Assembly: GCA_036488875.1 (NCBI GenBank)
Contig: DASXGW010000001.1
Coordinates: 186,001-250,000, forward strand
Source: Candidatus Baltobacteraceae bacterium
GTDB lineage: Bacteria; Vulcanimicrobiota; Vulcanimicrobiia; Vulcanimicrobiales; Vulcanimicrobiaceae
DNA length: 64,000 nt
Direction: 5' to 3'
Shown: piece after piece, positions 1 to 64,000 of the stretch
Numbering within the stretch: the stretch's first letter is position 1
How the letters are laid out: the number at the start of each line of letters is the position of its first letter
Made by a program: the position numbers and the translations under genes
The notes under the pieces: generated by a model
Seen by the model: only the letters and a program-made list of their open reading frames with translations
Told to the model about the DNA's origin: nothing
The model's database searches: none

Positions 1-2
1 CG

Positions 3-1004
3 TCGCGCGTGGACGTCGTGCAAGTGTCGACGCAAGTTGCAACGTTCCGAGATCAAGTCTACTCTGCGCTCGAGAACGTCGCGGATTTGCAAAACGACTT
101 GAAGGCGCTCGTCGTCACCGATCCCGACGATCCGATATGGAAGGCCAACCTCGTGCCCACGCAGTCGGTCCTCGACCTTCCGAGCGCCGAGGACCTGGAC
201 GCGATCGTCGCCGCAGCTAAGCAAAACCGCCCGGAGGTCCGTCAAGTCGCCGACAAACAGCGCGAAGCCGACGTCGATCGCGCTTACGCGCGAAACCAGG
301 CTTTACCGCAGGCCGACCTAAATGCGCAGTATATGAGCAACGGCTTCGCCGGGTTGCTCGCCCCGCAATCTCAGTTCCAGCGGCTCTTGTGCGGCCTCCC
401 CGGATTCGAATCTGGGACTGGGGGCAGCAGTAGCGACGCTAGAGTCGTGTTCAAGAACTGTCCGACCCCTCCACCTCATTCGCAAGGCATCATGGCTTAC
501 GCGTATCACAATCTTTGGGCGGCGCTCTATCCCAGTTTCAACATCAATCTTACCGTGAGCTTTCCGCTGCAGAACGATCTCGCGAACGGGCTACGCGGCC
601 AAGCGGCCGAGGAAGAACGCCAGGCGAAGATTCTGAAGGACGCGATTGCGGAGCGCATCTCGTACGAGGCGCGTAACGCGCTGCAGCGTTACGATTCGGC
701 CCTGTCACGACTCGATGCGGCCGGCGACGCGCGCGAGGCCGCCGAGCACGTCTATGCCAGCGAGTTACGCAGGTTCCACGACGGCCAATCGACGACGTTC
801 CTCGTATTGCAGCGCGAGGTGCAGCTCAACGAGGCTCGCGGCCGCGAGCTGCTCGCACAGACCGATCTCAATAAGTCGGTCGTCGAGCTGCAGCGCGTCG
901 AAGGCACGATCCTCACCAACAACGGCGTCGATTTGAAGACGATGGGCTCGCAAGCGCTCGCAACGGCGCCTCCGTCGCCGGCCGCAGGCGAAAAGCAGCG
1001 ATGA
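3..1004 (+). CDS. TolC-family outer membrane efflux protein, C-terminal part
   Basis: The reading frame is open to the left edge, so the N-terminus lies outside the window; a GTG at 9 is probably internal. The visible ~330 residues contain the second half of a TolC-like coiled-coil barrel protein. Long amphipathic helices carry the pattern NRPEVRQVADKQREADVDRAYARNQALPQADL, and near the end come the ELRRFHDGQSTTFLVLQREVQLNEARG helix and a closing helix, as in outer-membrane factors of tripartite efflux pumps. A loop of about 60 residues with two Cys (LLCGLPGFE and FKNCPTPPP) lies between the halves and looks like an extracellular insertion. It overlaps the next start by 4 bases (ATGA), so the cupin is co-translated. 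The pump partners must lie upstream. Family call is firm; the substrate is unknown. Confidence 0.85.
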   Translation, partial: SRVDVVQVSTQVATFRDQVYSALENVADLQNDLKALVVTDPDDPIWKANLVPTQSVLDLPSAEDLDAIVAAAKQNRPEVRQVADKQREADVDRAYARNQALPQADLNAQYMSNGFAGLLAPQSQFQRLLCGLPGFESGTGGSSSDARVVFKNCPTPPPHSQGIMAYAYHNLWAALYPSFNINLTVSFPLQNDLANGLRGQAAEEERQAKILKDAIAERISYEARNALQRYDSALSRLDAAGDAREAAEHVYASELRRFHDGQSTTFLVLQREVQLNEARGRELLAQTDLNKSVVELQRVEGTILTNNGVDLKTMGSQALATAPPSPAAGEKQR

Positions 1005-1357
1005 ACGACGTTATTCTCAAACGCTTCGAAAGCCCGGATGAAGTTCGCACCTTCGACAAGGGGAAATTCGAAGTCGTGAACGCCGGAGGCATGACGATCG
1101 GACGCGCGACCTACGAACCGGGTTGGAAATGGTCGGTCGACGTCGGCGCGGCATTAGGAAAGAAGAGCTGCGACGTGGAGCACGTCGGCATCGTCGTTTC
1201 GGGGCGTGCAACTGCTGCCATGGACGACGGAACCATCGTCGAGATGCGCGCGGGCGACATCTTTTATATCGCGCCCGGCCACGATAGCTGGGTCGTCGGC
1301 GACGAGCCCTACGTCTCGCTGCACCTCATGGGCGCGGGAGCCTACGCGAAGCATTAG
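1001..1357 (+). CDS. Cupin domain protein
   Basis: A 118-residue single-domain cupin. The two conserved cupin stretches are visible: a first motif around C..EHVGIVVSGRATAAMDDG and a second at EMRAGDIFYIAPGHDSWVVGDEP. The N-terminus carries GWKWSVDVG, typical of small cytoplasmic cupins of unknown substrate. The metal ligands cannot be fixed by eye; E and H in EHVG and H in PGHDSW are candidates. It starts inside the stop codon of the TolC-family gene (ATGA), so it was presumably transcribed as the last gene of an efflux operon. No enzymatic function is proposed. Confidence 0.75.
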   Translation: MNDVILKRFESPDEVRTFDKGKFEVVNAGGMTIGRATYEPGWKWSVDVGAALGKKSCDVEHVGIVVSGRATAAMDDGTIVEMRAGDIFYIAPGHDSWVVGDEPYVSLHLMGAGAYAKH

Positions 1358-1368
1358 CCTTACGGGCG

Positions 1369-1403
1369 TTGATAAAAGCTAACTAGTCTGATAGACTAGT
1401 CTC
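1369..1403 (+). promoter_or_regulatory. Sigma70-type promoter with operator for the toxin-antitoxin pair
   Basis: TTGATA (1369-1374) and TAGACT (1392-1397) are separated by exactly 17 bases. An inverted repeat ACTAGTCT-GAT-AGACTAGT (1382-1400) covers the end of the spacer and the -10 box, and a second ACTAGTCT at 1395-1402 adds a direct repeat. The expected transcription start is at or within a base or two of the antitoxin ATG at 1404, so the mRNA would be leaderless. The operator position fits autorepression by the antitoxin or toxin-antitoxin complex; that role is inferred. Confidence 0.65.
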
Positions 1404-1643
1404 ATGAAGCAGGTGGGTGTTTTCGAAGCTAAGACGCATTTTTCGGCGCTTATCGACGATGCAGTCGCGGGGAAGCGCACCATCATAACGCGCAACGGAA
1501 AGCCGGTTGCGGAGCTCCGTCCCATCGAAGGTAACCAGCGCGCACGCGCGCGCTTGGCGCTAGAGCGAATTCGCGCACTCAGCGAGGACCTAGAGGGGGC
1601 GCCGATTAGCGCCAGGGAGCTGATCGACGAGGGCCGCCGTTGA
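1404..1643 (+). CDS. Type II antitoxin, Phd/YefM family
   Basis: A 79-residue protein. The N-terminus MKQVGVFEAKTHFSALIDDA is the Phd/YefM DNA-binding fold signature, followed by KRTIITRNGKPVAELRPI. The C-terminal half is rich in Arg and Glu helices and ends in ISARELIDEGRR, the usual toxin-wrapping tail. No Shine-Dalgarno sequence lies between the predicted -10 box and the ATG, in line with leaderless translation. Its stop codon overlaps the toxin start by 4 bases (TTGA), giving tight coupling. It should neutralise the PIN toxin and repress its own promoter through the inverted repeat overlapping the -10 box. Confidence 0.88.
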   Translation: MKQVGVFEAKTHFSALIDDAVAGKRTIITRNGKPVAELRPIEGNQRARARLALERIRALSEDLEGAPISARELIDEGRR

Positions 1644-2038
1644 TCGTCATCGACGCATCCACTGTCGTCGCTCGCGCCCTCAAGGATGAGAATAGCGAGC
1701 ACGCCGACATCGCGCTATCGTGTGCCGCCGATCATGGCGCGTTCGTTCCCGGCAACTTCCAAACGGAAATTGTCAACGCCCTCATCAAAGCCGAGCGGCG
1801 AGGCCGGCTCGACGAGCTAAAGAGCGGACTGATCTTGTCCGAGATTGCCAAGCTCCCGCTGCAGACCCTGTCTCCGGATCCGCACACGATTTTAGCGGCA
1901 GCACGAACGCACGGTTTGACCGCATACGATGCGGCATACCTTGCGCTAGCGATGGAAAAGCGGTGCCCTCTGGCGACGGTTGACGCCGTCCTCGCTGCTG
2001 CCGCCAAGAAGGCGGGTTGCCAATGGAAGCCGAGCTAG
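1640..2038 (+). CDS. PIN-domain ribonuclease toxin, VapC-like
   Basis: A 132-residue PIN domain. Four acidic residues expected in the Mg-dependent RNase site are visible: D5 (VIDAS), E43 (QTEIVNAL), D97 (TAYDAAYLALA) and D115 (LATVDAVL). The start is TTG, overlapping the antitoxin stop. VapC toxins cut tRNA or rRNA; the target here cannot be predicted. A Phd/YefM-type antitoxin paired with a PIN toxin is a known combination. The module sits between a cupin and an unrelated MerR regulator, as is common for mobile toxin-antitoxin cassettes, but no flanking mobile element is visible. Confidence 0.88.
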   Translation: MIVIDASTVVARALKDENSEHADIALSCAADHGAFVPGNFQTEIVNALIKAERRGRLDELKSGLILSEIAKLPLQTLSPDPHTILAAARTHGLTAYDAAYLALAMEKRCPLATVDAVLAAAAKKAGCQWKPS

Positions 2039-2045
2039 GCAGCTC

Positions 2046-2085
2046 TTGACTCTCCCCTTGCGGGAGAGTTTATGCTCGTCTGGTC
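2046..2085 (+). promoter_or_regulatory. MerR-type promoter with 19-bp spacer and dyad operator
   Basis: TTGACT (2046-2051) and TATGCT (2071-2076) are 19 bases apart, the over-long spacing that MerR-family activators correct by twisting DNA. The spacer contains the inverted repeat ACTCTCCC-N5-GGGAGAGT (2049-2069), centred between the boxes. The expected start of transcription (about 2083) is within a few bases of the ATG at 2086. The gene downstream encodes a MerR regulator, so autoregulation is strongly implied. Confidence 0.82.
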
Positions 2086-3024
2086 ATGGAATCCGAAGAA
2101 CTCTTTTCGATCGGCGAACTGGCGAAACGCTGCGGCGTGCCGGTGAAGACGATCCGCCACTATGCCGACGAAGGCGTGGTTCCGCCGAGTGCGACCAGCG
2201 AAGCGGGTTACCGCATGTACACGCAGAGCGACGCGCGGCGGCTCATGCTCGTGCGCAACCTGCGGGCGCTGGGATTCTCGCTCGAAGCCATCTCTTCGAT
2301 GCTCGACGGAACGCGCGATCCGCAAGACGTCGCGGCGCTGCAGTTGGAGTTGGTGCAAACGCAGCTGCGCGCGCTCGAGCGGCAGCGCTCGATCCTGCAA
2401 GCCGCCGCGACGTTGCGCTCGCGGGAGGACGTGGTGCGCCAGCTCGATGCGGCCTACGCGGCGGCGTCGCTGGGTGCCGCCGAACGCGAACACCGATTGG
2501 AGCAATGGCTCGCGAAGGCACGGACGACACCCTCGTCGGACGGAGGCAACGCGAAAATTCGCGGCATGGTGCTGGACGGGCTGCCGAATGACCTTTCGAA
2601 CGAACAGCTCGCGGCCTGGGTGCGGCTCTCCGCCCTCCTCGACGATCCCGGGCTGCTCGAAACGTTGCGCCTACAGCATCAACCGTTCGCCGACGTTTCC
2701 TGGAGCGAACAGGAGCAGATGGCTTTCGGGGCCGGCGTGATGCAGATTCTTTCCGAGACGTATCCGTTGCTTGCGCAGGGCGCGACCGCGACCGACGAGC
2801 GCGTACAAGCGCTGGCTGAACGATACGCGTCGCATTTCGCTAGCGCGCTCAACTGCGAGCAGTCCGTCGATTTCCCGGAGTGGTTTGCCGATTATGGGCG
2901 CCGCACGAACGATCCGCGCATCGAGCGCTTTTGGAACGACGTCGCGATCTTGCGCGGCACGCCGCCCATGCCGCCGTTCACCCGCGCGCAGGCCTTGCTC
3001 GTCGAAGCGTACCGTCACGGCTAG
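2086..3024 (+). CDS. MerR-family transcriptional regulator
   Basis: A 312-residue regulator. Residues ~5-75 are a MerR winged helix: LFSIGELAKRCGVPVKTIRHYADEG, then GYRMYTQSDARRLMLVRNLRALGFSLEAI. A dimerisation helix follows at ~90-125. The remaining ~180 residues form an unassigned, mostly helical domain with several Trp and Tyr (WSEQEQMAFGAG, EWFADYGRRTNDPRIERFWNDV), possibly a TipAS-like ligand-binding domain. There is no Cys cluster of the metal-sensing MerR type, so an organic ligand is more likely. The promoter in front carries the diagnostic 19-bp spacer and dyad. No neighbouring target gene shares the operator, so only self-control can be proposed. Confidence 0.88.
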   Translation: MESEELFSIGELAKRCGVPVKTIRHYADEGVVPPSATSEAGYRMYTQSDARRLMLVRNLRALGFSLEAISSMLDGTRDPQDVAALQLELVQTQLRALERQRSILQAAATLRSREDVVRQLDAAYAAASLGAAEREHRLEQWLAKARTTPSSDGGNAKIRGMVLDGLPNDLSNEQLAAWVRLSALLDDPGLLETLRLQHQPFADVSWSEQEQMAFGAGVMQILSETYPLLAQGATATDERVQALAERYASHFASALNCEQSVDFPEWFADYGRRTNDPRIERFWNDVAILRGTPPMPPFTRAQALLVEAYRHG

Positions 3025-3099
3025 CTTGCGGCGTTTCTTATTCAAAATCGGCAGATCCGAGGCGACGGAGGGGATCGTCTACTTGTACGCTTGACCACT

Positions 3100-3540
3100 A
3101 TGAAGACCGTATTCGCGTGCCTTGCCGTCTTGCTGCTTGGCGCTTCGGCGTCGAGCGGAAGTGCGCAGATCGCTAAGCAAGTCATCGACTTAAACACGCT
3201 GCTGCAATCCGCGACGCAGCGGTACGATAGTAACACGATTTCAAAGCTGATCACGGACGACTATACGCTAGTCAACGGCAGCGGACGAGTGTGGGACCGC
3301 GATGCGTTTCTTAAGGATATCGTCGATCGGTCAGCCGTGTGGATGGCCAACGATCCCAGCGAGGTGTCGGTGCGGTCGTACAACGGCGATTGCGCAATTC
3401 TGATCGGCTTGCTGCACATCAAGTATCGCCAAAACGGTAAAGTTCACGACCTCCTTGCCCGCTATACCGACGTTTGGGTGAAAAACGGCGGCCAGTGGCA
3501 ATATGCCAGCGGTCAAGCATCGGTATACAAGCGTCTGTAA
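3100..3540 (+). CDS. Secreted DUF4440/SnoaL-like protein
   Basis: A 146-residue protein starting at the ATG at 3100; an in-frame TTG nine bases upstream is less likely. MKTVFACLAVLLLGASASSGSAQ is a Sec signal peptide with predicted cleavage after SAQ or nearby. The mature part has the NTF2-like DUF4440 pattern: LNTLLQSATQRYDSNTISKLITDDYTLVNGSGRVWDRDAFLKDIVD, then HDLLARYTDVWVKNGGQWQYASGQAS. DUF4440 proteins are small cone-shaped folds of unknown or varied function. The gene is convergent with hpnI, with 12 bases between stops. Confidence 0.75.
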   Translation: MKTVFACLAVLLLGASASSGSAQIAKQVIDLNTLLQSATQRYDSNTISKLITDDYTLVNGSGRVWDRDAFLKDIVDRSAVWMANDPSEVSVRSYNGDCAILIGLLHIKYRQNGKVHDLLARYTDVWVKNGGQWQYASGQASVYKRL

Positions 3541-3552
3541 CCTTCCCGCCGG

Positions 3553-4689
3553 TTAGCGAAGCGTGCCGTCGGCCGCCACGGTCGAACGAACGTCGCGCCA
3601 TTTAACGGTTCGCCCGAACATGCTGACGAGCCATATCGCTAAGCTCATTACGTCGCGCACCGGGATGAGCCACCAATACGATTTGCGACGATTGCGCAGC
3701 GCGCCGCGCGATGCCAGGTGCAAGAACCAGCGCAGCATCGCGATATAGAGAAAGAGCGTAAACGACGGCCAGCCCGGAGCGAGCAGCAGCAATGCGAATG
3801 CGAACGGCACGGCGTACATCACGAAAGAAAAAGCGTAGCCGGCCGGCGCCTGGGCGCGCTTGGTTCGCGCCCAACGTAGCTCGTGCGAGCAGAGATCGGC
3901 AAACTGCTTTTCCGGAACCGACGTGCTTACCGTGTAGGGACAGAGCGTGACCGTGCGTCCCTGTTTTGCGACGAGCTCACCCAGCTCGTGATCGTCGGCG
4001 AGATACGGCCCGAGCGCTTCCAAACCGCCGATGCGCTCGAGCAGATCGCGCCGAACGGCCATGGTCGCTCCCATGCAGAAGCGCAGCGGTCCGAGCGCCA
4101 GCGCTACGAGAACCGAGGGAAGAAACTCGTCCTCCACGTGCATCGCGCCGAGTTCGGACACGATGGTACCGTTGGGAATCGCCCCGTACGGGCAGGTCGT
4201 CGCGCCGGTGCCCTCGGTCGCGAACTCCGCGGCAACGGCTCGAAGGTACTCCGGCGTCACGATCACGTCGCTATCGGCGATGACGACGATCTCACCGTTG
4301 GCCTCGGCGCCCGGTTTAGCAAGGTTGGCGATCTTCGGGTTGGCCATCGCGTCGTTGTGACCGAACGCAACGCGAATCGTCGTGTGAAAGAAATCGCCGC
4401 GTATGCGTTCCACGATAACGGCCGCCGGATCGTCCTCGTCGTGCAAGCAGAAGACGACCTCGTAATTGGGATAATCCTGCGTGCAAAATGACGCCAGGGC
4501 CTCGTAAAGGCCCGCTTCGACGCCTGCGACCGGCTTGAGGACGGTGATGCTCGGCGCGAGGTCGTCGTCAACGATGGCGGGTATCGTGCGGCTCGCGAAC
4601 GCGCCCGTACGCATGAGCGCCAGCATGAGATACGCCAGCCCCGCCGCGGAGATGATGACGAGTAGGACGATGAAGAAGATGGCTACGAT
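3553..4689 (-). CDS. hpnI: HpnI-like hopanoid glycosyltransferase (GT2)
   Basis: Adds N-acetylglucosamine to bacteriohopanetetrol at the inner membrane (family knowledge). The GT2 pattern is clear: SITVLKPVAGVEAGL, then a VIADSDV metal-binding motif, DDHELG, and HELRWARTKRA as the (Q/R)xxRW block; C-terminal membrane helices follow. From the first ATG (4626) the protein has 357 residues but loses a transmembrane helix that is encoded in frame just upstream (IVAIFFIVLLVIISAAGLAYL). No ATG, GTG or TTG lies in that extension before a TAG; an ATC at 4689-4687, eight bases after AGGGCAGG, is the best start and gives 378 residues. The whole gap to hpnK is one copy of a repeat found again in front of hpnK. 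The neighbour hpnK encodes the next enzyme. Confidence 0.85.
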   Translation of the reverse strand: MVAIFFIVLLVIISAAGLAYLMLALMRTGAFASRTIPAIVDDDLAPSITVLKPVAGVEAGLYEALASFCTQDYPNYEVVFCLHDEDDPAAVIVERIRGDFFHTTIRVAFGHNDAMANPKIANLAKPGAEANGEIVVIADSDVIVTPEYLRAVAAEFATEGTGATTCPYGAIPNGTIVSELGAMHVEDEFLPSVLVALALGPLRFCMGATMAVRRDLLERIGGLEALGPYLADDHELGELVAKQGRTVTLCPYTVSTSVPEKQFADLCSHELRWARTKRAQAPAGYAFSFVMYAVPFAFALLLLAPGWPSFTLFLYIAMLRWFLHLASRGALRNRRKSYWWLIPVRDVMSLAIWLVSMFGRTVKWRDVRSTVAADGTLR

Positions 4690-4694
4690 GGTAT

Positions 4695-4742
4695 GCGCCT
4701 GCCCTTCGACTTCGCGCCTACGGCGCTACGCTCAGGATGACA
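4695..4742. repeat. Dispersed intergenic repeat, copy A
   Basis: This 48-bp element begins GCGCCTGCCCTTCGACTTCG and ends CTACGCTCAGGATGACA, exactly as copy B at 5550-5597. Their central parts differ and contain short GGCGC-rich inverted bits. Copy A fills the junction between hpnK and hpnI and supplies the stop codon and last residues of hpnK (read on the minus strand as TCATCCTGA). It resembles, from memory, the TGTCATCCTGAGCG-type intergenic sequences scattered through many bacterial genomes. Confidence 0.75.
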
Positions 4743-5547
4743 ATGCACCATACGTGGTGCTTTCAATGTGGTTGCGGGTGAGTGCTTCGCGAACGGCTGG
4801 GCTCGTAAGTGCGTCGAGTTCTTCTTTCCACTGGAAACGGTCCGTCCCGGCGTCGGCACCGGCGAACGGGCCCGTCGCCGGATGGAAGAACAACTCGGTA
4901 ACGCCGTTGGGTAAGCCGTCGAGCATCCGCAGCACGCGCGCTTCGTTCATCGCGCCGGCGTCGTTGACGCCGTATACGTAGTCGTTGCTCGTCACGCCTT
5001 GACGGCGGGCGCGGGCACGCATGAGCGCCACCCACGGCTCGATCGTGCGTGTACCGCCGTACGGTTCGCGCGGAATGCGGATCGCGCGCATTCCGAACTC
5101 GCGCCCGACCTTGAGTATCAGGCGATAGACCGTCGGATGGACGTGCATATGGCTTTGCGCGTCGACGTGATCCAGGGCGAGTCCCGTGGCGGCGAACCGC
5201 TCGAACTGCGCGCGGATCTCGGCCTCGAGCTGGCGTGCAGCGCCTGGACGAAAGAAGAAGGTTACTCCGGCGCCGACGAGATCGGTAAAGAAGCGGCCGT
5301 CCCGGCCGACGATCTTCGCAATGCGTTCGGGCGGCAGCACGGGCTTCCCATGCACCAGCACGACGTGTAAGCCGACTGCTAACGACGGCAGTCCCCGCGC
5401 CCGTTCGACGGCATCGTCGAACGCCGGCGCGCCCGTCATCAGACTGGCTGCGCGAAGAACCCCATTACGATGCGCGATTTCGATCGCTTCGTTGACTTCA
5501 CGTGAAATACCGAAGTCGTCGGCGTTAAAGATGACGCGCTTAATTAG
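4732..5547 (-). CDS. hpnK: HpnK-like hopanoid deacetylase (ChbG/YdjC family), probable ATT start
   Basis: Deacetylates the GlcNAc moiety of bacteriohopanetetrol (family role of HpnK). Conserved metal-site motifs are visible: NADDFG near the N-terminus and HVDAQSHMHVHP in the middle, plus LAVGLHVVLVHGKP. The first canonical start (ATG at 5439) would delete NADDFG. The frame continues upstream as IKRVIFNADDFGISREVNEA to a TAG at the repeat edge, with no ATG, GTG or TTG. Family members usually begin M-K-R-x-I, so the ATT at 5547-5545 sits exactly where Met belongs; it gives 271 residues. AAGGGCAGG from repeat copy B lies eight bases upstream and may serve as the ribosome site. A start-codon mutation or a sequencing error is the alternative. 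The last residues come from repeat copy A. Confidence 0.82.
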   Translation of the reverse strand, partial: LIKRVIFNADDFGISREVNEAIEIAHRNGVLRAASLMTGAPAFDDAVERARGLPSLAVGLHVVLVHGKPVLPPERIAKIVGRDGRFFTDLVGAGVTFFFRPGAARQLEAEIRAQFERFAATGLALDHVDAQSHMHVHPTVYRLILKVGREFGMRAIRIPREPYGGTRTIEPWVALMRARARRQGVTSNDYVYGVNDAGAMNEARVLRMLDGLPNGVTELFFHPATGPFAGADAGTDRFQWKEELDALTSPAVREALTRNHIESTTYGALSS

Positions 5548-5549
5548 AG

Positions 5550-5629
5550 GCGCCTGCCCTTCGACTTCGGCGCTTCGCGCCTACGCTCAGGATGACAAGT
5601 AGCGGTATGGCGCTACGCTCAGGATGACA
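5550..5629. repeat. Dispersed intergenic repeat, copies B and partial C
   Basis: Copy B (5550-5597) shares its first 20 and last 17 bases with copy A at 4695-4742. A partial copy C (5610-5629) repeats only the terminal CGCTACGCTCAGGATGACA. Together they fill the gap between pgl and hpnK. Read on the minus strand, copy B ends in GAAGGGCAGGCGC five bases before the presumed ATT start of hpnK, the same offset as copy A has to the presumed ATC start of hpnI. Confidence 0.75.
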
Positions 5630-5639
5630 GATCTTGGCG

Positions 5640-6380
5640 CTACCCCGTTTTCTGGTGAAGCATTCCCGCCGCGAGCTCGTCGACGAGCCAAAGCAGCCGT
5701 CCCGATGACGGATGAACGATCTGCGCCGGATACTTCGTCGCGTCGACCGGCCCTTCGACGACCTTTGCCAAGATGTCCGCCTTCGCGGCGCCTTCGACTG
5801 CGAACGCTACGGTGCGGCCAAGATTGATGAGCTTCGGCGTGATCGTCACGCGCCACATTCCCTGCGATTCCGCGAAGACCGCACGAACCAGCACCGAATC
5901 GTGCAGGTCCGGCGGCGAGCCCGGGAAGAGCGACGCGGTGTGACCGTCGGGCCCAAGCCCCAGCAACACGAGATCGAAATGCGGCGGGTCCTGGAGATCC
6001 GTGCGGATGATCGAAGCGTAGTTGTTGGCGGCCGCACCGGGATCGGCTTCCCCGCGAATGCGATGGACGTTGGCGTGCGGAATCGGAACCGCGTCGAGAA
6101 ACGCTTTGCTCGCCATCCGATAGTTCGACTGCTCGTCCTCGGGCGGCACGCAGCGCTCGTCACCAAAATAGATAAAGACGTCTTTCCACGGCAGTGCCAA
6201 GCTGCGCGGCTCTTGCGCGAGCAGCTCGTACGCGCGCCGGGGCGTGTTGCCGCCCGAGAGCGCGACGCGAAAGGCGCCGCGATCGCACAGTGCCGTTTGA
6301 CCGACGTCGATGAACAAGTCGGCCAATGCGGCCGCAACCGCATCGGCGTTGGGATACACTTTTACTTCGCCGCGCCGCAT
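5640..6380 (-). CDS. pgl: 6-phosphogluconolactonase
   Basis: Hydrolyses 6-phosphogluconolactone to 6-phosphogluconate, step two of the oxidative pentose phosphate pathway, in the cytosol. The 246-residue protein has the DevB/SOL features: RVALSGGNTPRRAYELLA (phosphate-binding loop), FGDERCVPPEDEQSNY, and LGLGPDGHTASLFPGSP with the catalytic-region His. Length is normal for the family. Its ATG shares one base with the stop of opcA (TAATG), so translation is coupled. It is the last pathway gene of the tkt-to-pgl run; two hopanoid genes follow on the same strand after a repeat-filled gap. Confidence 0.95.
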   Translation of the reverse strand: MRRGEVKVYPNADAVAAALADLFIDVGQTALCDRGAFRVALSGGNTPRRAYELLAQEPRSLALPWKDVFIYFGDERCVPPEDEQSNYRMASKAFLDAVPIPHANVHRIRGEADPGAAANNYASIIRTDLQDPPHFDLVLLGLGPDGHTASLFPGSPPDLHDSVLVRAVFAESQGMWRVTITPKLINLGRTVAFAVEGAAKADILAKVVEGPVDATKYPAQIVHPSSGRLLWLVDELAAGMLHQKTG

Positions 6381-7390
6381 TAGGCGTTCACCTTTCTGCG
6401 CTGCAGGATCTCGCCCGCAGCCATCAGCGAGTCCACGAAAACACGATCTTGGTGTCCGGTCAAAATCGCCCGCTCGACGAGCGTAGCGATGTCGATGTTG
6501 TTGATCGGACGGGCGCGCCGCGGATGCTGCTTCGCGCCGCTCACGGAAAGAATGATGGCTTCGGCTTTCTCGCCGTCGACTTCGGCGGCAAACTCCGTCT
6601 CGGTCGACTTCAGGACGACGCGCTGGATGCGGCGGGCGCGTCCCTCGCGCACGATCGCAAAATCGACCTGCACGCCGAACCGGTTACAGAACGCATCGGG
6701 CGAGCACGGCGTCCATTCCAGACGGCTGGCGAGCCAACCCAGCAGGTAGTACGCTTCGGAATCCGATCCGCACGTGATCTCGACGCGGCGCAGGTCGAAA
6801 AGCTCGCGAATAACGTCCTTGCCGTCGAAGAACAGCGCGATGCTCTCTTGCCACGGGGCCAGCCGCAGATACGCCAAGTCTCCGATCGCGACGTTTGGAT
6901 GCGCTTTGACGAACGTCACCAGTTCGCGCATCGCCTGATCGTCCGAATCCAGCACCGAACTGTTGTAGACGACCGTGCGCATGCGCTCCGACAGCATCGC
7001 GAATCGCGGATCTTCACCGATGCCCGCGGCAACCCAAATCAACACGACCGGCGCTTCGGGCAAGCACAGCGTCGTCACCGCTGAGAGCAATGCTTCAGGG
7101 CCCGAGTCCTTGACGCCGAGCTCGATCCAGTCGCCGCGCGTCTTTACGCAGTCCGCGTGCGCCTCGCACGCATTCCCGACGACCTGCATGGCACGATCCT
7201 GCGTGCCGTCCAGGACGATCACGCGCGACGGATGCTTGACCGCCAGCGCGTGCGTACGGTCGCGCGCCCAATCGCCGACGCCCGCATCGCTGAAGAAGAC
7301 TACGACGGTCATCGTCGCGACCTTCATGTCGCGGTGGTTGCGCCGGCGCTCGGTGATCTCGCCAAGCACGGTATGGAGATCGAGGCTCAT
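6380..7390 (-). CDS. opcA: Glucose-6-phosphate dehydrogenase assembly protein OpcA
   Basis: Binds and activates glucose-6-phosphate dehydrogenase; established for cyanobacteria and actinobacteria. The start chosen is the ATG at 7390, which overlaps the zwf stop by one base (TAATG) and gives 336 residues. A longer frame would run into zwf. Family signatures include ATMTVVVFFSD near the N-terminus, RTVVYNSSVLDSDDQAMRELV, and IGDLAYLRLAPWQESIALFFD. It lies between zwf and pgl, the same arrangement as in the actinobacterial tkt-tal-zwf-opcA-pgl cluster, which supports the assignment. Confidence 0.93.
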   Translation of the reverse strand: MSLDLHTVLGEITERRRNHRDMKVATMTVVVFFSDAGVGDWARDRTHALAVKHPSRVIVLDGTQDRAMQVVGNACEAHADCVKTRGDWIELGVKDSGPEALLSAVTTLCLPEAPVVLIWVAAGIGEDPRFAMLSERMRTVVYNSSVLDSDDQAMRELVTFVKAHPNVAIGDLAYLRLAPWQESIALFFDGKDVIRELFDLRRVEITCGSDSEAYYLLGWLASRLEWTPCSPDAFCNRFGVQVDFAIVREGRARRIQRVVLKSTETEFAAEVDGEKAEAIILSVSGAKQHPRRARPINNIDIATLVERAILTGHQDRVFVDSLMAAGEILQRRKVNA

Positions 7391-8949
7391 TACAACTGGC
7401 GCCAGTCGGGGAAGAGCGTGAAGGCCGTTTGCGGCCCCTGGCTCCCCGAAACGTAGTTCGGGAACGAGAAGTCTTTGGTGTTCAGCCACGTCTCCAGCAC
7501 CGGCATGACGATCTCCCACGCGCGTTCGACGGCGTCCCAACGTGTGAAGAGCGTTTGATCGCCGCGCATCACGTCACCGATGAGCCGCTCGTACGCCGGC
7601 GGCGACTGCACGCCGAAACCGACGCCGTAGTTGAAGTCCATGTAGACGCTGCGAACGTGGTCCTTCGGACCGGGCACCTTCGCCTCGAAGCGCATCGCGA
7701 TGCCCTCGTCGGGCTGAATCTTGATGACGAGCACGTTGGGATCGATCGTGTCGGTTTGTTCGCCGTAGAAGCGGTGCGGAATCGGTTTGAAGGTAACCGC
7801 GATTTCCGAAACTTTGCGGGCGAGGCGCTTGCCCGAGCGCAAGTAGAACGGTACCCCTGCCCAACGCCAGTTGTTGATTTCGTACTTGACCGCCGCAAAG
7901 GTTTCGATGTTGGAGTCGGGCGCGACGTCGTCCTCCTCGCGATAGCCTTTGACTTGCTTGCCGTCAATCGTGCCCGGGCCGTATTGTCCGCGCACCGACA
8001 TCGAGCCGACCGCGTCGTACGACGGCGGCGAGATTGCCGAAAGCACCTTATATTTTTCGCTGCGGATGTCGTCGGCCGCCGAGCTGATCGGCGGCTCCAT
8101 CGCAACGAGCGCCAGCAGGTTGGTGACGTGGTTCTGAATCATGTCGCGCAAGGCGCCGGCATGATCGTAGTAACCGCCGCGCTCTTCGACGCCCAGCGTC
8201 TCCGCGGCCGTGATCTGAATGTTCTGGACGTAGTTGCGGTTCCAGATCGGCTCGAAGATCGTGTTGGCAAAGCGCAGCGCCATGATGTCTTGCACCGGCT
8301 CCTTGCCGAGGTAGTGATCGATGCGGTAGACCGACGTCTCTGAAAACGCGCGCTCGATCGTGCGCTGGAGGGCCTGCGCGGTTTCCAAATCGGTCCCGAA
8401 CGGCTTCTCGACGACCAGCCGCGTCCAGCCGGTCTCGTTCGACTTCGGGTCCAGCCCGCACGTGTGGAGCTGCTTGACGATTTCGGGAAAGACCGGCGGC
8501 GGCGTCGAGAGGTAGAAGATGTGATTGCCGGCAGTTCCGAGGTTTTTGTCGTTCTTGTCCAGCAAGCCCTTGAGTTTCGTGAAGCACTTGCCGTCCTTGA
8601 AGTCGGCGCTGATGTAACTCAGACGCCGAACGAAATCCTCCCACAGCTGGCCTTGCGGCTTCTGCCCATCGGGCATGAACGTATCGAGTTGCTGCTTGCA
8701 GTAATCGCGAAACGCATCGTCGGTGTAGTCCGTGCGCGAGAATCCTACCAGCGCGAAATCGGTCGGAAGCGTCCCGCGCAAGCGCATCGAGTAGATGGCC
8801 GGCAAGAGCATCCGTTTGAACAGGTCGCCGCTCGCACCGAAGAAGACGATCGAGCACGGATCGGTGATGCGATCGCTGGCGATGCCGGCGCGGAGCGGAT
8901 TGAATGCCGCTCCGTCGCCGGGAGTCTGCGCCGCCGTTTGAACCGTCAC
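7390..8949 (-). CDS. zwf: Glucose-6-phosphate 1-dehydrogenase
   Basis: Oxidises glucose-6-phosphate to 6-phosphogluconolactone with NAD(P)+. The 519-residue protein has the dinucleotide-binding motif IVFFGASGDLFKRMLLPAIYSM and the active-site signature RIDHYLGKEPVQDIMALRFAN, followed by NVQITAAETLGVEERGGYYD. The start is the GTG at 8949, which overlaps the tal-pgi stop (GTGA); the frame is open further upstream but that part lies inside tal-pgi. Next to opcA and pgl it completes the entry into the pentose phosphate pathway. No 6-phosphogluconate dehydrogenase gene (gnd) is present in the window. Confidence 0.96.
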   Translation of the reverse strand: MTVQTAAQTPGDGAAFNPLRAGIASDRITDPCSIVFFGASGDLFKRMLLPAIYSMRLRGTLPTDFALVGFSRTDYTDDAFRDYCKQQLDTFMPDGQKPQGQLWEDFVRRLSYISADFKDGKCFTKLKGLLDKNDKNLGTAGNHIFYLSTPPPVFPEIVKQLHTCGLDPKSNETGWTRLVVEKPFGTDLETAQALQRTIERAFSETSVYRIDHYLGKEPVQDIMALRFANTIFEPIWNRNYVQNIQITAAETLGVEERGGYYDHAGALRDMIQNHVTNLLALVAMEPPISSAADDIRSEKYKVLSAISPPSYDAVGSMSVRGQYGPGTIDGKQVKGYREEDDVAPDSNIETFAAVKYEINNWRWAGVPFYLRSGKRLARKVSEIAVTFKPIPHRFYGEQTDTIDPNVLVIKIQPDEGIAMRFEAKVPGPKDHVRSVYMDFNYGVGFGVQSPPAYERLIGDVMRGDQTLFTRWDAVERAWEIVMPVLETWLNTKDFSFPNYVSGSQGPQTAFTLFPDWRQL

Positions 8950-11786
8950 GCTTTCACCGAGAGCGCTTCGTCGACGATGTTGACCAGTGCCCGCAGGCCG
9001 GTCTCGACGTCGCCCCGCAAGTGCACGCGGACCCCGCGGCGATTGCGTTTGTCCAGCGACATCCAGTCGCCGAGCGCCTGCGCGGCCAGCAGCGTTCGGA
9101 AGCCGACGTTCATGCCGGGAATCATCGGATCGTCCGGATCGTCGGCCACGATCTGCAGCACGACGCACGTGTCGGGGCCGCCCTTATGGAGCTGCCCGGT
9201 CGAGTGCAGGAAGCGCGGACCGAAACCGACCGTCGTCGCGATCTTGTGCGAGTCGCGGATCTTCAGACGCAGCTCGCGCAGCAGCTTCTCGTGCGTATCG
9301 TTGCGCGCGATGTAGGCGGTGATCGCGTTGTAGTCGTGCGGTTTCATCTGCGCGAAGAGGCCCACCAGCGCCTCAACCGGAGTGCTCCCGGAGATCCCCT
9401 TGCTGCCCGACAGGTACGTCACGTCGAGCGAATGGTTCTCGACGCTGGCTTGGGGCTCGTCGAAGCTGCCCTTGGCCGCGTACTGCTTGAGCAGCGCGAC
9501 GGTGTTGTCTTTGGATTCTTGCACGTTGGGCTGATCGAATGCGTCGATACCCAAGATGACGCCGGCGGCGGCGACGGCCAGCTCCCACGTGTAGAACTGC
9601 TCGCCGAGATCGTACTCGTCGTTCATGGCGAGGCGAATCACCGGATGTCCGGCGGCTTCGAGCGCTTTGAGTTTGTCCTCGATGCCGCGTTCGGGATCGG
9701 GCAAGTTTGCACCGACGTAGACGAAGACCCGATCGTCGGAGTAAACGCTCGGATCGCCCAGCGGCTCACCCTCGATGGGCACGATGCCTTTACCGAGCTT
9801 GCCGGTCGACTCGGCGATGAGCTGTTCCGCCCACGCGCCGAACGCCCGTACGTCGGGATGCGTCACGATCGTCACCTTGTCGCGGCCGTTGATCGCAAGG
9901 CCGCCCAGCGCGGCGCCGAACCGGACCGCGGGCGCGGTGCGCGGATCGATGGTGCGGTCGTTGGCGTGCATCGCACCCAGGGCGCGATCGAGCAAAAGGT
10001 TGATGTCGTATCCGCCGATCGCCGACGGCGCAATGCCCACGAACGACAACGCGGAGTACCGTCCGCCGATGTTGGGATCGTTGTCGAAGCAGGCGCGGAA
10101 CTTCTCTTGCTTCGCTTCGGCTTCCAACGACGTGCCGGGATCGGTGATCGCGACGAAGTTGTTGCCGGCCATCGCGGAACCGATCGCCTTGCTGACTTTC
10201 TCGTGGAAGTACGCGTAGAAAGCGTTGGGCTCGGTCGTCGTTCCGCTCTTGCTCGAAATGATGAAGAGCGTATCGGGAATGCGAATCTTCTCTTCGAGCT
10301 CCTTGATTTGGGCCGGACAGGTCGAGTCGAGCACGTAGATTTGCGGGTAGTCGTCGTACTCGCCGAACGTGTCGGCGATAATGTCGGGCGCGAGCGAGCT
10401 TCCGCCCATGCCGCAGACGACGGCGAAGTCGAACTTCTGCATCGCCTCGTCGGCAAACGATTCCAGCCCGGGAACGGATTCGAGCATCCGCTGCTGGATG
10501 TCCATCCATCCCAACGCCTTCTTGATGATCGCGGCGTCATCGGGCGCGCTCGACCAGAGCGTGGCGTCGTGCGACCAAGCGCGTTTGAGGAAATCGGCCG
10601 ATGCAAGCTTCTCGAGTGCAGCGTCGAAGTGCTTTTGCGACGCACCGAGCGCGAAGGTTACGCGCTCGGCTCCCCCGGACTCCAACAGCTTCTGCTTGTA
10701 AACGATCGCGCCGAGCAGCGCGGCGAACGCGTCGGCAAAGAGCGTTACGCCCTCGTTTTGCAGTTGCTCGGTCACTTCGAAGAGCGAAATCTTCGCGTCC
10801 TGAAGTCCGCGTAGAACGTCTTGCGCCGCGCGCAGATCCTGCTCGGCCGTGTCGGCGACGACCTTGCCGTGTTCGAGCAGCGCATCGAGCGTCTGCGGCG
10901 GCATCGTGTTGACGGTATGCGGCGCGACGACGGTTTCGACGTACATCAAATCCGGATAGTTCGGATTTTTCGTCGACGTCGAAGCCCACAGCGGCCGCTG
11001 AACCGCGCCCCCGGCCGCTGCCAGCGGCGCGAACTCGTCGCTCTCGAAGACCTCCTTGAATTTCTGATAGGTCATCTTGAGGCCGGCGACGCCCGTCTTC
11101 CCGAGCAGACCCTGGAGGTTTTCACCTTTGGCAATCTTATCTTGCAGCAGCGTGTCGATCGCGGTGTCGATGCGGCTGACGAACACCGAGTTCACCGAAC
11201 GAATCTTGTCGATCGGTTTCTTCTCGGCGGCGCGGCGCTGCAGGCCTTTGACGTAAGCGCGCGCGGCCTTTTCGTACATATCGACGGAGAAGATCAAAGT
11301 GACGTTGATGTTGAGGCCTTCGTAGATGCACTCTTCGATTGCCGGCAAGCCTTCTTTCGTGCCGGGAATCTTGATCATCACGTTGGGACGGTTGACGCGC
11401 GACCACAAGTCCTTAGCCATCGCAATCGTCCCTTGCGTATCGCGCGCGAGCAGCGGCGAGACCTCGAGGCTTACGAATCCGTCGTTTCCGCCCGACTCCT
11501 TGTACACGCTCGAAAACGCGTCGCAGGCGTTTTGGATGTCGCTGATTGCGAGATCCCAAAACAGCGCCTCGGCGTTCTTTTCGGTTCCGACGAGCTTGCG
11601 CAGCTGGTCGTCGTAGTCGTTTCCGGCGCCGATGGCTTTTTCGAAGATTGACGGATTGCTCGTCATCCCGCGCAGCCCTTGATCGATCAGCCGTTTGAGT
11701 TCGCCCGAGGCGAACATGCTGCGGCGAATGTTGTCGAGCCACACGCTCTGACCGGCATCCAGCAGCTGCTGCAGTTGGTTCTTCAC
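8946..11786 (-). CDS. tal-pgi: Bifunctional transaldolase / glucose-6-phosphate isomerase
   Basis: One 946-residue polypeptide carries both enzymes. Residues ~1-370 are transaldolase: LDNIRRSM, GLRGMTSNPSIFEKAI, and MIKIPGTKEGLPAIEE with the Schiff-base Lys. Residues ~400-946 are phosphoglucose isomerase: GMGGSSLAPDI, FIISSKSGTTTEPNAFYAY, IGGRYSALSFVG. The start is the GTG at 11786, preceded by GGGAGAGGGG and 13 bases after the tkt stop. Such fusions are known in several phyla. Joining Tal and Pgi in one protein links the product fructose-6-phosphate directly back to glucose-6-phosphate, the substrate of the Zwf encoded next, so the cluster can run as a cycle. Confidence 0.96.
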   Translation of the reverse strand: MKNQLQQLLDAGQSVWLDNIRRSMFASGELKRLIDQGLRGMTSNPSIFEKAIGAGNDYDDQLRKLVGTEKNAEALFWDLAISDIQNACDAFSSVYKESGGNDGFVSLEVSPLLARDTQGTIAMAKDLWSRVNRPNVMIKIPGTKEGLPAIEECIYEGLNINVTLIFSVDMYEKAARAYVKGLQRRAAEKKPIDKIRSVNSVFVSRIDTAIDTLLQDKIAKGENLQGLLGKTGVAGLKMTYQKFKEVFESDEFAPLAAAGGAVQRPLWASTSTKNPNYPDLMYVETVVAPHTVNTMPPQTLDALLEHGKVVADTAEQDLRAAQDVLRGLQDAKISLFEVTEQLQNEGVTLFADAFAALLGAIVYKQKLLESGGAERVTFALGASQKHFDAALEKLASADFLKRAWSHDATLWSSAPDDAAIIKKALGWMDIQQRMLESVPGLESFADEAMQKFDFAVVCGMGGSSLAPDIIADTFGEYDDYPQIYVLDSTCPAQIKELEEKIRIPDTLFIISSKSGTTTEPNAFYAYFHEKVSKAIGSAMAGNNFVAITDPGTSLEAEAKQEKFRACFDNDPNIGGRYSALSFVGIAPSAIGGYDINLLLDRALGAMHANDRTIDPRTAPAVRFGAALGGLAINGRDKVTIVTHPDVRAFGAWAEQLIAESTGKLGKGIVPIEGEPLGDPSVYSDDRVFVYVGANLPDPERGIEDKLKALEAAGHPVIRLAMNDEYDLGEQFYTWELAVAAAGVILGIDAFDQPNVQESKDNTVALLKQYAAKGSFDEPQASVENHSLDVTYLSGSKGISGSTPVEALVGLFAQMKPHDYNAITAYIARNDTHEKLLRELRLKIRDSHKIATTVGFGPRFLHSTGQLHKGGPDTCVVLQIVADDPDDPMIPGMNVGFRTLLAAQALGDWMSLDKRNRRGVRVHLRGDVETGLRALVNIVDEALSVKA

Positions 11787-11799
11787 GAAGCCCCTCTCC

Positions 11800-13803
11800 C
11801 TAACGCGTTGCGAGTGCGAACTTATCGAGTGCGAGTTGTGCGACGTTATCGGCGGTGAAACCGAAGGCCTTGGCGATCGCCGCGGCCGGTGCCGATGCGC
11901 CGAAATGGTCGATGCCGAACGCGAATCCGCGATCTCCCACGTACTTCGCCCAGCCGATGGTCGCACCGGCTTCAATCGACATGCGCGCCGTCACCGACGG
12001 CGGCAACACTTGCTCTTTATACGCTTGCGGTTGTTCGTCGTAGAGTTCCCAGCAGGGCATTGAAACGACGCGCGTCGCGACCCCCCGGCCGTCGAGAATC
12101 TTCTTGGCGTCGACGGCTAGCGAGACTTCCGATCCGGTGGCGATGAGAATGAGATCCGGCGAGCCGTTTTGCGCTTCGGCCAATACGTATGCCCCCCGCT
12201 CGACGGCCGCGTCGCGAGCGCCGAGGAACGGAACCTTTTGGCGCGTGAGCACGAGCACCCACGGCGCGCCTTTACGCGCGACGGCAAGTTTCCACGCTTC
12301 GAGCGTCTCGAGCGCGTCGGCCGGCCGCACGCAGATGCAGTTCGGCGTTGCGCGCAGCATCGCAAGCTGCTCGATCGGCTCGTGCGTGGGACCGTCTTCA
12401 CCCAGGAACACCGAGTCGTGCGTGAACACGAAGATGTCGTGCAGCTCGGAGAGGCACGCCAAGCGGACCGCGGGCTTGCAGTAATCCAAGAAGTTGAAGA
12501 AGGTCGCGCAGAACGGCAGCAATCCGCCGTGTAAGGTGATGCCGTTGGTGATCGCGGCCATCGCGTGCTCGCGCACGCCGAAATGGATGTTGCGCCCTGC
12601 GTAGTTGTTTGGCTCGAAGTCGCCGCACTCTTTGAGATACGTCTTGGTCGACGGATCGAGGTCGGCCGAGCCGCCGACGAGTTCGGGCAGACTCTGCGCG
12701 ATTGCGTTCATCACCGTGCCGCCCGCATCGCGCGTCGCCACGCTGCCGTTTTCGGCGGTGAAGGTGGGCCACGGCAGGTCCGTGGGAAGCTCGCCGCGCA
12801 GCGCGCGCTCCAGCGCCGCGGCAAGGTCGGTATTTGCGCGCTTCCAGGCGTCGTAGGTTTGCTGCCACTGTTTCTCGAGGTCCGCGCCCTTGGCGGCGGT
12901 ATCGCGATAGAACTTCAGCACGTCGTCGGGGACGTAGAAGTCCGGCTCGAGGGGCCAGCCCAGGAACTCCTTGGACTTCTTGACGTTGTCGGGGCCCAGC
13001 GCCTCGCCGTGTGCGAGGTAGTTGTCCTGGCGAGGAGACCCGTAGCCGATGTGCGTGCGCACCGCAATTAAGGAAGGCCGGTCGGTCACGTTCTTGGCGA
13101 CCCCGATCACCTGGTCGAGCGTTGCGACGTCGTTGCAGTGGTCGGAGTCGACGAACTGCGTGTGCCAGCCCGAGGCGTCGAAACGCGCGATCGGATCGTC
13201 CGTGAGGGTGACGTCCGTCGGGCCGGCGAGGGAGACCTTATTATCGTCGTAGAGGACGATGAGCTTGCCCAGCTTCAGGTGGCCGGCCAGCGAGATCGCC
13301 TCTTGACTGATCCCTTCCATTAAATCGCCGTCGCCGCAGATGCAGTACGTGAAGTGATCGACGATCGCCGCGTCGTCGCGGTTGTAGACCGCGCCGAGAT
13401 GCGCTTGCGCGATCGCCATGCCCACGGAGTTGGCGATGCCCTGCCCGAGCGGGCCGGTCGTTGCCTCGACGCCGGGCGTGCGTTCGGCTTCGGGATGGCC
13501 GGGCGTCTTGCTGCCGAGCTGCCGGAACGACTTGAGATCGTCGAGGGTCACGTCGTAGCCGGTGAGATAGAGCAACGCGTAGAGCAGCATCGAGCCGTGG
13601 CCGGCCGACAGCACGAAGCGATCGCGGTTGAGCCAGTGGGGATCCTTCGGATTGAAGCGGAGATGACGCGTCCATAACGCGTAAGCCATCGCCGCGGCGC
13701 CCATCGGCAAGCCGGGGTGGCCCGAGTTGGCTTTTTGGACCGCGTCCACGGCAAGAAACCGGATCGCGTTGATGCGTTGCTCGTCGGCTGGCGAGTTGGG
13801 CAC
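11800..13803 (-). CDS. tkt: Transketolase
   Basis: Transfers two-carbon units between pentose-phosphate-pathway sugars, thiamine diphosphate-dependent. The 667-residue protein has all family landmarks: [19 protein letters not shown] near the N-terminus, the ThDP motif [32 protein letters not shown], and [27 protein letters not shown] in the pyrimidine domain. The start is the GTG at 13803, with GGAG about five bases upstream. It is the first gene of the minus-strand run tkt, tal-pgi, zwf, opcA, pgl, which has overlaps or gaps of at most 13 bases and is almost certainly one operon. Confidence 0.96.
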
Positions 13804-13818
13804 GGCAACTCCTTTACA

Positions 13819-13832
13819 CCCCTCGAAAGGGG
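13819..13832 (-). promoter_or_regulatory. Small CCCCT-TTCG-AGGGG hairpin in the tkt leader
   Basis: On the minus strand the leader of tkt contains CCCCT, a TTCG tetraloop and AGGGG, ending just before GTAAAGGAG, the likely ribosome-binding site. UUCG-capped hairpins are very stable. It could protect the mRNA end or modulate access to the ribosome site; neither is shown. The remaining ~85 bases up to the divergent lipoprotein show no clear sigma70 boxes. Confidence 0.4.
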
Positions 13833-13918
13833 ATGGGTGATTTCGCCCTCGGTCTCTGGTTTCTTACCCGGACCCACATAAAGGAAGGCGGGCGGTGGGC
13901 TGCTAATTGCTGGATGAG

Positions 13919-15826
13919 ATGAGAGCGCCGGTTGGGTGTATTCTGCTGGCTCTCGCAGTCGCCGCTTGCAGCGGCGGCAATGCGTCTATTCCGCACGCGC
14001 CTACCGGCGGAACGCCGTCGCACGTCAAGGTAACGGTCAACTTCAAGGTTATCGTTCCAAGCGTGCGGCAGCGCAAACACGGCCGTCGTCACGAGCATTT
14101 CAGCTCGCGCCTCAAACATATTTGGTCGATTGCGGACAATACGGCCGGCATCCGGGTCCTTGCGTATGCGAGCGGTGACTTGAAGAACGCGCTCGGCAGC
14201 GTGGTTGCAAATATCTCCGCGGGTTCGGCGAAGTGCGGCGCATCCGATCCATACGGCGGGCGCACGTGCACGATCGCTCTCCAGGCGCCGCCGGGAAACG
14301 ACGTGTTCGTCGCAACCACCTACGATCAGCCGCCCGCCGGGGGCAGCATTCCGAATACCGCCAAGGAACTCGGATACGGCGCCACGCCGCAGACCATTAC
14401 CGCCGGAACTGCGGCCAACGTAACGCTGGCGCTCTCGGGCGTGCTGGCGAAAATTCAGTTGGACGTCGCGCCGAACTCGCTGCACACGATTCTTCCGACG
14501 ACCTTGACGCTTAACGTCTACGCGCTCGACGCCGACGGCGACGTCATCGTCACGGATTCGTACGTCGACGGGAACGGCAATCCGATTACCGTCAACCTCG
14601 CGGCCGACAACACGCTGCCGCTGATTGCCAGCGCTTCGTCGTCGTCGTCCTTGCCGTCGCTGACGATCAATCCGGCTTCGCTTACGGGGCCTCCGCCCGC
14701 GGGGGTAACGCTCGCCTACGCGCCGCAAACCAACGGCATCGTCAACGGATCGAACCAAACGGTAACGATCTCGGCGAGCACCGCCTCGTCGGCCTCGATC
14801 GCGACGACACCGGCGAAGCTGGCGGCGATTGCGCCGAGTTACTCCTCGATCGTCGTGACGAATCTCGACGTCAATAATCCGTATCACGGCGGCATCGCCT
14901 TCGGCCTCGCCTCGTATTCCGACGTCGTGTACTTTACTTCAGCCGGCGGAAACGGCGCGATGAACGAGTGCTCCTCCTGCGAGGGATCGAGTCCGAGCGT
15001 CTCGGCGACGCTGGGATCGGTGACGGCGCCGATCTACGGGGGTTTTACGGGGACCGGAACGGCTCAGTACGGCAGCGGCACCATCTATACGATTGCCGGA
15101 AACTCGTGCGACACGGTCTCGGCCGGTCCGCCGCCTGCACTGACCCCGTGCGCCAGCGCGTCGGCGGCACCGATTCCCAACGGCAGCGGGATGGCGTGGG
15201 ACAATACGGATGCCGGCGTTTGGTATTCGTCGGGGACGAATATTGCGTTCTATCCGCCCAACGGGGGGCCGGTGGCCACCGATATCATCGCGGATCGGAC
15301 GATCGGCGGCTTTGCGATCGACAGTACGGCGAAGGCTTGGTTTATCGATACCGCGCGCAGCACGCTGCGCAGCTGCACGGTCAACGCGGGGCTCGGCGCC
15401 ATGGCGTGCTCCCCCGGAACGGCGCTAGGCGTGACGCCGTTCGACATTCTCGACGTGACGAATACGAGCGGGACCGAACGGCTGCTGGTCACGGATACGG
15501 GATCGAACAAGATTCACGTCCTCAACACGAGCGGGAACGTCGTCAATACGCTATCGTTGCCGGCGGGAACGACGCCGTGGTATCTGATGCCCGATAACGT
15601 CGTGCCGGGCGTCGCGTGGTTCGATTATATGGCGAGCGGCTCAATCGGTATCGGACGGGTCGACACGAACGTGAATCCGCCGACGTTTTTGATGGCAACG
15701 GGCCCGTTCGCACCAATCTCTTCGTCGTCGCAGACGCCGACGGCGGGCGCGATGGGAACGTCGCCGGGCGGATACACGTACACGGTTTTTGACGATGCGC
15801 AAATGCTCGTACGGTGGAACCGCTGA
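13919..15826 (+). CDS. Lipoprotein with C-terminal beta-propeller-like region (tandem paralogue 1)
   Basis: A 635-residue lipoprotein starting at the ATG at 13919: MRAPVGCILLALAVAACSGG has a VAAC lipobox. After the Cys comes a basic stretch (VRQRKHGRRHEHFSSRL) and an immunoglobulin-like region ending YDQPPAGGSIPNTAKELGYG.TPQTITAGTAANVTLALSG. The C-terminal ~270 residues repeat short blocks of the type SGMAWDNTDAGVWYSSG and IGGFAIDSTAKAWFIDTARS, similar to NHL or Vgb propeller blades. The next gene is a clear paralogue starting within its stop codon (TGATG). Likely exposed in the envelope next to the TonB receptor encoded downstream. Ligand unknown. Confidence 0.72.
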   Translation: MRAPVGCILLALAVAACSGGNASIPHAPTGGTPSHVKVTVNFKVIVPSVRQRKHGRRHEHFSSRLKHIWSIADNTAGIRVLAYASGDLKNALGSVVANISAGSAKCGASDPYGGRTCTIALQAPPGNDVFVATTYDQPPAGGSIPNTAKELGYGATPQTITAGTAANVTLALSGVLAKIQLDVAPNSLHTILPTTLTLNVYALDADGDVIVTDSYVDGNGNPITVNLAADNTLPLIASASSSSSLPSLTINPASLTGPPPAGVTLAYAPQTNGIVNGSNQTVTISASTASSASIATTPAKLAAIAPSYSSIVVTNLDVNNPYHGGIAFGLASYSDVVYFTSAGGNGAMNECSSCEGSSPSVSATLGSVTAPIYGGFTGTGTAQYGSGTIYTIAGNSCDTVSAGPPPALTPCASASAAPIPNGSGMAWDNTDAGVWYSSGTNIAFYPPNGGPVATDIIADRTIGGFAIDSTAKAWFIDTARSTLRSCTVNAGLGAMACSPGTALGVTPFDILDVTNTSGTERLLVTDTGSNKIHVLNTSGNVVNTLSLPAGTTPWYLMPDNVVPGVAWFDYMASGSIGIGRVDTNVNPPTFLMATGPFAPISSSSQTPTAGAMGTSPGGYTYTVFDDAQMLVRWNR

Positions 15827-17955
15827 TGCGTAGAGTCATCGCACTGTTACTGCTGTTCGCGCTCGCCGCGTGTACCGGCACGGGAACGAGCGGAGTTTCC
15901 GCGACGGCGCCCGGCTCGGGATTCGTCCCGGGCGCACGCGCTGCGATGACGACCGACCGTAAGCATCGCAAACGCACCAACGCCGTGGTTCACATCGTCA
16001 TTCCGCGTCGCCATCCGCGCAGACGTCACGGGCGTGGACCCGACTACGTTTCGCCGTCGACGCGCGGCATCAAGATCGTCGCGACGTGGCAAGGCGGATC
16101 GACGTCCACGTTCGTCGAGACGACCGTTGCGGCGTTGGGTCCAAAGGCGCCGGACTGTACGGCATCGTCGTCTGGGTTTAGCTGTCTGATCCCGTCGACG
16201 GTTTGGGAAGGTCCGAACAAGATTGACGTAACGGTGTACGATAAGCCGCCGTCGGGCTCGTCGTCGGGCGCGACATTTCCGTCGAACGCACAGGAGCTGG
16301 GTTTCTCGTCGATTACCCAGACCGTCACGGCGGGAGTTACACCGTCGATTCTGATTTATTTAGGCGGCGAAATCGGATCGATCAATGCCAAGCCGTTGTT
16401 CTCGTCGGTGCCGGCGGACGGCTCGTCGCACGACATCGCAATCGCGTTCAACGTCAAAGATTTTGGCGGGAATAAAATCACGGCCGGCTCGAACGATCCG
16501 TTCGCCAATCCGGTCAACGTTACGCTCACGGAAACCGGCGGCAGCGGTCATGCCGTGCTGCTGCTCAATGGCAGCGGTAGCGGCAGCAATGCGAAAATCA
16601 AGTTTTCGAACGACACGTTGGGCGTGCGTTACGACGGCGGCGGTAAGTCGGGTTATACGATCCAGGTGCAGCTTGCGGCCAACGGCGCTCCGGCCGAAAC
16701 GCTGCAGGTGTCGCCGTTAATCGTCGAGGGTCCCGGCATTGCGGCGCACGCACTCGGCCTCAACGGCACCGCCATCGCAAACGCGTTGACCGTTACCGAA
16801 AAGAGCGCGCCCGCGTCGCAGACGTATAACGTCACTCGCAGCGGCTGTACCGGTATCGCAACCATCTCGGGCTTCTCGGGTTCCGGCGCGGCGGCGTCGT
16901 TCACGGCGACGGGCGGTGCGACGGGAAGCGCGAGCGGATGCTCGATTTCGGTCGCCGACGGATCTTCGACGACGCTCGTGTTGCCGGTCACCAACACGGC
17001 GATCGCCGGCGGCGTGACGATCAACGGCGTGCGGATTACCGAGTACTCGATCGGCGCGAGTCCCGGGCCGATGGCCGTGGGCCCCGACAACAATTTGTAC
17101 GTCGTTGGAAACTATAGCTCCGGCAGCGGCGGCAACGAAATTCTTCCGTTCAAGCCGGCGTCGGGCGCGCCGACGATGGGAACGGCCATCCCGGTTGGCG
17201 GGTTCGCCCTACTCAACGACGTCGCGACCGCTTCCGACGGCGCGCTGTGGGTGATCGACGAAGGCATCGTCGGTGTCGATCGGATTACGCCGAGCGGTAC
17301 GATCACGAAGTTTCCCTCGCCGAATAGCAACATGGACTGCACCGGCGGGATTACCGCCGGCAATGACGGCAACGTTTGGGCGCCGAGCTGCTCGGCCCTC
17401 ATCGAAATCACCGTGGGTGGTGGCTTTACCATCGTCCCCACGGCCGCGAGCTCTCCAGCCGAGATCGTGCAGGGTCCCGACGGCGCGCTCTATTTTGCCG
17501 ACGGAACGAACATCGATCGCTACGATCCGAACACGACGAACTTCACCCAAATCGCCGAGCCTAACGGGGCTACCGTCGCGTATCTGACGTCGGCGCCGAA
17601 CGACGGTGCCAGCGGTGCGGTATGGTATACGGCTCGTAACTTCTCAACGACCACGATCAGCTACGTCGGCCGCCTCGACGTCGGAACTCAGACGGTGACG
17701 CGTACGACACAGTTCGGCAGCATTGCCACTTCCGACGTAATCAACAGCATCGCTACGGGTGCCGACAGCGCCGTGTGGTTTACCGACTCGACCAACAATC
17801 AAGTCGACCGGCTCCCCGTGGCTAACGGCAGCGTCGTGGAGACGTTCCCGCTGCCCACCGGCGCTTCCAACCCGACGTTCGTCATCCGCGGACCGGACGG
17901 CAGCATGTGGCTGTCGGAGAGCGCCGTGGGCAACGTCGTCCACGTCATTCCGTAG
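15826..17955 (+). CDS. Lipoprotein with Vgb-like beta-propeller (tandem paralogue 2)
   Basis: A 709-residue lipoprotein; MRRVIALLLLFALAACTGTG has an LAAC lipobox. The ATG shares one base with the stop before it. A basic stretch (RRHPRRRHGRGPDYVSPSTRGI) and a YDKPPSGSS.....AQELGFSSITQTVTAG segment match the same parts of the preceding lipoprotein, so the two arose by duplication. Residues ~410-709 form six or seven blades like those of virginiamycin B lyase propellers: GPDNNLYVVGNY, ASDGALWVIDEG, GNDGNVWAPSCS, GPDGALYFADGTNIDRY, GADSAVWFTDSTNNQVDRL, GPDGSMWLSESA. Lyase activity is not implied; many such propellers only bind. Position suggests partnership with the receptor at 18036. Confidence 0.75.
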   Translation: MRRVIALLLLFALAACTGTGTSGVSATAPGSGFVPGARAAMTTDRKHRKRTNAVVHIVIPRRHPRRRHGRGPDYVSPSTRGIKIVATWQGGSTSTFVETTVAALGPKAPDCTASSSGFSCLIPSTVWEGPNKIDVTVYDKPPSGSSSGATFPSNAQELGFSSITQTVTAGVTPSILIYLGGEIGSINAKPLFSSVPADGSSHDIAIAFNVKDFGGNKITAGSNDPFANPVNVTLTETGGSGHAVLLLNGSGSGSNAKIKFSNDTLGVRYDGGGKSGYTIQVQLAANGAPAETLQVSPLIVEGPGIAAHALGLNGTAIANALTVTEKSAPASQTYNVTRSGCTGIATISGFSGSGAAASFTATGGATGSASGCSISVADGSSTTLVLPVTNTAIAGGVTINGVRITEYSIGASPGPMAVGPDNNLYVVGNYSSGSGGNEILPFKPASGAPTMGTAIPVGGFALLNDVATASDGALWVIDEGIVGVDRITPSGTITKFPSPNSNMDCTGGITAGNDGNVWAPSCSALIEITVGGGFTIVPTAASSPAEIVQGPDGALYFADGTNIDRYDPNTTNFTQIAEPNGATVAYLTSAPNDGASGAVWYTARNFSTTTISYVGRLDVGTQTVTRTTQFGSIATSDVINSIATGADSAVWFTDSTNNQVDRLPVANGSVVETFPLPTGASNPTFVIRGPDGSMWLSESAVGNVVHVIP

Positions 17956-18035
17956 CCGATCCACAAACTCGACCCGGCGCTTTGTGCGTCGCCCACCTAG
18001 ACGAGCAAGCACTAGCCAAGTAGACTGAGGTCAAC

Positions 18036-21000
18036 GTGCGAGGCCTTCGCTTCGGCGCCCTTCTGGCCGCCATCGTCTGGGCTTATGCGAGTGGACCGGC
18101 TTTCGCCGGTACCACTGGAACTTTGCGCGGCGTCATCGTCGACTCCAAGTCCGGTTCGCCCCTTGCGGGCGTGAGCGTAACGGCGGACGCGCCTTCGCAG
18201 GTCGCAACGACGCTGACCGACGCAGCCGGTCAGTTCCAGTTCATCTCGTTGGCGCCAGACACGTACGTCGTGCACGCGGCGAAGAGCGGCTACGATCCGC
18301 TCGCGCAAGCCGGCGTCGTGATCTTCGCCGATCAGCCGCTGACCTTGAGCCTCGCGATGACGCCCACGCTCAAAACGATCGCTCGTGTCGCCTCGCGCGG
18401 TTCTAGCGATCAAGTACGTCCCGGTACCACGAGCGATCTCTATTCCGTCAACAACACCGGCATCCAGAAGACGATCGCGACCAGCGGCGCCGGCTCGATG
18501 AACCAGGTCTACGGCGCGATCAACAGCGTGCCGGGTGTGAACATTCCAACCAACCAGCAGGGATGGAATCAAGGCGTCTACGTCCGCGGCGGCGATTACC
18601 AGCAGGTCGCTTACGAGTTCGACGGGCTTCCGCTGACGCGCCAATCCGACCTCAATCCGATCGCGACCTTGACGGCGCTGGGTTCGCAGCAGGTCGAAGT
18701 CTATACCGGCGGCACGGCCGCGAGCTCCAACTCGTCGGGCCTGGCGGGTTACATCAATCAGATCATCAAGACCGGAACGAGTCCCGGTTACGCCGACGCG
18801 TCGCTTGGCGTAGGAACGCCGTCGTACTATCATTCGGCGACCGTCGAAGCCTCGGGCGCGACGCCGGACCGGCTATTTTCCTACTATCTCGGTCTTGCCG
18901 GCACGAACCAAGATTATCGCTACGCCGACCAGTTCAACGGCGCGTCGAATCCGCTCTACTTCTATCCGCTGGCTATCCCGACCACCAACTCGGCATTCAA
19001 TATTCTCGACGGGAACTGCGCCGCGATCAAGCATCCGACGTGCTCGGCGCCGTCGTACGGCGCGGCCTTCTCGCCGGGAAACAGCTACGCCCAAGCCTTC
19101 AATCAGGACCGTGAGAACGTCGCGAACGTTCACATCGGTATTCCACATCGTCACGACCCGATGCGCGACGACATTCAACTGCTATGGGTGACCGGCGGCA
19201 TCAATACCTGGTTCTACAGCTCGCAGGAGGAGCTCGGCAAGAACAACGTTGCCGCTGCCTACGGCGCGTATCCGGTAGCCTTCTTGGATTCGACGTACTA
19301 CGTCGGTCCGCTCATGCAAAAGCCCAGCAACTCGTTCCTGCAGTTCAATCCGTTCCCCAACAGCATGCAGCATTCTCCCGGCGCGCCGGTTCCGACCAAC
19401 GAGCGCGACGGATCGATAAACAACTATGCCATCGAGAAGTTCCAGTACCAGAAGAACTTCAACGAGCGGTCGTATTTGCGGTTTCAAGCGTACGGCGAGT
19501 ACAGCAACTGGTTCATCACCGCACCGGTCAGCGCCGAGTTAGCGTTCGGTGCGGAGCTTGCGGACTACGAAGTGTACGAGCACGCGGTCGGCGGCGTGCT
19601 GACGTACTCGAATCAGCTTTCGCCCAAACATCTGCTCACCGCCGGTGCGACGTATTCGCAGCAGATCTTGCAGACGTACAACGCGACGTTTAGTTCGACG
19701 GATCCGACCGCGAACAGCCTGCTGCCGACGGGACTCGGAACGATTTTAAGCAACTACGTCGGCCGCGACGGCAACTGTTACAACTATACGACCGGGCAGC
19801 GCTGGAGCTGCTTCGACGCGGGCAGTCAGGGCGGATGTCTTCTCACCGGTTACAACGAGTTCAATCTCGGCTGTTATCCCGGACTCGCGTCTACCTTCAA
19901 TCTCACGCCCGGAACGGCGCCCAAGGGATCGCCCGGCGCGAAGGCCGGCGCGCACTGGATCATGACGGAGGACGGCCGCAGCTCGCAAGTCGACGACGTC
20001 AAACCGTTGTTCTCGGGCTATTCGCTGACCGATCTCTGGCAGCCCAACGATAAGCTCACGTTCAACATCGGCGCGCGTTTCGACCACTTTGCCTATGCGA
20101 CGAGCAATCTCGCCGACGCGAGCTTGTGGCCGGCGCGGCAGTTCTGGTTCACGCAGTTCAACAAGGAGCATTGCGGCGTGCTCGGCTCCGCGCCGGTGTC
20201 GACGTGGAACGGCAGCGGGTTCTCGCCGTGTCCCGCTGGGTATCTGCCGATGACCGACCCGGGCAACGGGCTGTATAACGTCGGCGCCGGGCTTTCGGTG
20301 CATAACTCGTTCCAGCCGCGCTTTTCGTTCACGTGGACGCTCAATCCCAACACCGTCGTCCGCGGCTCGGCCGGCGAATACGCCCGTGCGGAAGCCTCGT
20401 CGTATTACCAGTACAACACGGCCCAGCAGAACCTGGCGTCGTTTATCCGCCAATTCTATTCGTACGGCTATCACACGCCCGACCACGAGCTGTATCCCGA
20501 TACGTCGAACAACTACGACGTATCGCTCGAGCAGCACCTCAAAGGCACCAAGATCTCTTACAAGGTCACACCGTTCTACCGGTCGACGCGCAATCAAGTG
20601 CAGTTCCAGTCGATCGACGCCCTGGGCGGAACGCTGGCCGGCCTCAACGTCGGAACGCAGAAGTCGTACGGCATCGAGCTCGCGCTGCAGATGGGCGATT
20701 TCGCGCAGGACGGTTTGTCCGGATCGCTAGCGTACACGCACACGAACAACTCGATCAGCTTCCACTTGATCAACGGCATCAGCGTCATCGACAGCCTCAA
20801 CGGTCCAATCGAGCAGTATAACTCCTATACGAAGGGTTGTGCGGGCGTGACCGCGAGCTCGGCCAACTGGGCGGCGTGCGGGTCCGGCAAGTACGCGGGT
20901 AACGCCCAGCCGGTCTTCAACGGCGCCTGCGGGCCCGGATGCAGCGTGAAGAATCCGTACTATTGCCCGACGACGACGTCGTCGTGTCCGTGGTCGTTCC

Positions 21001-21635
21001 AACCGATTCTCGACGTCAACGCATCCTATCCGCCGTACGACGTCATTCCGTCGCCGTTTAACGCCGCTAATGGGTTCGACGTCCCCGACGTGGCGACGCT
21101 GGTGGTCAACTATCGCCACGGAAAATACGATTTTACGCCGTCGCTCCATTATTTGAGCGGCTCGCAGTACGGCTCCCCGCTGGTGTGGCCCGGATACGTT
21201 CCTCAAGCCTGCACGCGCAATCCCGCGCTCTACCCGGCCACGCCCGGCGCGTTCTGCGGATCGGGCGGCGCGCTCTTTTTACCGGATCCGTACAACGGCT
21301 ATCGTTTCGACAACCTGGGGACGTACGCACAGCCGTCGCAGCTCTCGCTGAACCTGTCGGCAAGCTACGACGTCAGCGACCGGCTCACGATCGGCTTCTC
21401 CGCCGTCAACCTCTATAACAAATGCTTCCAGCGCGGATATGCGTGGGACAACCAGCAGACGTGCGTGTACTCGACCTTGCCCTCGAACATCCTCGGATCC
21501 GCCGGCAACTTCTTGATGGCGCCGCCGATTCAGGTGAAATATCCCTACGGGACGTTCTTTAACATCACCGAAGTAGGGAACTCATCGATGGAGCAACCCT
21601 TCAATCTGTTCGTCAACGCAACGCTGAAGATTTGA
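18036..21635 (+). CDS. TonB-dependent receptor with N-terminal carboxypeptidase-regulatory-like domain
   Basis: A 1199-residue outer-membrane receptor starting at GTG with a Sec signal (LLAAIVWAYASGPAFAG). Residues ~28-115 are a CarboxypepD_reg-like beta-sandwich (GTLRGVIVDSKSGSPLAGVSVTA...FQFISLAPDTYVVHAAKSGYD). The plug follows, with VNSVPGVNIPTNQQG, VYVRGGDYQQVAYEFDGLPL and QQVEVYTGGTAASSNSSGLAGYINQIIKTG. The remaining ~950 residues are a Tyr-rich beta-barrel ending NLFVNATLKI. No TonB box is obvious. Oar-like receptors of this build import oligosaccharides, peptides or other large ligands in Acidobacteriota and Bacteroidota. The oxidase start overlaps its stop (TTGA) and a permease follows, so the substrate is probably an amine or amino acid derivative (inference). 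Confidence 0.88.
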   Translation: MRGLRFGALLAAIVWAYASGPAFAGTTGTLRGVIVDSKSGSPLAGVSVTADAPSQVATTLTDAAGQFQFISLAPDTYVVHAAKSGYDPLAQAGVVIFADQPLTLSLAMTPTLKTIARVASRGSSDQVRPGTTSDLYSVNNTGIQKTIATSGAGSMNQVYGAINSVPGVNIPTNQQGWNQGVYVRGGDYQQVAYEFDGLPLTRQSDLNPIATLTALGSQQVEVYTGGTAASSNSSGLAGYINQIIKTGTSPGYADASLGVGTPSYYHSATVEASGATPDRLFSYYLGLAGTNQDYRYADQFNGASNPLYFYPLAIPTTNSAFNILDGNCAAIKHPTCSAPSYGAAFSPGNSYAQAFNQDRENVANVHIGIPHRHDPMRDDIQLLWVTGGINTWFYSSQEELGKNNVAAAYGAYPVAFLDSTYYVGPLMQKPSNSFLQFNPFPNSMQHSPGAPVPTNERDGSINNYAIEKFQYQKNFNERSYLRFQAYGEYSNWFITAPVSAELAFGAELADYEVYEHAVGGVLTYSNQLSPKHLLTAGATYSQQILQTYNATFSSTDPTANSLLPTGLGTILSNYVGRDGNCYNYTTGQRWSCFDAGSQGGCLLTGYNEFNLGCYPGLASTFNLTPGTAPKGSPGAKAGAHWIMTEDGRSSQVDDVKPLFSGYSLTDLWQPNDKLTFNIGARFDHFAYATSNLADASLWPARQFWFTQFNKEHCGVLGSAPVSTWNGSGFSPCPAGYLPMTDPGNGLYNVGAGLSVHNSFQPRFSFTWTLNPNTVVRGSAGEYARAEASSYYQYNTAQQNLASFIRQFYSYGYHTPDHELYPDTSNNYDVSLEQHLKGTKISYKVTPFYRSTRNQVQFQSIDALGGTLAGLNVGTQKSYGIELALQMGDFAQDGLSGSLAYTHTNNSISFHLINGISVIDSLNGPIEQYNSYTKGCAGVTASSANWAACGSGKYAGNAQPVFNGACGPGCSVKNPYYCPTTTSSCPWSFQPILDVNASYPPYDVIPSPFNAANGFDVPDVATLVVNYRHGKYDFTPSLHYLSGSQYGSPLVWPGYVPQACTRNPALYPATPGAFCGSGGALFLPDPYNGYRFDNLGTYAQPSQLSLNLSASYDVSDRLTIGFSAVNLYNKCFQRGYAWDNQQTCVYSTLPSNILGSAGNFLMAPPIQVKYPYGTFFNITEVGNSSMEQPFNLFVNATLKI

Positions 21636-22903
21636 TCGAAGCGTCCGTGTGGAGCGCCGCAACGCCCACCGGAGGGTATGCGGCGACGTCGCTGCCCGAG
21701 CGAGCGGACGTCGTCATCGCGGGAGCCGGCATCGCCGGTTTGTCCGCCGCGCTGGCCCTCGCTACGCGCGGCGCATCGGTTTGCGTAGTCGAGGCGTCGC
21801 ACGCCGGTTTCGGCGCCAGCTCGCGCAACGGCGGCATGGCGCTGACCGGTCTCAAGCTCGATGCGGCGACCTTGCGGCGGCGGTACGGACTTCCGGCCGC
21901 GCGCGACATGTTCGAGGCGACGCTCGGCGCGATCGATCTCGTCGAACGTCTCGTCGAGCTTCACGGCATCGACTGCGCCTTCGCCCGCAGCGGCCATCTC
22001 GAAGTTGCGGCGAAACCGGCGCACTTCGCCGACTTCATTGGCACGGCGGAACTGCTGCGCGACGCATTCGGGCACAGGGTCCGCACGCTCGCGCGCGACG
22101 AGCTCGCGGGCGAGCTCGGTTCGGGCGCATATTACGGCGGGCTGCTCGATGAGCGGAGCGCGGGACTCGATCCGGCGCGCTACGTAGCCGGCTTAGCGCG
22201 CGCCGCCGTGTCGGCGGGCAGCGTGCTGTGTGAGAACGCGGCGGTCACAGCGGTGACGCGCGACGGCAGCGATTGGCGCGTCGATACCTCGCGCGGATCG
22301 CTGCGCGCCAAGAGCGCGCTCGCGGCGACCGGTGCGTATACCGGCAACGCGTTTGCGGCGCTGCGGCGCCGGCTCGTTCCGCTCGGTTCGTACGTCATCG
22401 CGACGCAACGCCTCGCGCCCGATCTCGCGCGCTCGCTGATCCCGCGCAATCGCATGGTCTACGACTCGAAGCGGCTGCTGCACTATTTTCGCCTGACGCC
22501 CGACGGACGGCTGCTCTTTGGCGGGCGAGCGGCGTTTCTGCCGGAAGGTCCGCGAACGGTCGCGCAAAGCGCGCAGATCTTGCGGCGCGACATGCTCGCG
22601 GTCTTTCCGCAACTGCGCGGCACCGAGATCGAATATGCCTGGGGCGGAACGCTCGATATTGCGTTCGACGTGATGCCGCATGCCGCAACGCAGGACGGAG
22701 TGCATTACGCGCTCGGCTTTGCCGGACACGGCGTCGCGATGGCGACCTTGCTCGGCACGCTGACCGGCGAGGCACTGGCCGGCGTGCCGGCGCGTCACGC
22801 GTTCGAGCGCGCGCTTCCGGCCGGCCCGGCATGGTATCGAGGACGTCCGTGGTTCTTGCCGCTCGTCGGTACGTGGCAGCGCGTGCTGGATCGGATCGCG
22901 TAG
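21632..22903 (+). CDS. FAD-dependent amine/amino-acid oxidoreductase (DAO family, PuuB-like)
   Basis: A 423-residue flavoenzyme. The N-terminal Rossmann motif is VVIAGAGIAGLSAALALATRGASVCVVEA, followed by GFGASSRNGGMALTG, the GASxRNGG block typical of gamma-glutamylputrescine oxidases and relatives. The C-terminus has the flavin-closing segment EYAWGGTLDIAFDVMPHAA...HYALGFAGHGVAMATLLGTLTGEAL. It starts at TTG inside the receptor stop (TTGA) and is followed after 8 bases by an APC permease. Receptor, permease and oxidase together look like a route from outer membrane to oxidative deamination. Substrate not determinable. Confidence 0.82.
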   Translation: MIEASVWSAATPTGGYAATSLPERADVVIAGAGIAGLSAALALATRGASVCVVEASHAGFGASSRNGGMALTGLKLDAATLRRRYGLPAARDMFEATLGAIDLVERLVELHGIDCAFARSGHLEVAAKPAHFADFIGTAELLRDAFGHRVRTLARDELAGELGSGAYYGGLLDERSAGLDPARYVAGLARAAVSAGSVLCENAAVTAVTRDGSDWRVDTSRGSLRAKSALAATGAYTGNAFAALRRRLVPLGSYVIATQRLAPDLARSLIPRNRMVYDSKRLLHYFRLTPDGRLLFGGRAAFLPEGPRTVAQSAQILRRDMLAVFPQLRGTEIEYAWGGTLDIAFDVMPHAATQDGVHYALGFAGHGVAMATLLGTLTGEALAGVPARHAFERALPAGPAWYRGRPWFLPLVGTWQRVLDRIA

Positions 22904-22911
22904 GTACCTTC

Positions 22912-24297
22912 ATGCAGCTTCGGCACAACGCGGTATCGGCCATCGAAGCGACGCTCATTGCCATCGCGGGTACCGCGCCGGCAAATACGATTGCGACGAG
23001 CACAGCCGCGTTGATCGCGGTCGTCGGTCTGTGCGGACCGGGCGCGCTGCTGTTCGGCGCGTTGCCGATGTTGGGCATCGCACTGTCGTACTATTACCTC
23101 AACGCGTGGCGCTCCGATGCGGGGGCGGCGTACGTCTGGGTAGGCCGCGCGCTCTCGCCGGTGCTGGGATTCTTTGCCGGCTGGGCGATGCTCGTCGCGC
23201 AGGTGCTGTTCATGGTGGTGGGATCGCTCCCGGTCGCCGACGCGACCCTTGATTTGATCGCGCCGAAACTCACGCACGACGTGTTGCTCGTCACGGCGAT
23301 CGGCTTCGCGTGGTTTCTCGTCGTCGTCGGCATCGTTTTATTGGGGATCAAAACCACCGCCGAGTTTCAGAAGGCCGTTACCGGCGTGCAAGTCTTGGGG
23401 CTCCTGCTGTTTGCCATTGCGGCCATCGTCAAAGGCCTGGCGCATCCGGCAAATCCGCCGAGTTGGTCGTGGTGGTCGCCGATCGGAAACCACGGCATCT
23501 CGAGTTTCGTCGCCGGCGCCATCGTCACGATGTTCTTTTACTGGGGTTGGGAAGTAACGGCGAACTTGTCGGAAGAGACCGTCGACCGCAAACGCGCACC
23601 CGGATTGTCGGGTTTGCTGGGCATGATCGTGATTTTGGCGCTCTTCTTGACGACCGTGGTGGGCGTCCAACTGTTGCTTCCGGTTCGGGCGATCGCCGAC
23701 TCCGGGTCCGATCTGCTCGTCGCCTTGGCCAATGCCGCGGTGCCGCGCCCGTGGAGCGACCTCGCGATCATCGTCGTGATCGTCAGCGCCATCGGTTCGC
23801 TCGAGACGACGCTCGTGTCGGGGAGCCGAGTCGTCTATTCGATGGGACGCGACGAAGTTCTCGACGATCGGTTCGGTTCGCTCAACCCGCGCTTCCTCAC
23901 ACCGTGGAACGCGACGATCGCCATCGCGCTCGTATCGCTGGTCTTGTTCGCGTTGGCCGCGACCAGCAGCAGCGTGAACGCGATCTTGAGCGACTCGATC
24001 AACGCGATCGGCGTCGAGGTCGCCATTTTCTACGGGCTCTCCGCGATCGCGTGCGCGACGTACTACGCCGGCGCGGATCGCGGGGAAGTGCTGCCGTTGC
24101 TCCTGCGCCGCGTGTGGCCGATCGCCGCCGCGATCTTTGTCTTTGCCGTGGCCGCCGGGCAGGTGCTCACGGCCGGGCTGCGCGCCAACGCGACCGTCTT
24201 CGGCTTATTGCTGGCCGGGGCTGTGCCCATGCTCCTGTACCGGAAACGGTACGCCGGGAAGTTTTATCGAGGTCCAATGGAGAGGGCAGTTAATTAA
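22912..24297 (+). CDS. APC-family amino acid permease
   Basis: A 461-residue inner-membrane transporter with about twelve hydrophobic segments. The ATG at 22912 is chosen; a frame that stays open far upstream is an antisense-type shadow of the oxidase gene. The first helix carries AIEATLIAIAGTAPANTIATSTAALIAVVG, matching the APC unwound-helix region, and later SWWSPIGNHGISSFVAGAIVTMFFYWGWE. It begins 8 bases after the FAD oxidoreductase and is probably co-transcribed with it. A second APC permease, not closely similar by eye, is at 54550. Confidence 0.88.
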   Translation: MQLRHNAVSAIEATLIAIAGTAPANTIATSTAALIAVVGLCGPGALLFGALPMLGIALSYYYLNAWRSDAGAAYVWVGRALSPVLGFFAGWAMLVAQVLFMVVGSLPVADATLDLIAPKLTHDVLLVTAIGFAWFLVVVGIVLLGIKTTAEFQKAVTGVQVLGLLLFAIAAIVKGLAHPANPPSWSWWSPIGNHGISSFVAGAIVTMFFYWGWEVTANLSEETVDRKRAPGLSGLLGMIVILALFLTTVVGVQLLLPVRAIADSGSDLLVALANAAVPRPWSDLAIIVVIVSAIGSLETTLVSGSRVVYSMGRDEVLDDRFGSLNPRFLTPWNATIAIALVSLVLFALAATSSSVNAILSDSINAIGVEVAIFYGLSAIACATYYAGADRGEVLPLLLRRVWPIAAAIFVFAVAAGQVLTAGLRANATVFGLLLAGAVPMLLYRKRYAGKFYRGPMERAVN

Positions 24298-24350
24298 CCC
24301 AGAATCGGGGAAAGAAATCTATCAGTTAGTTGCTTGGAAAGGAGCGCGTT

Positions 24351-25358
24351 ATGCGAGCGTTCAGGTTGATCTGGATACCTATCATCGCCGTCTTTTTGCT
24401 CGCCATCCCTGCGCCGTCGAGCGCGCAGGTCACCATTGGCTTTACGATCGGTCAGCCGCCGCCGCCGCTGCCGTACTATAATTCGATCCCGCAGGCACCC
24501 TATCAGAACTACATGTGGACGCCCGGTTATTGGGCCTACGGTGCGGGGGGTTACTACTGGGTGCCGGGCACGTGGGTGCAGCCGCCGCAAACCGGTCTCT
24601 ACTGGACCCCGGGATACTGGGGCTATAACAACGGCGGCTACGGCTGGAACAACGGCTATTGGGGGTCGCAAGTCGGCTTCTATGGCGGAGTCAACTACGG
24701 ATTCGGCTACCCCGGAACCGGATTCTACGGCGGCCAGTGGCAGCCGTCGGGCTTCCGTTACAACACCGCCGTGTGGCCGGTCAATCAGTCCGTGATCCAC
24801 AACACGTACGTCGATAGAACCGTCATCAACAAGACCGTCATCAACCGCACGAGCTACAACGGCGGCAAGGGCGGAATCGTCATGCATCCCGACGCGCGCG
24901 AGCTGCAAGTGATGCACGAACGCCACGTCGACCCCACGCCCGTGCAGCGAGATCACGCCCAAGTCGCGGCTCGCGATCGCGATCTCTATGCCAACGTCAA
25001 CAAAGGCAAACCGCCGGTCGTCGCGGCCGCAAAGCCGTTCGGCGCGAAGAATCCCCCGCCGAACTCCAAACCCCTAACCGATCAGGACAAGGCCGGCGCG
25101 CATCAGGACACCATGGCGCCGCAGCACAACGCGATGCAGCCGCAGCACAATGCGCAGCCGCAGCACAATGCGCAGCCGCAGCACAACGCGCAGCCGGAGC
25201 ACCACAACGCGCCGCCGCCGCATAACGCGCAGCCGCAGCATAACCAGAAGCCGCCGGCGCAACCGCAGCATACCAACCAGAAACCGCCGGCGCAGGATCA
25301 GCACAAAACCAGTCCTCCGTCGGATCAAGACAAGGACAAGAAACCTCCGCTGCACTAG
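24351..25358 (+). CDS. Secreted YXWGXW-repeat protein with PQHNA tail
   Basis: A 335-residue protein starting at ATG 24351, behind AAGGAG. MRAFRLIWIPIIAVFLLAIPAPSSAQ is a signal peptide. Residues ~45-130 contain aromatic repeats of the YXWGXW family: YMWTPGYWAYG, YYWVPGTWVQPP, YWTPGYWGYN, YGWNNGYWG. The C-terminal third is low-complexity, with repeated AQPQHN units and many His, Pro and Gln. Probably an envelope or matrix protein; metal binding by the His-rich tail is conceivable but untested. A strong terminator follows. Confidence 0.75.
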   Translation: MRAFRLIWIPIIAVFLLAIPAPSSAQVTIGFTIGQPPPPLPYYNSIPQAPYQNYMWTPGYWAYGAGGYYWVPGTWVQPPQTGLYWTPGYWGYNNGGYGWNNGYWGSQVGFYGGVNYGFGYPGTGFYGGQWQPSGFRYNTAVWPVNQSVIHNTYVDRTVINKTVINRTSYNGGKGGIVMHPDARELQVMHERHVDPTPVQRDHAQVAARDRDLYANVNKGKPPVVAAAKPFGAKNPPPNSKPLTDQDKAGAHQDTMAPQHNAMQPQHNAQPQHNAQPQHNAQPEHHNAPPPHNAQPQHNQKPPAQPQHTNQKPPAQDQHKTSPPSDQDKDKKPPLH

Positions 25359-25377
25359 CTGCCAAAGTGCAAAAGCG

Positions 25378-25411
25378 AAGAAGGCCCTCGCCGTGCGAGG
25401 GCCTTCTTTTT
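25378..25411. terminator. Intrinsic terminator, probably bidirectional
   Basis: A perfect 14-bp stem, AAGAAGGCCCTCGC (25378-25391) with its complement at 25395-25408, closed by a CGT loop and followed by a T run ending at 25411. It stops the YXWGXW gene and, with AAGAAG on the other side, may also serve the convergent gene at 25435. Confidence 0.92.
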
Positions 25412-25434
25412 GTACGCTCGTCGGTCGGTGCGGA

Positions 25435-25938
25435 CTAGGGCGGAGGTGCCGAGGTCAGGGTGCTGACGTCGCCGCAATACGGCGCGACGTTACCGCCTTG
25501 AACCACAATCGCGTGCGGTGTAGAAACGAGATCGCTGACTTTCGCATGCGGCAGGGTGGTTTGCGACGTTCCGTTCGACAACCGCTGCAGCGCGGTTCCC
25601 GGACCGGTCGCTTGGGGTTTTCCGTTTGGCGCGCACTTGCCGCTAAAGACGACTGCGGTGGTTTCGTCGGCGGGCGCGTGAAGCGTGATCACGACGTTGT
25701 CGCCTTGCTGAGCCAACTGCGCACTCGCTTTTGGCCCCTGATTGTTCGGAGGATTCAACGTGACGGTTCCGCCGGCGACGGCGGTACCGGGTTGCGCGGG
25801 CCCCGGCTGCATGGGCTGTGCCGGTGCCGGCTGCGCCGGCTGCATTGGCGGCGGTGACGGCTGGGTCTGCGCCGAGGCGAAGCCGGTCAAGCCGACGGCC
25901 AAGCCGGCGCTTATAACGAGAAGAATCGGGCGTTTCAT
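25435..25938 (-). CDS. Small secreted Pro/Gln-rich protein of unknown function
   Basis: A 167-residue protein starting at the ATG at 25938. MKRPILLVISAGLAVGLTGFASAQ is a clear Sec signal peptide with cleavage after ASA or SAQ. A Pro/Gln/Met linker (residues ~25-55) is followed by a ~110-residue domain with beta-strand character (DNVVITLHAPADETTAVVFSGKC...LVSTPHAIVVQGGNVAPYCGD) and two Cys that could form a disulfide. It resembles small periplasmic beta-sandwich proteins but matches no family I can name. No Shine-Dalgarno sequence is visible. Convergent with the YXWGXW gene, from which a terminator separates it. Confidence 0.65.
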   Translation of the reverse strand: MKRPILLVISAGLAVGLTGFASAQTQPSPPPMQPAQPAPAQPMQPGPAQPGTAVAGGTVTLNPPNNQGPKASAQLAQQGDNVVITLHAPADETTAVVFSGKCAPNGKPQATGPGTALQRLSNGTSQTTLPHAKVSDLVSTPHAIVVQGGNVAPYCGDVSTLTSAPPP

Positions 25939-26022
25939 AGGCTGGAGGATACCCTGCTGGACCCCTGGTGCTCGCACGCTTAATAGAGAGGCTTTGGGGA
26001 GCCCGTAGAAAACCTGGGACGC

Positions 26023-27492
26023 ATGCCTGACTACAAGAAGACGCTCTTTGTCAATCCTCCGAGTTTCGAGGGATTCGACGGAGGAGCCGGCGCGCGGTAT
26101 CAGTGCCGCCGCGAGGTCCGTTCGTTTTGGTATCCCACCTGGCTCGCGCAGCCGGCGGCGATGATTCCCGGCAGCAAGCTCGTCGACGCTCCGCCCGACG
26201 ATTTGACCGTCGACCAAGTGGCGCCCATGGCCAAGGATTACGAGCTCATCGTCATTCACACGAGCACGCCGTCGTTCAACAACGACGCGCGTTTTGCGGC
26301 CCGAATGAAAGAAGAGAATCCAAACGCCGTCATCGGCATGGTCGGTGCCCACGTCTTCGTGCTTCCGGAGCATTCGCTCGAGCACGCGCCGGCCGTCGAT
26401 TGGGTCAGCACGCAAGAGTTCGACTACACGTGCGTCGAGATCGCGCAGGGGAAGCCGTTCGGTGAAGTCGGCGGTATCGCGTACCGCGAGAACGGCAGCT
26501 TCGTCAGAACGCCGGATCGTCCGACGATCATGGACATGGACGCGTTTCCGTCGGTGCTCGACGTGTACAAGCGCGACCTGACCATCCCGAACTACTTCAA
26601 CGGCTACTTGCAGCATCCGTACATCTCGCTTTATACCGGACGCGGATGTAAGTCGCGGTGCACGTTTTGCATTTGGCCGCAGACGATCAGCGGACACCTC
26701 TACCGCGTGAAGAGCGTCGACCTCGTCGAGGCCGAAATGAAGCGCGGTAAGGAGCTGTTTCCCGAAGTCAAGGAGTGGTTCTTCGACGACGACACTCTGA
26801 CCGACAACGCTCCCCGCGTTGAAGAGCTCGCGCGCCGTTTGGGCAAGCTCGGGATCACGTGGTCGTGCAACGCGAAACCCAACGTTTCGCGCAGCACGCT
26901 CGAAGTGCTCAAGGAGAACGGCTTACGTCTGCTCCTGGTGGGCTACGAGTCGGGCGTTCAAGATATTCTCAACAGCATGAAGAAGGGCACGCGGCTCGAT
27001 CACATTCGCAAGTTCACCAAAGACTGTCACGAGCTGGGCATCAAGATCCACGGCACGTTTATTCTCGGCATCCCAGGTGAGACGCCGGAGACGATTCGCC
27101 AAACGATCGAGTTCGCGAAGGAAATGAATCCGGAAACACTGCAAGTTTCGCTGGCGGCACCGTATCCGGGAACGTTTCTCTACAATCAGGCGCGCGAAAA
27201 CGGTTGGCTGCAAGCGGAGGAGAGCGATCTCGTCGACGTTCACGGCGTGCAGCACGCGGCGCTGAACTATCCGGGGCTGCTGACGACGGAGATGCTGTTC
27301 GAGTCGGTCGACGATTTCTACCGTCAGTTCTATTTCCGGCCGAAGAAGATGTTCTCGCTGCTGGGCGGCATGATCACCGACCCGCAAGTGATGAAGCGCC
27401 GCCTGCGCGAGGGCAAGGAGTTCTTCCAGTTCCTGCGCGAGCGCAAGAAAGTCGGAGCGGACGAAAAGGCGGCCGCAGCCGCCGCCGTTTAG
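26023..27492 (+). CDS. hpnJ: Hopanoid-associated radical SAM protein HpnJ
   Basis: Converts glucosaminyl-bacteriohopanetetrol to its cyclitol ether by ring contraction (function reported for this family). The 489-residue protein opens with the highly conserved block TLFVNPPSFEGFDGGAGARYQ...REVRSFWYPTWLAQPAA. Residues ~60-145 form a B12-binding-like Rossmann domain (no DxHxxG seen). The radical SAM cluster is C209-x3-C213-x2-C216 (GRGCKSRCTFCIWPQ). Later come YESGVQDILNSMKKGTR and HGTFILGIPGETPET. With hpnI and hpnK about 22 kb away, this gives the complete side-chain route from bacteriohopanetetrol. The 3' end overlaps the convergent hydrolase by 4 bases. Confidence 0.94.
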   Translation: MPDYKKTLFVNPPSFEGFDGGAGARYQCRREVRSFWYPTWLAQPAAMIPGSKLVDAPPDDLTVDQVAPMAKDYELIVIHTSTPSFNNDARFAARMKEENPNAVIGMVGAHVFVLPEHSLEHAPAVDWVSTQEFDYTCVEIAQGKPFGEVGGIAYRENGSFVRTPDRPTIMDMDAFPSVLDVYKRDLTIPNYFNGYLQHPYISLYTGRGCKSRCTFCIWPQTISGHLYRVKSVDLVEAEMKRGKELFPEVKEWFFDDDTLTDNAPRVEELARRLGKLGITWSCNAKPNVSRSTLEVLKENGLRLLLVGYESGVQDILNSMKKGTRLDHIRKFTKDCHELGIKIHGTFILGIPGETPETIRQTIEFAKEMNPETLQVSLAAPYPGTFLYNQARENGWLQAEESDLVDVHGVQHAALNYPGLLTTEMLFESVDDFYRQFYFRPKKMFSLLGGMITDPQVMKRRLREGKEFFQFLRERKKVGADEKAAAAAAV

Positions 27493-28199
27493 CCGATTAC
27501 GCCGTAAGCGCGTAGAAACGCAACGGACAACGCCCAAGCCTGCTGCGCAGCTTGGGCGTTGTAACTTTTGCGTTGATCGCAGAAGAAGCCGTGCCCGGCT
27601 TGAGAGAAGACGACTTGCTCCTGAGTTTTCTTCGCTGCATCGAGCGCGTCGGCGACGGCGCGATAGTTCTCCGGCGGAATGTGCGCGTCCAACCCGCCCC
27701 AGAACATGAGGATCGGTCCGTGCTGTTTGGGCGCGAGGCCGAGGAGATCGGGAGCGATGCCGCCGCCGTAAAACGAGATCGCGGCCGCAAACGGCGCGCG
27801 CGCGTTGGCGACGTACGACGCGCGGCCGCCCAGGCAGAAGCCGGCGTTGGCGATACTCTTGACGCTCGCTTCGCGGGCGAGGAAATCGTACGCGGCTTGC
27901 GCGTCGTCGGATAACCCGTTTGCCGTCAGCGCCGTATAGTGCGGTTCGATCGCGGACCACGCATCCTCGGTATCGTAGGGGGCATCGAAGCCGCGGACCG
28001 TGCGATGAAAGAGCTCGGGGGCGGCGGCGACCAGTCCGAGCTGGGCAAACCGCCGCGTGACGTCTTGGATGTGATCGTTAACGCCGTAGGCTTCCTGAAA
28101 GACGACGATCCCAGCGCGCGGCGCGCTCGACTCGGGCCGTGCGACGTACGTGCGCATGGGTCCGTCGGGTGTAGTGAGATCGATCCACTCGCTCGGCAT
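27489..28199 (-). CDS. Dienelactone hydrolase family protein
   Basis: A 236-residue alpha/beta hydrolase with the dienelactone-hydrolase triad in order: C122 (AGFCLGGRASY), D171 (WGGLDAHIPPE) and H203 (SQAGHGFFCDQR). E35 in VVFQEAYGVNDHI is the conserved Glu that activates the Cys. Length is normal. The ATG shares one base with the stop of the thioredoxin-like gene before it (TAATG), so both are one translational unit; a redox partner role for the Cys nucleophile is only speculation. Substrate unknown. Confidence 0.88.
   Translation of the reverse strand: MPSEWIDLTTPDGPMRTYVARPESSAPRAGIVVFQEAYGVNDHIQDVTRRFAQLGLVAAAPELFHRTVRGFDAPYDTEDAWSAIEPHYTALTANGLSDDAQAAYDFLAREASVKSIANAGFCLGGRASYVANARAPFAAAISFYGGGIAPDLLGLAPKQHGPILMFWGGLDAHIPPENYRAVADALDAAKKTQEQVVFSQAGHGFFCDQRKSYNAQAAQQAWALSVAFLRAYGVIG
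27529..27565 (+). terminator. Possible terminator of hpnJ inside the convergent gene
   Basis: AACGCCCAAGC (27529-27539) and its exact complement GCTTGGGCGTT (27550-27560) form an 11-bp stem with a 10-base loop, about 40 bases after the hpnJ stop. The following GTAACTTTTG is only weakly T-rich. It lies within the coding region of the convergent hydrolase, so the fit may be partly accidental. Confidence 0.35.
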
Positions 28200-28768
28200 T
28201 ACGGAAACTCCTTAAACGATTGCTTGACGCGATACTCGCTGATCGGGTATCGGGAACGAAGGTTGGCCCACTGCGTGAGCAGCTCGTCGCTATCGGGATC
28301 GCGGCGATAACGCGTTACGCCAAGATAGTATTGCGCTTCGGGCGCGGCGTAAGTCGTCGAGAAACGCTTGAGCACGTCGACGTAGATTTCTTCGGCGCGA
28401 TCGAAGCGCTTGAGACGCAAGTATGCCATGGCAAATCCGCACAGGGTGCGCGCCATGAACTCGGGAGGCGGCAAGAAGCCGTCGAAACGGTAGAATTCGT
28501 AACCGTTACCGTCGAGGATGCGAACGTCCGGCGTCCAGATGTGATGGATGCCGTGCAAAAACTGCTGGCTCTCTTTTTTCGAGTTGTCGATTTGAACCGG
28601 GATCGCGTAGTCGGTGATCGTCTTGACGACCGGGGGTTGAGGATACGTCACGGTATCCAGCGCTTGGCATCCCCCTCAACCAGGGTTGAAAACGTCCAAA
28701 AAGACGAACTTGTGTTCTTCCTTCGCGCGCCCCATGGCGGCGGTGTAGTCGCTCTCCCACGCAATCAT
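28199..28768 (-). CDS. Candidate selenoprotein: thioredoxin-like UGGC protein with C-terminal helical repeats
   Basis: Reading through an in-frame TGA (28678-28676) gives 189 residues. The part before it, MIAWESDYTAAMGRAKEEHKFVFLDVFNPG, and the part after it, GGCQALDTVTYPQPPVVKTITDYAIPVQID, join into a normal thioredoxin-like domain of the type W..D...A...A..E.K...LD.......CxxC..LD..T. The TGA sits where the first Cys of CGGC is expected, so the product would have U31-G-G-C34. Residues ~95-189 look like TPR-type helices (MAYLRLKRFDRAEEIYVDVLKRF). A bacterial-SECIS-like hairpin lies 17 bases after the TGA. Without read-through only a 30-residue peptide and a C-terminal fragment starting at GTG 28651 would be made. 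Coupled to a dienelactone hydrolase (TAATG) and divergent from hypE. Confidence 0.75.
28641..28658 (-). promoter_or_regulatory. SECIS-like hairpin after the in-frame TGA
   Basis: On the minus strand GGATAC, loop CGTGAC and GTATCC form a perfect 6-bp hairpin. It begins 17 bases after the TGA at 28678-28676, so the apical loop starts 24 bases from it, and G is the second loop base. This meets the published description of bacterial SECIS elements (short stem, small loop with G in the first two positions, loop 16-37 bases from the UGA). An outer helix GGTTGA with TCAACC (28676-28681 with 28635-28640) could close the element and would include the UGA itself. Confidence 0.65.
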
Positions 28769-28883
28769 GGCAAGCTCATTCGCGCCAAGGCTACCGCATC
28801 CCGCGAGGCCGGCAAACGTGCCTTTTGTTGCTGTATCCCAAAATGTGGGTAAGGCCGGTTGTGAGGCAGGCAGTGGCGGTAAC

Positions 28884-29909
28884 GTGAACGTCCGCGAGAC
28901 GATCGCGCAGATCGAGATGGCGCACGGCGCAGGCGGAAAGGCGACGCGGCGATTGATCGAAGGCGTGATCCTTCCCGCGTTTTCTAATTCCGTTCTCGAG
29001 GCGCTCTCGGATGCCGCGCTGCTCACGGTGGGGGGCAAGCGCATCGCGATCACCGCCGACGGTTTCGTCGTCAAGCCTCTACAGTTTCCCGGGGGCTCGA
29101 TCGGAACGCTCGCCGTGCACGGTACGATCAACGATTTGGCCGTTTCGGGCGCGCGGCCGATCGCGTTGATGGCGACGCTCATCTTGGAAGCCGGTCTGCC
29201 GGGCAACGACCTTGCGCGGGAGATCGATGCGATGGCCGCTGCGGCGCGCGACGCGGGCGTTGCGATCGTCGGCGGCGATACGAAGGTCGTCGAGCACGGT
29301 ATGGCCGACGGCATGTACGTCTCGACGTTCGGGCTGGGACTCGTCGACGAGCGTTTGGCGTTGAACGCGCACCTCGTGCGTCCGGGCGACCGCATCGTGC
29401 TGTCGGGACCGATCGGCGATCACGGGATCACGATTCTGCTCGCGCGCGGCCAACTCGAGCTCGAAGCCGAGGTCGCATCGGACACGCGCTCGGTGCTGCC
29501 GCTCGTCGAAGCTCTGTGCTCGGTCGCCGCGGCCGGCGTGCGATGGATGCGCGATCCCACGCGAGGCGGCGTCGCAACAGCGCTCAACGAGCTGGCGCGC
29601 GAATCTCGTTTGGGAATCGTACTGGAAGAAGAAGCCATTCCCGTAGCCGACGCGGTGCGCGGCGCGTGCGAAACGCTGGGACTCGATCCACTGCACGTCG
29701 CCAACGAAGGCCAATTTCTCGCAGTCGTCGCGCGCGATCGAGCCGAAGCCGCGCTTGCGGCGATGCGGGCCGTTCCGGGCGGCGAAGCGGCGGCTATCGT
29801 CGGCGTCGTAGCCCGGCAGCCGGCCGGCGTCGTGCTAACGCGTACGCGGTCGGGCGGAACCCGTATCGTCGACATGCTCGCCGGCGATCCGCTGCCGAGA
29901 ATCTGTTGA
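28884..29909 (+). CDS. hypE: Hydrogenase maturation protein HypE
   Basis: Dehydrates the carbamoyl group on its C-terminal Cys to a thiocyanate, the cyanide donor for the [NiFe] site. The start is the GTG at 28884, giving 341 residues; upstream in-frame codons would add a tail that does not resemble the family. The PurM-like fold shows MAHGAGGKATRRLIEG, ITADGFVVKPLQFPGGSIGTLAVHGTINDLAVSGA, and MRDPTRGGVATALNELA. It ends in PLPRIC with the essential terminal Cys341, which separates it from the homologous selenophosphate synthetase SelD. hypF starts within a few bases. The hydrogenase subunits and hypABCD are not in the window. Confidence 0.96.
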   Translation: MNVRETIAQIEMAHGAGGKATRRLIEGVILPAFSNSVLEALSDAALLTVGGKRIAITADGFVVKPLQFPGGSIGTLAVHGTINDLAVSGARPIALMATLILEAGLPGNDLAREIDAMAAAARDAGVAIVGGDTKVVEHGMADGMYVSTFGLGLVDERLALNAHLVRPGDRIVLSGPIGDHGITILLARGQLELEAEVASDTRSVLPLVEALCSVAAAGVRWMRDPTRGGVATALNELARESRLGIVLEEEAIPVADAVRGACETLGLDPLHVANEGQFLAVVARDRAEAALAAMRAVPGGEAAAIVGVVARQPAGVVLTRTRSGGTRIVDMLAGDPLPRIC

Positions 29910-29914
29910 CGCCG

Positions 29915-31957
29915 ATGCTCGACGCACGAACGCAGCTTCGCGCCGGTGGGGTCGTGCAGGGGATTGGATTGCCCGCGGTCGACGCTCGCGAGAGGGAGCG
30001 CAGCGAGGCGCCAAGCGTTCCGATCTGCGCCGATCTGCCGGTTTGCGACGCGTGTTTGCGCGAGTTGTTCGATCCGCGCGACCGGCGCTACCGGTACCCG
30101 TATATCAACTGTACCGATTGCGGTCCGCGCTATTCGATCGTCCGTGGATTGCCCTACGAACGCGCGCAGACGACGATGGCGCAGTGGCCGATGTGCGACC
30201 CTTGCCGCGCCGAATTCGACGATCCGCTCGATCGGCGTTTTCACACCCCGCCAATCGCGTGTCCGGACTGCGGGCCGGCGTACGTGCTGGAAGAGCGCGG
30301 AAAGACGTCGCGCGGCTACGATGCCGTCGCCCGTGCCGCGCGGCTGCTCTACGGCGGCGCGATCCTCGCAGTGAAGGGCATTGGCGGATACCATCTTGCG
30401 TGCGACGGGCGCAACGACATCGCCGTGGCGATGCTGCGCGAGCGGACATCGTGTAAAGAGCAGCCTTTGCCGGTGATGGTGCGCGATCTGAGCGCAGCCC
30501 GAACGATCGTGCGGTTGGACCAACGCAGCGAAAAGCTGCTGCAATCGCCGGCGCGCCCCGCCGTGTTGGCGCCGGCCAAAGCCGATTTGCCCGGCGTCGC
30601 GCCGGACAACGGCGATCTCGGCGTGATGCTGGCGCACGCGCCGTTACACCACCTGCTGTTTGCCGCATGCGGGCCGAGCGTGCTGGTCATGACCGCCGCG
30701 AATCGCTCGAACGCGCCGATCGCCTATCGCGATGAAGACGCGCGGCGCTCGCTCGGGGAAATCGCCAATGCGTTTTTGATCGGCGAGCGCGAGATTGCGC
30801 GCCGTATCGACGACTCGGTCGCGCGAAGCGACGCGAGCGGTCCCGTCATCCTGCGCCACGCGCGCGGATACGCGCCGCAGGCCGTCGCGGCGCTCCCGAG
30901 CACGCGCCCGATCGTCGCGACGGGTGCCGACCTTCAGAACGCGGTCGCTGTCGTCGTGCGCGGACAGGCATTTGTGAGCCAGCACGTCGGCGACCTCGAG
31001 CGGCAGGGCGCCTACGAATCGTTCAAGGCGACCGTTGCCGATTGGAGCGCGCTCTACGAGATTTCCGCCGACGAGGCGATCGTCGCGCACGACGCCCACC
31101 CCGAGTATCGCTCCTCGGAGTTCGCGCGCGGGCTGCCGGGCGAAAAACACGCGGTGCAGCACCATCGCGCACACGTTGCAAGCGTGCTGGCGGAGCGCGG
31201 TGTGTTGGACGAGCCGGTCGTTGGTTTCGCGTTCGACGGAGCGGGATACGGCGACGACGGCGAGATCTGGGGCGGCGAAGTCTTCGCCGGCGACGTGATG
31301 TCGGGTTTACGTCGCGTCGCGCATCTGCGTCGCGCGCTGCTCCCCGGTGGCGACGCTGCGGCGCGATTTCCGGTTGCGGTCGCGGCGGGTTTTCTCTGGG
31401 AGCATCCGCAGCTCGGCGACGCCGGCGACTTCCAAGGGCCGCCGTTCCATTTTCCAGCGCGCTACGAGGCGGCGTGCGAGCTCCTGCGCGGCGGCGTGCG
31501 CGTCGTTCCAACGACGTCGATCGGGCGGCTGTTCGACACGGTGGCCGCGCTGCTGGGATTTACGCGCGAGATCGCATTCGAAGGGCAGGCGGCGATGTGG
31601 CTCGAGCATCTGGCGCGGCAGAGTACACCCGTGCGCGCGTATTCGATGCCGTTTGCGTACGGCGAGCTCGATTACGTACCGCTGCTGAGCTGCGTCGTCC
31701 ACGACCGGCTCGCGGGCCGCGACGCGCGCGAAATCGCGCGCGCGTTCCACGGCGCCATTGCCAGTGCCGTCGTCGAGACGACGCGTGAGTTCGGCGAGGA
31801 GCACGTCGTCGTCTCGGGCGGCGTGTTCCAAAACGCGGTGCTCACGAGGGATCTGTACGACGCGCTCGGTGACCGGCTGTGGACCAATCGCATCGTTCCG
31901 CCCAACGACGCCGGCATCTGTCTCGGACAAGCCGCGCTAGCGGCGTGTGCGCACTGA
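29915..31957 (+). CDS. hypF: Carbamoyltransferase HypF lacking the acylphosphatase domain
   Basis: Makes carbamoyl adenylate and passes the carbamoyl group to HypE. From ATG 29915 it has 680 residues (a TTG at 29906, overlapping the hypE stop, adds three), against about 750-770 in usual HypF. Two zinc fingers are complete: C44-x2-C47/C66-x2-C69 and C94-x2-C97/C116-x2-C119. A YrdC-like domain follows (GGAILAVKGIGGYHLACDG...CKEQPLPVMV), then a Kae1-like domain (AVQHHRAHVASVLAE, GFAFDGAGYGDDG.IWGGE, VVVSGGVFQNAVLT). The N-terminal acylphosphatase domain is reduced to about 12 residues: GVVQGIGLP survives and runs straight into VPICADLPVCDACLRELF. The missing domain normally hydrolyses the carbamate precursor, so it may be supplied in trans. 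Confidence 0.93.
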   Translation: MLDARTQLRAGGVVQGIGLPAVDARERERSEAPSVPICADLPVCDACLRELFDPRDRRYRYPYINCTDCGPRYSIVRGLPYERAQTTMAQWPMCDPCRAEFDDPLDRRFHTPPIACPDCGPAYVLEERGKTSRGYDAVARAARLLYGGAILAVKGIGGYHLACDGRNDIAVAMLRERTSCKEQPLPVMVRDLSAARTIVRLDQRSEKLLQSPARPAVLAPAKADLPGVAPDNGDLGVMLAHAPLHHLLFAACGPSVLVMTAANRSNAPIAYRDEDARRSLGEIANAFLIGEREIARRIDDSVARSDASGPVILRHARGYAPQAVAALPSTRPIVATGADLQNAVAVVVRGQAFVSQHVGDLERQGAYESFKATVADWSALYEISADEAIVAHDAHPEYRSSEFARGLPGEKHAVQHHRAHVASVLAERGVLDEPVVGFAFDGAGYGDDGEIWGGEVFAGDVMSGLRRVAHLRRALLPGGDAAARFPVAVAAGFLWEHPQLGDAGDFQGPPFHFPARYEAACELLRGGVRVVPTTSIGRLFDTVAALLGFTREIAFEGQAAMWLEHLARQSTPVRAYSMPFAYGELDYVPLLSCVVHDRLAGRDAREIARAFHGAIASAVVETTREFGEEHVVVSGGVFQNAVLTRDLYDALGDRLWTNRIVPPNDAGICLGQAALAACAH

Positions 31958-31965
31958 GTTTTTAG

Positions 31966-32397
31966 TTGCAACTGCACCACGTCAGCGTCGTTGTCGACGA
32001 CCTCGCAGCGGCAATCGCTTTCTTTTCCGAGCTAGGCTTAGAGTTGGAGGGCGAGGCCGCGCTCGAAGGAGATTGGATCGACCGCATCAACGGACTCGAA
32101 AGCGTCCAAGTCGACATCGTTATGATGCGGACCCCGGACGGGCATGGGCGGCTAGAACTGACGAGATTTCGCAATCCAAAACTCGTCGGGAGCGAACCGG
32201 CGGTCGCACCGCCGAACTCGCTGGGTCTGCGGAGCGTCATGTTTGCGGTAGAAAGCGTCGACGACACCGTTGCTCGAATGCGCGTCCATGGCGCCGAACT
32301 CGTCGGCGAAGTGGCCCAATATGAGAACTCGTACCGGCTTTGCTACATGCGTGGTCCGGGGAATATCATCGTAGCGCTGGCCGAAGAGCTAAAGTAA
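31966..32397 (+). CDS. VOC/glyoxalase-like superfamily protein
   Basis: A 143-residue protein starting at TTG 31966, eight bases after the hypF stop. Two beta-alpha-beta-beta-beta modules are seen: LHHVSVVVDDLAAAIAFFSELGLELEG...VQVDIVMMRTPDGHGRLELTRF and GLRSVMFAVESVDDTVARMRVHGAELVGEV...RLCYMRGPGNIIVALAEEL. His (LHHVSV), and Glu residues in RLELTRF and near the C-terminus, are candidate metal ligands. Such proteins include glyoxalases, dioxygenases and resistance proteins; nothing here selects among them. Any tie to hypF is probably only transcriptional. Confidence 0.82.
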   Translation: MQLHHVSVVVDDLAAAIAFFSELGLELEGEAALEGDWIDRINGLESVQVDIVMMRTPDGHGRLELTRFRNPKLVGSEPAVAPPNSLGLRSVMFAVESVDDTVARMRVHGAELVGEVAQYENSYRLCYMRGPGNIIVALAEELK

Positions 32398-32416
32398 AAC
32401 GAAGCGCGCAAAAGGG

Positions 32417-32454
32417 TTGACAGAACGTCGCATATTATCTATTATGCAGATATT
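32417..32454 (+). promoter_or_regulatory. Sigma70 promoter with PadR-type dyad
   Basis: TTGACA (32417-32422), a 17-base spacer and TATTAT (32440-32445) form a near-consensus promoter. TATCT (32436-32440) and AGATA (32448-32452) make a dyad with a 7-base centre over the -10 box. The expected transcript start is two or three bases before the ATG at 32455. The dyad is the likely autoregulatory site of the PadR protein encoded next (inference). Confidence 0.8.
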
Positions 32455-32787
32455 ATGGCGAAGGGCGATTACCTCGGTGAGTTCGAGCATATCGTTTTAC
32501 TGACGATTCTTCGTCTGGGCGACGGGGCATACGGAGCGATGGTTCGCGCTGAAATCGAGGGCGTGACGGGTCGCTCTCCCGCAATTGGCGCGGTCCACGC
32601 GACGCTCGATCGCCTCGAGCGAAAGGGTTTGGTGTCGTCCTGGATCGGCGAGCCGACGGCAGAGCGCGGCGGCAAGGCGAAAAGGCACTTCAAGATTGAG
32701 GCCGACGGCATCTCGGCCCTCAAGAACGCGCGAAAAACCTTGGAACGGCTTCACGCAGGCGTGCCGCTTCGGAATACAATGGCATGA
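32455..32787 (+). CDS. PadR-family transcriptional regulator
   Basis: A 110-residue winged-helix protein with the PadR pattern: GEFEHIVLLTILRLGDGAYGAMVRAEIEGVTGRSPAIGAVHATLDRLERKGLVSSWIGEPTAERGGKAKRHFKIEADGISAL. The short C-terminal helix (NARKTLERLHAGV) is the dimerisation arm. The ATG lies at the predicted transcription start, without room for a ribosome-binding site. It overlaps the next gene by 4 bases (ATGA), so regulator and membrane protein form one unit. PadR proteins of this subgroup commonly precede permease-prefix-domain proteins in Acidobacteriota and relatives. Confidence 0.92.
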   Translation: MAKGDYLGEFEHIVLLTILRLGDGAYGAMVRAEIEGVTGRSPAIGAVHATLDRLERKGLVSSWIGEPTAERGGKAKRHFKIEADGISALKNARKTLERLHAGVPLRNTMA

Positions 32788-33371
32788 GGCCGCCTGTACT
32801 CGCTGAGATGCTTATCGCTGCAGCCGCACCCTCTAGCGATTACGAGATCGTTGCAGGCGATCTGCACGAGGAGTATCTTCGCATCGCGTCTTTGAGCGGG
32901 GCAAACGCGGCGAACCGGTGGTATTGGGCGCAAACCCTGCATTCGATTCCGTCGCTGCTTTCGTACTCTCGATCGAATAGGTCGGTGCTTCGCCGGATTG
33001 GAGTCGCGCTTATTGCGCTCGCCGTATTGTTTGCGATGCTTGCGGCGGTTACGGTTATGGATATGGCAGCGCAAGCTCTATTTCACGGCGAGCACTGGCT
33101 ACCGGCGTGGCTGTGGTTCTGCGTCAACTGGGCCGATGCAGTCGTTTTCGGCGCGATCCTTGCGGTGCTCGTTCGGACCGACGGCCCACGCGTTGCATTT
33201 TATGCGGCGTTATTTCTGGTTTTGTGCTTCGTCATCCCCGCGCTCGCAGGCAACCCAGCTTCTCAGGCGCCACTTTCGGCCTGGATTCTGTTGTGCGGAG
33301 TCATCCCCGCGATGTGCATCGGCGCCGGCATCTATCAGGCTATCAGATGCAGGATAGCTAGCCAAAAGTAA
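32784..33371 (+). CDS. Membrane protein with permease-prefix-like domain, no permease
   Basis: A 195-residue protein. The first ~65 residues match the prefix seen on acidobacterial duplicated permeases: PPVLAEMLIAAAAPSSDYEIVAGDLHEEYLRIA....ANRWYWAQTLHSI. Usually this precedes a MacB/FtsX-like permease, but here only four transmembrane helices follow (~70-95, 105-130, 140-160, 165-185). Coupled by ATGA to the PadR gene. It may be a stand-alone sensor or a degenerate relic of a larger transporter; the intact reading frame and tight coupling favour function. Confidence 0.65.
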   Translation: MRPPVLAEMLIAAAAPSSDYEIVAGDLHEEYLRIASLSGANAANRWYWAQTLHSIPSLLSYSRSNRSVLRRIGVALIALAVLFAMLAAVTVMDMAAQALFHGEHWLPAWLWFCVNWADAVVFGAILAVLVRTDGPRVAFYAALFLVLCFVIPALAGNPASQAPLSAWILLCGVIPAMCIGAGIYQAIRCRIASQK

Positions 33372-33395
33372 ACCGCTTCGTCTAGGGGGTTCCGC

Positions 33396-34478
33396 GTGAA
33401 CGCATCGATATGCTTATTTCGTGCTGCCGTGATTGGCGCCGCGGTTGTAACACAAATCGCGGCGACGCCGGCGCACAAACGGCCGCCCTACAACGTCAAT
33501 TGGTATCTTCACCCGCAACGCCTCGTCGACGTCGGCGGACGCCGGCTGAACATTCTGTGCACCGGAAAAGGTTCGCCGACGGTGATCCTCGAGGCGGGGC
33601 TCGTCGCCGATTCGGCCGCCTGGCGGCTGGTGCAACCGGCCATTTCACGAAAAACCAGAGTCTGCTCGTACGATCGAGCCGGTTTGGGTTTCAGTGATTT
33701 CGCTGGCGCGCCGCGGGACGCGGCAGCGATCGTGCGCGATTTGCACGCACTGCTGCGGAGAGTAGGAATTGCGCCGCCCTACGTGCTCGTCGGATGGTCG
33801 AGCGGCGGCCTATACACGCGACTGTATCAGTACCGTTTCCCAGAGGAGGTCGCCGGCCTCGTCGAGGTCGATCCCGATTCAGAGTTTGAGACGCTCGCCG
33901 ACGACTCGAAAATCGTAACGACGGTCATGAAAAAACCGCCTCAATGGTTCGACCAGCAAGTGCGCGACTGGTACAAGCAGTACGACACCTGCGCGGTAGA
34001 CGTCTCGCGGGAAGCGTGCGCGTTCTTTCCCGGCCTTACCGCGTATAACCGCCACTTGCGCGCAGCCGGTTGTCCGGCGATTTCGCCCGCCGCTTGCGCC
34101 GTTGCGGAAGTGCAGGGCCAACACTTGAATCGAGGTTCGCTCTGGAGAGACGAGGAGCTAGAGCTCGAGGCCGGCGACAAAAGCGCGGCGGAGGTCCGCG
34201 CAGCCGAGCATCCATACGGCAATCTTCCGCTCATCGTACTCACCGACTCAGAAAACGAGGATATCGACAACGGCGGTCCGGTATCGGTGGCCGCGCAGCA
34301 AGCAGAGTGGGTCGCTAAGGACAAGGCCGAAGAGCGCCTTGCGGGACTATCCACCGTCGGTGCGCATTTCGTCATTGAGAACTCGCCCCATGCGATTCAG
34401 CTGTACCACCCGGCCGTGGTTATTTCAGCAGTTGACGAAGTTGTCGAACAAGCGCGTTACAAGCGCAGCCGCCCTTAG
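33396..34478 (+). CDS. Secreted alpha/beta hydrolase
   Basis: A 360-residue hydrolase starting at GTG 33396, with an N-terminal hydrophobic stretch (ICLFRAAVIGAAVVTQIAATPA) that is probably a signal peptide. The fold is clear: VDVGGRRLNILCTGKGSPTVILEAGL, VCSYDRAGLGFSD, and the nucleophile elbow G133-W-S135-S-G137 (VLVGWSSGGLYTRLY). The catalytic His is in IENSPHAIQL near the C-terminus. Four Cys in the cap (YDTCAVDVSREACAFFPG, GCPAISPAACAV) suggest disulfides, in line with export. Substrate unknown; the family includes esterases and peptidases. Confidence 0.82.
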   Translation: MNASICLFRAAVIGAAVVTQIAATPAHKRPPYNVNWYLHPQRLVDVGGRRLNILCTGKGSPTVILEAGLVADSAAWRLVQPAISRKTRVCSYDRAGLGFSDFAGAPRDAAAIVRDLHALLRRVGIAPPYVLVGWSSGGLYTRLYQYRFPEEVAGLVEVDPDSEFETLADDSKIVTTVMKKPPQWFDQQVRDWYKQYDTCAVDVSREACAFFPGLTAYNRHLRAAGCPAISPAACAVAEVQGQHLNRGSLWRDEELELEAGDKSAAEVRAAEHPYGNLPLIVLTDSENEDIDNGGPVSVAAQQAEWVAKDKAEERLAGLSTVGAHFVIENSPHAIQLYHPAVVISAVDEVVEQARYKRSRP

Positions 34479-34497
34479 GATCGCGCCGCACGAAGCC

Positions 34498-35772
34498 TCA
34501 GCGGGCGTACGCGTATAGGGTCCAAAAGCGCGCGGACGCGCAGGCGATAAAGATGCGTTTTTCCGTCGCCGCAACGCGAACCGGGATGAAGCCTTCGCCG
34601 TGACACGGCGTCGCTTCGAACGTCGCGCGCCCGGAATCGAGATCGAAGCCATGCACGCTCCCGTCGCGAAAAACGCCGAATCCCATTCCCGTCGCGATCG
34701 TGAAATCGGCAACGAACTGGGACGACGGCACGACGAGTTGTGCGCGGACGCTATCGGCGCCTGGCTGGAGCGACCAGATGCCGTCGTCGCGTTCCACGTA
34801 AAGCCGTTGGCGGTACGGGCCGCCCCAGAACGTCACGTCGTTTGCCAGGAGCAGCGGTCGCTGGCCGGCCGCGGGCGCGAGTCGATAGCGATAGAGATTG
34901 CGGCAGCTTGTTACGTAGAGATCATCGCCGTCTAGACGCCTGGTAACGGCGTCTTTGGAGCCCTGGCACGCGTTGGCGTTCCAACGCGCGAGGTTTTGTT
35001 GATAATCGGGTGCGTAGGTAAACTGGGCCGCGTACGTACCTCTGCGCGAATCGAACGCGCCGATGTCGAACATCAAAAAGTGATCTTGAACCTCTTCGAG
35101 GTCATTGAAACTGGAGTCGTCGACGATGAGTGACCCGTTTACTCCCAGGACGTCGGCCGCGACCTCTCCCACGATACCGCCGTCGTATGCGGCGACCGCT
35201 GATTGACAGGTTAGCGTGGCGCCGCCTTCACACCATCTCCAAATGAGGTACTGCGATGTTGCCGTCGCTTCCGCGCCGTCGGCCGGAAGAGTCTTCGACC
35301 ATCGCGCGGCTCCGTTGAAGCTCACGCCTTGAAGCGTTGCGTGAAAAACGCGCGTTTGCGGGTCTTCAACGGAAACGCTCGCGAGCACGAGTCCGTCTCC
35401 GGTTCGCCAGATCCTATGTGCGTCACTCATCTGCCACCGCGTCGAGCCGGTTCGCGCGTCGACGGCGCGAACGGCATTGCCGGTCGTGGCGTAGACGACG
35501 ACTCCCGGCGCATAAACCGGGCTGCTCCCCGCACCGGCGCACCACACACCCGCGCCCGTCTTGTCGTCATACGCACAGAGCCGGCCGTTGTCGGCGAACG
35601 CGACGATTCCGTCGCCGATGGCGAGCATGTTGCCGTCGCCCGGCGGATCGATTGCATGCGACCAGGCCGGACTTGCAGGTGACGCAGTCGCCGCAGGCAC
35701 CGCGACACGCTGCTCGGACAACGTGTACGACGCTTCGCCGAGCGTCGCAGCGACTACGAGCGCGGCGAGCAC
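34498..35772 (-). CDS. PQQ-like beta-propeller protein
   Basis: A 424-residue protein starting at GTG 35772, one base after the stop of the small gene upstream. The N-terminus LAALVVAATLGEAS is hydrophobic and may be a short signal. Blade-like repeats with the PQQ-repeat pattern follow: GDGIVAFADNGRLCAYDDKTGAGVWCAGAG, GVVVYATTGNAVRAVDARTGSTRWQMSD. Cys pairs within blades suggest disulfides and a periplasmic location. No quinoprotein dehydrogenase residues are seen; BamB-like or storage-type binding are alternatives. Convergent with the hydrolase at 33396. Confidence 0.72.
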   Translation of the reverse strand: MLAALVVAATLGEASYTLSEQRVAVPAATASPASPAWSHAIDPPGDGNMLAIGDGIVAFADNGRLCAYDDKTGAGVWCAGAGSSPVYAPGVVVYATTGNAVRAVDARTGSTRWQMSDAHRIWRTGDGLVLASVSVEDPQTRVFHATLQGVSFNGAARWSKTLPADGAEATATSQYLIWRWCEGGATLTCQSAVAAYDGGIVGEVAADVLGVNGSLIVDDSSFNDLEEVQDHFLMFDIGAFDSRRGTYAAQFTYAPDYQQNLARWNANACQGSKDAVTRRLDGDDLYVTSCRNLYRYRLAPAAGQRPLLLANDVTFWGGPYRQRLYVERDDGIWSLQPGADSVRAQLVVPSSQFVADFTIATGMGFGVFRDGSVHGFDLDSGRATFEATPCHGEGFIPVRVAATEKRIFIACASARFWTLYAYAR

Positions 35773-35773
35773 T

Positions 35774-36064
35774 CTAAGCGTTTATTGGGAAAAAGGCCGG
35801 ATAGGGCTGGAGCGGCACGATCTGTACTTCGAGCATGTCGCGCTGCGCCAGGGGAAGCGAGCCGACCGCCTGTTTTGCGGCGGCTTCGTCGGTACATTCC
35901 AGCAGCATGACGGCGCCGGCCGCGTCCTTGCGGCTCCAGATCGCGCGCACCACGCCGTCGCGGTAGAGTTCGCGCACGCGTTCGCGCTCAGCGCCGATGT
36001 GAGCCGAAAACTGTTCGTCGCTGAAGCGCTCGGTAAGCCGGCGCGAAATTGACAGAAACTGCAT
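35774..36064 (-). CDS. Muconolactone isomerase / YCII-like small protein
   Basis: A 96-residue protein starting at ATG 36064 (MQFLSISRR); a longer frame would run into the divergent gene. The ferredoxin-like dimeric alpha/beta-barrel pattern is seen: an initial strand, FSAHIGAERERVRELYRDGVVRAIWSRKDAAGAVMLLECTDEAAAKQAVGSLPLAQRDMLEVQIVPLQPYPAF. This is the arrangement of muconolactone isomerases and YCII-type proteins. Catabolic neighbours are missing, so no reaction is assigned. Confidence 0.65.
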   Translation of the reverse strand: MQFLSISRRLTERFSDEQFSAHIGAERERVRELYRDGVVRAIWSRKDAAGAVMLLECTDEAAAKQAVGSLPLAQRDMLEVQIVPLQPYPAFFPINA

Positions 36065-36119
36065 GAGCGGCGCTTCGCGCTTCCAGAGGAAAGCGCCCGC
36101 CACGTCGAACCGGTACCTC

Positions 36120-37139
36120 GTGCGACGCTACCTTATTGCGCTCGGCGCGATACTGCTTTCAGGATGCAGCGCGTGGGAAGGCCTCCCTTCAACGGTTCCC
36201 GCGAGCGGGCCGGCGATCGTCGCGCCCGCGGTCCACAACGATATTCCGCCGCGGCTGCAGTGGAACGCGAACTTCGGTTACTGCGGCGAGACGTCGTTTA
36301 TCAGCGCCGGACTTTACTACGGCCAATGGGCGTCGCAGTACGACGTTCGCTCGATCGCCAGCGACGGCATCCCACAGAATCGGCAGCAGAGTCAGCTCTT
36401 GCTCGGCGTCAACGCGCAGCACGCCGCGAACGTCATGCATCTCACGATGGTCAAATGGAACGATGCGTCGGCGTCGCCGGCGTCGTTTCTCGGCTGGATC
36501 GAGCAGAACGTCGCGGCGCACCGTCCGGTCATCATCGGCGTGTACACCAACGAGTACAAGTTTTACGGACACACGAATCCGCAGGCGGGCGATGCGTCGT
36601 ACGACCATATCGTTCCGGTCGTCGCGGCCGGCGCGACGTCGGTGACGTTCAGCGACAGCGGCCTCTGGGGGCCGCCCCGCCCCTACCTGTTTACCTATCA
36701 GGATTCAGCGTTCGCGCGGACGCGCACGCAAGCCAACGCGCATACCGCTCCCCCGTACTCACTCCCGGCAGGCGTTCGCGACTACGGCATCGCGATTATG
36801 GGCGTATCGGACCCGCACCACGAAACGCTGCCGGTACGCGTGGCAACCAACGTAAACTACGAAAAACCGAAGATGCGCAACCATTCGAACGCGCGCCCGA
36901 AGCCGATGCCGATCGTGCTGACGGTTACCGTCTCCGGCCTGCGAGCGGGCACGGACTATACGCTCTACCGGTACGACCGCTTCTCGGACGTCCCCGACGA
37001 GCGATTCAATGCGAACGCGGCCCACGCGTCGAAGCACTGGGCGATCCGGTTGACTTCCGGATCGAGCTTCGTCGTGCGGGAAAGGATCGTGTCCGATCAG
37101 GTCGCCGTCTATCGCGCGGTACCGAGTTCGGGGCCGTAG
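36120..37139 (+). CDS. Lipoprotein with C39-like cysteine peptidase domain
   Basis: A 339-residue lipoprotein starting at GTG 36120: MRRYLIALGAILLSGCS has an LSGC lipobox (Cys16). The domain at ~40-200 fits C39-like peptidases: N-F-G-Y-C55-G-E-T-S-F for the nucleophile, then GWIEQNVAAHRPVIIGVYT and DASYDH163IVPVVAAG for the catalytic His. The last ~90 residues form a beta-rich domain of unknown role. C39-like proteins outside ABC transporters are often envelope proteases or transglutaminase-like enzymes; activity is not certain. It is followed after 4 bases by a secreted protein gene. Confidence 0.68.
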   Translation: MRRYLIALGAILLSGCSAWEGLPSTVPASGPAIVAPAVHNDIPPRLQWNANFGYCGETSFISAGLYYGQWASQYDVRSIASDGIPQNRQQSQLLLGVNAQHAANVMHLTMVKWNDASASPASFLGWIEQNVAAHRPVIIGVYTNEYKFYGHTNPQAGDASYDHIVPVVAAGATSVTFSDSGLWGPPRPYLFTYQDSAFARTRTQANAHTAPPYSLPAGVRDYGIAIMGVSDPHHETLPVRVATNVNYEKPKMRNHSNARPKPMPIVLTVTVSGLRAGTDYTLYRYDRFSDVPDERFNANAAHASKHWAIRLTSGSSFVVRERIVSDQVAVYRAVPSSGP

Positions 37140-37143
37140 CCCG

Positions 37144-38088
37144 ATGAAACGTCTGCTGTGGGTCGTCGCGATCGCGGCGTCGCTGTGCACGACTGCACGC
37201 GCGGCGATCGCCCCGAATCCCTACCAGCTGTACGGACACGCGCGTGCCGTGTGGCTGGCTCAGCACTATCCCGAATACGTGGCGTATACGATCGCCGTCG
37301 TCGTCGACGAGCGCGGCGTCCCGAAGACGACGCACTACCGCGCGATCTACGACGCGACGCACGACCACATTTACATGAATGGGGTGAGCGAAGAAGAACG
37401 AGCACAGCCTCACGTCCCCACCGGCACCACTATCACGTTGGAGCCCAAGCGCGACTGGATGACGCTGTTCAAACGGCACGTCGGCCACCCCGAAGATGCC
37501 GTCGACTTCCTTGGCGTTCCGATGCTCGCGCCCAATTACTCGTTCGGCATCGCGGCTTACGTGCCCGCGGTAGCGACGTCGCAGGCGGATCAAGCGGCGC
37601 TCGTCGAGGAGATTCGCCGGCAGTTCAACGATCCGATGTCGGCCGCGAAGGCGCAGAAGCTCAGCGACGCCGAGGGACTCAAAGAAATCGGACGCGTCAC
37701 GTCGACCGACCGCGATTACGCGATCACCTTCGACGGCGTCGATTCCGTCGACGGCGTCCAAGCCTATCACCTGTCGCTGCGCCCAACGCACGATCCGGGA
37801 CGGCTGCGGCTGCGCGACCTGTGGGTCGATACGCAGACGTTTGGGACCGTTAAGCTCGTAACGCAAGGGAACTTCATCAACAGCAACGTCCCGTGGGCGA
37901 TTACGTTTGCGACGGTCAACGGCGCGCAATACATCGCATCGGAGCAAGCCCTCGCACCGGTCGGTTCCGGGCGCCACCTCTACGAGCGCGTGACGATCTC
38001 GTTTGAGAGCCTCGGCCCCGCGCAGCCCGGCCGTTATTTGTGGACGCCGATCGCGGCGATGAAAAACGTCCTCACCGAACCGCAGTAA
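37144..38088 (+). CDS. Secreted protein of unknown function
   Basis: A 314-residue protein. MKRLLWVVAIAASLCTTARAA is a Sec signal peptide. The mature part has no family I recognise. It alternates beta strands and charged loops (VAYTIAVVVDERGVPKTTHYRAIYDATHDHIYMNGVSEEE; VDGVQAYHLSLRPTHDPGRLRLRDLWVDTQTFGTVKLVTQGNF), which recalls LolA/LolB-like or outer-membrane-lipoprotein-sorting folds that bind acyl chains in an open barrel. That comparison is by pattern only. It lies 4 bases after the C39-like lipoprotein and is presumably co-expressed. Confidence 0.6.
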   Translation: MKRLLWVVAIAASLCTTARAAIAPNPYQLYGHARAVWLAQHYPEYVAYTIAVVVDERGVPKTTHYRAIYDATHDHIYMNGVSEEERAQPHVPTGTTITLEPKRDWMTLFKRHVGHPEDAVDFLGVPMLAPNYSFGIAAYVPAVATSQADQAALVEEIRRQFNDPMSAAKAQKLSDAEGLKEIGRVTSTDRDYAITFDGVDSVDGVQAYHLSLRPTHDPGRLRLRDLWVDTQTFGTVKLVTQGNFINSNVPWAITFATVNGAQYIASEQALAPVGSGRHLYERVTISFESLGPAQPGRYLWTPIAAMKNVLTEPQ

Positions 38089-38095
38089 CGCGATT

Positions 38096-38557
38096 CTAGG
38101 TTTCGATTTCCACCGGGAAGTTCATCGAGCGAGCGATGAAGCACATCTCATGCGCTTTATGATGCAGTTCGCGGGCTTTGGCTTCGTCGCTGCCTTCGCG
38201 TAACGTCACCACCGGACGCAGCACCACTTTCGCGAACTCGCCCGAGCCGTCGTCGTTTTCGCGCATTTCGCCCGACGCGTCGTCGCGGTACGCGGTGACG
38301 ACGATGCCGTTGACGGCGCACAGGTGCAGATACCAGAGCATGTGGCACGACGAAAGCGACGCAACGAGCAGCTCTTCGGGATTGTAACGCGACGCGTCGC
38401 CGCGAAATGCCGGATCGCTGGAGCCTTCGATCGGCTTTTTCTCGCCCGATGACAGGGTGAAGTTTCGAGTGTAGCTGCGATAGTTCACCGTTCCTTCGCC
38501 GTCGCCCGCGCTCCAGTGCAAGGACGTCCGGTAAGCGTGCGTCTTCTTTACAATCAC
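38096..38557 (-). CDS. OsmC-family peroxiredoxin-like protein
   Basis: Reduces organic hydroperoxides with a Cys pair (OsmC/Ohr family). The 153-residue protein starts at GTG 38557, inside the stop of the ArsR-type gene (GTGA). Both redox Cys are in place: C71 in LVASLSSCHMLWYLHLC and C139 in HHKAHEMCFIARSMNFPVE; RYNPEELLVAS is the family's central helix start. Expression with an ArsR-type repressor suggests redox- or metal-controlled synthesis, although the regulator has a large extra domain. Confidence 0.92.
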   Translation of the reverse strand: MIVKKTHAYRTSLHWSAGDGEGTVNYRSYTRNFTLSSGEKKPIEGSSDPAFRGDASRYNPEELLVASLSSCHMLWYLHLCAVNGIVVTAYRDDASGEMRENDDGSGEFAKVVLRPVVTLREGSDEAKARELHHKAHEMCFIARSMNFPVEIET

Positions 38558-39267
38558 GTCATCCTCACGTCGAACTGACGGGCAAACTCGGTGCGGCCGG
38601 TGGGCGTGAGCGACAGCGCGCGGTCGCGCGAGTTTCGAACCAGCCAGCGCCGTTCGAGAAAGCGTTCGAGCAGCGATGCGCCGAGCGCACCCGCAACGTG
38701 CGGCCGTCGTTCGGTCCAATCGATGCACTGCCGCGCGAAGGTGCGGCGCTCCTCGTGCAGCTCGTCGACGTCGATATCCAACGCGGCGAAGAACGTTTTG
38801 CCGCGGCGCGTCACCACGAACTCCGCATCCGCGACGTCGAGGAGCTTCCCGCCCAGCAAGTGGTCGGCGACGGCGACGCCGACGCGTCCCGCCAGATGGT
38901 CGTAGCACGAGCGGGCTTCGCGCAAGCGCTGCATCGTGGTGGCTTGGCCGAGCGCGCGGACGCGCACGGGTGCCGCGATGGCCGCGAGGGCTTCCATTGC
39001 GTGCCCGACACTCGGCGAAACGATGCGGTAGAGACGCTGCCGGCCCGAAGATCGCGCTTCGATCAGACCGCCGCCGGCAAGTTTGGCCAAGTGGGCGCTG
39101 GCGGCTTGCGGCGATGCACCCGCCCGCGACGCGAGGTCGGTCGCCGGAAGCTCTCCGCCGCCGAGCAACGCGTGAAGCATTGCAGCGCGAACGGGATCGC
39201 CGAAGAGTTCGGCAACGCCGGCGACGTCGGGATCGGGACTAAGGGGGACCCGTCTGGATTCGCGCAC
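38554..39267 (-). CDS. ArsR-type winged-helix regulator with C-terminal extension
   Basis: A 237-residue protein from GTG 39267. Residues ~10-95 are an ArsR-type wHTH: VAELFGDPVRAAMLHALLGGGELPATDLASRAGASPQAASAHLAKLAGGGLIEARSSGRQRLYRI. The remaining ~140 residues include SCYDHLAGRVGVAVADHLL and FARQCIDWTERRPHVAGALGASLLERFLERRWLVR, the C-terminal region of the DUF2087-free, two-wHTH ArsR subfamily. Conserved Cys (SCYDH, RQCIDW) could sense redox. TACAAT at 39279-39274 lies seven bases before the GTG, so the transcript may be leaderless; the -35 box is weak. Coupled by GTGA to osmC. Confidence 0.85.
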   Translation of the reverse strand: MRESRRVPLSPDPDVAGVAELFGDPVRAAMLHALLGGGELPATDLASRAGASPQAASAHLAKLAGGGLIEARSSGRQRLYRIVSPSVGHAMEALAAIAAPVRVRALGQATTMQRLREARSCYDHLAGRVGVAVADHLLGGKLLDVADAEFVVTRRGKTFFAALDIDVDELHEERRTFARQCIDWTERRPHVAGALGASLLERFLERRWLVRNSRDRALSLTPTGRTEFARQFDVRMT

Positions 39268-39307
39268 CCCCGGATTGTAGCACGAGGACGCTTCAGGCAG
39301 ACGTGAA

Positions 39308-39835
39308 CTATGGATGAACGGCGATTCGCGACTCGACGCGCTTGACGCCGTCGACGCCGCGCGCCGTATCGACGATCGTGCGCGCGATCGATGCCGACGG
39401 TACCGCTCCGTCGAGCGCGACGACGCCGTCGCGCGCGCTGACCTTGACGTGAAAGACGTTGATTCCGGCTTGTCCCGCAATCGCAGCCGAGACTTTGCCG
39501 GCCAAGGTGACGTCCGCCGATTGCTCGCGGACGCCGCGTTCGTTGGGATCGACGACCAGCCGGTCGTCCACGTTTTGGACGCCGTCGACCGAACGTGCGG
39601 CGGCGACGTAGGCTTGCCGTTCCGCGTCGGAATGCGCCTTGCCGGTGAGCGTTATGGTCCCGCCCGAAGCGGCAACACCGACCGCATCGGCGGAGTCGAC
39701 GTCGACCCCGGCCAGTTTCGCTTTCACGGCGACGGTCGCATAGGCGTCGTTACCGGCGTCCTGCGCATTGCGTTGTTGGCCGCCGGAGCACGCGGCAAAA
39801 GCGGCGAAGAGCGAGAAAGCGACCACAATCCTCAT
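39308..39835 (-). CDS. Lipoprotein with two BON domains
   Basis: A 175-residue lipoprotein from ATG 39835: MRIVVAFSLFAAFAACSGG has an FAAC lipobox. Two BON domains follow: VAVKAKLAGVDVDSADAVGVAASGGTITLTGKAHSDAERQAYVAAARSVDGVQNVDDRLVV and VSAAIAGQAGINVFHVKVSARDGVVALDGAVPSASIARTIVDTARGVDGVKRVESRI. OsmY-like BON proteins bind phospholipid surfaces and help envelope stress tolerance. It is divergent from the ATP-grasp gene, with 22 bases between starts. Confidence 0.88.
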   Translation of the reverse strand: MRIVVAFSLFAAFAACSGGQQRNAQDAGNDAYATVAVKAKLAGVDVDSADAVGVAASGGTITLTGKAHSDAERQAYVAAARSVDGVQNVDDRLVVDPNERGVREQSADVTLAGKVSAAIAGQAGINVFHVKVSARDGVVALDGAVPSASIARTIVDTARGVDGVKRVESRIAVHP

Positions 39836-39857
39836 GCTTCCTCTTACCCCGGTAAAA

Positions 39858-40748
39858 ATGACTGATTGCCTGTTTGTCACCTGTGAAGAGCTGCCGGGCT
39901 TCGATCCCGACGACGAGCTCGCGGCGCGGGCGCTGGCCGACCTCGGCGTTCGCGTGCGACCGGCCGTTTGGACCGACGCGAGCGTCGATTGGGGCTCGGC
40001 CGATCTGTGCGTGCTGCGCTCGACCTGGGACTATCATCGCCGGCCGAGCGAGTTCGCTGCCTGGGTCGACGACGTTTCGCAGCGTACGCATCTGGTGAAT
40101 CCGCCGTCGGTCGTCCGTTGGAACGCGCATAAGTTCTATCTGCGCGATCTGGAGCAGCGCGGCGTTCCCGTGGTGCCAAGCGAGTGGCTCGAGCACGGAA
40201 CGGCGGTCGACTTGCCCGCGCTGTTAGCGCGCCGGAACTGGCGCGAGGCGGTGATCAAGCCGGCGCACGGCGGATCGGCGCACAACGTCATGCACGTTCG
40301 CCGCGACCCCGCGCAGGTTCGCGAAGGCAGCGCGCACGTACGGGAACTGCTGGAAACCGGCGACGCAATCGTCCAGCCATACCTGGAAAGCATCGCGACG
40401 CATCACGAGCGCGCGCTCGTCTTTATCGACAATCAATATTCGCACGCGGTGACCAAGGCGCCGTTCATGCACGCCAGCCAGCGGCTCGGCGATCGCGCGA
40501 GCATGCCGCCGGGTACCTCGGGCGAAGTTCCCGTCCCTGCGACCGGCGACGAGATCGCCGTTGCGACGGCGGCGTTGCGTGCGTCGCCGCCGGGACACGT
40601 CTACGCTCGCGTCGACGTCGTGCGCGACGACGGCGGACGGCCGTGCATTCTCGAAGTCGAGCTCATCGAACCAACGCTGTATCTCTACGCCGAGCCGTCG
40701 GCTCCGTCGCGGCTCGCGCGCGCGATCGTGGAAAGGGGTGCTGCGTGA
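39858..40748 (+). CDS. ATP-grasp enzyme of the RimK/glutathione synthetase type
   Basis: A 296-residue ligase-type protein from ATG 39858. The N-terminal domain (FVTCEELPGFDPDDELAARALADLGVRVRPAVWTDASVDWGSADLCVLRSTWDYHRRP) and the ATP-grasp core (NAHKFYLRDLEQRGVPVVPSEWL, REAVIKPAHGGSAHNV, ETGDAIVQPYLES, HVYARVDVVRDDGGRPCILEVELIEPTLYL with the Mg-binding Glu and Asn/Glu set) match the family that includes the cycloserine ligase DcsG. Its acceptor is unknown. The stop overlaps the start of the next gene (GTGA), a hydrolase-like protein that may act on the same metabolite. Confidence 0.85.
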   Translation: MTDCLFVTCEELPGFDPDDELAARALADLGVRVRPAVWTDASVDWGSADLCVLRSTWDYHRRPSEFAAWVDDVSQRTHLVNPPSVVRWNAHKFYLRDLEQRGVPVVPSEWLEHGTAVDLPALLARRNWREAVIKPAHGGSAHNVMHVRRDPAQVREGSAHVRELLETGDAIVQPYLESIATHHERALVFIDNQYSHAVTKAPFMHASQRLGDRASMPPGTSGEVPVPATGDEIAVATAALRASPPGHVYARVDVVRDDGGRPCILEVELIEPTLYLYAEPSAPSRLARAIVERGAA

Positions 40749-41569
40749 TTCCGTTGGCCGCTGCAGCGTTCGCGTACACGCCGGCGCCGTTACAGGCGAG
40801 CATGCAGAGCGCGTCGGTCGAAAACGGCGTGCGGCGCACTCTGGTAACGTTTGCGTCGGGCGATCGGAGGCTGACCGCGGAAATCGTCGCGCCGGCGCAC
40901 GCAACCGCGCACGGACCGGGCGTGCTCTTCGTGCATTGGCTCGGAGACGACGCAACGACCAACCATAAGGAGTTCGAGCCCGACGCGCGAGCGCTCGCCG
41001 CCAAAGGCGCGACGTGCGTTCTGCTCGACGCGATGTGGTCGACCGTCGTGAACGGGAGGCGCGATTGGTTTTCGGCGGTACGATCGCCGGATACCGATTA
41101 CAAACACTCGATCGATCAAGTCGTCGATTTGCGCCGCTCGCTGGATCTGTTGCTCGCGCAGCCCGGCGTCGATCCCGGTCGGATCGCGTACGTGGCGCAC
41201 GATTTCGGCGCGATGTACGGCGCCGTGCTCGCCGGCGTCGATTCGCGTCCGCGTTACTACGTGCTCATGGCCGGTACGACGTCGTTTGCGGATTGGTATT
41301 TGCTCGGGAAGAAGCCGGCCGACGTCGACGCTTATCGCGCGCAGATGGCGCCGCTCGATCCGCTTGCGTATTTGATGCGCTCGACGGCGCACGGATTCTT
41401 GTTTCAGTTCGCGTCGCACGACCAATATGTAAGCGCCGAACACGCGACCGGGTTCTTCTCGGCCGCTCCGCCGCCGCGGGCGATGTACGTGTACGAGGCC
41501 CATCACGATCTCAACGTGCCGCTCGCGCGCCACGACCGGCTGGACTGGCTGCAGGCGCGCCTGTTTTGA
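40745..41569 (+). CDS. Alpha/beta hydrolase with Asp in the nucleophile elbow
   Basis: A 274-residue protein from GTG 40745, coupled to the ATP-grasp gene. The dienelactone-hydrolase-like core is visible: GPGVLFVHWLGDDATTNHKEFEPDARALAAKGATCVLLDAMW, then IAYVAHD153FGAMYGAVL at the nucleophile turn. Asp rather than Ser or Cys occupies that position, as in haloalkane dehalogenases and epoxide hydrolases (HDW/FG). The C-terminal His is in YEAHHDLNV. The first ~20 residues may be a weak signal. Hydrolysis through an Asp ester is expected from the residue; the substrate is unknown. Confidence 0.72.
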   Translation: MIPLAAAAFAYTPAPLQASMQSASVENGVRRTLVTFASGDRRLTAEIVAPAHATAHGPGVLFVHWLGDDATTNHKEFEPDARALAAKGATCVLLDAMWSTVVNGRRDWFSAVRSPDTDYKHSIDQVVDLRRSLDLLLAQPGVDPGRIAYVAHDFGAMYGAVLAGVDSRPRYYVLMAGTTSFADWYLLGKKPADVDAYRAQMAPLDPLAYLMRSTAHGFLFQFASHDQYVSAEHATGFFSAAPPPRAMYVYEAHHDLNVPLARHDRLDWLQARLF

Positions 41570-41603
41570 ATCGGACGGCCGGCCGGTGGGTATCGTACCG
41601 GTA

Positions 41604-42185
41604 ATGCCCTACGATCCCGATCCGGCCGTCGTCTGGACGGTGCTGAGCTGTTGGCTGATCTTCGCCGGCGTGTGGATTACCGGCTGGATCTATAATCTGC
41701 TGCGCGCACCGAAAATCGATCGCCGCGCGTTTTCGCCGACGATTTTGCTCGGCGCGGGCATCGCTTGGTTTGCATCGTGGCTCGTTCCCACCAGCGTGTG
41801 GGATGCGATGGTCGTCGTTTCCCCGGTGCTGCAGGGCATCGGCATCGCGTTCGTCATTGCCGGAACGGCGTTTGCATTGTGGGCGCGCTTTACGCTAGGC
41901 ACGATGTGGACTGGCATCCCGTCGCAGCGGTCGGGGCATCAACTGCGCACGAACGGCCCGTTTGCCGTCGCGCGTCATCCGATTTACACCGGCGTTTTGG
42001 CGATGCTCGTTGGAACCGCGCTGGCGTGCGGCGTCGGACCCTATGCCGGTCCGGTGATAGCAGGGGCTATCGGCCTGGCGCTCAAGATGCGCGTCGAAGA
42101 AAAGATGCTGCTCGAGACGTTCGGCCCGGAATACGAAGCCTACCGTTCGCGCGTGCGCGCGCTGCTGCCGATTCCGCGTTTTTGA
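41604..42185 (+). CDS. Isoprenylcysteine carboxyl methyltransferase-like membrane protein
   Basis: A 193-residue membrane protein from ATG 41604 (an in-frame GTG lies 18 bases upstream). It has about five transmembrane segments and the ICMT/PEMT C-terminal SAM-binding signature: HQLRTNGPFAVARHPIYTGVLAMLVGTAL followed by KMRVEEKMLLETFGPEYEAYRSRVRALLPI. Bacterial members methylate small molecules or lipids rather than prenylated proteins; the target is unknown. It sits alone on the + strand between a hydrolase and a large regulator. Confidence 0.85.
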   Translation: MPYDPDPAVVWTVLSCWLIFAGVWITGWIYNLLRAPKIDRRAFSPTILLGAGIAWFASWLVPTSVWDAMVVVSPVLQGIGIAFVIAGTAFALWARFTLGTMWTGIPSQRSGHQLRTNGPFAVARHPIYTGVLAMLVGTALACGVGPYAGPVIAGAIGLALKMRVEEKMLLETFGPEYEAYRSRVRALLPIPRF

Positions 42186-42258
42186 ACTCGTGGTTCAAGA
42201 ATGGCTATCCCATTGGCATCCGAAGGCGAAATTATTCTCGGGCCGTAAATAGCATCGC

Positions 42259-44838
42259 GTGCGAACAGCGCACTTGACTCGTCCCCGGCTCAACGATCGC
42301 CTGGCTCATGCCGCGCGCTATCCGATCGTGCTCGTGACGGCGCCGGCCGGATTCGGTAAGAGCGTGGCGCTCGACGATTTTCTGCGCCAAGCCGGCATGG
42401 AAGCGGTGCGCTTCGACGTTCGCCCCGAAGAAAATACGCTCTTGGCATTCGCGCGGCGCTTCGGCGAAGTGCTGCAGCCCGTCGTTCCCAGCATCGTCGC
42501 GTCGTTCCCAGCGCTGCAAGAACCCGGGAACGTACTGTCGACGGCGGCCGCGCCCGGTTTGCTCTCCGAATGGTTTGCCGAGCATTTCAAGCGAATGACG
42601 GCAACGATCGTCGTCGACGATCTGCATTTTGCGGCGCCGGATCCGGATTGCATGACGTTTCTCACCACACTCGTCGAGCGCACCGCCGAGCGAATGTCGT
42701 GGATTCTCGCAAGCCGATCCGATGCCGGCCTTCCGGCGGCCTCGTGGCTGGCATACGGAAAAATGGATTTACCGATCGATCGCAACGATCTGCGGTTCAC
42801 GTTGGAAGAAGCGCTGGTAACGGCGCGCACCGAGCGGCCCGCGATGGACGCTGCGGACGTCGAATCGCTGTGGACGCTGACCGACGGCTGGCCCGTCGCG
42901 TTCGCGATCGCGCTGCGCACGCAGACGCAAGCCGAGGAACTGCGCGGCGCTACCACGCGCGACCTGATCTACCGCTATCTCGCCGAACAGGTCTTCGAGC
43001 GCGTCTCGCCGGTGCAACGCGACTTTTTGCTCGCAACGTCGGTGTTTTCGTCGTTCGACGCGTCGATCGCGCACGCACTCGGCGGCACGAACGATTTCAT
43101 CGAAGACTTGCGCCAAGGCGTTGCGTTTTTGAACGAGACGGCGCCGGGCGAGTTTCGCTATCACGATCTCTTCCGCGAGTATCTCGAAAGCGAACTGCTC
43201 CGGCGGGGTCGCGAAGCGTGGAAGAGCGCGGCGATGGCGGCCGCGCGATTGCTCGAAGAGCGCCGCGATCCGGCCGGTGCGTTGGCGTTGTATACGAAAG
43301 CAAAGGACGCGCCGGCGATCTTGCAAGTCTTGACGACTGACGGCTTCGGTCTTTTCGAGCGCGGGCAAGCCGGTGCGCTCTCCGTCGCGCTCGAAGCCGT
43401 TCCCGAAGAACTGCGCGCCCAAAGTGCCACGGCGCTAGGGTTGCAGGCGATGCTCGAAGCGGCGCGCGGACATTTCGAGCCGGCCGCCCGCAGCTTCGTG
43501 GCGGGGATCGAGCGAGCGACGTTCGCGGGCCTGCGCCTGACTTTGGTGCACCGGTACGCGATCGAACTCGTGCGTCAGGGGCGCGATTGCATCGAACTGC
43601 TCGAGCCCTACGCCGGCGATAACGGAATCACGTCGGCGTTGCGCGTGCCGATCTTAGGGACGCTCGCAACGGCGTATGCGCGCTCGTCGCAAGACCAACG
43701 CGCGCTCGGCGCGATTGCCACGGCGCTCTCGCTGCTCGACCCGACGGTCGGCGACGACGCCCGCGCCAGGCTATACCAACAGGCGGCGTACGTCTACAGT
43801 CAGGCCTCCGATCACGACAACGCGCGCCGCTATGCCACGTTGTCGGTGGATCTTGCATTATCGCGCGATCTCTACGACGTCGCCGTCCGCGCGTACAGCG
43901 CGCTCTATCAAATTGCTTACGACGATTCGGACGATCCGATCGCATGCCTGACGATTCTCGACAAGCTGCTCGAGTGCGCGCGCAAAGGCGGCAGCGTGCA
44001 AGGCCGGCTCTACGGTCTGATTGCGTCGTACGGGATCGAGGCCGATCGCGGAAACGAAGCGGCGCTCCAGCGCATCGAGCTGCTGCTCGCCGAAATTCCC
44101 GGAATGCTGTCGCAGAATCGCAGCGAGGTGCTCCTTCCGGCGATGGCGTTGCGCGCCACGTGGCACGGACAGTTTCGCCGCGCGTACGAGCTGCTCGCGC
44201 AGGCGCGCGACCATCACACCGACGAGCGGCGAGCGGAGTACTACGCGGAAGTCGCGCTCTACGCGTGCGCCGCGGGGCTGCGCGACGAAACCAAAGACGC
44301 CATCGACGCAGCGGACACGGCGATCGCGCGCTGGGGAAAGCCGACGCGCCGCGCGCTGCGGGCGCAACTGATCTTGGCGTTCGCCGAGTTGACGCGTGCG
44401 CGGCTAACGTCGGCGCACCGGCACTTGGCGGCGGTCAAGCGCGAGCTCAATCCCGCGATGTCGCGCTTGAACGCGCTGGCGGAGGCAGGTTGGGCGTTCT
44501 ATCGGAGGGCGTTGGAGCCGGCCGGTAACGACGGGATCGCAACGACGATGGAGCGGTTGCGCGCCGAGCAGTTCGGCGGTATCGCGCGTCTGCTCGAGCA
44601 GCTCCCGATGGCGGAGAACACGGGAGGCTACGCGGCTTTGACGGCGACGGAGCGCGAGATCCTGCGGTTGCTTGCCGCGGGGGGCAGTACCAAAAGCATG
44701 GCCGAACGCACCTCGCGCAGTCCCCGTACCATCGAGAGCCACGTCCGGTCGATCTGCAAGAAGCTGAGCTGCCGGAGCCGGCGGGCTGCCGTAGCCCTTG
44801 CAATAGGCGCCGGGTGGGTGGAGAATGAAGAACGCTAG
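42259..44838 (+). CDS. MalT-like LuxR-family ATP-dependent regulator
   Basis: An 859-residue large ATP-binding LuxR regulator from GTG 42259. A Walker A motif lies near the N-terminus (VTAPAGFGKSVALDDFL, K34), with Walker B TIVVDDLHF and ATPase region to ~330. A long TPR-like superhelix follows (~340-790; e.g. RARLYQQAAYVYSQASDHDNARRYATLSVDLA). The C-terminus is a LuxR HTH: LTATEREILRLLAAGGSTKSMAERTSRSPRTIESHVRSICKKL. Such proteins sense a ligand through the superhelix and activate nearby operons. The S53 peptidase lipoprotein starts six bases after its stop and may be part of its regulon. Confidence 0.93.
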   Translation: MRTAHLTRPRLNDRLAHAARYPIVLVTAPAGFGKSVALDDFLRQAGMEAVRFDVRPEENTLLAFARRFGEVLQPVVPSIVASFPALQEPGNVLSTAAAPGLLSEWFAEHFKRMTATIVVDDLHFAAPDPDCMTFLTTLVERTAERMSWILASRSDAGLPAASWLAYGKMDLPIDRNDLRFTLEEALVTARTERPAMDAADVESLWTLTDGWPVAFAIALRTQTQAEELRGATTRDLIYRYLAEQVFERVSPVQRDFLLATSVFSSFDASIAHALGGTNDFIEDLRQGVAFLNETAPGEFRYHDLFREYLESELLRRGREAWKSAAMAAARLLEERRDPAGALALYTKAKDAPAILQVLTTDGFGLFERGQAGALSVALEAVPEELRAQSATALGLQAMLEAARGHFEPAARSFVAGIERATFAGLRLTLVHRYAIELVRQGRDCIELLEPYAGDNGITSALRVPILGTLATAYARSSQDQRALGAIATALSLLDPTVGDDARARLYQQAAYVYSQASDHDNARRYATLSVDLALSRDLYDVAVRAYSALYQIAYDDSDDPIACLTILDKLLECARKGGSVQGRLYGLIASYGIEADRGNEAALQRIELLLAEIPGMLSQNRSEVLLPAMALRATWHGQFRRAYELLAQARDHHTDERRAEYYAEVALYACAAGLRDETKDAIDAADTAIARWGKPTRRALRAQLILAFAELTRARLTSAHRHLAAVKRELNPAMSRLNALAEAGWAFYRRALEPAGNDGIATTMERLRAEQFGGIARLLEQLPMAENTGGYAALTATEREILRLLAAGGSTKSMAERTSRSPRTIESHVRSICKKLSCRSRRAAVALAIGAGWVENEER

Positions 44839-44844
44839 GGTAAC

Positions 44845-46041
44845 ATGGAGCCGCCCGGAGGCCGTACCATCAGTCGTCATCTCCTTATAGTCGCCGCCGC
44901 AGTGATGCTCGCCGGATGCGCCCAGAGCCCGTCGATGGTTCCGGGTTCGGTCGCGGGCTGGGATCTGCCGGTCACGCCCGATCACGGTGCGAGCGCGCTG
45001 CCCGGTGCGGTGCTACCCTGCGGGTTCCCTGGCCACGGCAACGGTCACAGTCACGCTAAGGGCGGCTCTCACAATGCCAGCTGTCCGGTGGCTTTGAACA
45101 TCCACATTCCAGCGTTGCGCAATCCGCACTTTCCGGCGTCCAGGCTCCCCGGTATTCATCCGGCTCAACTCGCCAAGACTTACGGATTTCCGGTTCATGC
45201 GACCGGCATGACGGTCGCCATCGTCGATGCCTACGACAACCGCCAAGCCGAGAAGGATCTCAACAAATACCGAGCTGAGTTCGGTTTGAGCGCCTGCACC
45301 ACCGCGAACGGCTGTTTCCGCAAGGTCAATCAAGACGGCAATGCGGATAAATACCCGCACTCCAGCCGCGCGTGGGCGCAAGAGATTTCGCTCGACATCG
45401 AAATGGTGTCGGCGGTGTGCCCACGTTGCCCGATTTTGTTGGTCGAGGCAAACTCGCCGTCAATCGACGATCTGGGCGCGAGCGTCGACACGGCCGTGCG
45501 CTTGGGCGCGCGCGTCGTCAGCAACAGTTATTACGCCGACGAGTGGTCGGACGAGACGGCCGAGGACGTTCACTACAATCATCCCGGCGTGGCGATCACA
45601 GCCAGCTCGGGCGATAAGGCCTTCCCGTATTACCCGGCTGCATCACCGTACGTCACGTCGGTGGGCGGCCTCACCGTCGCGCAAAGCGGCGCTTCCCCGA
45701 ATGAGTCAGCCTGGAAGTACGGCGGGCAAGGCTGTAGCGGCTACGAGCCGCGACCCGCGTTCCAACCGAGGCTCTGCTCGACTCGCTCGACGGTCGATAT
45801 GGCGGTAGTCGCGGATCCCCAAACCGGCGTGACGATGTTCTCGACGCAGTCGGGCGGCTGGGTCGTGGCGGGCGGTACGAGCGTCGGCGCGCCGGTCATC
45901 GCGGCGGCGTACGCCTTGTCGGGACATCCCGCGGGCCCGGCGTTCGCGTATGCCAATCCCGCCGACTTCCGCGACGTCGGCGCTTCGGGCTTCGACCTGG
46001 CCACCGGCCTGGGGTCACCGATCGGCGTATCGGGCCTCTAG
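44845..46041 (+). CDS. S53 (sedolisin-type) peptidase, lipoprotein
   Basis: A 398-residue serine-carboxyl peptidase anchored as a lipoprotein: RHLLIVAAAVMLAGC25. Catalytic residues are visible: E180 and D184 (WAQEISLDIEMVSAV), oxyanion D257 (ITASSGDKAFPYYPAASPYVTSVGG) and S346 (GGTSVGAPVIAAAYAL). The usual long inhibitory propeptide of kumamolisins is missing; only about 85 residues lie between the lipid Cys and the domain (a HisGly-rich stretch GNGHSHAKGG is among them). Short, probably self-active enzymes of this kind favour acidic pH, which may hint at an acidic habitat. It follows the LuxR regulator by six bases. Confidence 0.9.
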   Translation: MEPPGGRTISRHLLIVAAAVMLAGCAQSPSMVPGSVAGWDLPVTPDHGASALPGAVLPCGFPGHGNGHSHAKGGSHNASCPVALNIHIPALRNPHFPASRLPGIHPAQLAKTYGFPVHATGMTVAIVDAYDNRQAEKDLNKYRAEFGLSACTTANGCFRKVNQDGNADKYPHSSRAWAQEISLDIEMVSAVCPRCPILLVEANSPSIDDLGASVDTAVRLGARVVSNSYYADEWSDETAEDVHYNHPGVAITASSGDKAFPYYPAASPYVTSVGGLTVAQSGASPNESAWKYGGQGCSGYEPRPAFQPRLCSTRSTVDMAVVADPQTGVTMFSTQSGGWVVAGGTSVGAPVIAAAYALSGHPAGPAFAYANPADFRDVGASGFDLATGLGSPIGVSGL

Positions 46042-46156
46042 GCCCAGCCCCCTTACGTAATCTAGGTAGTTTGCGCGATATTTTTCCGCGCCCCGCGGCC
46101 GTACGCTAGGCCGTGGAGGATGCACTCGTGTTCGGAGCCTTTTTGGGAGACATTCT

Positions 46157-46690
46157 GTGAAGCGTAACTCGCTATCGCTGGCGCTCGGCTTAGCCGCGGC
46201 GGCAGTTTTTGCAGCTTGCACCGGCCCTTCCGGTAGCGGAATCCCTTCCGCTAGTGCGCCCGGAGCGCCGTCCATGCGGGTCGACACTTCATCCTCCACC
46301 GTCGTCATCCGCCACGTCTTTGCGGGCTTGACGTTCGACGGAACCAGCTTCACCGCGATCGCGCACCGGTCGTGCGGGCATCGCGGTTTGGGCGGTATCA
46401 CGCCGTACGTCGCGCCGACCAGCGCTCCGCTCGCGCTGGCGGCAAGTCCGTCGATTGTGCCGGTCTGCGTGTCGAGCCACGGAAACATCACCGGTAACGT
46501 CTACATCTTTGCCATCGCCCGCCACGGAAAAGGCAGCGGTCACTCGGCGGGTGCCGCGCACTGGAACGCCGTTCCGGTCGCCGGACCGGCAGCGATCACC
46601 GACAATCCGTGGATCTTTGCCCCACTGTCGCCGGGTCTCAGCATGGTCGGCGGACAGAACTACGACTTCGTCGTCGGTACATCGAGGTAG
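46157..46690 (+). CDS. Small lipoprotein of unknown function
   Basis: A 177-residue lipoprotein from GTG 46157 with GGGAGA about 8 bases upstream. KRNSLSLALGLAAAAVFAACTGPSG has an FAAC lipobox. The mature part has beta character with two Cys (RSCGHRGLGG, VPVCVSSHGN) and a basic HGKGSGHSAGAAH loop; it ends QNYDFVVGTSR. No family is recognised. It follows the S53 peptidase by 115 bases and ends before a strong terminator. Confidence 0.6.
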   Translation: MKRNSLSLALGLAAAAVFAACTGPSGSGIPSASAPGAPSMRVDTSSSTVVIRHVFAGLTFDGTSFTAIAHRSCGHRGLGGITPYVAPTSAPLALAASPSIVPVCVSSHGNITGNVYIFAIARHGKGSGHSAGAAHWNAVPVAGPAAITDNPWIFAPLSPGLSMVGGQNYDFVVGTSR

Positions 46691-46772
46691 CATCCGAGCC
46701 CGGAGCCGAGTGCATCATCGTCTCCATAAACGGAACCTGACTCACGCTATCGGATGTGCGACGACGTCGTGG

Positions 46773-46808
46773 GAGAAGCCGGCAGCCCCTGCCGGCTTCT
46801 CTCTTTTT
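46773..46808 (+). terminator. Intrinsic terminator
   Basis: GAGAAGCCGGCAG (46773-46785), a CCC loop, and its exact 13-bp complement (46789-46801), then TCTTTTT. It terminates the S53 peptidase-lipoprotein stretch and lies about 80 bases after the lipoprotein stop. Confidence 0.92.
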
Positions 46809-46848
46809 GAGTGCAAGAAGTGTAAGTGCGAGCGAGAAGCGTCCTCAG

Positions 46849-47175
46849 ATGAGCGATAGACAAGAAAATTGGCGGCGGGAAGTGAGCGCTGCCGACGACA
46901 CCGGAATGTTCGAAAACGAAGAGGCAATGGCGCAAGCCGAAACCTTGCTGCCGGTCGAGGACTTTCATGCGGCTTTGCCGGAGCGGCATCCGGCACACGG
47001 GACGGTCGACGAGCTTCATGCCGAAGTGACCGCGGATAAGCCTGACGCAAAAACGATTCAGAAGCACGTCGGCGCGTTGCGCGCCGTTCCGCAGCTGGAG
47101 GCGATCGTCGCCAACTGGTGGGACTCTCCCGCAACGCAGCGCTTCATTGCGAACATCGGTCAGATCGGGCTCTAA
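46849..47175 (+). CDS. Small hypothetical protein
   Basis: A 108-residue acidic cytosolic protein from ATG 46849 (MSDRQENWRREV). It has no signal peptide or membrane segment. Two helical stretches are likely: EEAMAQAETLLPVEDFHAALPERHPAHGTVDELHAEV, with residues resembling a short regulatory helix, and TIQKHVGALRAVPQLEAIVANWWDSPATQRFIANIGQIGL. No known family is recognised. The gene lies between two terminators/strand switches and is likely monocistronic. Codon use matches its neighbours, which supports it as real. Confidence 0.55.
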   Translation: MSDRQENWRREVSAADDTGMFENEEAMAQAETLLPVEDFHAALPERHPAHGTVDELHAEVTADKPDAKTIQKHVGALRAVPQLEAIVANWWDSPATQRFIANIGQIGL

Positions 47176-47230
47176 CGTGAAAGCGCGGTTCGCGGGGCCC
47201 TGCAATCGCGGCGCCCATTCGTTTATAGTG

Positions 47231-49336
47231 TTAGTTTGGATCGATCTTTCCGCTTAACACTTCGAGCGACGCTGGAGAGATCGCAAACCTCGTCGATCCG
47301 TTGAGTTTGAACCGGGTCGCGTGTATAACTCCCAGGTCCGGATTCGGCGGGTCGGCGGGATTGCGCCCCGTCCATCCGAACTGGTGGCGGCCGAAATCTG
47401 CGAAATGCACCGTGCCGGCGAAGTGCCGGCGGCTTTGCGCGCCGTCGAATTCGACGGTGAAGACGCGGGTCGCGGTGTCCTTATTCACGACGAGAATCGA
47501 CCAGGTGCCGTCCGGCCGTTTCAATGCGTACGCGGTTACCAAAGGCTTGTTGTCGCCCAAGCTCGTCGCGACCGGATAGACGCCGTGCGGATCGTCCCCC
47601 GGAAGCGCCCAGTCGCGCGTGATCAGCTGTAACGCGTAGTAAGCTGCGCCTTTGGCCTGCACCGTATAATGCTCGTCGACCATATAGGGATTGTAGGCGC
47701 CCCACGTCTTGCAGCGTTCGTTGAAATCGAGCGGCTCGGGTTCGGCTTGGTAGAACGTCGCGTAGGAGATACCCGACGCGAGCGATGCGCCGAAAAAGTC
47801 ACCCGTCCACAGCGCGCCGTAGACGCGTTGCGGCGCACCGGTTCCGTCGGCCGAGAAGTTGTCTTCGGTTTCCAACAGTGGAACGTTCGCCGGAACGCCG
47901 TCGGCGCGCCACGTCTGCGCCATGTGGCGCACGAGCGCCGGCTCGGAGACCAAATCGTCTTGCCGAAGCGCGCCGCTATCGCAGTTGTGGAACGGGTAAT
48001 GCTCGTACGACATGAAGGCGAGATCGCGCAGATGACCGCGCCGCTTTAAATATGCGATGAAGCGGTGCAGCCACGAGGTATCGCCGCTTGCGTTCGGCCA
48101 CGCGCGCTCGTCGTCGTTGACGCCCTCGAAGATCGGGCCGCCTAGCTTGACGTTCCGATCGACCGCATGGATCGCTTGCGCGAACTGAATGTAGAGTGCG
48201 CCGTAGTCTTCGGGCAGCGCGTATTGCCCGTCGACCTCTTCGCCCATCTCGATATAGGCGATCGGATAGTGGCGTGCTTCCATGTAGCGCACCTCGTTCG
48301 CGGCGTTCTCCGGCGTGCTGTAGAAGACCGCAACCGGATAGATCGTGGGCAGGCCGCGCGTCAGCGGGCTGCGCGCGATGAGATCGAGCCCCGGCTGGTC
48401 CTGATCGTTGGTGACCTTATCGGTATCGTCGTGCCAGGGATCCGTCGACGACGTCCACATCAAGGTTTGGCGTTTTGGATCGGGCGTGCAAACCTCGGCT
48501 CCGTGACAGGAGCCGTATTTCGAGCGAACGACGAGGTCCTGGAAACGCCCTGCAGCATCAATACGTCCGACTCCTAGATCCTCGACCGCATAGCCCGCAC
48601 AGTTTCGCGGATCGCCTCTGCCGTTTGCGTCGCAGCTTCCCGACGAGCGCGTCATGAGGACGCGTACCGCCGGCGTCTTCACCGGCGTGGTCGCCAAGCG
48701 GATCGTCGCGATGCCGCCCCCACCGTTCGTAACGGTCGCGGAAGAAAACGTTTTCCACTCCGCCGACGACGGATGCAGTACGACGTCTTGCGCTCCGGTC
48801 CAATATTGAACCGAATATCGCGTCGCATACGGATTCATCCAATGGACGCGTACGGCGTCGATCCGTTGCGGCGCTAAGAATTGCGTCACGATCCACTGCG
48901 GATTCGCGGAATCGGGCTCGCCGGTATAGGCGTGCGACAAGTACGGATCGCTTTTCCAATACGTCGAGGAATCGCCGTCGTCGATCCGGGAGTAGCCGTC
49001 GTCGGCGCCCTGATCGCGCGACGAACCGCGCCGGGGCAAGCGATAACCGAACGAATCGCTAATCGTCGCATCCGAAGGCGTTGCGCTGCTCGTCCAGTAA
49101 CCGCGCTTATTGGAGGCGTCGCTGAACGTGCCGTTGGGATTCCAGTGCCAATCCTGAATCGAGAGCTCGGTGTAGAGGCGATACGTGAGCGTTCCCAGGC
49201 CCGTGCTCAACATGAGCTGGGTGTTGGCCGGCGAGTAGATTTGATCGAGATGACCCTTCGGATCGGAATCGACCGACGTCCCCAACGCGCGCAACGGCCG
49301 AATCGTTTGTACGCGATGCGTCGTATCCACGCTCAT
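47231..49336 (-). CDS. Glycoside hydrolase with inserted discoidin-like (F5/8C) domain
   Basis: At least 701 residues. A TIM-barrel hydrolase is split by a ~140-residue beta-sandwich (SSTYWKSDPYLSHAYTGEPDSANPQWIVTQFLAPQRIDAVRVHWMNPYATRYSVQYWTG) of the F5/8 type C/CBM32 kind. Candidate catalytic Glu are in AYIEMGEEVDGQYALPEDYG and VPLLETEDNFSADG, in the clan GH-A style; a beta-sandwich closes the C-terminus. From ATG 49336 there is no signal peptide, but the frame upstream (to about 49447) encodes RRVCTFAILALVTSAAASPAKT, a good signal peptide without any ATG, GTG or TTG. The true start is therefore unresolved. The lipoprotein gene upstream overlaps this extension. Likely exported sugar-degrading enzyme of the TonB locus. 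Confidence 0.68.
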   Translation of the reverse strand: MSVDTTHRVQTIRPLRALGTSVDSDPKGHLDQIYSPANTQLMLSTGLGTLTYRLYTELSIQDWHWNPNGTFSDASNKRGYWTSSATPSDATISDSFGYRLPRRGSSRDQGADDGYSRIDDGDSSTYWKSDPYLSHAYTGEPDSANPQWIVTQFLAPQRIDAVRVHWMNPYATRYSVQYWTGAQDVVLHPSSAEWKTFSSATVTNGGGGIATIRLATTPVKTPAVRVLMTRSSGSCDANGRGDPRNCAGYAVEDLGVGRIDAAGRFQDLVVRSKYGSCHGAEVCTPDPKRQTLMWTSSTDPWHDDTDKVTNDQDQPGLDLIARSPLTRGLPTIYPVAVFYSTPENAANEVRYMEARHYPIAYIEMGEEVDGQYALPEDYGALYIQFAQAIHAVDRNVKLGGPIFEGVNDDERAWPNASGDTSWLHRFIAYLKRRGHLRDLAFMSYEHYPFHNCDSGALRQDDLVSEPALVRHMAQTWRADGVPANVPLLETEDNFSADGTGAPQRVYGALWTGDFFGASLASGISYATFYQAEPEPLDFNERCKTWGAYNPYMVDEHYTVQAKGAAYYALQLITRDWALPGDDPHGVYPVATSLGDNKPLVTAYALKRPDGTWSILVVNKDTATRVFTVEFDGAQSRRHFAGTVHFADFGRHQFGWTGRNPADPPNPDLGVIHATRFKLNGSTRFAISPASLEVLSGKIDPN

Positions 49337-49403
49337 CGTTATCGAATGCGAATTTATCGGATCGACATTGCGAACGATCGTTTTCGCCGGGCTCGCCGCG
49401 GCG

Positions 49404-50873
49404 CTAGTGACGAGGGCGAGGATCGCGAACGTACATACCCGTCTGAGTCGTCGAACCGTCGTCTTGCTCCATGGCTTGAGAGAGGGTGATGTCGGCCTGT
49501 CCGGCCGCGTTGGTGATGGTGGGCTTCTGCGGCGTCGTGCGTTCGATCAGTCCGTGCGCCGCTTCGTAGGCGGGATAGTCGAAGCCGATCGTTTGAACGA
49601 CGATGTCGTCGGCATTCGTCTTAGAGCCGAGGGCAGTCGTATTCTGCGCTGCGGTGCAGATCGACGGGCTGGGTTTGAGATTGCCGGCTCCCCCTGACGT
49701 CGCAAGATTCGGTCCGTCCGTATCGGGCAAACGATACGTTGCCTTCGCGTGCGAGGTCACGAGCAGCGTGTAATACACGGGTGCAAACTGCGTGCCGCGA
49801 GCCCCTTGACAATTCGACGCGCCGCTGTTCGCGCCGTCGTGTGGTCCGCCCCTTGGACCGTAATCGACGATCTGCACGTACGCTTCTTTAACGCCGAACG
49901 GAAGGAACGCCGTAACGTGTCCGCCGCCGTTACCGTCGGGAACGAAGACCGGCGCCGTCATCTTCGGTAAGACGTGTGACGCGTTGAGCGTAGCCGTCTT
50001 CCTCACGGTCGTCGTGGTGACGCCGCCCGATCCTACCGTTGAAATGGCGACGGCGAGCGTGTAGTCACCGCTACGCGGCGTCGTGCGGTCGAACACCGTG
50101 ACGCCCTCGCCGACGCCTAGGAAATACGGATCGCCGAACGAATCGACGCCGGCCAAAATCAGACCGTCGCGCGTTCCCATGTGGTCGAGATCCGGATCGA
50201 ACGCCGGCGGGCCGCCCCACGGCACGAAAACGTAGCGCGAGATCGGATCGTGCGCCGAATACATCGGTTGCGGATATGGCTGATAGCTATAGCCTTGTCC
50301 GGTTTCCGCGACCGCGTTGGCCGGTTGAAACCCCATCGCAAAGACGCCGCCGCTCTCACCGAACGTCGTGGTGTTCGGCGAGAGTCCGTTCGGGCAGCGT
50401 ACGAAATTCTGACCCTTCGGCGGTTTAGGAAACGTGCCTATGCCGTCGCAGGAAGGCGTTCCAGGCGCGACCGTCTGCGGCGTACCATCGATCGAACTGC
50501 CGCGCCACTCGCGCGCGCTCGGGCCGCCGTTGAAGACGGTCGTGTACGGGTCGGGAAATCCCGACGAGGAGTTGGCTTCGGCGAACGACGGGACCGCGCG
50601 CGCATCGATTCTAAACGGCCCGCTTACTTTGGGCGTGCTGACTCCAACCGCGCTATACCCGTTGCTCTGCCGGAACGTCGAGACGATGTTGAGCCCGACG
50701 CTCCCGCCGTACACGTTTGCCGTGCCGACCGCGAACTGCAACGCGCCGTAGCTCGTACCGCGCGGCAGGAAAAACGACGGCGCCATAGCCCCTTCGCGTC
50801 CCGCGGGGAGTGAACTGCCGCCGCATCCGGACGCGACGACGGCGAGCAGCGCGATAACGAACGGCTTTCTCAT
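49404..50873 (-). CDS. TonB-receptor-linked lipoprotein of unknown fold
   Basis: A 489-residue lipoprotein from ATG 50873, which overlaps the receptor stop (ATGA). MRKPFVIALLAVVASGCGGSS has an ASGC lipobox. The mature part is Gly/Ser/Thr-rich with beta strands (GTSYGALQFAVGTANVYGGSVGLNIVSTFRQSNGYSAVGVS; GDYTLAVAISTVGSGGVTTTTVRKTATL) and a repeated Tyr/Pro segment (GQGYSYQPYPQPMYSAHDP). It is not a SusD homologue (no TPR helices), although the genomic position, directly after and coupled to a TonB receptor, is that of SusD. Likely an outer-membrane-anchored binding or accessory lipoprotein. Confidence 0.65.
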   Translation of the reverse strand: MRKPFVIALLAVVASGCGGSSLPAGREGAMAPSFFLPRGTSYGALQFAVGTANVYGGSVGLNIVSTFRQSNGYSAVGVSTPKVSGPFRIDARAVPSFAEANSSSGFPDPYTTVFNGGPSAREWRGSSIDGTPQTVAPGTPSCDGIGTFPKPPKGQNFVRCPNGLSPNTTTFGESGGVFAMGFQPANAVAETGQGYSYQPYPQPMYSAHDPISRYVFVPWGGPPAFDPDLDHMGTRDGLILAGVDSFGDPYFLGVGEGVTVFDRTTPRSGDYTLAVAISTVGSGGVTTTTVRKTATLNASHVLPKMTAPVFVPDGNGGGHVTAFLPFGVKEAYVQIVDYGPRGGPHDGANSGASNCQGARGTQFAPVYYTLLVTSHAKATYRLPDTDGPNLATSGGAGNLKPSPSICTAAQNTTALGSKTNADDIVVQTIGFDYPAYEAAHGLIERTTPQKPTITNAAGQADITLSQAMEQDDGSTTQTGMYVRDPRPRH

Positions 50874-53800
50874 GGTTTCGGTCCTAATGCAAACTGGATG
50901 TATCCACGCACCGAACGGCCCGGGACGTACAGTTCCGGATACGGCAGCCACGATTGATTGAAGGCGGCTTGATTGCGCGCACCGGCTTGATAGAGCGGAT
51001 TCGACTCGAGCTTGCCGTTGACGAGCTGCGTGGGATACGCGCCCGCGTACTGGCCGGTCTGCGCGCCGCCGACGCCGTTTGCAACGGGCTGCCACGCCTG
51101 ATTGACGCCCGGCTCGCTGCGATAGTTGTCGAAAATATTGGTGACGTAGACGCCGTACGTTACGCTGCGCCGCTCGTACTGCAGGTTGAGATCCGCGTAT
51201 GCCCGTGGGGGCGTGAGCGTCTGACCCGCCAGCGGTGATTCCTTATCGCCGCGGCACGCATAGTCGTGCGGTTTGAAAATACTGCCCGGGAACGCAGGGT
51301 CGACGTAACAGAGTGCGTTGTAGGCCTGAAGCGGCTGACCGGGCCCCGCAAACGGAAGGCCTTGCCCGAGGTTGCCGGTTGGAATTTGGTAGAGCACGCC
51401 GTTGACGAAGCCGTATGTCGTCGTTCCGACGCCGGTCGGTATGCCGCCGTTTGCCGTGATGATCGGATTGACGGTGATTCCACCCTTCGTTTTGTACTGA
51501 ATGCCGGCTACGGCCGACAGCGGTGGAACGTAGGCGGCGTGAAAGAGCGCGCCGGTTTGATACAGATATTGGGCCGTCGCCGGCAGGCTGTCCGAGTTCG
51601 ACACCGGCGGCGTCGAGGTCAAAGCGTTGATGTAGTCGACGGTCAAGAATCCGCCCCAGCCCGACAAACGATCCGGGGTCGTCAGCATAAACTCGATGCC
51701 GTACGTTTTGGTGCTTCCGTTTTGGCGAACTTGGAACGAACCGGCGGTTTGCTGACCCGTTACCGGATCCGGCGGCCCGGCGTTGAGCAGCACGACTTGA
51801 TACGTGTTATAGCCTTGCCGATAGTAGCCCGTGAGCTTGGTTCCCCAGCCGTTGCGAAAACCGTGGCTCCACGCGATATCGTAGTTATTGTACGTCGCGA
51901 CCGTTTGCCCGCCGATGTCGGGTGCCGCGTAGGCTTGGTCGAACGCCCAATAGAGTTGCTGCGCGTAGTCACTGCATTGGAAATAGTTGCCGACGCTGCC
52001 GACCGTACCGGCGCCCGACCAGTACTGATTCGGATTGGGGACGTACGTACCGTTGACGCCCGATCCCGGCGGATGCCAGCCGCTTCCGCACGCCGGACCT
52101 TCGCCCGTGTTTGGGTTGTAGGTTGGGCTGCCGGAATCTTTAGCCGGGATCTCCCAAAGAATCGGATTGACGCCGCCGATGTTCGTCGGCGTTCCGGCGG
52201 TTTGACCGAAGAAGAAGCTGGCCGAACGGCCGTAGCTGAAGCGAACGCTGTCGTGCGGCGTGAGCAAATAGCTCGTCGCAAATCGCGGCTCGACGACTTT
52301 GGGATAGAGATAACTGTCCGATAGAACGGCGTAACCGGTGCCGATGTCGGCGGTGTTGCTGAGATCTTTGTTGACTTGCGTATTGCCGGCCCACTTCAAA
52401 TTCTGTCCGTCCAGACGAACGCCGTAATCGAAGCTGAGGCGATCGTTGGGCGTCCATTGATCGCGCACGCCGAAACCGAACTGCTGGAAGTCGGCACCCA
52501 TGTAGTCGAAGCCGGTCGACGGCATCACGGGCAGCTTGCCTTTCCAATCGCCGTGCGAGAGCAGCCACTCGTAGAGGTAGCAGCCTTGACCCGTCGGCGC
52601 GTTTGGCGAGTAACCGTTGTCGAGAGCCGGGCCGATGCACGGATTACTGCCGCTGACCGGCTGCCCCGGATTTTCGGGCAAGTACCAATCTTCGATGCGC
52701 GCGCCGGTCGGCTCGTAACAGTGGGACGTTTGCGTGTCGAAGCCGGTCGCGGAATTATACTGGCAAGACGACTGCGCCGCGGCTTGATCGACGCCGCGTC
52801 CGCCTAAGAAGCCCTGCCACGTGTTGCCGTAGTTGAGCTGATTCCAGTACGGAAATCCGTTCTCGTATTTGGCGACGAACGTAATCGTGTTCTTATCACT
52901 GAGAATGCTCGTGACTTGGTCTTGGAAGCCGACCTTGCGGCCGCCGGCGTTGTTGTAACCCGGCAAATACGAGCCGAGCGTCAAATCGGACGACGAACCC
53001 GTTACGTTGTTGGCGACCAGCCCGCCCCAGTTATAGAAGAACGCGTTCATCGAAGTGTTCGTCCCGAGCGGACGCGTGTAGCCGATCTTCAGAAGATTGG
53101 TAGGACCGTACACGTATTGCTCGGGCTGCGTCGGATGTGCGTACGTCGTCGGGACGCCCGGGTAGTACGGAATCACCGAATCGTACCATTTTTGCCCGTT
53201 GCGATCGCCGGGAGTGCTCGGAAACATCGGATAGCCGCTATAGTCGCTGGTGAAGTTCGCTTCCGAGAACGGATCGTACGGGTAGTAGTTCGCGTACTGC
53301 AAGCCGCCCGCGTTCGCCCACGCCCGGTGGTCGAGCCAATCGGTGAGAATTTGAATCTGCTGCGAATTGTTCTTGCCGAAGCGGTAGTAGAAATTATTGA
53401 GTACGTCGTCGTCGTAGTTAAACGAAGTACCGTAATATTGTCCGATATCCGAAACGGAGACGCCGTACGGCGCGTACTGCGGCGCCGAGCGCGTCGAGCG
53501 GAACGAGAAGAAGTCGGAGAAGCGCCCGTCCTGCGTTGCGATGCCGTACTGACCGGCGGCCGAGTGATAATACCACGGGCCGCCGACGTCGAAGCTCAGG
53601 AAGCCGTTGCCGGGATAGGTTCCGCGTCCCGGAACGATATTGACGACGCCGGCACCGATGCCGCCCTGCGTCGCGTCGCCCGCGCCGCTAACGACTTGCA
53701 TCGAACCCGCACCGCCGCCGACGCCGTTGAGATAGCCCTGGCTCGGATTCTCGTCGAAAAACGATCCGCGATAATCGATGCCGTCGAACTGATAACCGAT

Positions 53801-54403
53801 CTCGACGCTGGCGGAGCCGCGAATCGTAAACGCGTTGCTGCTGTTTCCGGGTCCCGGCACGTAGTTCGTGTTCTGGATCACGCCCGGTGCGGAGAGCACG
53901 AGCTGATTGAAGTTCGTCGATCCGGCTTCCCCCAACGCTTCGTCGACGCGTTTGCCTTGAAACGTCGTTTCGTCGATCGTTTGATGCGGCTGGAAGGCAG
54001 ACGTCGTGTCGCGCGCGTGAACGCTCGCGATCGTCTTGAGGCCTTTGATGAGGCGCACGGCGCCGATCTGCTGCGTTTCGTCGCCGAATACGGTGATGCC
54101 GGTAAGCGTGTCCTCTTCGTAACCGTTCGCCGTGATCTTGACGACGTACGTGTCGGGCGGCAGATCGAGAAACGTGAACGAGCCGTGCGAATCGGTGGTC
54201 CCCCGATACTGTCCGGACTCCGCGCTCACCAATACCGCCGCGCCCGCGACGGGTGCGCTCGTTTTGGAGTCGACGACCGATCCGCGTAAGATTCCCGTGA
54301 CGCCGCCGGCCGCAAAAACGACGGAACTCGCCGCGACGCAAAGGGCGACGGTCAGCGCGAGTGCTGTGGAAATGCGGGAGACGCTAACAGAGCGTATGAG
54401 CAT
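50870..54403 (-). CDS. TonB-dependent receptor with N-terminal carboxypeptidase-regulatory-like domain
   Basis: A 1177-residue outer-membrane receptor from ATG 54403, preceded by AGGAGGT. A signal (ALALTVALCVAASSVVFAAGG) is followed by a CarboxypepD_reg-like domain (GILRGSVVDSKTSAPVAGAAVLVSAESGQYRGTTDSHGSFTFLDLPPDTYVVKITANGYEEDTLTGI). The plug has QLVLSAPGVIQNTNYV, AFTIRGSASVEIGYQFDGIDYRGSFFDENPSQGY and QVVSGAGDATQGGIGAGVVNIV. The barrel is Tyr-rich and ends RGYIQFALGP. It is the same architecture as the receptor at 18036 but clearly divergent. A lipoprotein and a glycoside hydrolase follow on the same strand; carbohydrate uptake is likely. Confidence 0.9.
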   Translation of the reverse strand: MLIRSVSVSRISTALALTVALCVAASSVVFAAGGVTGILRGSVVDSKTSAPVAGAAVLVSAESGQYRGTTDSHGSFTFLDLPPDTYVVKITANGYEEDTLTGITVFGDETQQIGAVRLIKGLKTIASVHARDTTSAFQPHQTIDETTFQGKRVDEALGEAGSTNFNQLVLSAPGVIQNTNYVPGPGNSSNAFTIRGSASVEIGYQFDGIDYRGSFFDENPSQGYLNGVGGGAGSMQVVSGAGDATQGGIGAGVVNIVPGRGTYPGNGFLSFDVGGPWYYHSAAGQYGIATQDGRFSDFFSFRSTRSAPQYAPYGVSVSDIGQYYGTSFNYDDDVLNNFYYRFGKNNSQQIQILTDWLDHRAWANAGGLQYANYYPYDPFSEANFTSDYSGYPMFPSTPGDRNGQKWYDSVIPYYPGVPTTYAHPTQPEQYVYGPTNLLKIGYTRPLGTNTSMNAFFYNWGGLVANNVTGSSSDLTLGSYLPGYNNAGGRKVGFQDQVTSILSDKNTITFVAKYENGFPYWNQLNYGNTWQGFLGGRGVDQAAAQSSCQYNSATGFDTQTSHCYEPTGARIEDWYLPENPGQPVSGSNPCIGPALDNGYSPNAPTGQGCYLYEWLLSHGDWKGKLPVMPSTGFDYMGADFQQFGFGVRDQWTPNDRLSFDYGVRLDGQNLKWAGNTQVNKDLSNTADIGTGYAVLSDSYLYPKVVEPRFATSYLLTPHDSVRFSYGRSASFFFGQTAGTPTNIGGVNPILWEIPAKDSGSPTYNPNTGEGPACGSGWHPPGSGVNGTYVPNPNQYWSGAGTVGSVGNYFQCSDYAQQLYWAFDQAYAAPDIGGQTVATYNNYDIAWSHGFRNGWGTKLTGYYRQGYNTYQVVLLNAGPPDPVTGQQTAGSFQVRQNGSTKTYGIEFMLTTPDRLSGWGGFLTVDYINALTSTPPVSNSDSLPATAQYLYQTGALFHAAYVPPLSAVAGIQYKTKGGITVNPIITANGGIPTGVGTTTYGFVNGVLYQIPTGNLGQGLPFAGPGQPLQAYNALCYVDPAFPGSIFKPHDYACRGDKESPLAGQTLTPPRAYADLNLQYERRSVTYGVYVTNIFDNYRSEPGVNQAWQPVANGVGGAQTGQYAGAYPTQLVNGKLESNPLYQAGARNQAAFNQSWLPYPELYVPGRSVRGYIQFALGPKP

Positions 54404-54549
54404 GACGAGAACCTCCTGAGCCGGTCAAGAAGCCTCGCTATGGCGTGAGCGTTAACCTCACGTGAACGCTAGTGGGCGCATCCCCCACGTTACGCGGAGG
54501 CTTTCCCCGGGCCAGGGGGGTCTCCTTCCACCCACGAACGCGGGCGCCC
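54404..54549. other. Divergent control region with several short inverted repeats
   Basis: This 146-base gap separates the TonB receptor and the APC permease. It contains AGCGTT/AACGCT (54458-54480 area), GTGGG-N7-CCCAC (about 54472-54488) and a C-rich/G-rich stretch CCCCGGGCCAGGGGGG. These could form RNA hairpins in either leader, but no known riboswitch consensus is met. Promoter boxes are not obvious. Confidence 0.35.
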
Positions 54550-55905
54550 ATGCAACGAGCGATCGGACTGCGCGGCGCAGTCGCGATCAACGTCATAACG
54601 ATGATCGGCATCGGGCCGCTCATCACCATTCCGCTGGTGCTCTCGGCACTGGGCGGTCCGCTTGCGCTCACCGCCTGGATCGCCGGTGCTGTGCTCGCGC
54701 TCTGCGACGGCCTCGTGTGGGCAGAGCTGGCCTCGCGCCTTCCGGGATCGGGCGGCACCTACGCGTACCTGCGCGCGGCGTTCGGCGAGCATCGTTTGGG
54801 CCGTGCGCTGGCGTTCCTCTTCAACTGGCAGTGCCTGCTGTTTTATCCGTGCATTCTGGCGACCGGATACATCGGCGTCGTCAACTACTCGGCGTACGTC
54901 GCGCCCGTTTTTGCGAGCAATCCGCTCGCTCGCGATACGCTCGCGATTGCGGTCGGTTTGATTACGATTGCGTTGCTGTACCGGAAAACGTCCGAGGTCG
55001 CGGCGCTGGGCAAAGTGCTTGGGGTCGCGGCGGCGGCCACGCTCGTCATCGTAACGCTGGCGGCATTCACACACGGTCACGCGAGCCACGCGTTCGCGCT
55101 CGCCAAGCCGTTGCATTTCGATAAGGCGTTTGTGGCGGGGTTTGCTACCGGGCTCTACATCGCGATGTACGATTACGCCGGATACTCGACCGTGGCGCTC
55201 GTCGGCGACGAGGTGGAATCGCCGAATCGGACGATACCGCTCTCGATACTCATTTCGGTTATCGTGGTTGCGGCACTGTACGTGTTGCTCCAAATCGGCG
55301 TGCTCGGCGCGGTGCCGTGGCAATCGCTGCTCGACGCACACGGCAATCCGACGCCGCAATCGCAGTACATCGGATCTACGATCGTCGAGGGCGCCTGGGG
55401 ACATCCGGCGGCGTTCGCGGTGACGATGCTCGTGCTCGTCACCGCGCTGGCGTCGCTGTACGGAAACCTGCTCGGCGCGTCGCGCATTCCGTATGCGGCG
55501 GCGCGCGACGGCGCGTTCATTCCCGCCTTCGGTAAGCTGCATCCAACCGGAGATTTCCCCTTCGTGTCGCTGCTGGCCATCGGGGCGCTCTCGCTCGTCG
55601 CCAGCTTCTTTACGCTCGATCTCGTGATCGCGGTGTTGACTGCCGGCATCGTGTTGATTCAAAGCGTCGCGCAGATCGTTGCCTTGGCCGTGCTGCGCAC
55701 GTCGCGCGGGCCGGCGCCGTTTCGGATGCCGCTCTATCCGTTACCCGCACTGATCGCACTGGCGGGATGGATCTTGGCGTTCAAATTCACCGGGACGACG
55801 GCGATCGAGTTCGGCGTGGGCTGGCTCGTGGTCGGGATCGCCGTCTTTCTCGTTGTGGCCAAAATGGAGCGGTGGTGGCCGTTCGCGCAGAGCGCTACTC
55901 CGTAA
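54550..55905 (+). CDS. APC-family amino acid permease
   Basis: A 451-residue inner-membrane transporter from ATG 54550. The first helix region IGLRGAVAINVITMIGIGPLITIPLVLSALGGPLALTAWIAGAVLALCDGLVWAELASRLPGSGGTYAYLRAAFG is typical of the amino-acid/polyamine/organocation family. About twelve hydrophobic segments follow. Longer upstream starts would lie in the hairpin-rich leader. Divergent from the TonB receptor; its 3' end overlaps the convergent SIS gene by 11 bases. Which amine or amino acid is carried cannot be told. Confidence 0.9.
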   Translation: MQRAIGLRGAVAINVITMIGIGPLITIPLVLSALGGPLALTAWIAGAVLALCDGLVWAELASRLPGSGGTYAYLRAAFGEHRLGRALAFLFNWQCLLFYPCILATGYIGVVNYSAYVAPVFASNPLARDTLAIAVGLITIALLYRKTSEVAALGKVLGVAAAATLVIVTLAAFTHGHASHAFALAKPLHFDKAFVAGFATGLYIAMYDYAGYSTVALVGDEVESPNRTIPLSILISVIVVAALYVLLQIGVLGAVPWQSLLDAHGNPTPQSQYIGSTIVEGAWGHPAAFAVTMLVLVTALASLYGNLLGASRIPYAAARDGAFIPAFGKLHPTGDFPFVSLLAIGALSLVASFFTLDLVIAVLTAGIVLIQSVAQIVALAVLRTSRGPAPFRMPLYPLPALIALAGWILAFKFTGTTAIEFGVGWLVVGIAVFLVVAKMERWWPFAQSATP

Positions 55906-56902
55906 CGATCGCTTTGGTCAAGCCGCGCGGCTTGTCGCTATCGACGCCGCGCGTGCGTGCGACGTGCAGCGCGAGCAGTTGCAGCGTCACCAGCCACGCG
56001 AGCGTGTTGTAGGGATCGTCGACGACCGGTCCGAGACGTTCGCCGGTTCCCAGCGATTCGGTGCCTACCGTAATCCGCAGCGCCCCGCGCACGGCGAGGT
56101 CGCGCATTGCCGCTCCCACGATCGGCGAGCCGTCGGCATCGACAATGCCGATCGCCGCAGTCGATGCGTCGGCCATCGCGGCGCTACCGTGACGAAACTC
56201 GCCGGCCTGAAACCCCTCGGCGTGCATGTAGGTGGCTTCCTTGAACTTCAGCGCCGCTTCGCGCGCGATCGGCGCGCCGTAGTCGGTTCCGAGAATCACG
56301 ATACCGCTGCAGTGCGCGATCCGCGCCGCAGGCGTCAGAGTAGTGCCGGCGGAATCGCGCAGCCACGAGCGAACGGTTTGCGCCGTTTCCAGCAGCACCG
56401 CGGGTTCGCGCGAACGATCCTGCGCGAGCAGCGACGCCGCCGTAAGGAGAATGGCTATCGTGCACGAGACGCTTTTCGTGGCCGGAACGGCGAGTTCGGG
56501 TCCGGCGCCCACGTCGATCGTCAGATCGGCGCGTTGCCCGAGCGGTGATTCGGCCGTGTTCGTAACGGCGACGAGCTTTGCGGGACGCAGGACCTCGAGC
56601 GCGCGAAGAACGTCGGTCGAGCGGCCGCTTTGCGAAAGTGCGACGACCGTGCTGCCCTCGAACGCGCGATGGTCGCCCTGCGCTTCGGTTGCCGCCAGCG
56701 CGATTGCATCGATTGCGCGGCGCCGCAGCGCGATTGCGCCCAGCTGTGCGGCAAAGAGCGAACTGCCGCTGCCGATGAGCACGATCTTTCCCTCGAGCGC
56801 GCTCGCGAGCCTTGCGGCGGCATCGGAACGCGCGATTCTCTCCCAAACTTCGGGCTGCTCGAAGATCTCGCGCTCGAAGTCACGGCCGAGCTGGGTTTCC
56901 AC
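55895..56902 (-). CDS. SIS-domain sugar isomerase/deaminase (AgaS/GlmS isomerase-like)
   Basis: A 335-residue protein with two SIS domains and no glutaminase domain, starting at GTG 56902. Domain 1: IVLIGSGSSLFAAQLGAIALRRRAIDAIALAATE...VVALSQSGRSTDVLRALEVLR. Domain 2: HCSGIVILGTDYGAPIAREAALKFKEATYMHAEGFQAGEFRHG, the GlmS-like isomerase motif. The C-terminus LTKAIVTE is of the family type. Such proteins deaminate or isomerise amino-sugar phosphates. Placed back-to-back with a GH20 hexosaminidase, it fits use of GlcNAc released from chitin or peptidoglycan fragments. Confidence 0.88.
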   Translation of the reverse strand: METQLGRDFEREIFEQPEVWERIARSDAAARLASALEGKIVLIGSGSSLFAAQLGAIALRRRAIDAIALAATEAQGDHRAFEGSTVVALSQSGRSTDVLRALEVLRPAKLVAVTNTAESPLGQRADLTIDVGAGPELAVPATKSVSCTIAILLTAASLLAQDRSREPAVLLETAQTVRSWLRDSAGTTLTPAARIAHCSGIVILGTDYGAPIAREAALKFKEATYMHAEGFQAGEFRHGSAAMADASTAAIGIVDADGSPIVGAAMRDLAVRGALRITVGTESLGTGERLGPVVDDPYNTLAWLVTLQLLALHVARTRGVDSDKPRGLTKAIVTE

Positions 56903-58733
56903 GCTCGCCCCGATTGCAGCAGCGGGCGCGCTCTTCCTGTGCGCCTGCGTCGCGCGCGCGGAAACCGTCGTGCCGTCGCCGCAGCATTTCGTCGAAACCG
57001 CGCAACGCTACGTGCTTCCTGCAGTGGTGACGATTTCGGCTTCCGGCGTGGCGTCCGAATCGATCGCGCTCGCGCGGCGCATCCTGCGCGAACACGGAGT
57101 CGGAGCGGCCTTGACCCTCGCGCGATCGGCAAACGATGCGGCGCTCGGATCGGAGGGCTATCGTCTGAACGTGACCGCTTCGGGGATCACCATCGCGGCC
57201 AACGGGAATGCCGGAGTTTTCTACGGGCTGCAGACGCTCGATCAGCTGTTGCCGCCGGCCGGCGGCGATCGCACGATGCGCGGCGTAGAAATCGCCGATT
57301 GGCCGGCGCACCCGTGGCGCGGCATGCATCTCGACGTCAGCCGGCATTTCTTCGGCGTCGACGTCGTCGAGCGCTACATCGACGTCATGGCGCGCTACAA
57401 GCTCAACGTCTTTCACTGGCATTTGACCGACGATCAAGGCTGGCGCATCGCGATCGCGCGCTATCCGCGTCTTACCAGTGCGGGCGGATGCCGCGCCGGT
57501 ACGGAGCTCGAAGGCGACGCCACCGAGATCGACGCGCAACGGTATTGCGGCTATTACACGCAAGACCAGATTCGACGGGTCGTGGAGTACGCAAAAGCCC
57601 GCTACGTCACGATCGTTCCCGAGATCGAAATGCCGGGACACTCCCAAGCCGCGATCGCGGCCTATCCGCGCCTTGGATGCGGGAGTCCTCACGTTACGGT
57701 CCGCGAAACGTGGGGCGTAAGCGACGTCGTCTACTGCCCGACCGAGTACACGTTCGGATTTCTCGAAAACGTCTTGCGCGAAGTCATCGCGCTCTTTCCC
57801 GGACCGTACGTCCACATCGGCGGCGACGAAGTCCCTACCGTTGCGTGGCGGCACAGTGCCGCCGTGCAACAACTCATGCGCGAACGGCACATCGCAACCT
57901 ACGCCGGCGTGCAAGGGTATTTCGACCGCCGCATCGAGCGATTTCTGGAGGCTCACGGGCGGCGCGTTATTGGATGGGACGACATTCTGGGCGGCGGAGT
58001 GACTCGCCGCGCCGCGATCATGTCGTGGCACGCCGGCGACAGCGGGGTTGAGGCCGCGCGGCACGGCAACGACGTGGTGATGACGCCGGACGGTCCGCTG
58101 TATTTCGATGCGTATCAGGGCGATCCCAACGACGAGCCGCAGGCGATCGGCGATCTGTCGACGCCCGAGATGATCTACCGCTATCAGCCGGTTTCAGCTT
58201 CGCTGACCTCCGCGCAGTCGCGGCACATCATCGGCGTACAGGGAAACCTTTGGGCCGAGTACGTCGGGACGCCGCAGCACCTCTTTTATATGCTGCTCCC
58301 GCGCATGTTGAGTCTCAGCGAAATTGCCTGGCGCGATCCTCAGCCGCGCGCGTGGAGCGATTTCGCGCTCGCGATGGGCGCGCAGCTGCCGTGGTTAGGC
58401 GGGCACGGCTACGCGTTTCGCATTCCGAATCCGGAGTTTTCGGTGGCCGGCGGCAGCCTGCATTTCGCCAACGTGTCGCCCAGCGTTCGCACGGTCGACG
58501 CGCAGACGGCATCAGGCAGCGTCGCGGTAACGATATCGAGCGTCGTTCCGAACGGCACGATTCGCTACACCGTCGACGGAACGCCGCCGTCGAAAACGTC
58601 GACGGGGTACCGCAATCCGATTGCGTTGTCGCTCGGGCCCAACCAAGCGGTACGAATTACCGCGATCGTAGTGCTCCCGGATGGTCGCGCTAGTACCCCC
58701 AGTTGCTTAATGCTCGCCGCTGCATCGCCGTAA
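56895..58733 (+). CDS. GH20 beta-N-acetylhexosaminidase, start unresolved
   Basis: A GH20 enzyme of about 600 residues. After ETVVPSPQHFVETAQRY (GH20b domain) come WPAHPWRGMHLDVSRHFF, FHWHLTDDQGWRI and the catalytic pair in YVHIGGDEVPTVAW; VPEIEMPGHSQAAI and GVQGNLWAEYV are further family blocks. The C-terminus GTIRYTVDGTPPSKTS resembles the CHB_HEX_C sandwich. The mature N-terminus is preceded by a hydrophobic stretch ending FLCACVARA at ~56916-56967, but no ATG, GTG or TTG lies in frame between it and ATG 56776, which is deep inside the antisense SIS gene. An ATT at 56913 is possible. The 5' ends of the two divergent genes overlap or abut. Confidence 0.9.
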   Translation, partial: VSTLAPIAAAGALFLCACVARAETVVPSPQHFVETAQRYVLPAVVTISASGVASESIALARRILREHGVGAALTLARSANDAALGSEGYRLNVTASGITIAANGNAGVFYGLQTLDQLLPPAGGDRTMRGVEIADWPAHPWRGMHLDVSRHFFGVDVVERYIDVMARYKLNVFHWHLTDDQGWRIAIARYPRLTSAGGCRAGTELEGDATEIDAQRYCGYYTQDQIRRVVEYAKARYVTIVPEIEMPGHSQAAIAAYPRLGCGSPHVTVRETWGVSDVVYCPTEYTFGFLENVLREVIALFPGPYVHIGGDEVPTVAWRHSAAVQQLMRERHIATYAGVQGYFDRRIERFLEAHGRRVIGWDDILGGGVTRRAAIMSWHAGDSGVEAARHGNDVVMTPDGPLYFDAYQGDPNDEPQAIGDLSTPEMIYRYQPVSASLTSAQSRHIIGVQGNLWAEYVGTPQHLFYMLLPRMLSLSEIAWRDPQPRAWSDFALAMGAQLPWLGGHGYAFRIPNPEFSVAGGSLHFANVSPSVRTVDAQTASGSVAVTISSVVPNGTIRYTVDGTPPSKTSTGYRNPIALSLGPNQAVRITAIVVLPDGRASTPSCLMLAAASP

Positions 58734-58748
58734 AGTTTAAAATCGCGA

Positions 58749-58770
58749 GACCGTTAACACGTCAACGGTC
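58749..58770. promoter_or_regulatory. Inverted repeat GACCGTT-N8-AACGGTC
   Basis: Seven-base arms with an 8-base loop lie 16 bases after the GH20 stop. No T run follows on the + strand, so it is a poor terminator; an operator for the next gene or an mRNA-end hairpin are the options. Confidence 0.35.
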
Positions 58771-58835
58771 AATACACGCGGCGTAAAGACTCCGTAACGA
58801 GCGTTGTCTCCACAGATGACCGGTGGCATGATTGC

Positions 58836-59867
58836 TTGGAGGAGACAACGGCCATTCTTAATCAAACGAAACCGCCATTCTGGTCGCTGGGTGGGCGCCG
58901 CCGGGATCGGGACGAAGCCGACGAGCCGGTCGTGGAGACCTCATCCGAAGCTAGTTCCAAACTAGGCAGCCTGATGCAGCAGCTCGACGCCGGAATCGCG
59001 CAATCGACCGAGCGCGAGCGCGCGGTGCAGGCGGGACGCAAGCGAGACCTTCATGCCGTTGCGGATCCCGCGCCTGCCGCCGAACCGCCGCTCGACACGG
59101 CGAAAGTCGAGACTTCTAACGTGGAAACGCCCAAGGTCGAACTCGGCGTGATCGAACGCACTAGCGTTCAAGCAGAAGCGATCGAGATCGATTCAGTAAC
59201 GAGCGAAGCGTTGCGCCTCATCGCGGATCAACGTAGGGCTGCCGAAGCGCTGTTATCGGAGACGCGTGCGCTCGAGGATCAGATCAAGAATGCGGCGGTG
59301 GCCGCGCAAGCGACGCGCGCCTACCAATCGGCAAAATCGAAAGCCGAAGACGCCGCGGCGAGGGCAGAAGCCGCCGCCAACGCTGAAGCCGAGTCCAAAC
59401 AACGCTCCGACGCGCTCGTGCACGATCATTCCGTGCTGTCGAGCGAACTCAAGAGCATTGAAGAAATCGTGACGATCAAGCGCCACGAAGCCGACGCGGC
59501 CAAGCTCGAAATTGCCGATCTCGAGCGCAAGCTCGGAGAGTTGAAGCACGCGGCGCAGACGGTGTTTTCCGACGTCGCGCTTCACGAATCGCGCGCGCGC
59601 GAGTGCACGGCGCGTGAGACCGCGGCGGCGCGATCGGCTGCCGAAGCGGCGGCGCGCACCGCGGCCCGTAAGGCCGAACGCGAAGCGGCCGAGGCTGCGG
59701 CGCAGGCAGCGCACGAAAGCGCCGAGGCGCTGCGCACCGAGCTGCCTTCGGCCCAGGGCACGGGCGCAATCGAAGACCTACAACGGCTTACGGCGCGCAT
59801 CACGGAGCAGGTAGAACTTGCGCGCAGCCTGCGAAACGGCAGCCTTAACGGGCAAAAAGCAAGCTAA
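58836..59867 (+). CDS. Ala/Glu-rich coiled-coil protein; TTG or ATT start
   Basis: A cytosolic protein of 343 residues from TTG 58836, or 337 from ATT 58854. No signal or membrane segment. N-terminal ~75 residues: a Trp/Arg-rich patch (PPFWSLGGRRRDR) and the motif KLGSLMQQLDAGIAQSTERER, which recurs in the small protein at 59890. Then a Pro/Val-rich linker. Residues ~110-340 form long coiled coils rich in Ala, Glu, Arg and Lys (QRRAAEALLSETRALEDQIKNAAVAAQ...EAAAKAE-type heptads). GGAGGAG ends nine bases before the ATT and overlaps the TTG codon, so the ATT has the better ribosome site. Function unknown; a scaffold or cytoskeletal role is conceivable. Confidence 0.65.
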   Translation: MEETTAILNQTKPPFWSLGGRRRDRDEADEPVVETSSEASSKLGSLMQQLDAGIAQSTERERAVQAGRKRDLHAVADPAPAAEPPLDTAKVETSNVETPKVELGVIERTSVQAEAIEIDSVTSEALRLIADQRRAAEALLSETRALEDQIKNAAVAAQATRAYQSAKSKAEDAAARAEAAANAEAESKQRSDALVHDHSVLSSELKSIEEIVTIKRHEADAAKLEIADLERKLGELKHAAQTVFSDVALHESRARECTARETAAARSAAEAAARTAARKAEREAAEAAAQAAHESAEALRTELPSAQGTGAIEDLQRLTARITEQVELARSLRNGSLNGQKAS

Positions 59868-59889
59868 ATCCGGGGACATGGGGGTTTAT

Positions 59890-60108
59890 ATGTCGACCAC
59901 TAGCAACTCGTCGCTCTGGCAAATGATGGCCCAGCTCGACGCAAGTATCGAGGAGTCCAACAAACGCGATGCCGAGAAGGGCGTGGTGGAGTATCGCGAC
60001 AGCGACGACATCGAAGAGCCCGCCTACCGCCTTCCGTTGCGCGTAACGCAGGAGCTCAACGGCGCGCCCGTCGGCTTCGAGTGCCCGAACTCGATGACGC
60101 CGCCCTGA
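59890..60108 (+). CDS. Small hypothetical protein related to the coiled-coil protein's N-terminus
   Basis: 72 residues from ATG 59890, or 76 from ATG 59878; TGGGGGT upstream of 59890 is the better ribosome site. The segment SLWQMMAQLDASIEESNKRDAEKG parallels SLMQQLDAGIAQSTERERAVQAG of the preceding protein, so both share a ~20-residue motif with QLDA at its centre. The rest is acidic (VEYRDSDDIEEPAYRLPLRV). It starts 22 bases after the larger gene and is probably in its operon; the two may bind a common partner or each other. Confidence 0.55.
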   Translation: MSTTSNSSLWQMMAQLDASIEESNKRDAEKGVVEYRDSDDIEEPAYRLPLRVTQELNGAPVGFECPNSMTPP

Positions 60109-60145
60109 TCGCGTCCAAACCGTCCCTCTAAACGTCCGTTAGCAG

Positions 60146-60178
60146 CAACGCCGGCTCGTGCGCCGGCGTTGGTTTTTT
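60146..60178 (+). terminator. Intrinsic terminator
   Basis: CAACGCCGGC (60146-60155), a 6-base loop, GCCGGCGTTG (60162-60171) and then TTTTTT. It ends the coiled-coil two-gene unit about 40 bases after its last stop. Confidence 0.92.
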
Positions 60179-60217
60179 GGGGCAGTGGGGACAGCCGCCG
60201 GTCGCGAATCCCCGCGC

Positions 60218-61048
60218 ATGAAGAGTTTGCTTAACGCGACCGCCTTTGCGGCGGCGGCGATCGTAGTTTCGTCCCTGGCGGCGGTGGCCGCGGACTCGAC
60301 GCCGGCGATGCCCAACGGTGCGATGGGGGCGACGTTCGACTACACCATCGGCGTGCAGACGTCGAAGGGCAAGAAATCCAGCAGCGGTCAAATCGTCGTG
60401 CGGCCGGCAGGTACGGGCAAGTTGACGCTCACCGTCACGTCGTCGGACGGTACGAGCAAAACCATCCCGCTTGCAATGGAAAACGGCACCATAGTGCCGG
60501 CAATGCCGTCGCCGTCGGCTTCGTCGGTACCGGCCGCGGCGCAGACGCTGATGGCCAATCTGAAACTCGCGGCAACGGTCGGCGTCGCTGCGAAAAAGAG
60601 CGGCGGTCAAGCGTTTAACGCTCCGGTGACGCTGAGGCCGATCGGCGAAGGTACGCCGGTGCCCGCGCAGATTTCCATGAAACCGGGTGGGGGCGCGGGG
60701 AACGTCACGTACTCGGGAACCGTCGGCGGAACGTCGTTGACGACCTTGCCGCCGAGCAGCGGCATCGATCCGGCGCAACTCGTGAAGAGCGCCGGTGTCG
60801 GTATGGTTTCGCACGGGTTCACCCCTGCAGGCCGCATCGCGACCGCGGTCGCCATGCATCACCGGACGGCCGAAGAGAAAAAAGCCGCGCAGGGTGCGGT
60901 GGCCGATGCGATGTCGTTGACGATCGACGCGAGTTTTAACGCCGGTACGTTTCACGCAATCACCGGCGCGCAAACCGACGAGCTGAATCTCGGCGGCAAA
61001 AAAGTGAAGATCTACTCGACCTGGTCGTTCACTCGCGTCGCACCCTAG
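60218..61048 (+). CDS. Secreted protein of unknown function
   Basis: A 276-residue protein from ATG 60218, 40 bases after a terminator. MKSLLNATAFAAAAIVVSSLAAVAADS is a Sec signal peptide. The mature part is rich in Ala, Gly, Ser and Thr with strand patterns (FDYTIGVQTSKGKKSSSGQIVVRPAGTGKLTLTVTSSDGTSKTIPLAMENGTIVP) and a C-terminal strand KKVKIYSTWSFTRVAP. No family is recognised. It has no Cys. Monocistronic by position. Confidence 0.6.
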   Translation: MKSLLNATAFAAAAIVVSSLAAVAADSTPAMPNGAMGATFDYTIGVQTSKGKKSSSGQIVVRPAGTGKLTLTVTSSDGTSKTIPLAMENGTIVPAMPSPSASSVPAAAQTLMANLKLAATVGVAAKKSGGQAFNAPVTLRPIGEGTPVPAQISMKPGGGAGNVTYSGTVGGTSLTTLPPSSGIDPAQLVKSAGVGMVSHGFTPAGRIATAVAMHHRTAEEKKAAQGAVADAMSLTIDASFNAGTFHAITGAQTDELNLGGKKVKIYSTWSFTRVAP

Positions 61049-61068
61049 CGTAACTACTATAAGCTTAG

Positions 61069-61116
61069 TTGACACGGCGCTTGGGCCCGGCTATTATCTA
61101 CTAAACGTTTAGTAGA
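61069..61116 (+). promoter_or_regulatory. Sigma70 promoter followed by a perfect 20-bp palindrome
   Basis: TTGACA (61069-61074), a 17-base spacer and TATTAT (61092-61097) form a near-consensus promoter. TCTACTAAACGTTTAGTAGA (61097-61116) is perfectly self-complementary, starts at the last base of the -10 box and covers the transcription start. This is a classic repressor position. A winged-helix dimer of the BlaI/MecI, CopY or PadR type is a plausible binder (inference). GGGAG just after it is the ribosome site for ATG 61126. Confidence 0.88.
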
Positions 61117-61125
61117 GGGTGGGAG

Positions 61126-62907
61126 ATGATCGTTCCGGTTACCACGGTCGCGGTAACGGCCCGGGCGGCGGCGCAAACGATTGCTGCGCTGCGCGCGGCG
61201 AGCGGATGCGCCGGTTGGCGGCGGCTGCGCACCGTGGCCGTTTCGGGCACGCATCGCGGCGACAATCTCAACGGTCCGTATCAACAACTGATCGACACGC
61301 GCGATGGCCGGTACGTGACGCGTTGGCAGAGCGGAGATTTTGCTAGCGGAGACGGCTACGACGGCGTAGCGCCGTGGGACCGCGACTTTTCGGCGACGAC
61401 GCACGTGATGGACGCACCGGCGGTCATCGCAATCGCCAAGACGCAGGCGTGGGTGCGCGCTCGCGGCTGGTGCGACGCGGGCGGCACGCGTTACTCCGCG
61501 GCGCAGACGCAGCACTTGGCCAACGGAACGTTTCTGGATGCGGTCGTTGCGCGCCCGGCCGGCGGTGCGCCCGTCACGTTGCTGGTCGATCGCGCCACGC
61601 ATTTGCTCGACAGCAGCAGCGTGCGATACGACGAGAATCACGTCATTGCATACTATTCGGATTGGCGATCGATCGCCGGGACGGTCGTTCCCTACGCGAC
61701 GTCGATCGTCGACCCGGAAGACAACGACGTCGAGTCGCGCAAGATCGAGGGTCTCGTCGCACAAAAATCGTTCGTACCGAACGCCGGCGTCTACGCGCCG
61801 CCGCACACCGCGTTCGGCGTTACGATGCCCCACGGCAAGAGCGCGGTGACGGTCCCGTACGTTATGGAAGGCTACAAGCCGATAGTGGACGTGACGATCG
61901 ACGGCAAAGGTCCGTTTCCGTTCGTCGTCGACGCGGGCGGCCATTTCATTCTGACCGCGCCAACGGCGCGGCGCGTTGGTTTAACGGGACGCGGCTTTGC
62001 GAGCAGTACGAACTTCGGCACGATTTCGCACGTCGGCTTCGCCGGGGTACGCAGCATCGGCATCGGCGGTGCGGTGCTGCACGACGAAGTCGTGAAGATC
62101 AATCCGTACGCGTTTGCCAAGAGCGAACGCGGTCCGCGCGCCCCCAAAGCGGGGTGGCTCGGACTGGAGTTTTTCGAACGGTTCGCGGTGACGTTCGATC
62201 CGCGCAACCACACGATGACGTTGCGGCCGCTCAACGCGCCGCGGCCGGCGGCGGCGGGGACGAAAGTACCGATCGTCTTTGACGAGGATTCGCCGCTTGC
62301 GGGATGTTCGGTCGCGGGCAAGGCTGGTTTGTGCATGCTCGATACGGGAAATGCCGCGCCGGTCATCGTGGCAAGTCGCTGGGCGACGCGCGTTGGCGTG
62401 GCATCGCTTCTTGAGCGCGGCTCGTTCGTTGGAAGCGGCACGTACGTGTCGCGCGCTCCCGTCGGCGTCGGACCGTTTCTGCGTCCCCGCGAGGTTGTCA
62501 TGTACGAGCCCGACCCCAATGCCGAACTCTTCACCGACGAGGCGGCAATTCTCAGCGAGGCGTTCATCGACGGATTCATGTCGACGTTCGACTACGCGCG
62601 CCGGGGGGTGTGGCTGCAGCCGCTTGCGCGCGATCCGACGCCGTATAATCGCTCCGGCGTCATCGCAGCGAAGCAAGCCGATGGAACGTTTATCGCTCGC
62701 TACGTCATAGTAGGCTCTGGCGCTGCCCTTGCCGGCGTGCGCAAGGGCGACGTCATTGCCGCCGTCGACGGCGTTTCGGCGAAGCAGTTCTCGGGCGCGG
62801 ACTTCGCGACGGCAAACGCCCTGCCGCAGCGGAGGACGATCGCGTTTACGATCGTGCGCGACGGGCGAAAACGCGTGGTTACCGTGCCGATGCGAGCCCT
62901 CATTTAA
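61126..62907 (+). CDS. Aspartic (retropepsin-like) protease with C-terminal PDZ domain
   Basis: A 593-residue protein. Residues ~20-230 form an uncharacterised N-terminal domain (an outer-membrane-lipoprotein-type sheet). Two retropepsin-like half-domains follow: FPFVVD269AGGHFILTAPTARRVGL with WLGLEFFERFAVTFDPRNHTMTL, and AGLCMLD406TGNAAPVIVASRWATRVGV with LSEAFIDGFMSTFDYARRGVWLQP. The first has D-A-G in place of D-T-G. The PDZ domain is at ~520-590 (GSGAALAGVRKGDVIAAVDGVSAKQF). No clear signal peptide is seen. A perfect palindrome overlapping the promoter start implies tight repression. Confidence 0.85.
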   Translation: MIVPVTTVAVTARAAAQTIAALRAASGCAGWRRLRTVAVSGTHRGDNLNGPYQQLIDTRDGRYVTRWQSGDFASGDGYDGVAPWDRDFSATTHVMDAPAVIAIAKTQAWVRARGWCDAGGTRYSAAQTQHLANGTFLDAVVARPAGGAPVTLLVDRATHLLDSSSVRYDENHVIAYYSDWRSIAGTVVPYATSIVDPEDNDVESRKIEGLVAQKSFVPNAGVYAPPHTAFGVTMPHGKSAVTVPYVMEGYKPIVDVTIDGKGPFPFVVDAGGHFILTAPTARRVGLTGRGFASSTNFGTISHVGFAGVRSIGIGGAVLHDEVVKINPYAFAKSERGPRAPKAGWLGLEFFERFAVTFDPRNHTMTLRPLNAPRPAAAGTKVPIVFDEDSPLAGCSVAGKAGLCMLDTGNAAPVIVASRWATRVGVASLLERGSFVGSGTYVSRAPVGVGPFLRPREVVMYEPDPNAELFTDEAAILSEAFIDGFMSTFDYARRGVWLQPLARDPTPYNRSGVIAAKQADGTFIARYVIVGSGAALAGVRKGDVIAAVDGVSAKQFSGADFATANALPQRRTIAFTIVRDGRKRVVTVPMRALI

Positions 62908-62949
62908 CGCACTTTCTGAAGGGTAAAAAGGGGCCGGGCGGAAGCAGCA

Positions 62950-64000
62950 ATGATGATGCGGTCTTTCTCATCTGTTGTTTTGGTATTTCTGTTGGCCCTC
63001 GGAAGCTGCGCCGGCAGGTCGACGAGCGCGCTGCCGTTCGCGCACGCGGCTGCGCGAGCGCACTCTGCATCCGCGGACACGCTGCTGCACAGCTTCGGGA
63101 ATACGGGTGACGGATACAATCCGTCGGGTCCGCTGGTCTTACTCAACGGTCTGTGGTACGGAACCACGCAGTATGGCGGGAAGTACCGCAACGGCACGGT
63201 CTTCACCATCGACGCGAACGGGAACGAGAAGATCCTCCACGATTTTGGATTCAAGAAGGACGGCGCGCAGCCGTTCGCTGGATTGATCGTCGTGAAGGGA
63301 ACGCTGTACGGAACGACCGAGATCGGCGGCCGCAAAGGGAAAGGCACCGTTTTTAGCATCACGCCGGCGGGCGTGGAGCACGTGCTGCACAGCTTTACCG
63401 GTTCGCCGGATGGGTGGGGACCGCAGGCATCGCTTGTATACGCTCGCGGCACGCTTTACGGAACGACGTATTACGGCGGAACCGTCGCTCAAAGCGGCGT
63501 CGTTTTTGGCGTCACGCTCGGTGGAAAAGAATCGATCGTTCACACGTTCACCGATGGGAAAGACGGCGCGACGCCGGTCGCTCCGTTGATCTACTCGCGC
63601 GGAGTTCTGTACGGAACGAGTGTGGCCGGCGGTTCGCAAGGCCAGGGAGCGGCGTATTCGATCGATCTGAGCGGCAAGTTCAAAACGCTGCATAGCTTCA
63701 GCCCGAGCGATAACTGGCCCACCGGCATGGTGATGGTCAACGGCGTTCTTTATGGAACCACCGACGGGCACACCGACAACGTCGGCGTTTTCTATTCGCT
63801 CACCACCAAGGCAAGTACACCAAGCTCTACACGTTTTTGCAAAACGGCGGCTTCGATGCGATCCACCCGTACGGACCGCTCATTGCGGTCGGAAACGTGA
63901 TCTACGGAACTTCGGCCTACGGGGGTGGCGCAGATAATGGCACGGTGTTCAGCTTTACGACCGCTGGCCAAGAGCAAATCGTGTACGCTTTTGAACCCGC
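62950..64000 (+). pseudogene. GloVer-repeat lipoprotein, frameshifted and cut by the window edge
   Basis: From ATG 62950: SSVVLVFLLALGSCAGRS has a lipobox-like LGSC. Repeats of ~45 residues of the GloVer type follow (TLLHSFGNTGDGYNPSGPLVLLNGLWYGTTQYGGKYRNGTVFTIDANGNEKILHDFG and five similar units, each with YGTT.YGG....GTVF). At ~63811 the repeat is lost and the frame ends at 63900. In another frame the pattern resumes at once: GKYTKLYTFLQNGGFDAIHPYGPLIAVGNVIYGTSAYGGGADNGTVFSFTT, open to the end. One missing G in AAGGCAAG (expected AAGGGCAAG) explains it. A true pseudogene, a sequencing error or programmed shifting are possible; no slippery heptamer is seen. Confidence 0.8.

Follow-up and report, generated by a model that had tools for sequence, protein, structure and literature searches.

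Near-cognate starts and coupled gene pairs

The gene infC, coding for the initiation factor IF3, has a start of the AUU/AUA type that is conserved among relatives and is combined with a strong Shine-Dalgarno (SD) sequence and feedback on IF3. An AUU start is also documented for pcnB and, to our knowledge, such starts have seldom been documented beyond infC. AUG starts are reported to be generally maintained by purifying selection (PMC5622118). In Streptomyces, sigR begins with a GTC codon that is described as conserved in the genus, of low output and repressed by IF3 (PMC5472188), and overproduction of IF3 has been reported to lower reinitiation (PMC2268962). As for neighboring genes, the NTGA overlap (-4 nt) is described as more frequent than any other close spacing (PMC12548453), and for 14 gene pairs a coupling by termination-reinitiation was reported as validated (PMC6728339).

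We have analyzed a stretch of 64,000 nucleotides from a Candidatus Baltobacteraceae bacterium (the window), in which hpnK, a hopanoid gene adjoining pgl, appears to open at the rare codon AUU, translation from which we infer by comparison. Like infC and, within a genus, sigR (PMC5472188), it has a non-canonical start that is conserved among relatives. In contrast to infC, the hpnK of the same-genus genome G001 has no SD sequence, and, unlike hpnK, which is known from sequence, sigR is described with an extensive SD (AGGAGGTG) and a measured repression by IF3 (PMC5472188). In relatives of this hpnK the stop and the start share bases or lie a few nucleotides apart, as in the NTGA and ATGA pairs of the reports (PMC6728339, PMC12548453), but the start is CTG or ATT instead of the usual ATG, GTG or TTG, and in the window the pair is split by a repeat. 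In four genomes of the family (G000, G001, G006 and G009; loci L148, L149, L150 and L151) infC itself apparently starts at AUA behind a GGAG-type SD, with canonical starts only farther upstream. Since infC appears to start at AUA in these genomes, near-cognate starts under IF3 probably belong to the biology of the clade.

The hpnK start in the window

All the features described here are on the minus strand. The gene for 6-phosphogluconolactonase (pgl, TIGR01198) is located at 5640..6380 and its TAG stop lies 95 nt from the ATT of hpnK, a distance beyond the stop-start proximity expected for termination-reinitiation. Between both genes there is a repeat (5547..5629) made up of a partial unit from 5629 and another from 5597 that ends in GGGCAGGCGC-CTC. 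hpnK covers 4732..5544 (270 codons counted from the ATT at 5542..5544, plus the stop) and its TGA (4734-4732) is provided by a second copy of the repeat (4692..4742), so that the protein ends in ...ALSS. It is followed by hpnI at 3553..4689, with 378 codons plus the stop if counted from the ATC at 4689-4687, a tentative start. The assignments are clear, with HpnK reaching 351.3 bits against a curated cut-off of 232.6 for TIGR03473 (residues 2-268 over model positions 2-281 of 283), and HpnI 374.6 bits against 310 for TIGR03472 (residues 8-377 over positions 6-370 of 373).

The hpnK junction reads ...GAAGGGCAGGCGC-CTCTA-ATT-AAG-CGC. As the sequence-only reading of this DNA had noticed, both genes are devoid of ATG, GTG or TTG back to the in-frame stop, and the ATT of hpnK sits where the family has its methionine. 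We find the stop at codon -13 in hpnK and at codon -12 in hpnI, and residue 1 of HpnK aligned to position 1 of TIGR03473. The first in-frame ATG is located at 5439, 35 codons in and already beyond the A-D-D motif, which was invariant across all 13 aligned HpnK sequences.

A repeat-free counterpart in the same genus

We searched 60 genomes, the window's own included, and found an HpnK match in 27, one of them the sole other genome of the genus (G001), whose HpnK is 81% identical to that of the window. The gene order is the same in G001 (the gene upstream of pgl, pgl, hpnK and hpnI). Neither repeat is present and there are clean empty sites at the positions of both. The pgl-hpnK junction reads ACG-TAA-CGGCA-ATT-AAG-CGG, with the ATT-AAG kept at the equivalent codon and without any in-frame ATG, GTG or TTG over 53 codons. 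Because this repeat-free genome carries the same ATT, the codon predates the repeat, as far as the comparison of both genomes shows. It had been proposed that the repeat forces initiation at this codon or that its insertion erased the original start. For hpnK neither idea survives, and the repeat was rejected as the origin of the ATT.

The hpnK genes of both genomes have diverged with a dS of 1.01 and a dN of 0.152, and for the first 35 codons the values were 0.90 and 0.077, respectively. The low dN against the high dS ahead of the first in-frame ATG indicates that this stretch is under constraint, a sequence signature of purifying selection on the full-length frame.

Start codons and spacing among relatives

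In a scan of named genomes (80 loci) the closest HpnK (71% identical) was that of a Candidatus Eremiobacterota MAG (JAFAJV010000001.1, locus L042), whose hpnK start is a CTG overlapping the pgl stop (CTGA). Within the family, HpnK was detected at E <= 1e-40 in 52 of 99 genomes. The start codons of relatives were inferred from the alignment, and for the 11 complete hpnK starts of the sister genus g36 this gave GTG in five, CTG overlapping UGA in four, TTG in one and ATT in one. The last case (genome G072, locus L158) has the ATT overlapping the UAG of pgl and an in-frame TGA at codon -6; the codons AGA CGA GGG CAC ATT AGC precede the conserved KRVIFNADDFG and nothing else is found after the TGA. 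Hence, in the window, G001 and G072 there is no ATG, GTG or TTG from the upstream stop to the conserved N-terminus, and ATT is the codon in both genomes of the genus, with and without the repeat. The comparison of relatives that the earlier reading had itself proposed turned out against a need for the repeat, since ATT is found in the repeat-free G001, another ATT start exists in G072, and 5 of the 11 sister-genus genes have ATT or CTG with no repeat directly upstream. Actually, ATG is absent as a start from all 13 hpnK genes in these two genera, compared with its use in 178 of 364 sampled gene starts (placed by a coding-potential heuristic), which is notable because AUG is reported to be generally kept by purifying selection (PMC5622118).

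The odd codons go together with tight spacing in a set of 14 close genes, which includes one from a third genus (L164) and leaves out L163 and G070, whose hpnK is truncated or incomplete, as well as L042, which seems to come from the genome of L153. When the hpnK start was at most 5 nt from the pgl stop, the codon was CTG or ATT in six out of six cases (+5 in G001, -4 in L153, L154, L156 and L160, and -5 in L158). Seven of the other eight genes had GTG or TTG, the exception being the window, with its stop 95 nt away. A one-sided Fisher test, calculated by hand and uncorrected for kinship, gave 7/3003. An HpnK tree of 17 rows requires a minimum of four changes between canonical and non-canonical starts, so the link found in these sequences stands on few independent lineages.

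Looking more broadly, we surveyed 100 hpnK loci (L045 and L053 were omitted as repeats of L019 and L022), and 16 had no canonical start at -15..+2. In seven of these a CTG shared bases with the stop that ends an upstream frame of at least 298 codons, two had ATT, and the remaining seven may have longer N-termini. Three of the seven CTG-overlap loci are labeled proteobacterial (L064, L097 and L114). Candidate CTG starts that overlap the stop codon of the preceding gene are found at L017:1507, L024:1486, L026:1495, L064:2501, L097:2501 and L114:2483. In the three proteobacterial loci the upstream gene, presumably HpnJ-like, ends in a REGVEF tail. A bare CTGA was discarded as evidence of a CTG start. 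In the sample from the window's own genome CTGA made up 5 of 81 in-frame NTGA overlaps, and four of these five have an adjacent ATG (as the next codon in three and just before in one). The telling criterion is a CTGA without a canonical start nearby.

A Shine-Dalgarno-like sequence within the repeat

Both copies of the repeat contain the SD-like sequence AAGGGCAGG, which occupies 5553..5561 and 4698..4706, with a spacing of 8 nt to the hpnK ATT and to the first hpnI ATC, respectively, and a computed duplex of -7.8 kcal/mol in each case. The pairing was calculated between the 17 bases ending 4 nt upstream of the start and an assumed anti-SD tail; the 16S gene was not found in G000 or G001. For hpnK the value goes from +0.2 kcal/mol in G001, without the repeat, to -7.8 in the window, which equals or beats 93% of the 364 sampled gene starts (median -3.0 kcal/mol). 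Thus, from the proposal that the repeat supplies a ribosome site and forces ATT, the SD-like sequence and its computed strength hold, and the forcing does not, ATT being present in G001. When the window mRNA was folded by prediction, most of the SD region came out as paired (mean unpaired 0.30), although the AUU was open. The insertion plausibly gave a formerly coupled hpnK start its own SD-like site, as modeled from the pairing.

The start of hpnI

The situation is less clear for hpnI, where the junction reads ...GAAGGGCAGGCGC-ATACC-ATC-GTA-GCC. Codons 1, 4 and 7 are all ATC, the first in-frame ATG is at codon 22, and the start region offers only ATC, TTC, GTC, CTA and similar codons. Residue 8 corresponds to position 6 of TIGR03472, which puts the model start near residue 3 and the first ATC two residues ahead of position 1. 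In g36 the hpnI starts are ATG, GTG or TTG at the equivalent of about codons 3-10 of the window frame, a few having another option slightly upstream, although the alignment is uncertain here (MAFFT and inspection put the TTG of L042 at different window codons). In G001, which has no repeat, the start region contains a CTG and likewise no ATG, GTG or TTG nearby, and going upstream the first ATG is met after 22 codons, within hpnK. The family alignment would place the start at or inside codon 3; most likely, judging from these sequences, it is a near-cognate codon, with AUC favored, or a very weak site, and the insertion of the repeat possibly erased the former start.

The gap of five bases after GAAGGGCAGGCGC is indeed present before both the ATT of hpnK and the ATC of hpnI, as had been noticed, and part of it belongs to the repeat itself, since most of the 42 copies finish on the right with GCGC(A/C)TC. 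The equality of the offset hinges on picking the first of the ATC codons of hpnI, and if the start were the ATC at codon 4 the pairing would fall to -2.0 kcal/mol. The identical offset is weak evidence because any one of these ATC codons, or none, may serve hpnI. It had been considered unlikely by chance; by our rough estimate a same-frame ATH at +5 would be about a one-in-ten coincidence.

The dispersed repeat

The tail of the repeat occurs 42 times in the genome as an exact match, sometimes in arrays, with the consensus TGTCATCCTGAGCGTAG...GAAGTCGAAGGGCAGGCGC(A/C)TC. The genome-wide count suggested by the sequence-only reading went against a general role in initiation. Just two copies are followed within 60 bases by the start of a gene on the same strand, both in the hpnK/hpnI operon, and the next nearest were at 61 and 69 bases; with the other 40 lacking such a start, the repeat was dismissed as a general donor of ribosome binding sites. 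The family is widespread, with 61 matches to TCATCCTGAGCG in G001 and between 16 and 152 matches to TCAYCCTGAGC in each of twelve other relatives. An array at L122:8536-9640 (G000:C1:68535-69640) has nine forward and then four reverse copies about 60 bases apart.

With REP-like dispersed intergenic repeats this family shares its short length, many copies, both orientations and arrays. In contrast to the REP moved by RAYT, a Y1 (RAYT-type) transposase (PF01797) was found in none of the 10 genomes searched, and the identification as a RAYT-mobilized REP was rejected, although in draft genomes such an absence is weak evidence. Text searches of the literature on the repeat core and on hpnK/CTG starts gave nothing pertinent among the matches listed, which is not proof of absence; by title, the matches listed for the repeat core dealt with unrelated eukaryotic or clinical topics.

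The end of hpnK is often occupied by this family. Among 13 hpnK-hpnI junctions of two genera (L163 counted, and L157 left out as no hpnI was found there), six had hpnK ending in a complete or remnant repeat, which may point either way (L009, L154, L155, L158, L161 and L162), and in all six the TGA of the repeat is the hpnK stop. Within the sampled genes a repeat TGA serves as the stop in 3 of 460. The hpnK end could be either a spot of repeated insertion or the site of one old insertion that is decaying.

Proposed origin of the AUU start

We consider it likely that the AUU start of hpnK evolved under coupling with pgl and that the repeat later broke the coupling and brought an SD-like site. 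In the ancestor, the hpnK start would have been located on or beside the pgl stop, and ribosomes ending pgl would restart there by termination-reinitiation. Such coupling may let the start codon drift to near-cognates, with the possible outcomes of a CUG overlapping UGA (four sister-genus species), an AUU overlapping UAG (one) and an AUU five bases after UAA (G001). In the lineage of the window, a dispersed repeat would then have inserted between pgl and hpnK, leaving 95 nt between the pgl stop and the start, and the AAGGGCAGG that it placed at 8 nt from the AUU already there may replace the lost coupling. A second copy would have inserted at the end of hpnK, giving this gene its stop and separating hpnI. 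The broader version, in which the start codon is under weaker selection when stop and start are tightly coupled, drift of hpnK to CUG or AUU has recurred where it touches the pgl stop, and the repeat of the window then swapped coupling for a chance SD-like site that keeps the inherited AUU usable, is more tentative and we would lean against it as a whole.

The idea that ribosomes bind at a site brought by the repeat itself and are thereby tied to ATT or ATC, or else that its insertion erased earlier starts, fits the good spacing of AAGGGCAGG in both copies and the hpnI of the window, which has lost any TTG, ATG or GTG like the start of most relatives. It seems to us improbable given the ATT of G001 without the repeat, the other ATT in G072 and the 40 of 42 tail copies with no same-strand gene start within 60 bases. 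Decay, with the starts lost and full-length HpnK and HpnI no longer made in the genus, would explain that two adjoining genes are hit and agrees with the patchy presence of hpnK in the family. Yet neither gene has a broken frame in the window or in G001, and dN/dS was about 0.15 for hpnK and 0.32 for hpnI, ratios that average the whole divergence and are blind to recent decay; we regard decay as unlikely, if slightly less so than the action of the repeat.

It could also be argued that hpnK starts at another near-cognate, a GTC or ATC a few codons in, and that the ATT merely aligns with the methionine. GTC is reported as a proven start in Streptomyces sigR (PMC5472188), and there are GTC codons at -7 and +3 from the ATT and an ATC at +4. 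On the other side, position 1 of TIGR03473 and the ATG or GTG of many relatives coincide with the ATT, G072 has its ATT one codon earlier, overlapping the pgl stop, and a start within the first strand would drop conserved residues of that strand, all of which makes this option doubtful, about as much as the one based on the repeat. Much less credible still is a frameshift near the end of pgl producing a Pgl-HpnK fusion that needs no hpnK start. Followed upstream, the frame of hpnK continues without a stop through pgl in G001 (53 codons) and L042 (302 codons), but an in-frame stop closes it in the window (13 codons upstream) and in G072 (6), and close relatives have independent GTG or TTG starts.

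Returning to the proposed coupled origin of the AUU, an annotation restricted to ATG, GTG and TTG cannot call such a start, and hpnK will be cut past its active-site motif or missed. If odd starts do track tight coupling, CTGA and ATTAG junctions could reveal more mis-annotated genes. G001, with close-set genes and no repeat, and the window, split by the repeat, form a matched pair for reinitiation against SD at a near-cognate; if the proposed history is true, nature would have provided in them a before-and-after test of coupling against SD-driven initiation at such a codon.

Coding potential upstream of canonical starts

A sample of 435 predicted complete genes was scored for coding potential, from 27 regions (about 578 kb of 3.7 Mb) that were picked for holding the repeat and are not random. 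In this sample, 13 genes had at least 8 coding-like codons before the first ATG, GTG or TTG, and a genome-wide habit of odd starts was discarded on this count. hpnI ranked second (9.7) and hpnK eighth, with a weakly positive score (2.6), so hpnK would not stand out by coding potential alone. The top scorer was a 116-codon frame at L142:19142-19492 (minus strand) with 84 coding-like codons before its first ATG, GTG or TTG, which could be another odd start or a fault of the gene model.

Follow-up and report, generated by a model that had tools for sequence, protein, structure and literature searches.

A thioredoxin-like gene with one in-frame TGA

The window, a 64,000-nucleotide stretch of a 3.7-Mb genome that is 97.6% complete, carries a candidate selenoprotein gene whose frame is open on either side of a single in-frame TGA (Table 1). 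The first-pass annotation had described this frame without giving a strand, and translation of the minus strand from 28768 to 28199 with TGA read as U bore it out. The product has 189 residues, MIAWESDY...FLDVFNPG-UGA-GGCQALDTVTYPQ...FKEFP*, and the TGA at codon 31 lies in the context FLDVFNPG-U-GGC, which places it in a U-G-G-C motif. It had also been proposed that standard annotation would miss the protein and call a fragment; treating TGA as a stop does yield a 150-residue ORF, whose GTG start is Val40 of the full protein and lies within the thioredoxin domain. The gene will tend to be annotated as this truncated fragment.

Table 1. Positions of the features at the locus, in window coordinates.
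Feature	Position	Strand	Basis
Candidate selenoprotein gene	28199..28768	-	Translation with TGA=U; Thioredoxin_7 and Thioredoxin_2 above cut-off; 37 phylum orthologues
In-frame TGA, codon 31, predicted to be read as selenocysteine	28676..28678	-	TGA in 37/37 phylum orthologues and 10 outside copies; TGC in two selA-less genomes
Putative SECIS apical hairpin GGAUAC-CGUGAC-GUAUCC	28641..28658, loop 28652-28647	-	Six pairs kept in 37/37; frozen wobble positions; within published bSECIS limits
150-aa ORF starting at GTG, expected from gene prediction if TGA counts as a stop	28199..28651	-	Standard genetic code
Dienelactone hydrolase gene, TAATG overlap; neighbour outside the conserved unit	27489..28199	-	PF01738, 150.6 bits; absent beside orthologues examined
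Divergent hypE-like neighbour (AIR synthase related)	28767..29909	+	PF00586/PF02769; adjacency not conserved; true start probably inside ORF

The hydrolase gene had been described as coupled to the candidate gene and taken to show that the downstream part is under selection. The TAATG junction is present, but the coupling does not serve as evidence of selection because it is absent at every other locus examined; that evidence comes instead from sequence conservation. In a genome of the same genus (G073, locus L018), the selenoprotein gene is immediately followed by a radical SAM gene. The window (26023-28768) has a similar radical SAM gene, with the hydrolase between it and the selenoprotein gene, so that the hydrolase was either inserted here or lost there. 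The neighbourhood was considered as a clue to function and rejected since the neighbours are not conserved, the hydrolase and hypE genes having matched only the locus of their own genome. Genes resembling hypE and hypF (NiFe-hydrogenase maturation) adjoin the selenoprotein gene at 28767-31957, and no link between them and the selenoprotein was found. A search of plasmids returned only two weak thioredoxin matches.

Conservation of the UGA codon, the hairpin and the selenocysteine machinery

The closest public loci were from Candidatus Eremiobacterota/Eremiobacteria (69-84% protein identity), and a search of 149 genomes of the phylum recovered 37 full-length orthologues (identity about 35-99%), with no codon other than TGA at position 31. 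The first-pass annotation had named random substitutions together with further stops in close relatives as evidence against selenocysteine (Sec), and neither occurred among these orthologues; the additional stops flagged among the phylum matches were terminal stops. DsbD-type matches with long frames (no stop, <40 bits) were taken as paralogues and left out of the counts, and L062 (from G006), a partial match with 30% identity and the motif CSYC, was likewise excluded from the Cys orthologues. In the nine computable pairs, dN/dS was 0.10-0.41 upstream of the UGA and 0.04-0.15 downstream, and both halves of the gene are under purifying selection.

Published limits for a bSECIS comprise a loop of 3-9 nt with G in position 1 or 2, a stem of 4-16 bp, a distance of 16-37 nt from the UGA and an MFE of at most -7.5 (PMC13188914). 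The hairpin proposed to follow the TGA with this geometry falls within them: it has a 6-bp stem and a 6-nt loop with G second, the loop begins 23 nt after the UGA, and the 51-nt stretch folds at -16.3 kcal/mol (-7.2 for the bare 27-nt hairpin alone). Compared with shuffles the folding energy is unexceptional (z = -0.64), and the hairpin is significant because it is conserved across relatives, not because of its energy. Six of six stem pairs form in every phylum sequence, and pairing falls to 21-54% in slid control windows. In three of them, L043, L060 and L061, both bases of one A-U pair have changed to give G-C, probably in two events because L060 and L061 sit on a deep branch apart from L043, while another pair varies between A-U and G-U among the phylum orthologues. 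Same-residue codon identity was 0.90 at +5 to +11 versus 0.50 in the rest (p = 1.6e-5), and the wobble positions within the hairpin are frozen. A longer outer pairing in the window (GGUUGAGG/CCUCAACC) is not kept in relatives, and we therefore limit the claim to the 6-bp apical stem.

The first-pass annotation had called for a search for selA, selB, selC and selD, and a complete Sec machinery was found in the same genome. It consists of a tRNA-Sec (78.1 bits, anticodon TCA), selA (508 bits), selB (276 bits) and selD (370 bits, itself with one in-frame TGA in the context CAG-U-ASK); selA, selB and tRNA-Sec all fall inside ~36 kb of contig C4. Across the phylum, selA was detected in 35 of the 37 genomes with the gene compared to 86 of 112 without it, a modest difference (Fisher p = 0.010) that is uncorrected for kinship. 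Two genomes carry the TGA gene and yielded no selA: G049, at 63% completeness, and G024, at 96% in 370 contigs. Gaps in the assembly of a clustered locus are the simplest explanation.

Outside the phylum, TGA was kept in ten copies from nine genomes (G180, G172, G390, G209, G410, G464 with two, G583, G565 and G492), and selA is present in all nine. By inspection, the hairpin occurs with a varied loop (AGUUAC, GGUCAC) in G180, G172 and G390 and in a shorter version in G492, and in the G209 group a different and stronger hairpin (CUCGGC-UGGAU-GCCGAG) takes its place. Two other genomes, G190 and G388, have TGC at the Sec position (HPECNGC and HPECGGC, respectively), in agreement with the initial proposal that the TGA stands for the first Cys of a CxxC motif; the conserved UGA is aligned with the redox Cys of these homologues. 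Neither of these hairpins was seen in the Cys forms, and selA was found in 0 of 4 genomes of their phylum, three of which are 97-99% complete. Predicted Sec thus occupies 47 of the 49 copies examined, with Cys confined to a lineage without selA. Predicted Sec in selA-positive genomes and Cys without the hairpin in selA-less genomes is the classical signature of a Sec/Cys pair. The two Cys forms cluster with full support in the tree, so a single Sec/Cys switch suffices to account for both.

Decoding of codon 31

We assign a probability of about 0.95 to a 189-residue thioredoxin-fold selenoprotein, in which UGA codon 31 would be read as Sec by the host SelA, SelB and tRNA-Sec under the control of the downstream SECIS hairpin. 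This is the reading first put forward for the locus, and it is supported by the Sec machinery, the Cys homologues, the SECIS and the intact relatives. At the level of sequence, the predicted Sec coding, SECIS and fold family are well established.

Under the standard code the frame is simply interrupted, and the UGA could then be a true stop, whether the locus is a pseudogene, contains a sequencing error or encodes two short proteins separately. We regard this as very improbable, given that all 37 orthologues share the TGA and are otherwise undisrupted, that purifying selection is seen on either side of it, that the hairpin is conserved and that the thioredoxin domain of the Cys homologues is continuous across the UGA position. 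UGA is also read as Trp in some lineages, and a reassigned code or a suppressor might insert Trp or another residue here. Such readthrough has as little chance of being correct: the homologous residue in selA-less genomes is Cys within CxGC and never Trp, and tRNA-Sec, selA and selB are all present in the host. In addition, the frame has no TGA besides codon 31 and terminal stops, and several orthologues terminate in TGA.

Fold, relatives and proposed function

A thioredoxin fold was recovered by Pfam, by a PDB profile search and by a structural model searched with Foldseek. Thioredoxin_7 and Thioredoxin_2 scored 34.8 and 30.4 bits, respectively, both above the Pfam cut-off of 27, and the thioredoxin domain matches PF13098 above cut-off. 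The AlphaFold2 model, built on eight sequences (pLDDT 80.6, pTM 0.82), comprises a thioredoxin-like part to about residue 96 followed by five helices, with lower confidence (55) in the active-site block (residues 31-40). The top solved matches in the profile and Foldseek searches were 2kuc (a putative disulphide isomerase), DsbH-type domains and DsbD-gamma. Residues invariant across the wider family include U/C31, G33, C34, W78-T79-P80, G89 and G97, among others, and W78-T79-P80 would correspond to the cis-Pro loop of the fold, at its expected place. Because the domain starts within a few residues of the protein start and leaves no room for a signal peptide, the selenoprotein is probably cytosolic.

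Conservation of the C-terminal helical part (~80 residues) extends to every full-length member. The initial description was of a U-G-G-C thioredoxin protein with TPR-like helices, of which the thioredoxin fold held and the TPR identity held in part: the tail is helical in the model and its profile matches the TPR chains YbgF, CpoB and BamD, but the best Pfam match, TPR_16, reached 24.1 bits versus a cut-off of 32.7. Sec31 and Cys34 (UxGC) would form a redox pair facing the invariant W-T-P, in which Sec31 may attack an oxidised substrate and Cys34 resolve the intermediate. The selenoprotein is very probably a redox enzyme, presumably with thiol-disulfide or reductase chemistry. Its TPR-like tail probably binds or selects a client or partner, and to name a particular client would be a guess.

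The protein is one of the UxxC thioredoxin-like selenoproteins, a kind already known, with new families reported regularly. None of the 119 prokaryotic selenoprotein families and subfamilies in a May 2026 inventory combines a UxGC thioredoxin domain with a TPR-like tail (PMC13188914), no NCBIfam model reached its cut-off for the window protein or for the relatives scored, and a search of the literature on Eremiobacterota/WPS-2 turned up no relevant mention of selenoproteins or selenocysteine. On balance we lean towards an unlisted, multi-phylum family, defined by a UxGC thioredoxin domain and a TPR-like tail, that would act as a selenium-dependent, client-directed cytosolic reductase and use Cys only in the selA-less lineage. 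That the protein is a genuine selenoprotein and simply a divergent member of the listed Sec 'thiol:disulfide interchange protein' group (PF13098/cd02953, UxxC) is an unlikely but appreciable alternative. It would account for the PF13098 score, the matches to DsbD-gamma structures and the motif UGGC, which conforms to the UxxC listed for that group (PMC13188914, PMC2398784), but not for the helical tail in all full-length members of the UxGC family. Nor did any NCBIfam model, DsbD included, reach its cut-off. The family is set apart from the listed PF13098 group by description, and this broad entry could hold relatives of it.

Comparison with individual systems points to shared domains in differing architectures. 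DsbD-gamma (PF13098, cd02953, including Sec forms) shares the fold and the UxxC position and gave some of the best matches by sequence and by fold, whereas the 189-residue protein adds the C-terminal helical tail, no membrane domain was found in it, and it scored 25 of 330 bits against the DsbD model NF001419. In VPGUxxT type 2 (NF041383), the N-terminal domain is thioredoxin-like and PGU occupies the same place in the fold (residues 2-68, 29.7 bits), but the score is far from the 275-bit cut-off of this 287-position model, and the VPGUxxT family is named for a Thr where the UxGC protein has an invariant Cys at +3 from Sec. TsoB (NF045694), a rhodanese/DsbD fusion-like selenoprotein, was matched in its C-terminal thioredoxin-like part (27.7 bits; 15 of 15 members tested); its model has 572 positions and a cut-off of 805 bits, whereas the window protein is a single thioredoxin domain with no rhodanese. 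The Trx7/PDZ (seleno)protein NF041199 has a Thioredoxin_7-type domain and weakly matched 4 of the 15 members tested, but it left the window protein unmatched, and its listed motif is CxxU (PMC13188914) rather than UxxC, with a PDZ domain that is absent here. Finally, CnoX/YbbN also has a thioredoxin domain followed by TPR helices (Foldseek 3qdn and 3qou, E 3e-4 to 1e-3), an analogy of layout only, since the rmsd is about 15 and it is not among the sequence matches.

The UxGC selenoprotein adds a well-supported family to a poorly cultured phylum. Its Sec and Cys forms offer a natural comparison, and the near-universal retention of Sec makes it well suited to testing why some thioredoxin-like enzymes need selenium. 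For work on SelB recognition in the phylum, the strongly conserved hairpin also supplies a clean set of SECIS elements.

Several minor observations concern the wider distribution of Sec genes. Both copies of the gene in G464 (L089 and L093), a genome from outside the phylum, have TGA. Genome G024 keeps the TGA in selD as well as in the Sec thioredoxin-like gene, with selA not found. In genus g35 (G109-G116), selA and the Sec thioredoxin-like gene are both absent from all eight genomes, and the Sec system has apparently been lost there. Letters shared between the SECIS of the selenoprotein gene and that of selD in the same genome were considered, but the two elements fold differently and we make no claim from them. 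The selD gene varies across the phylum: many genomes encode it with a single in-frame TGA and others without any, so that the phylum contains both Sec and Cys forms of SelD.
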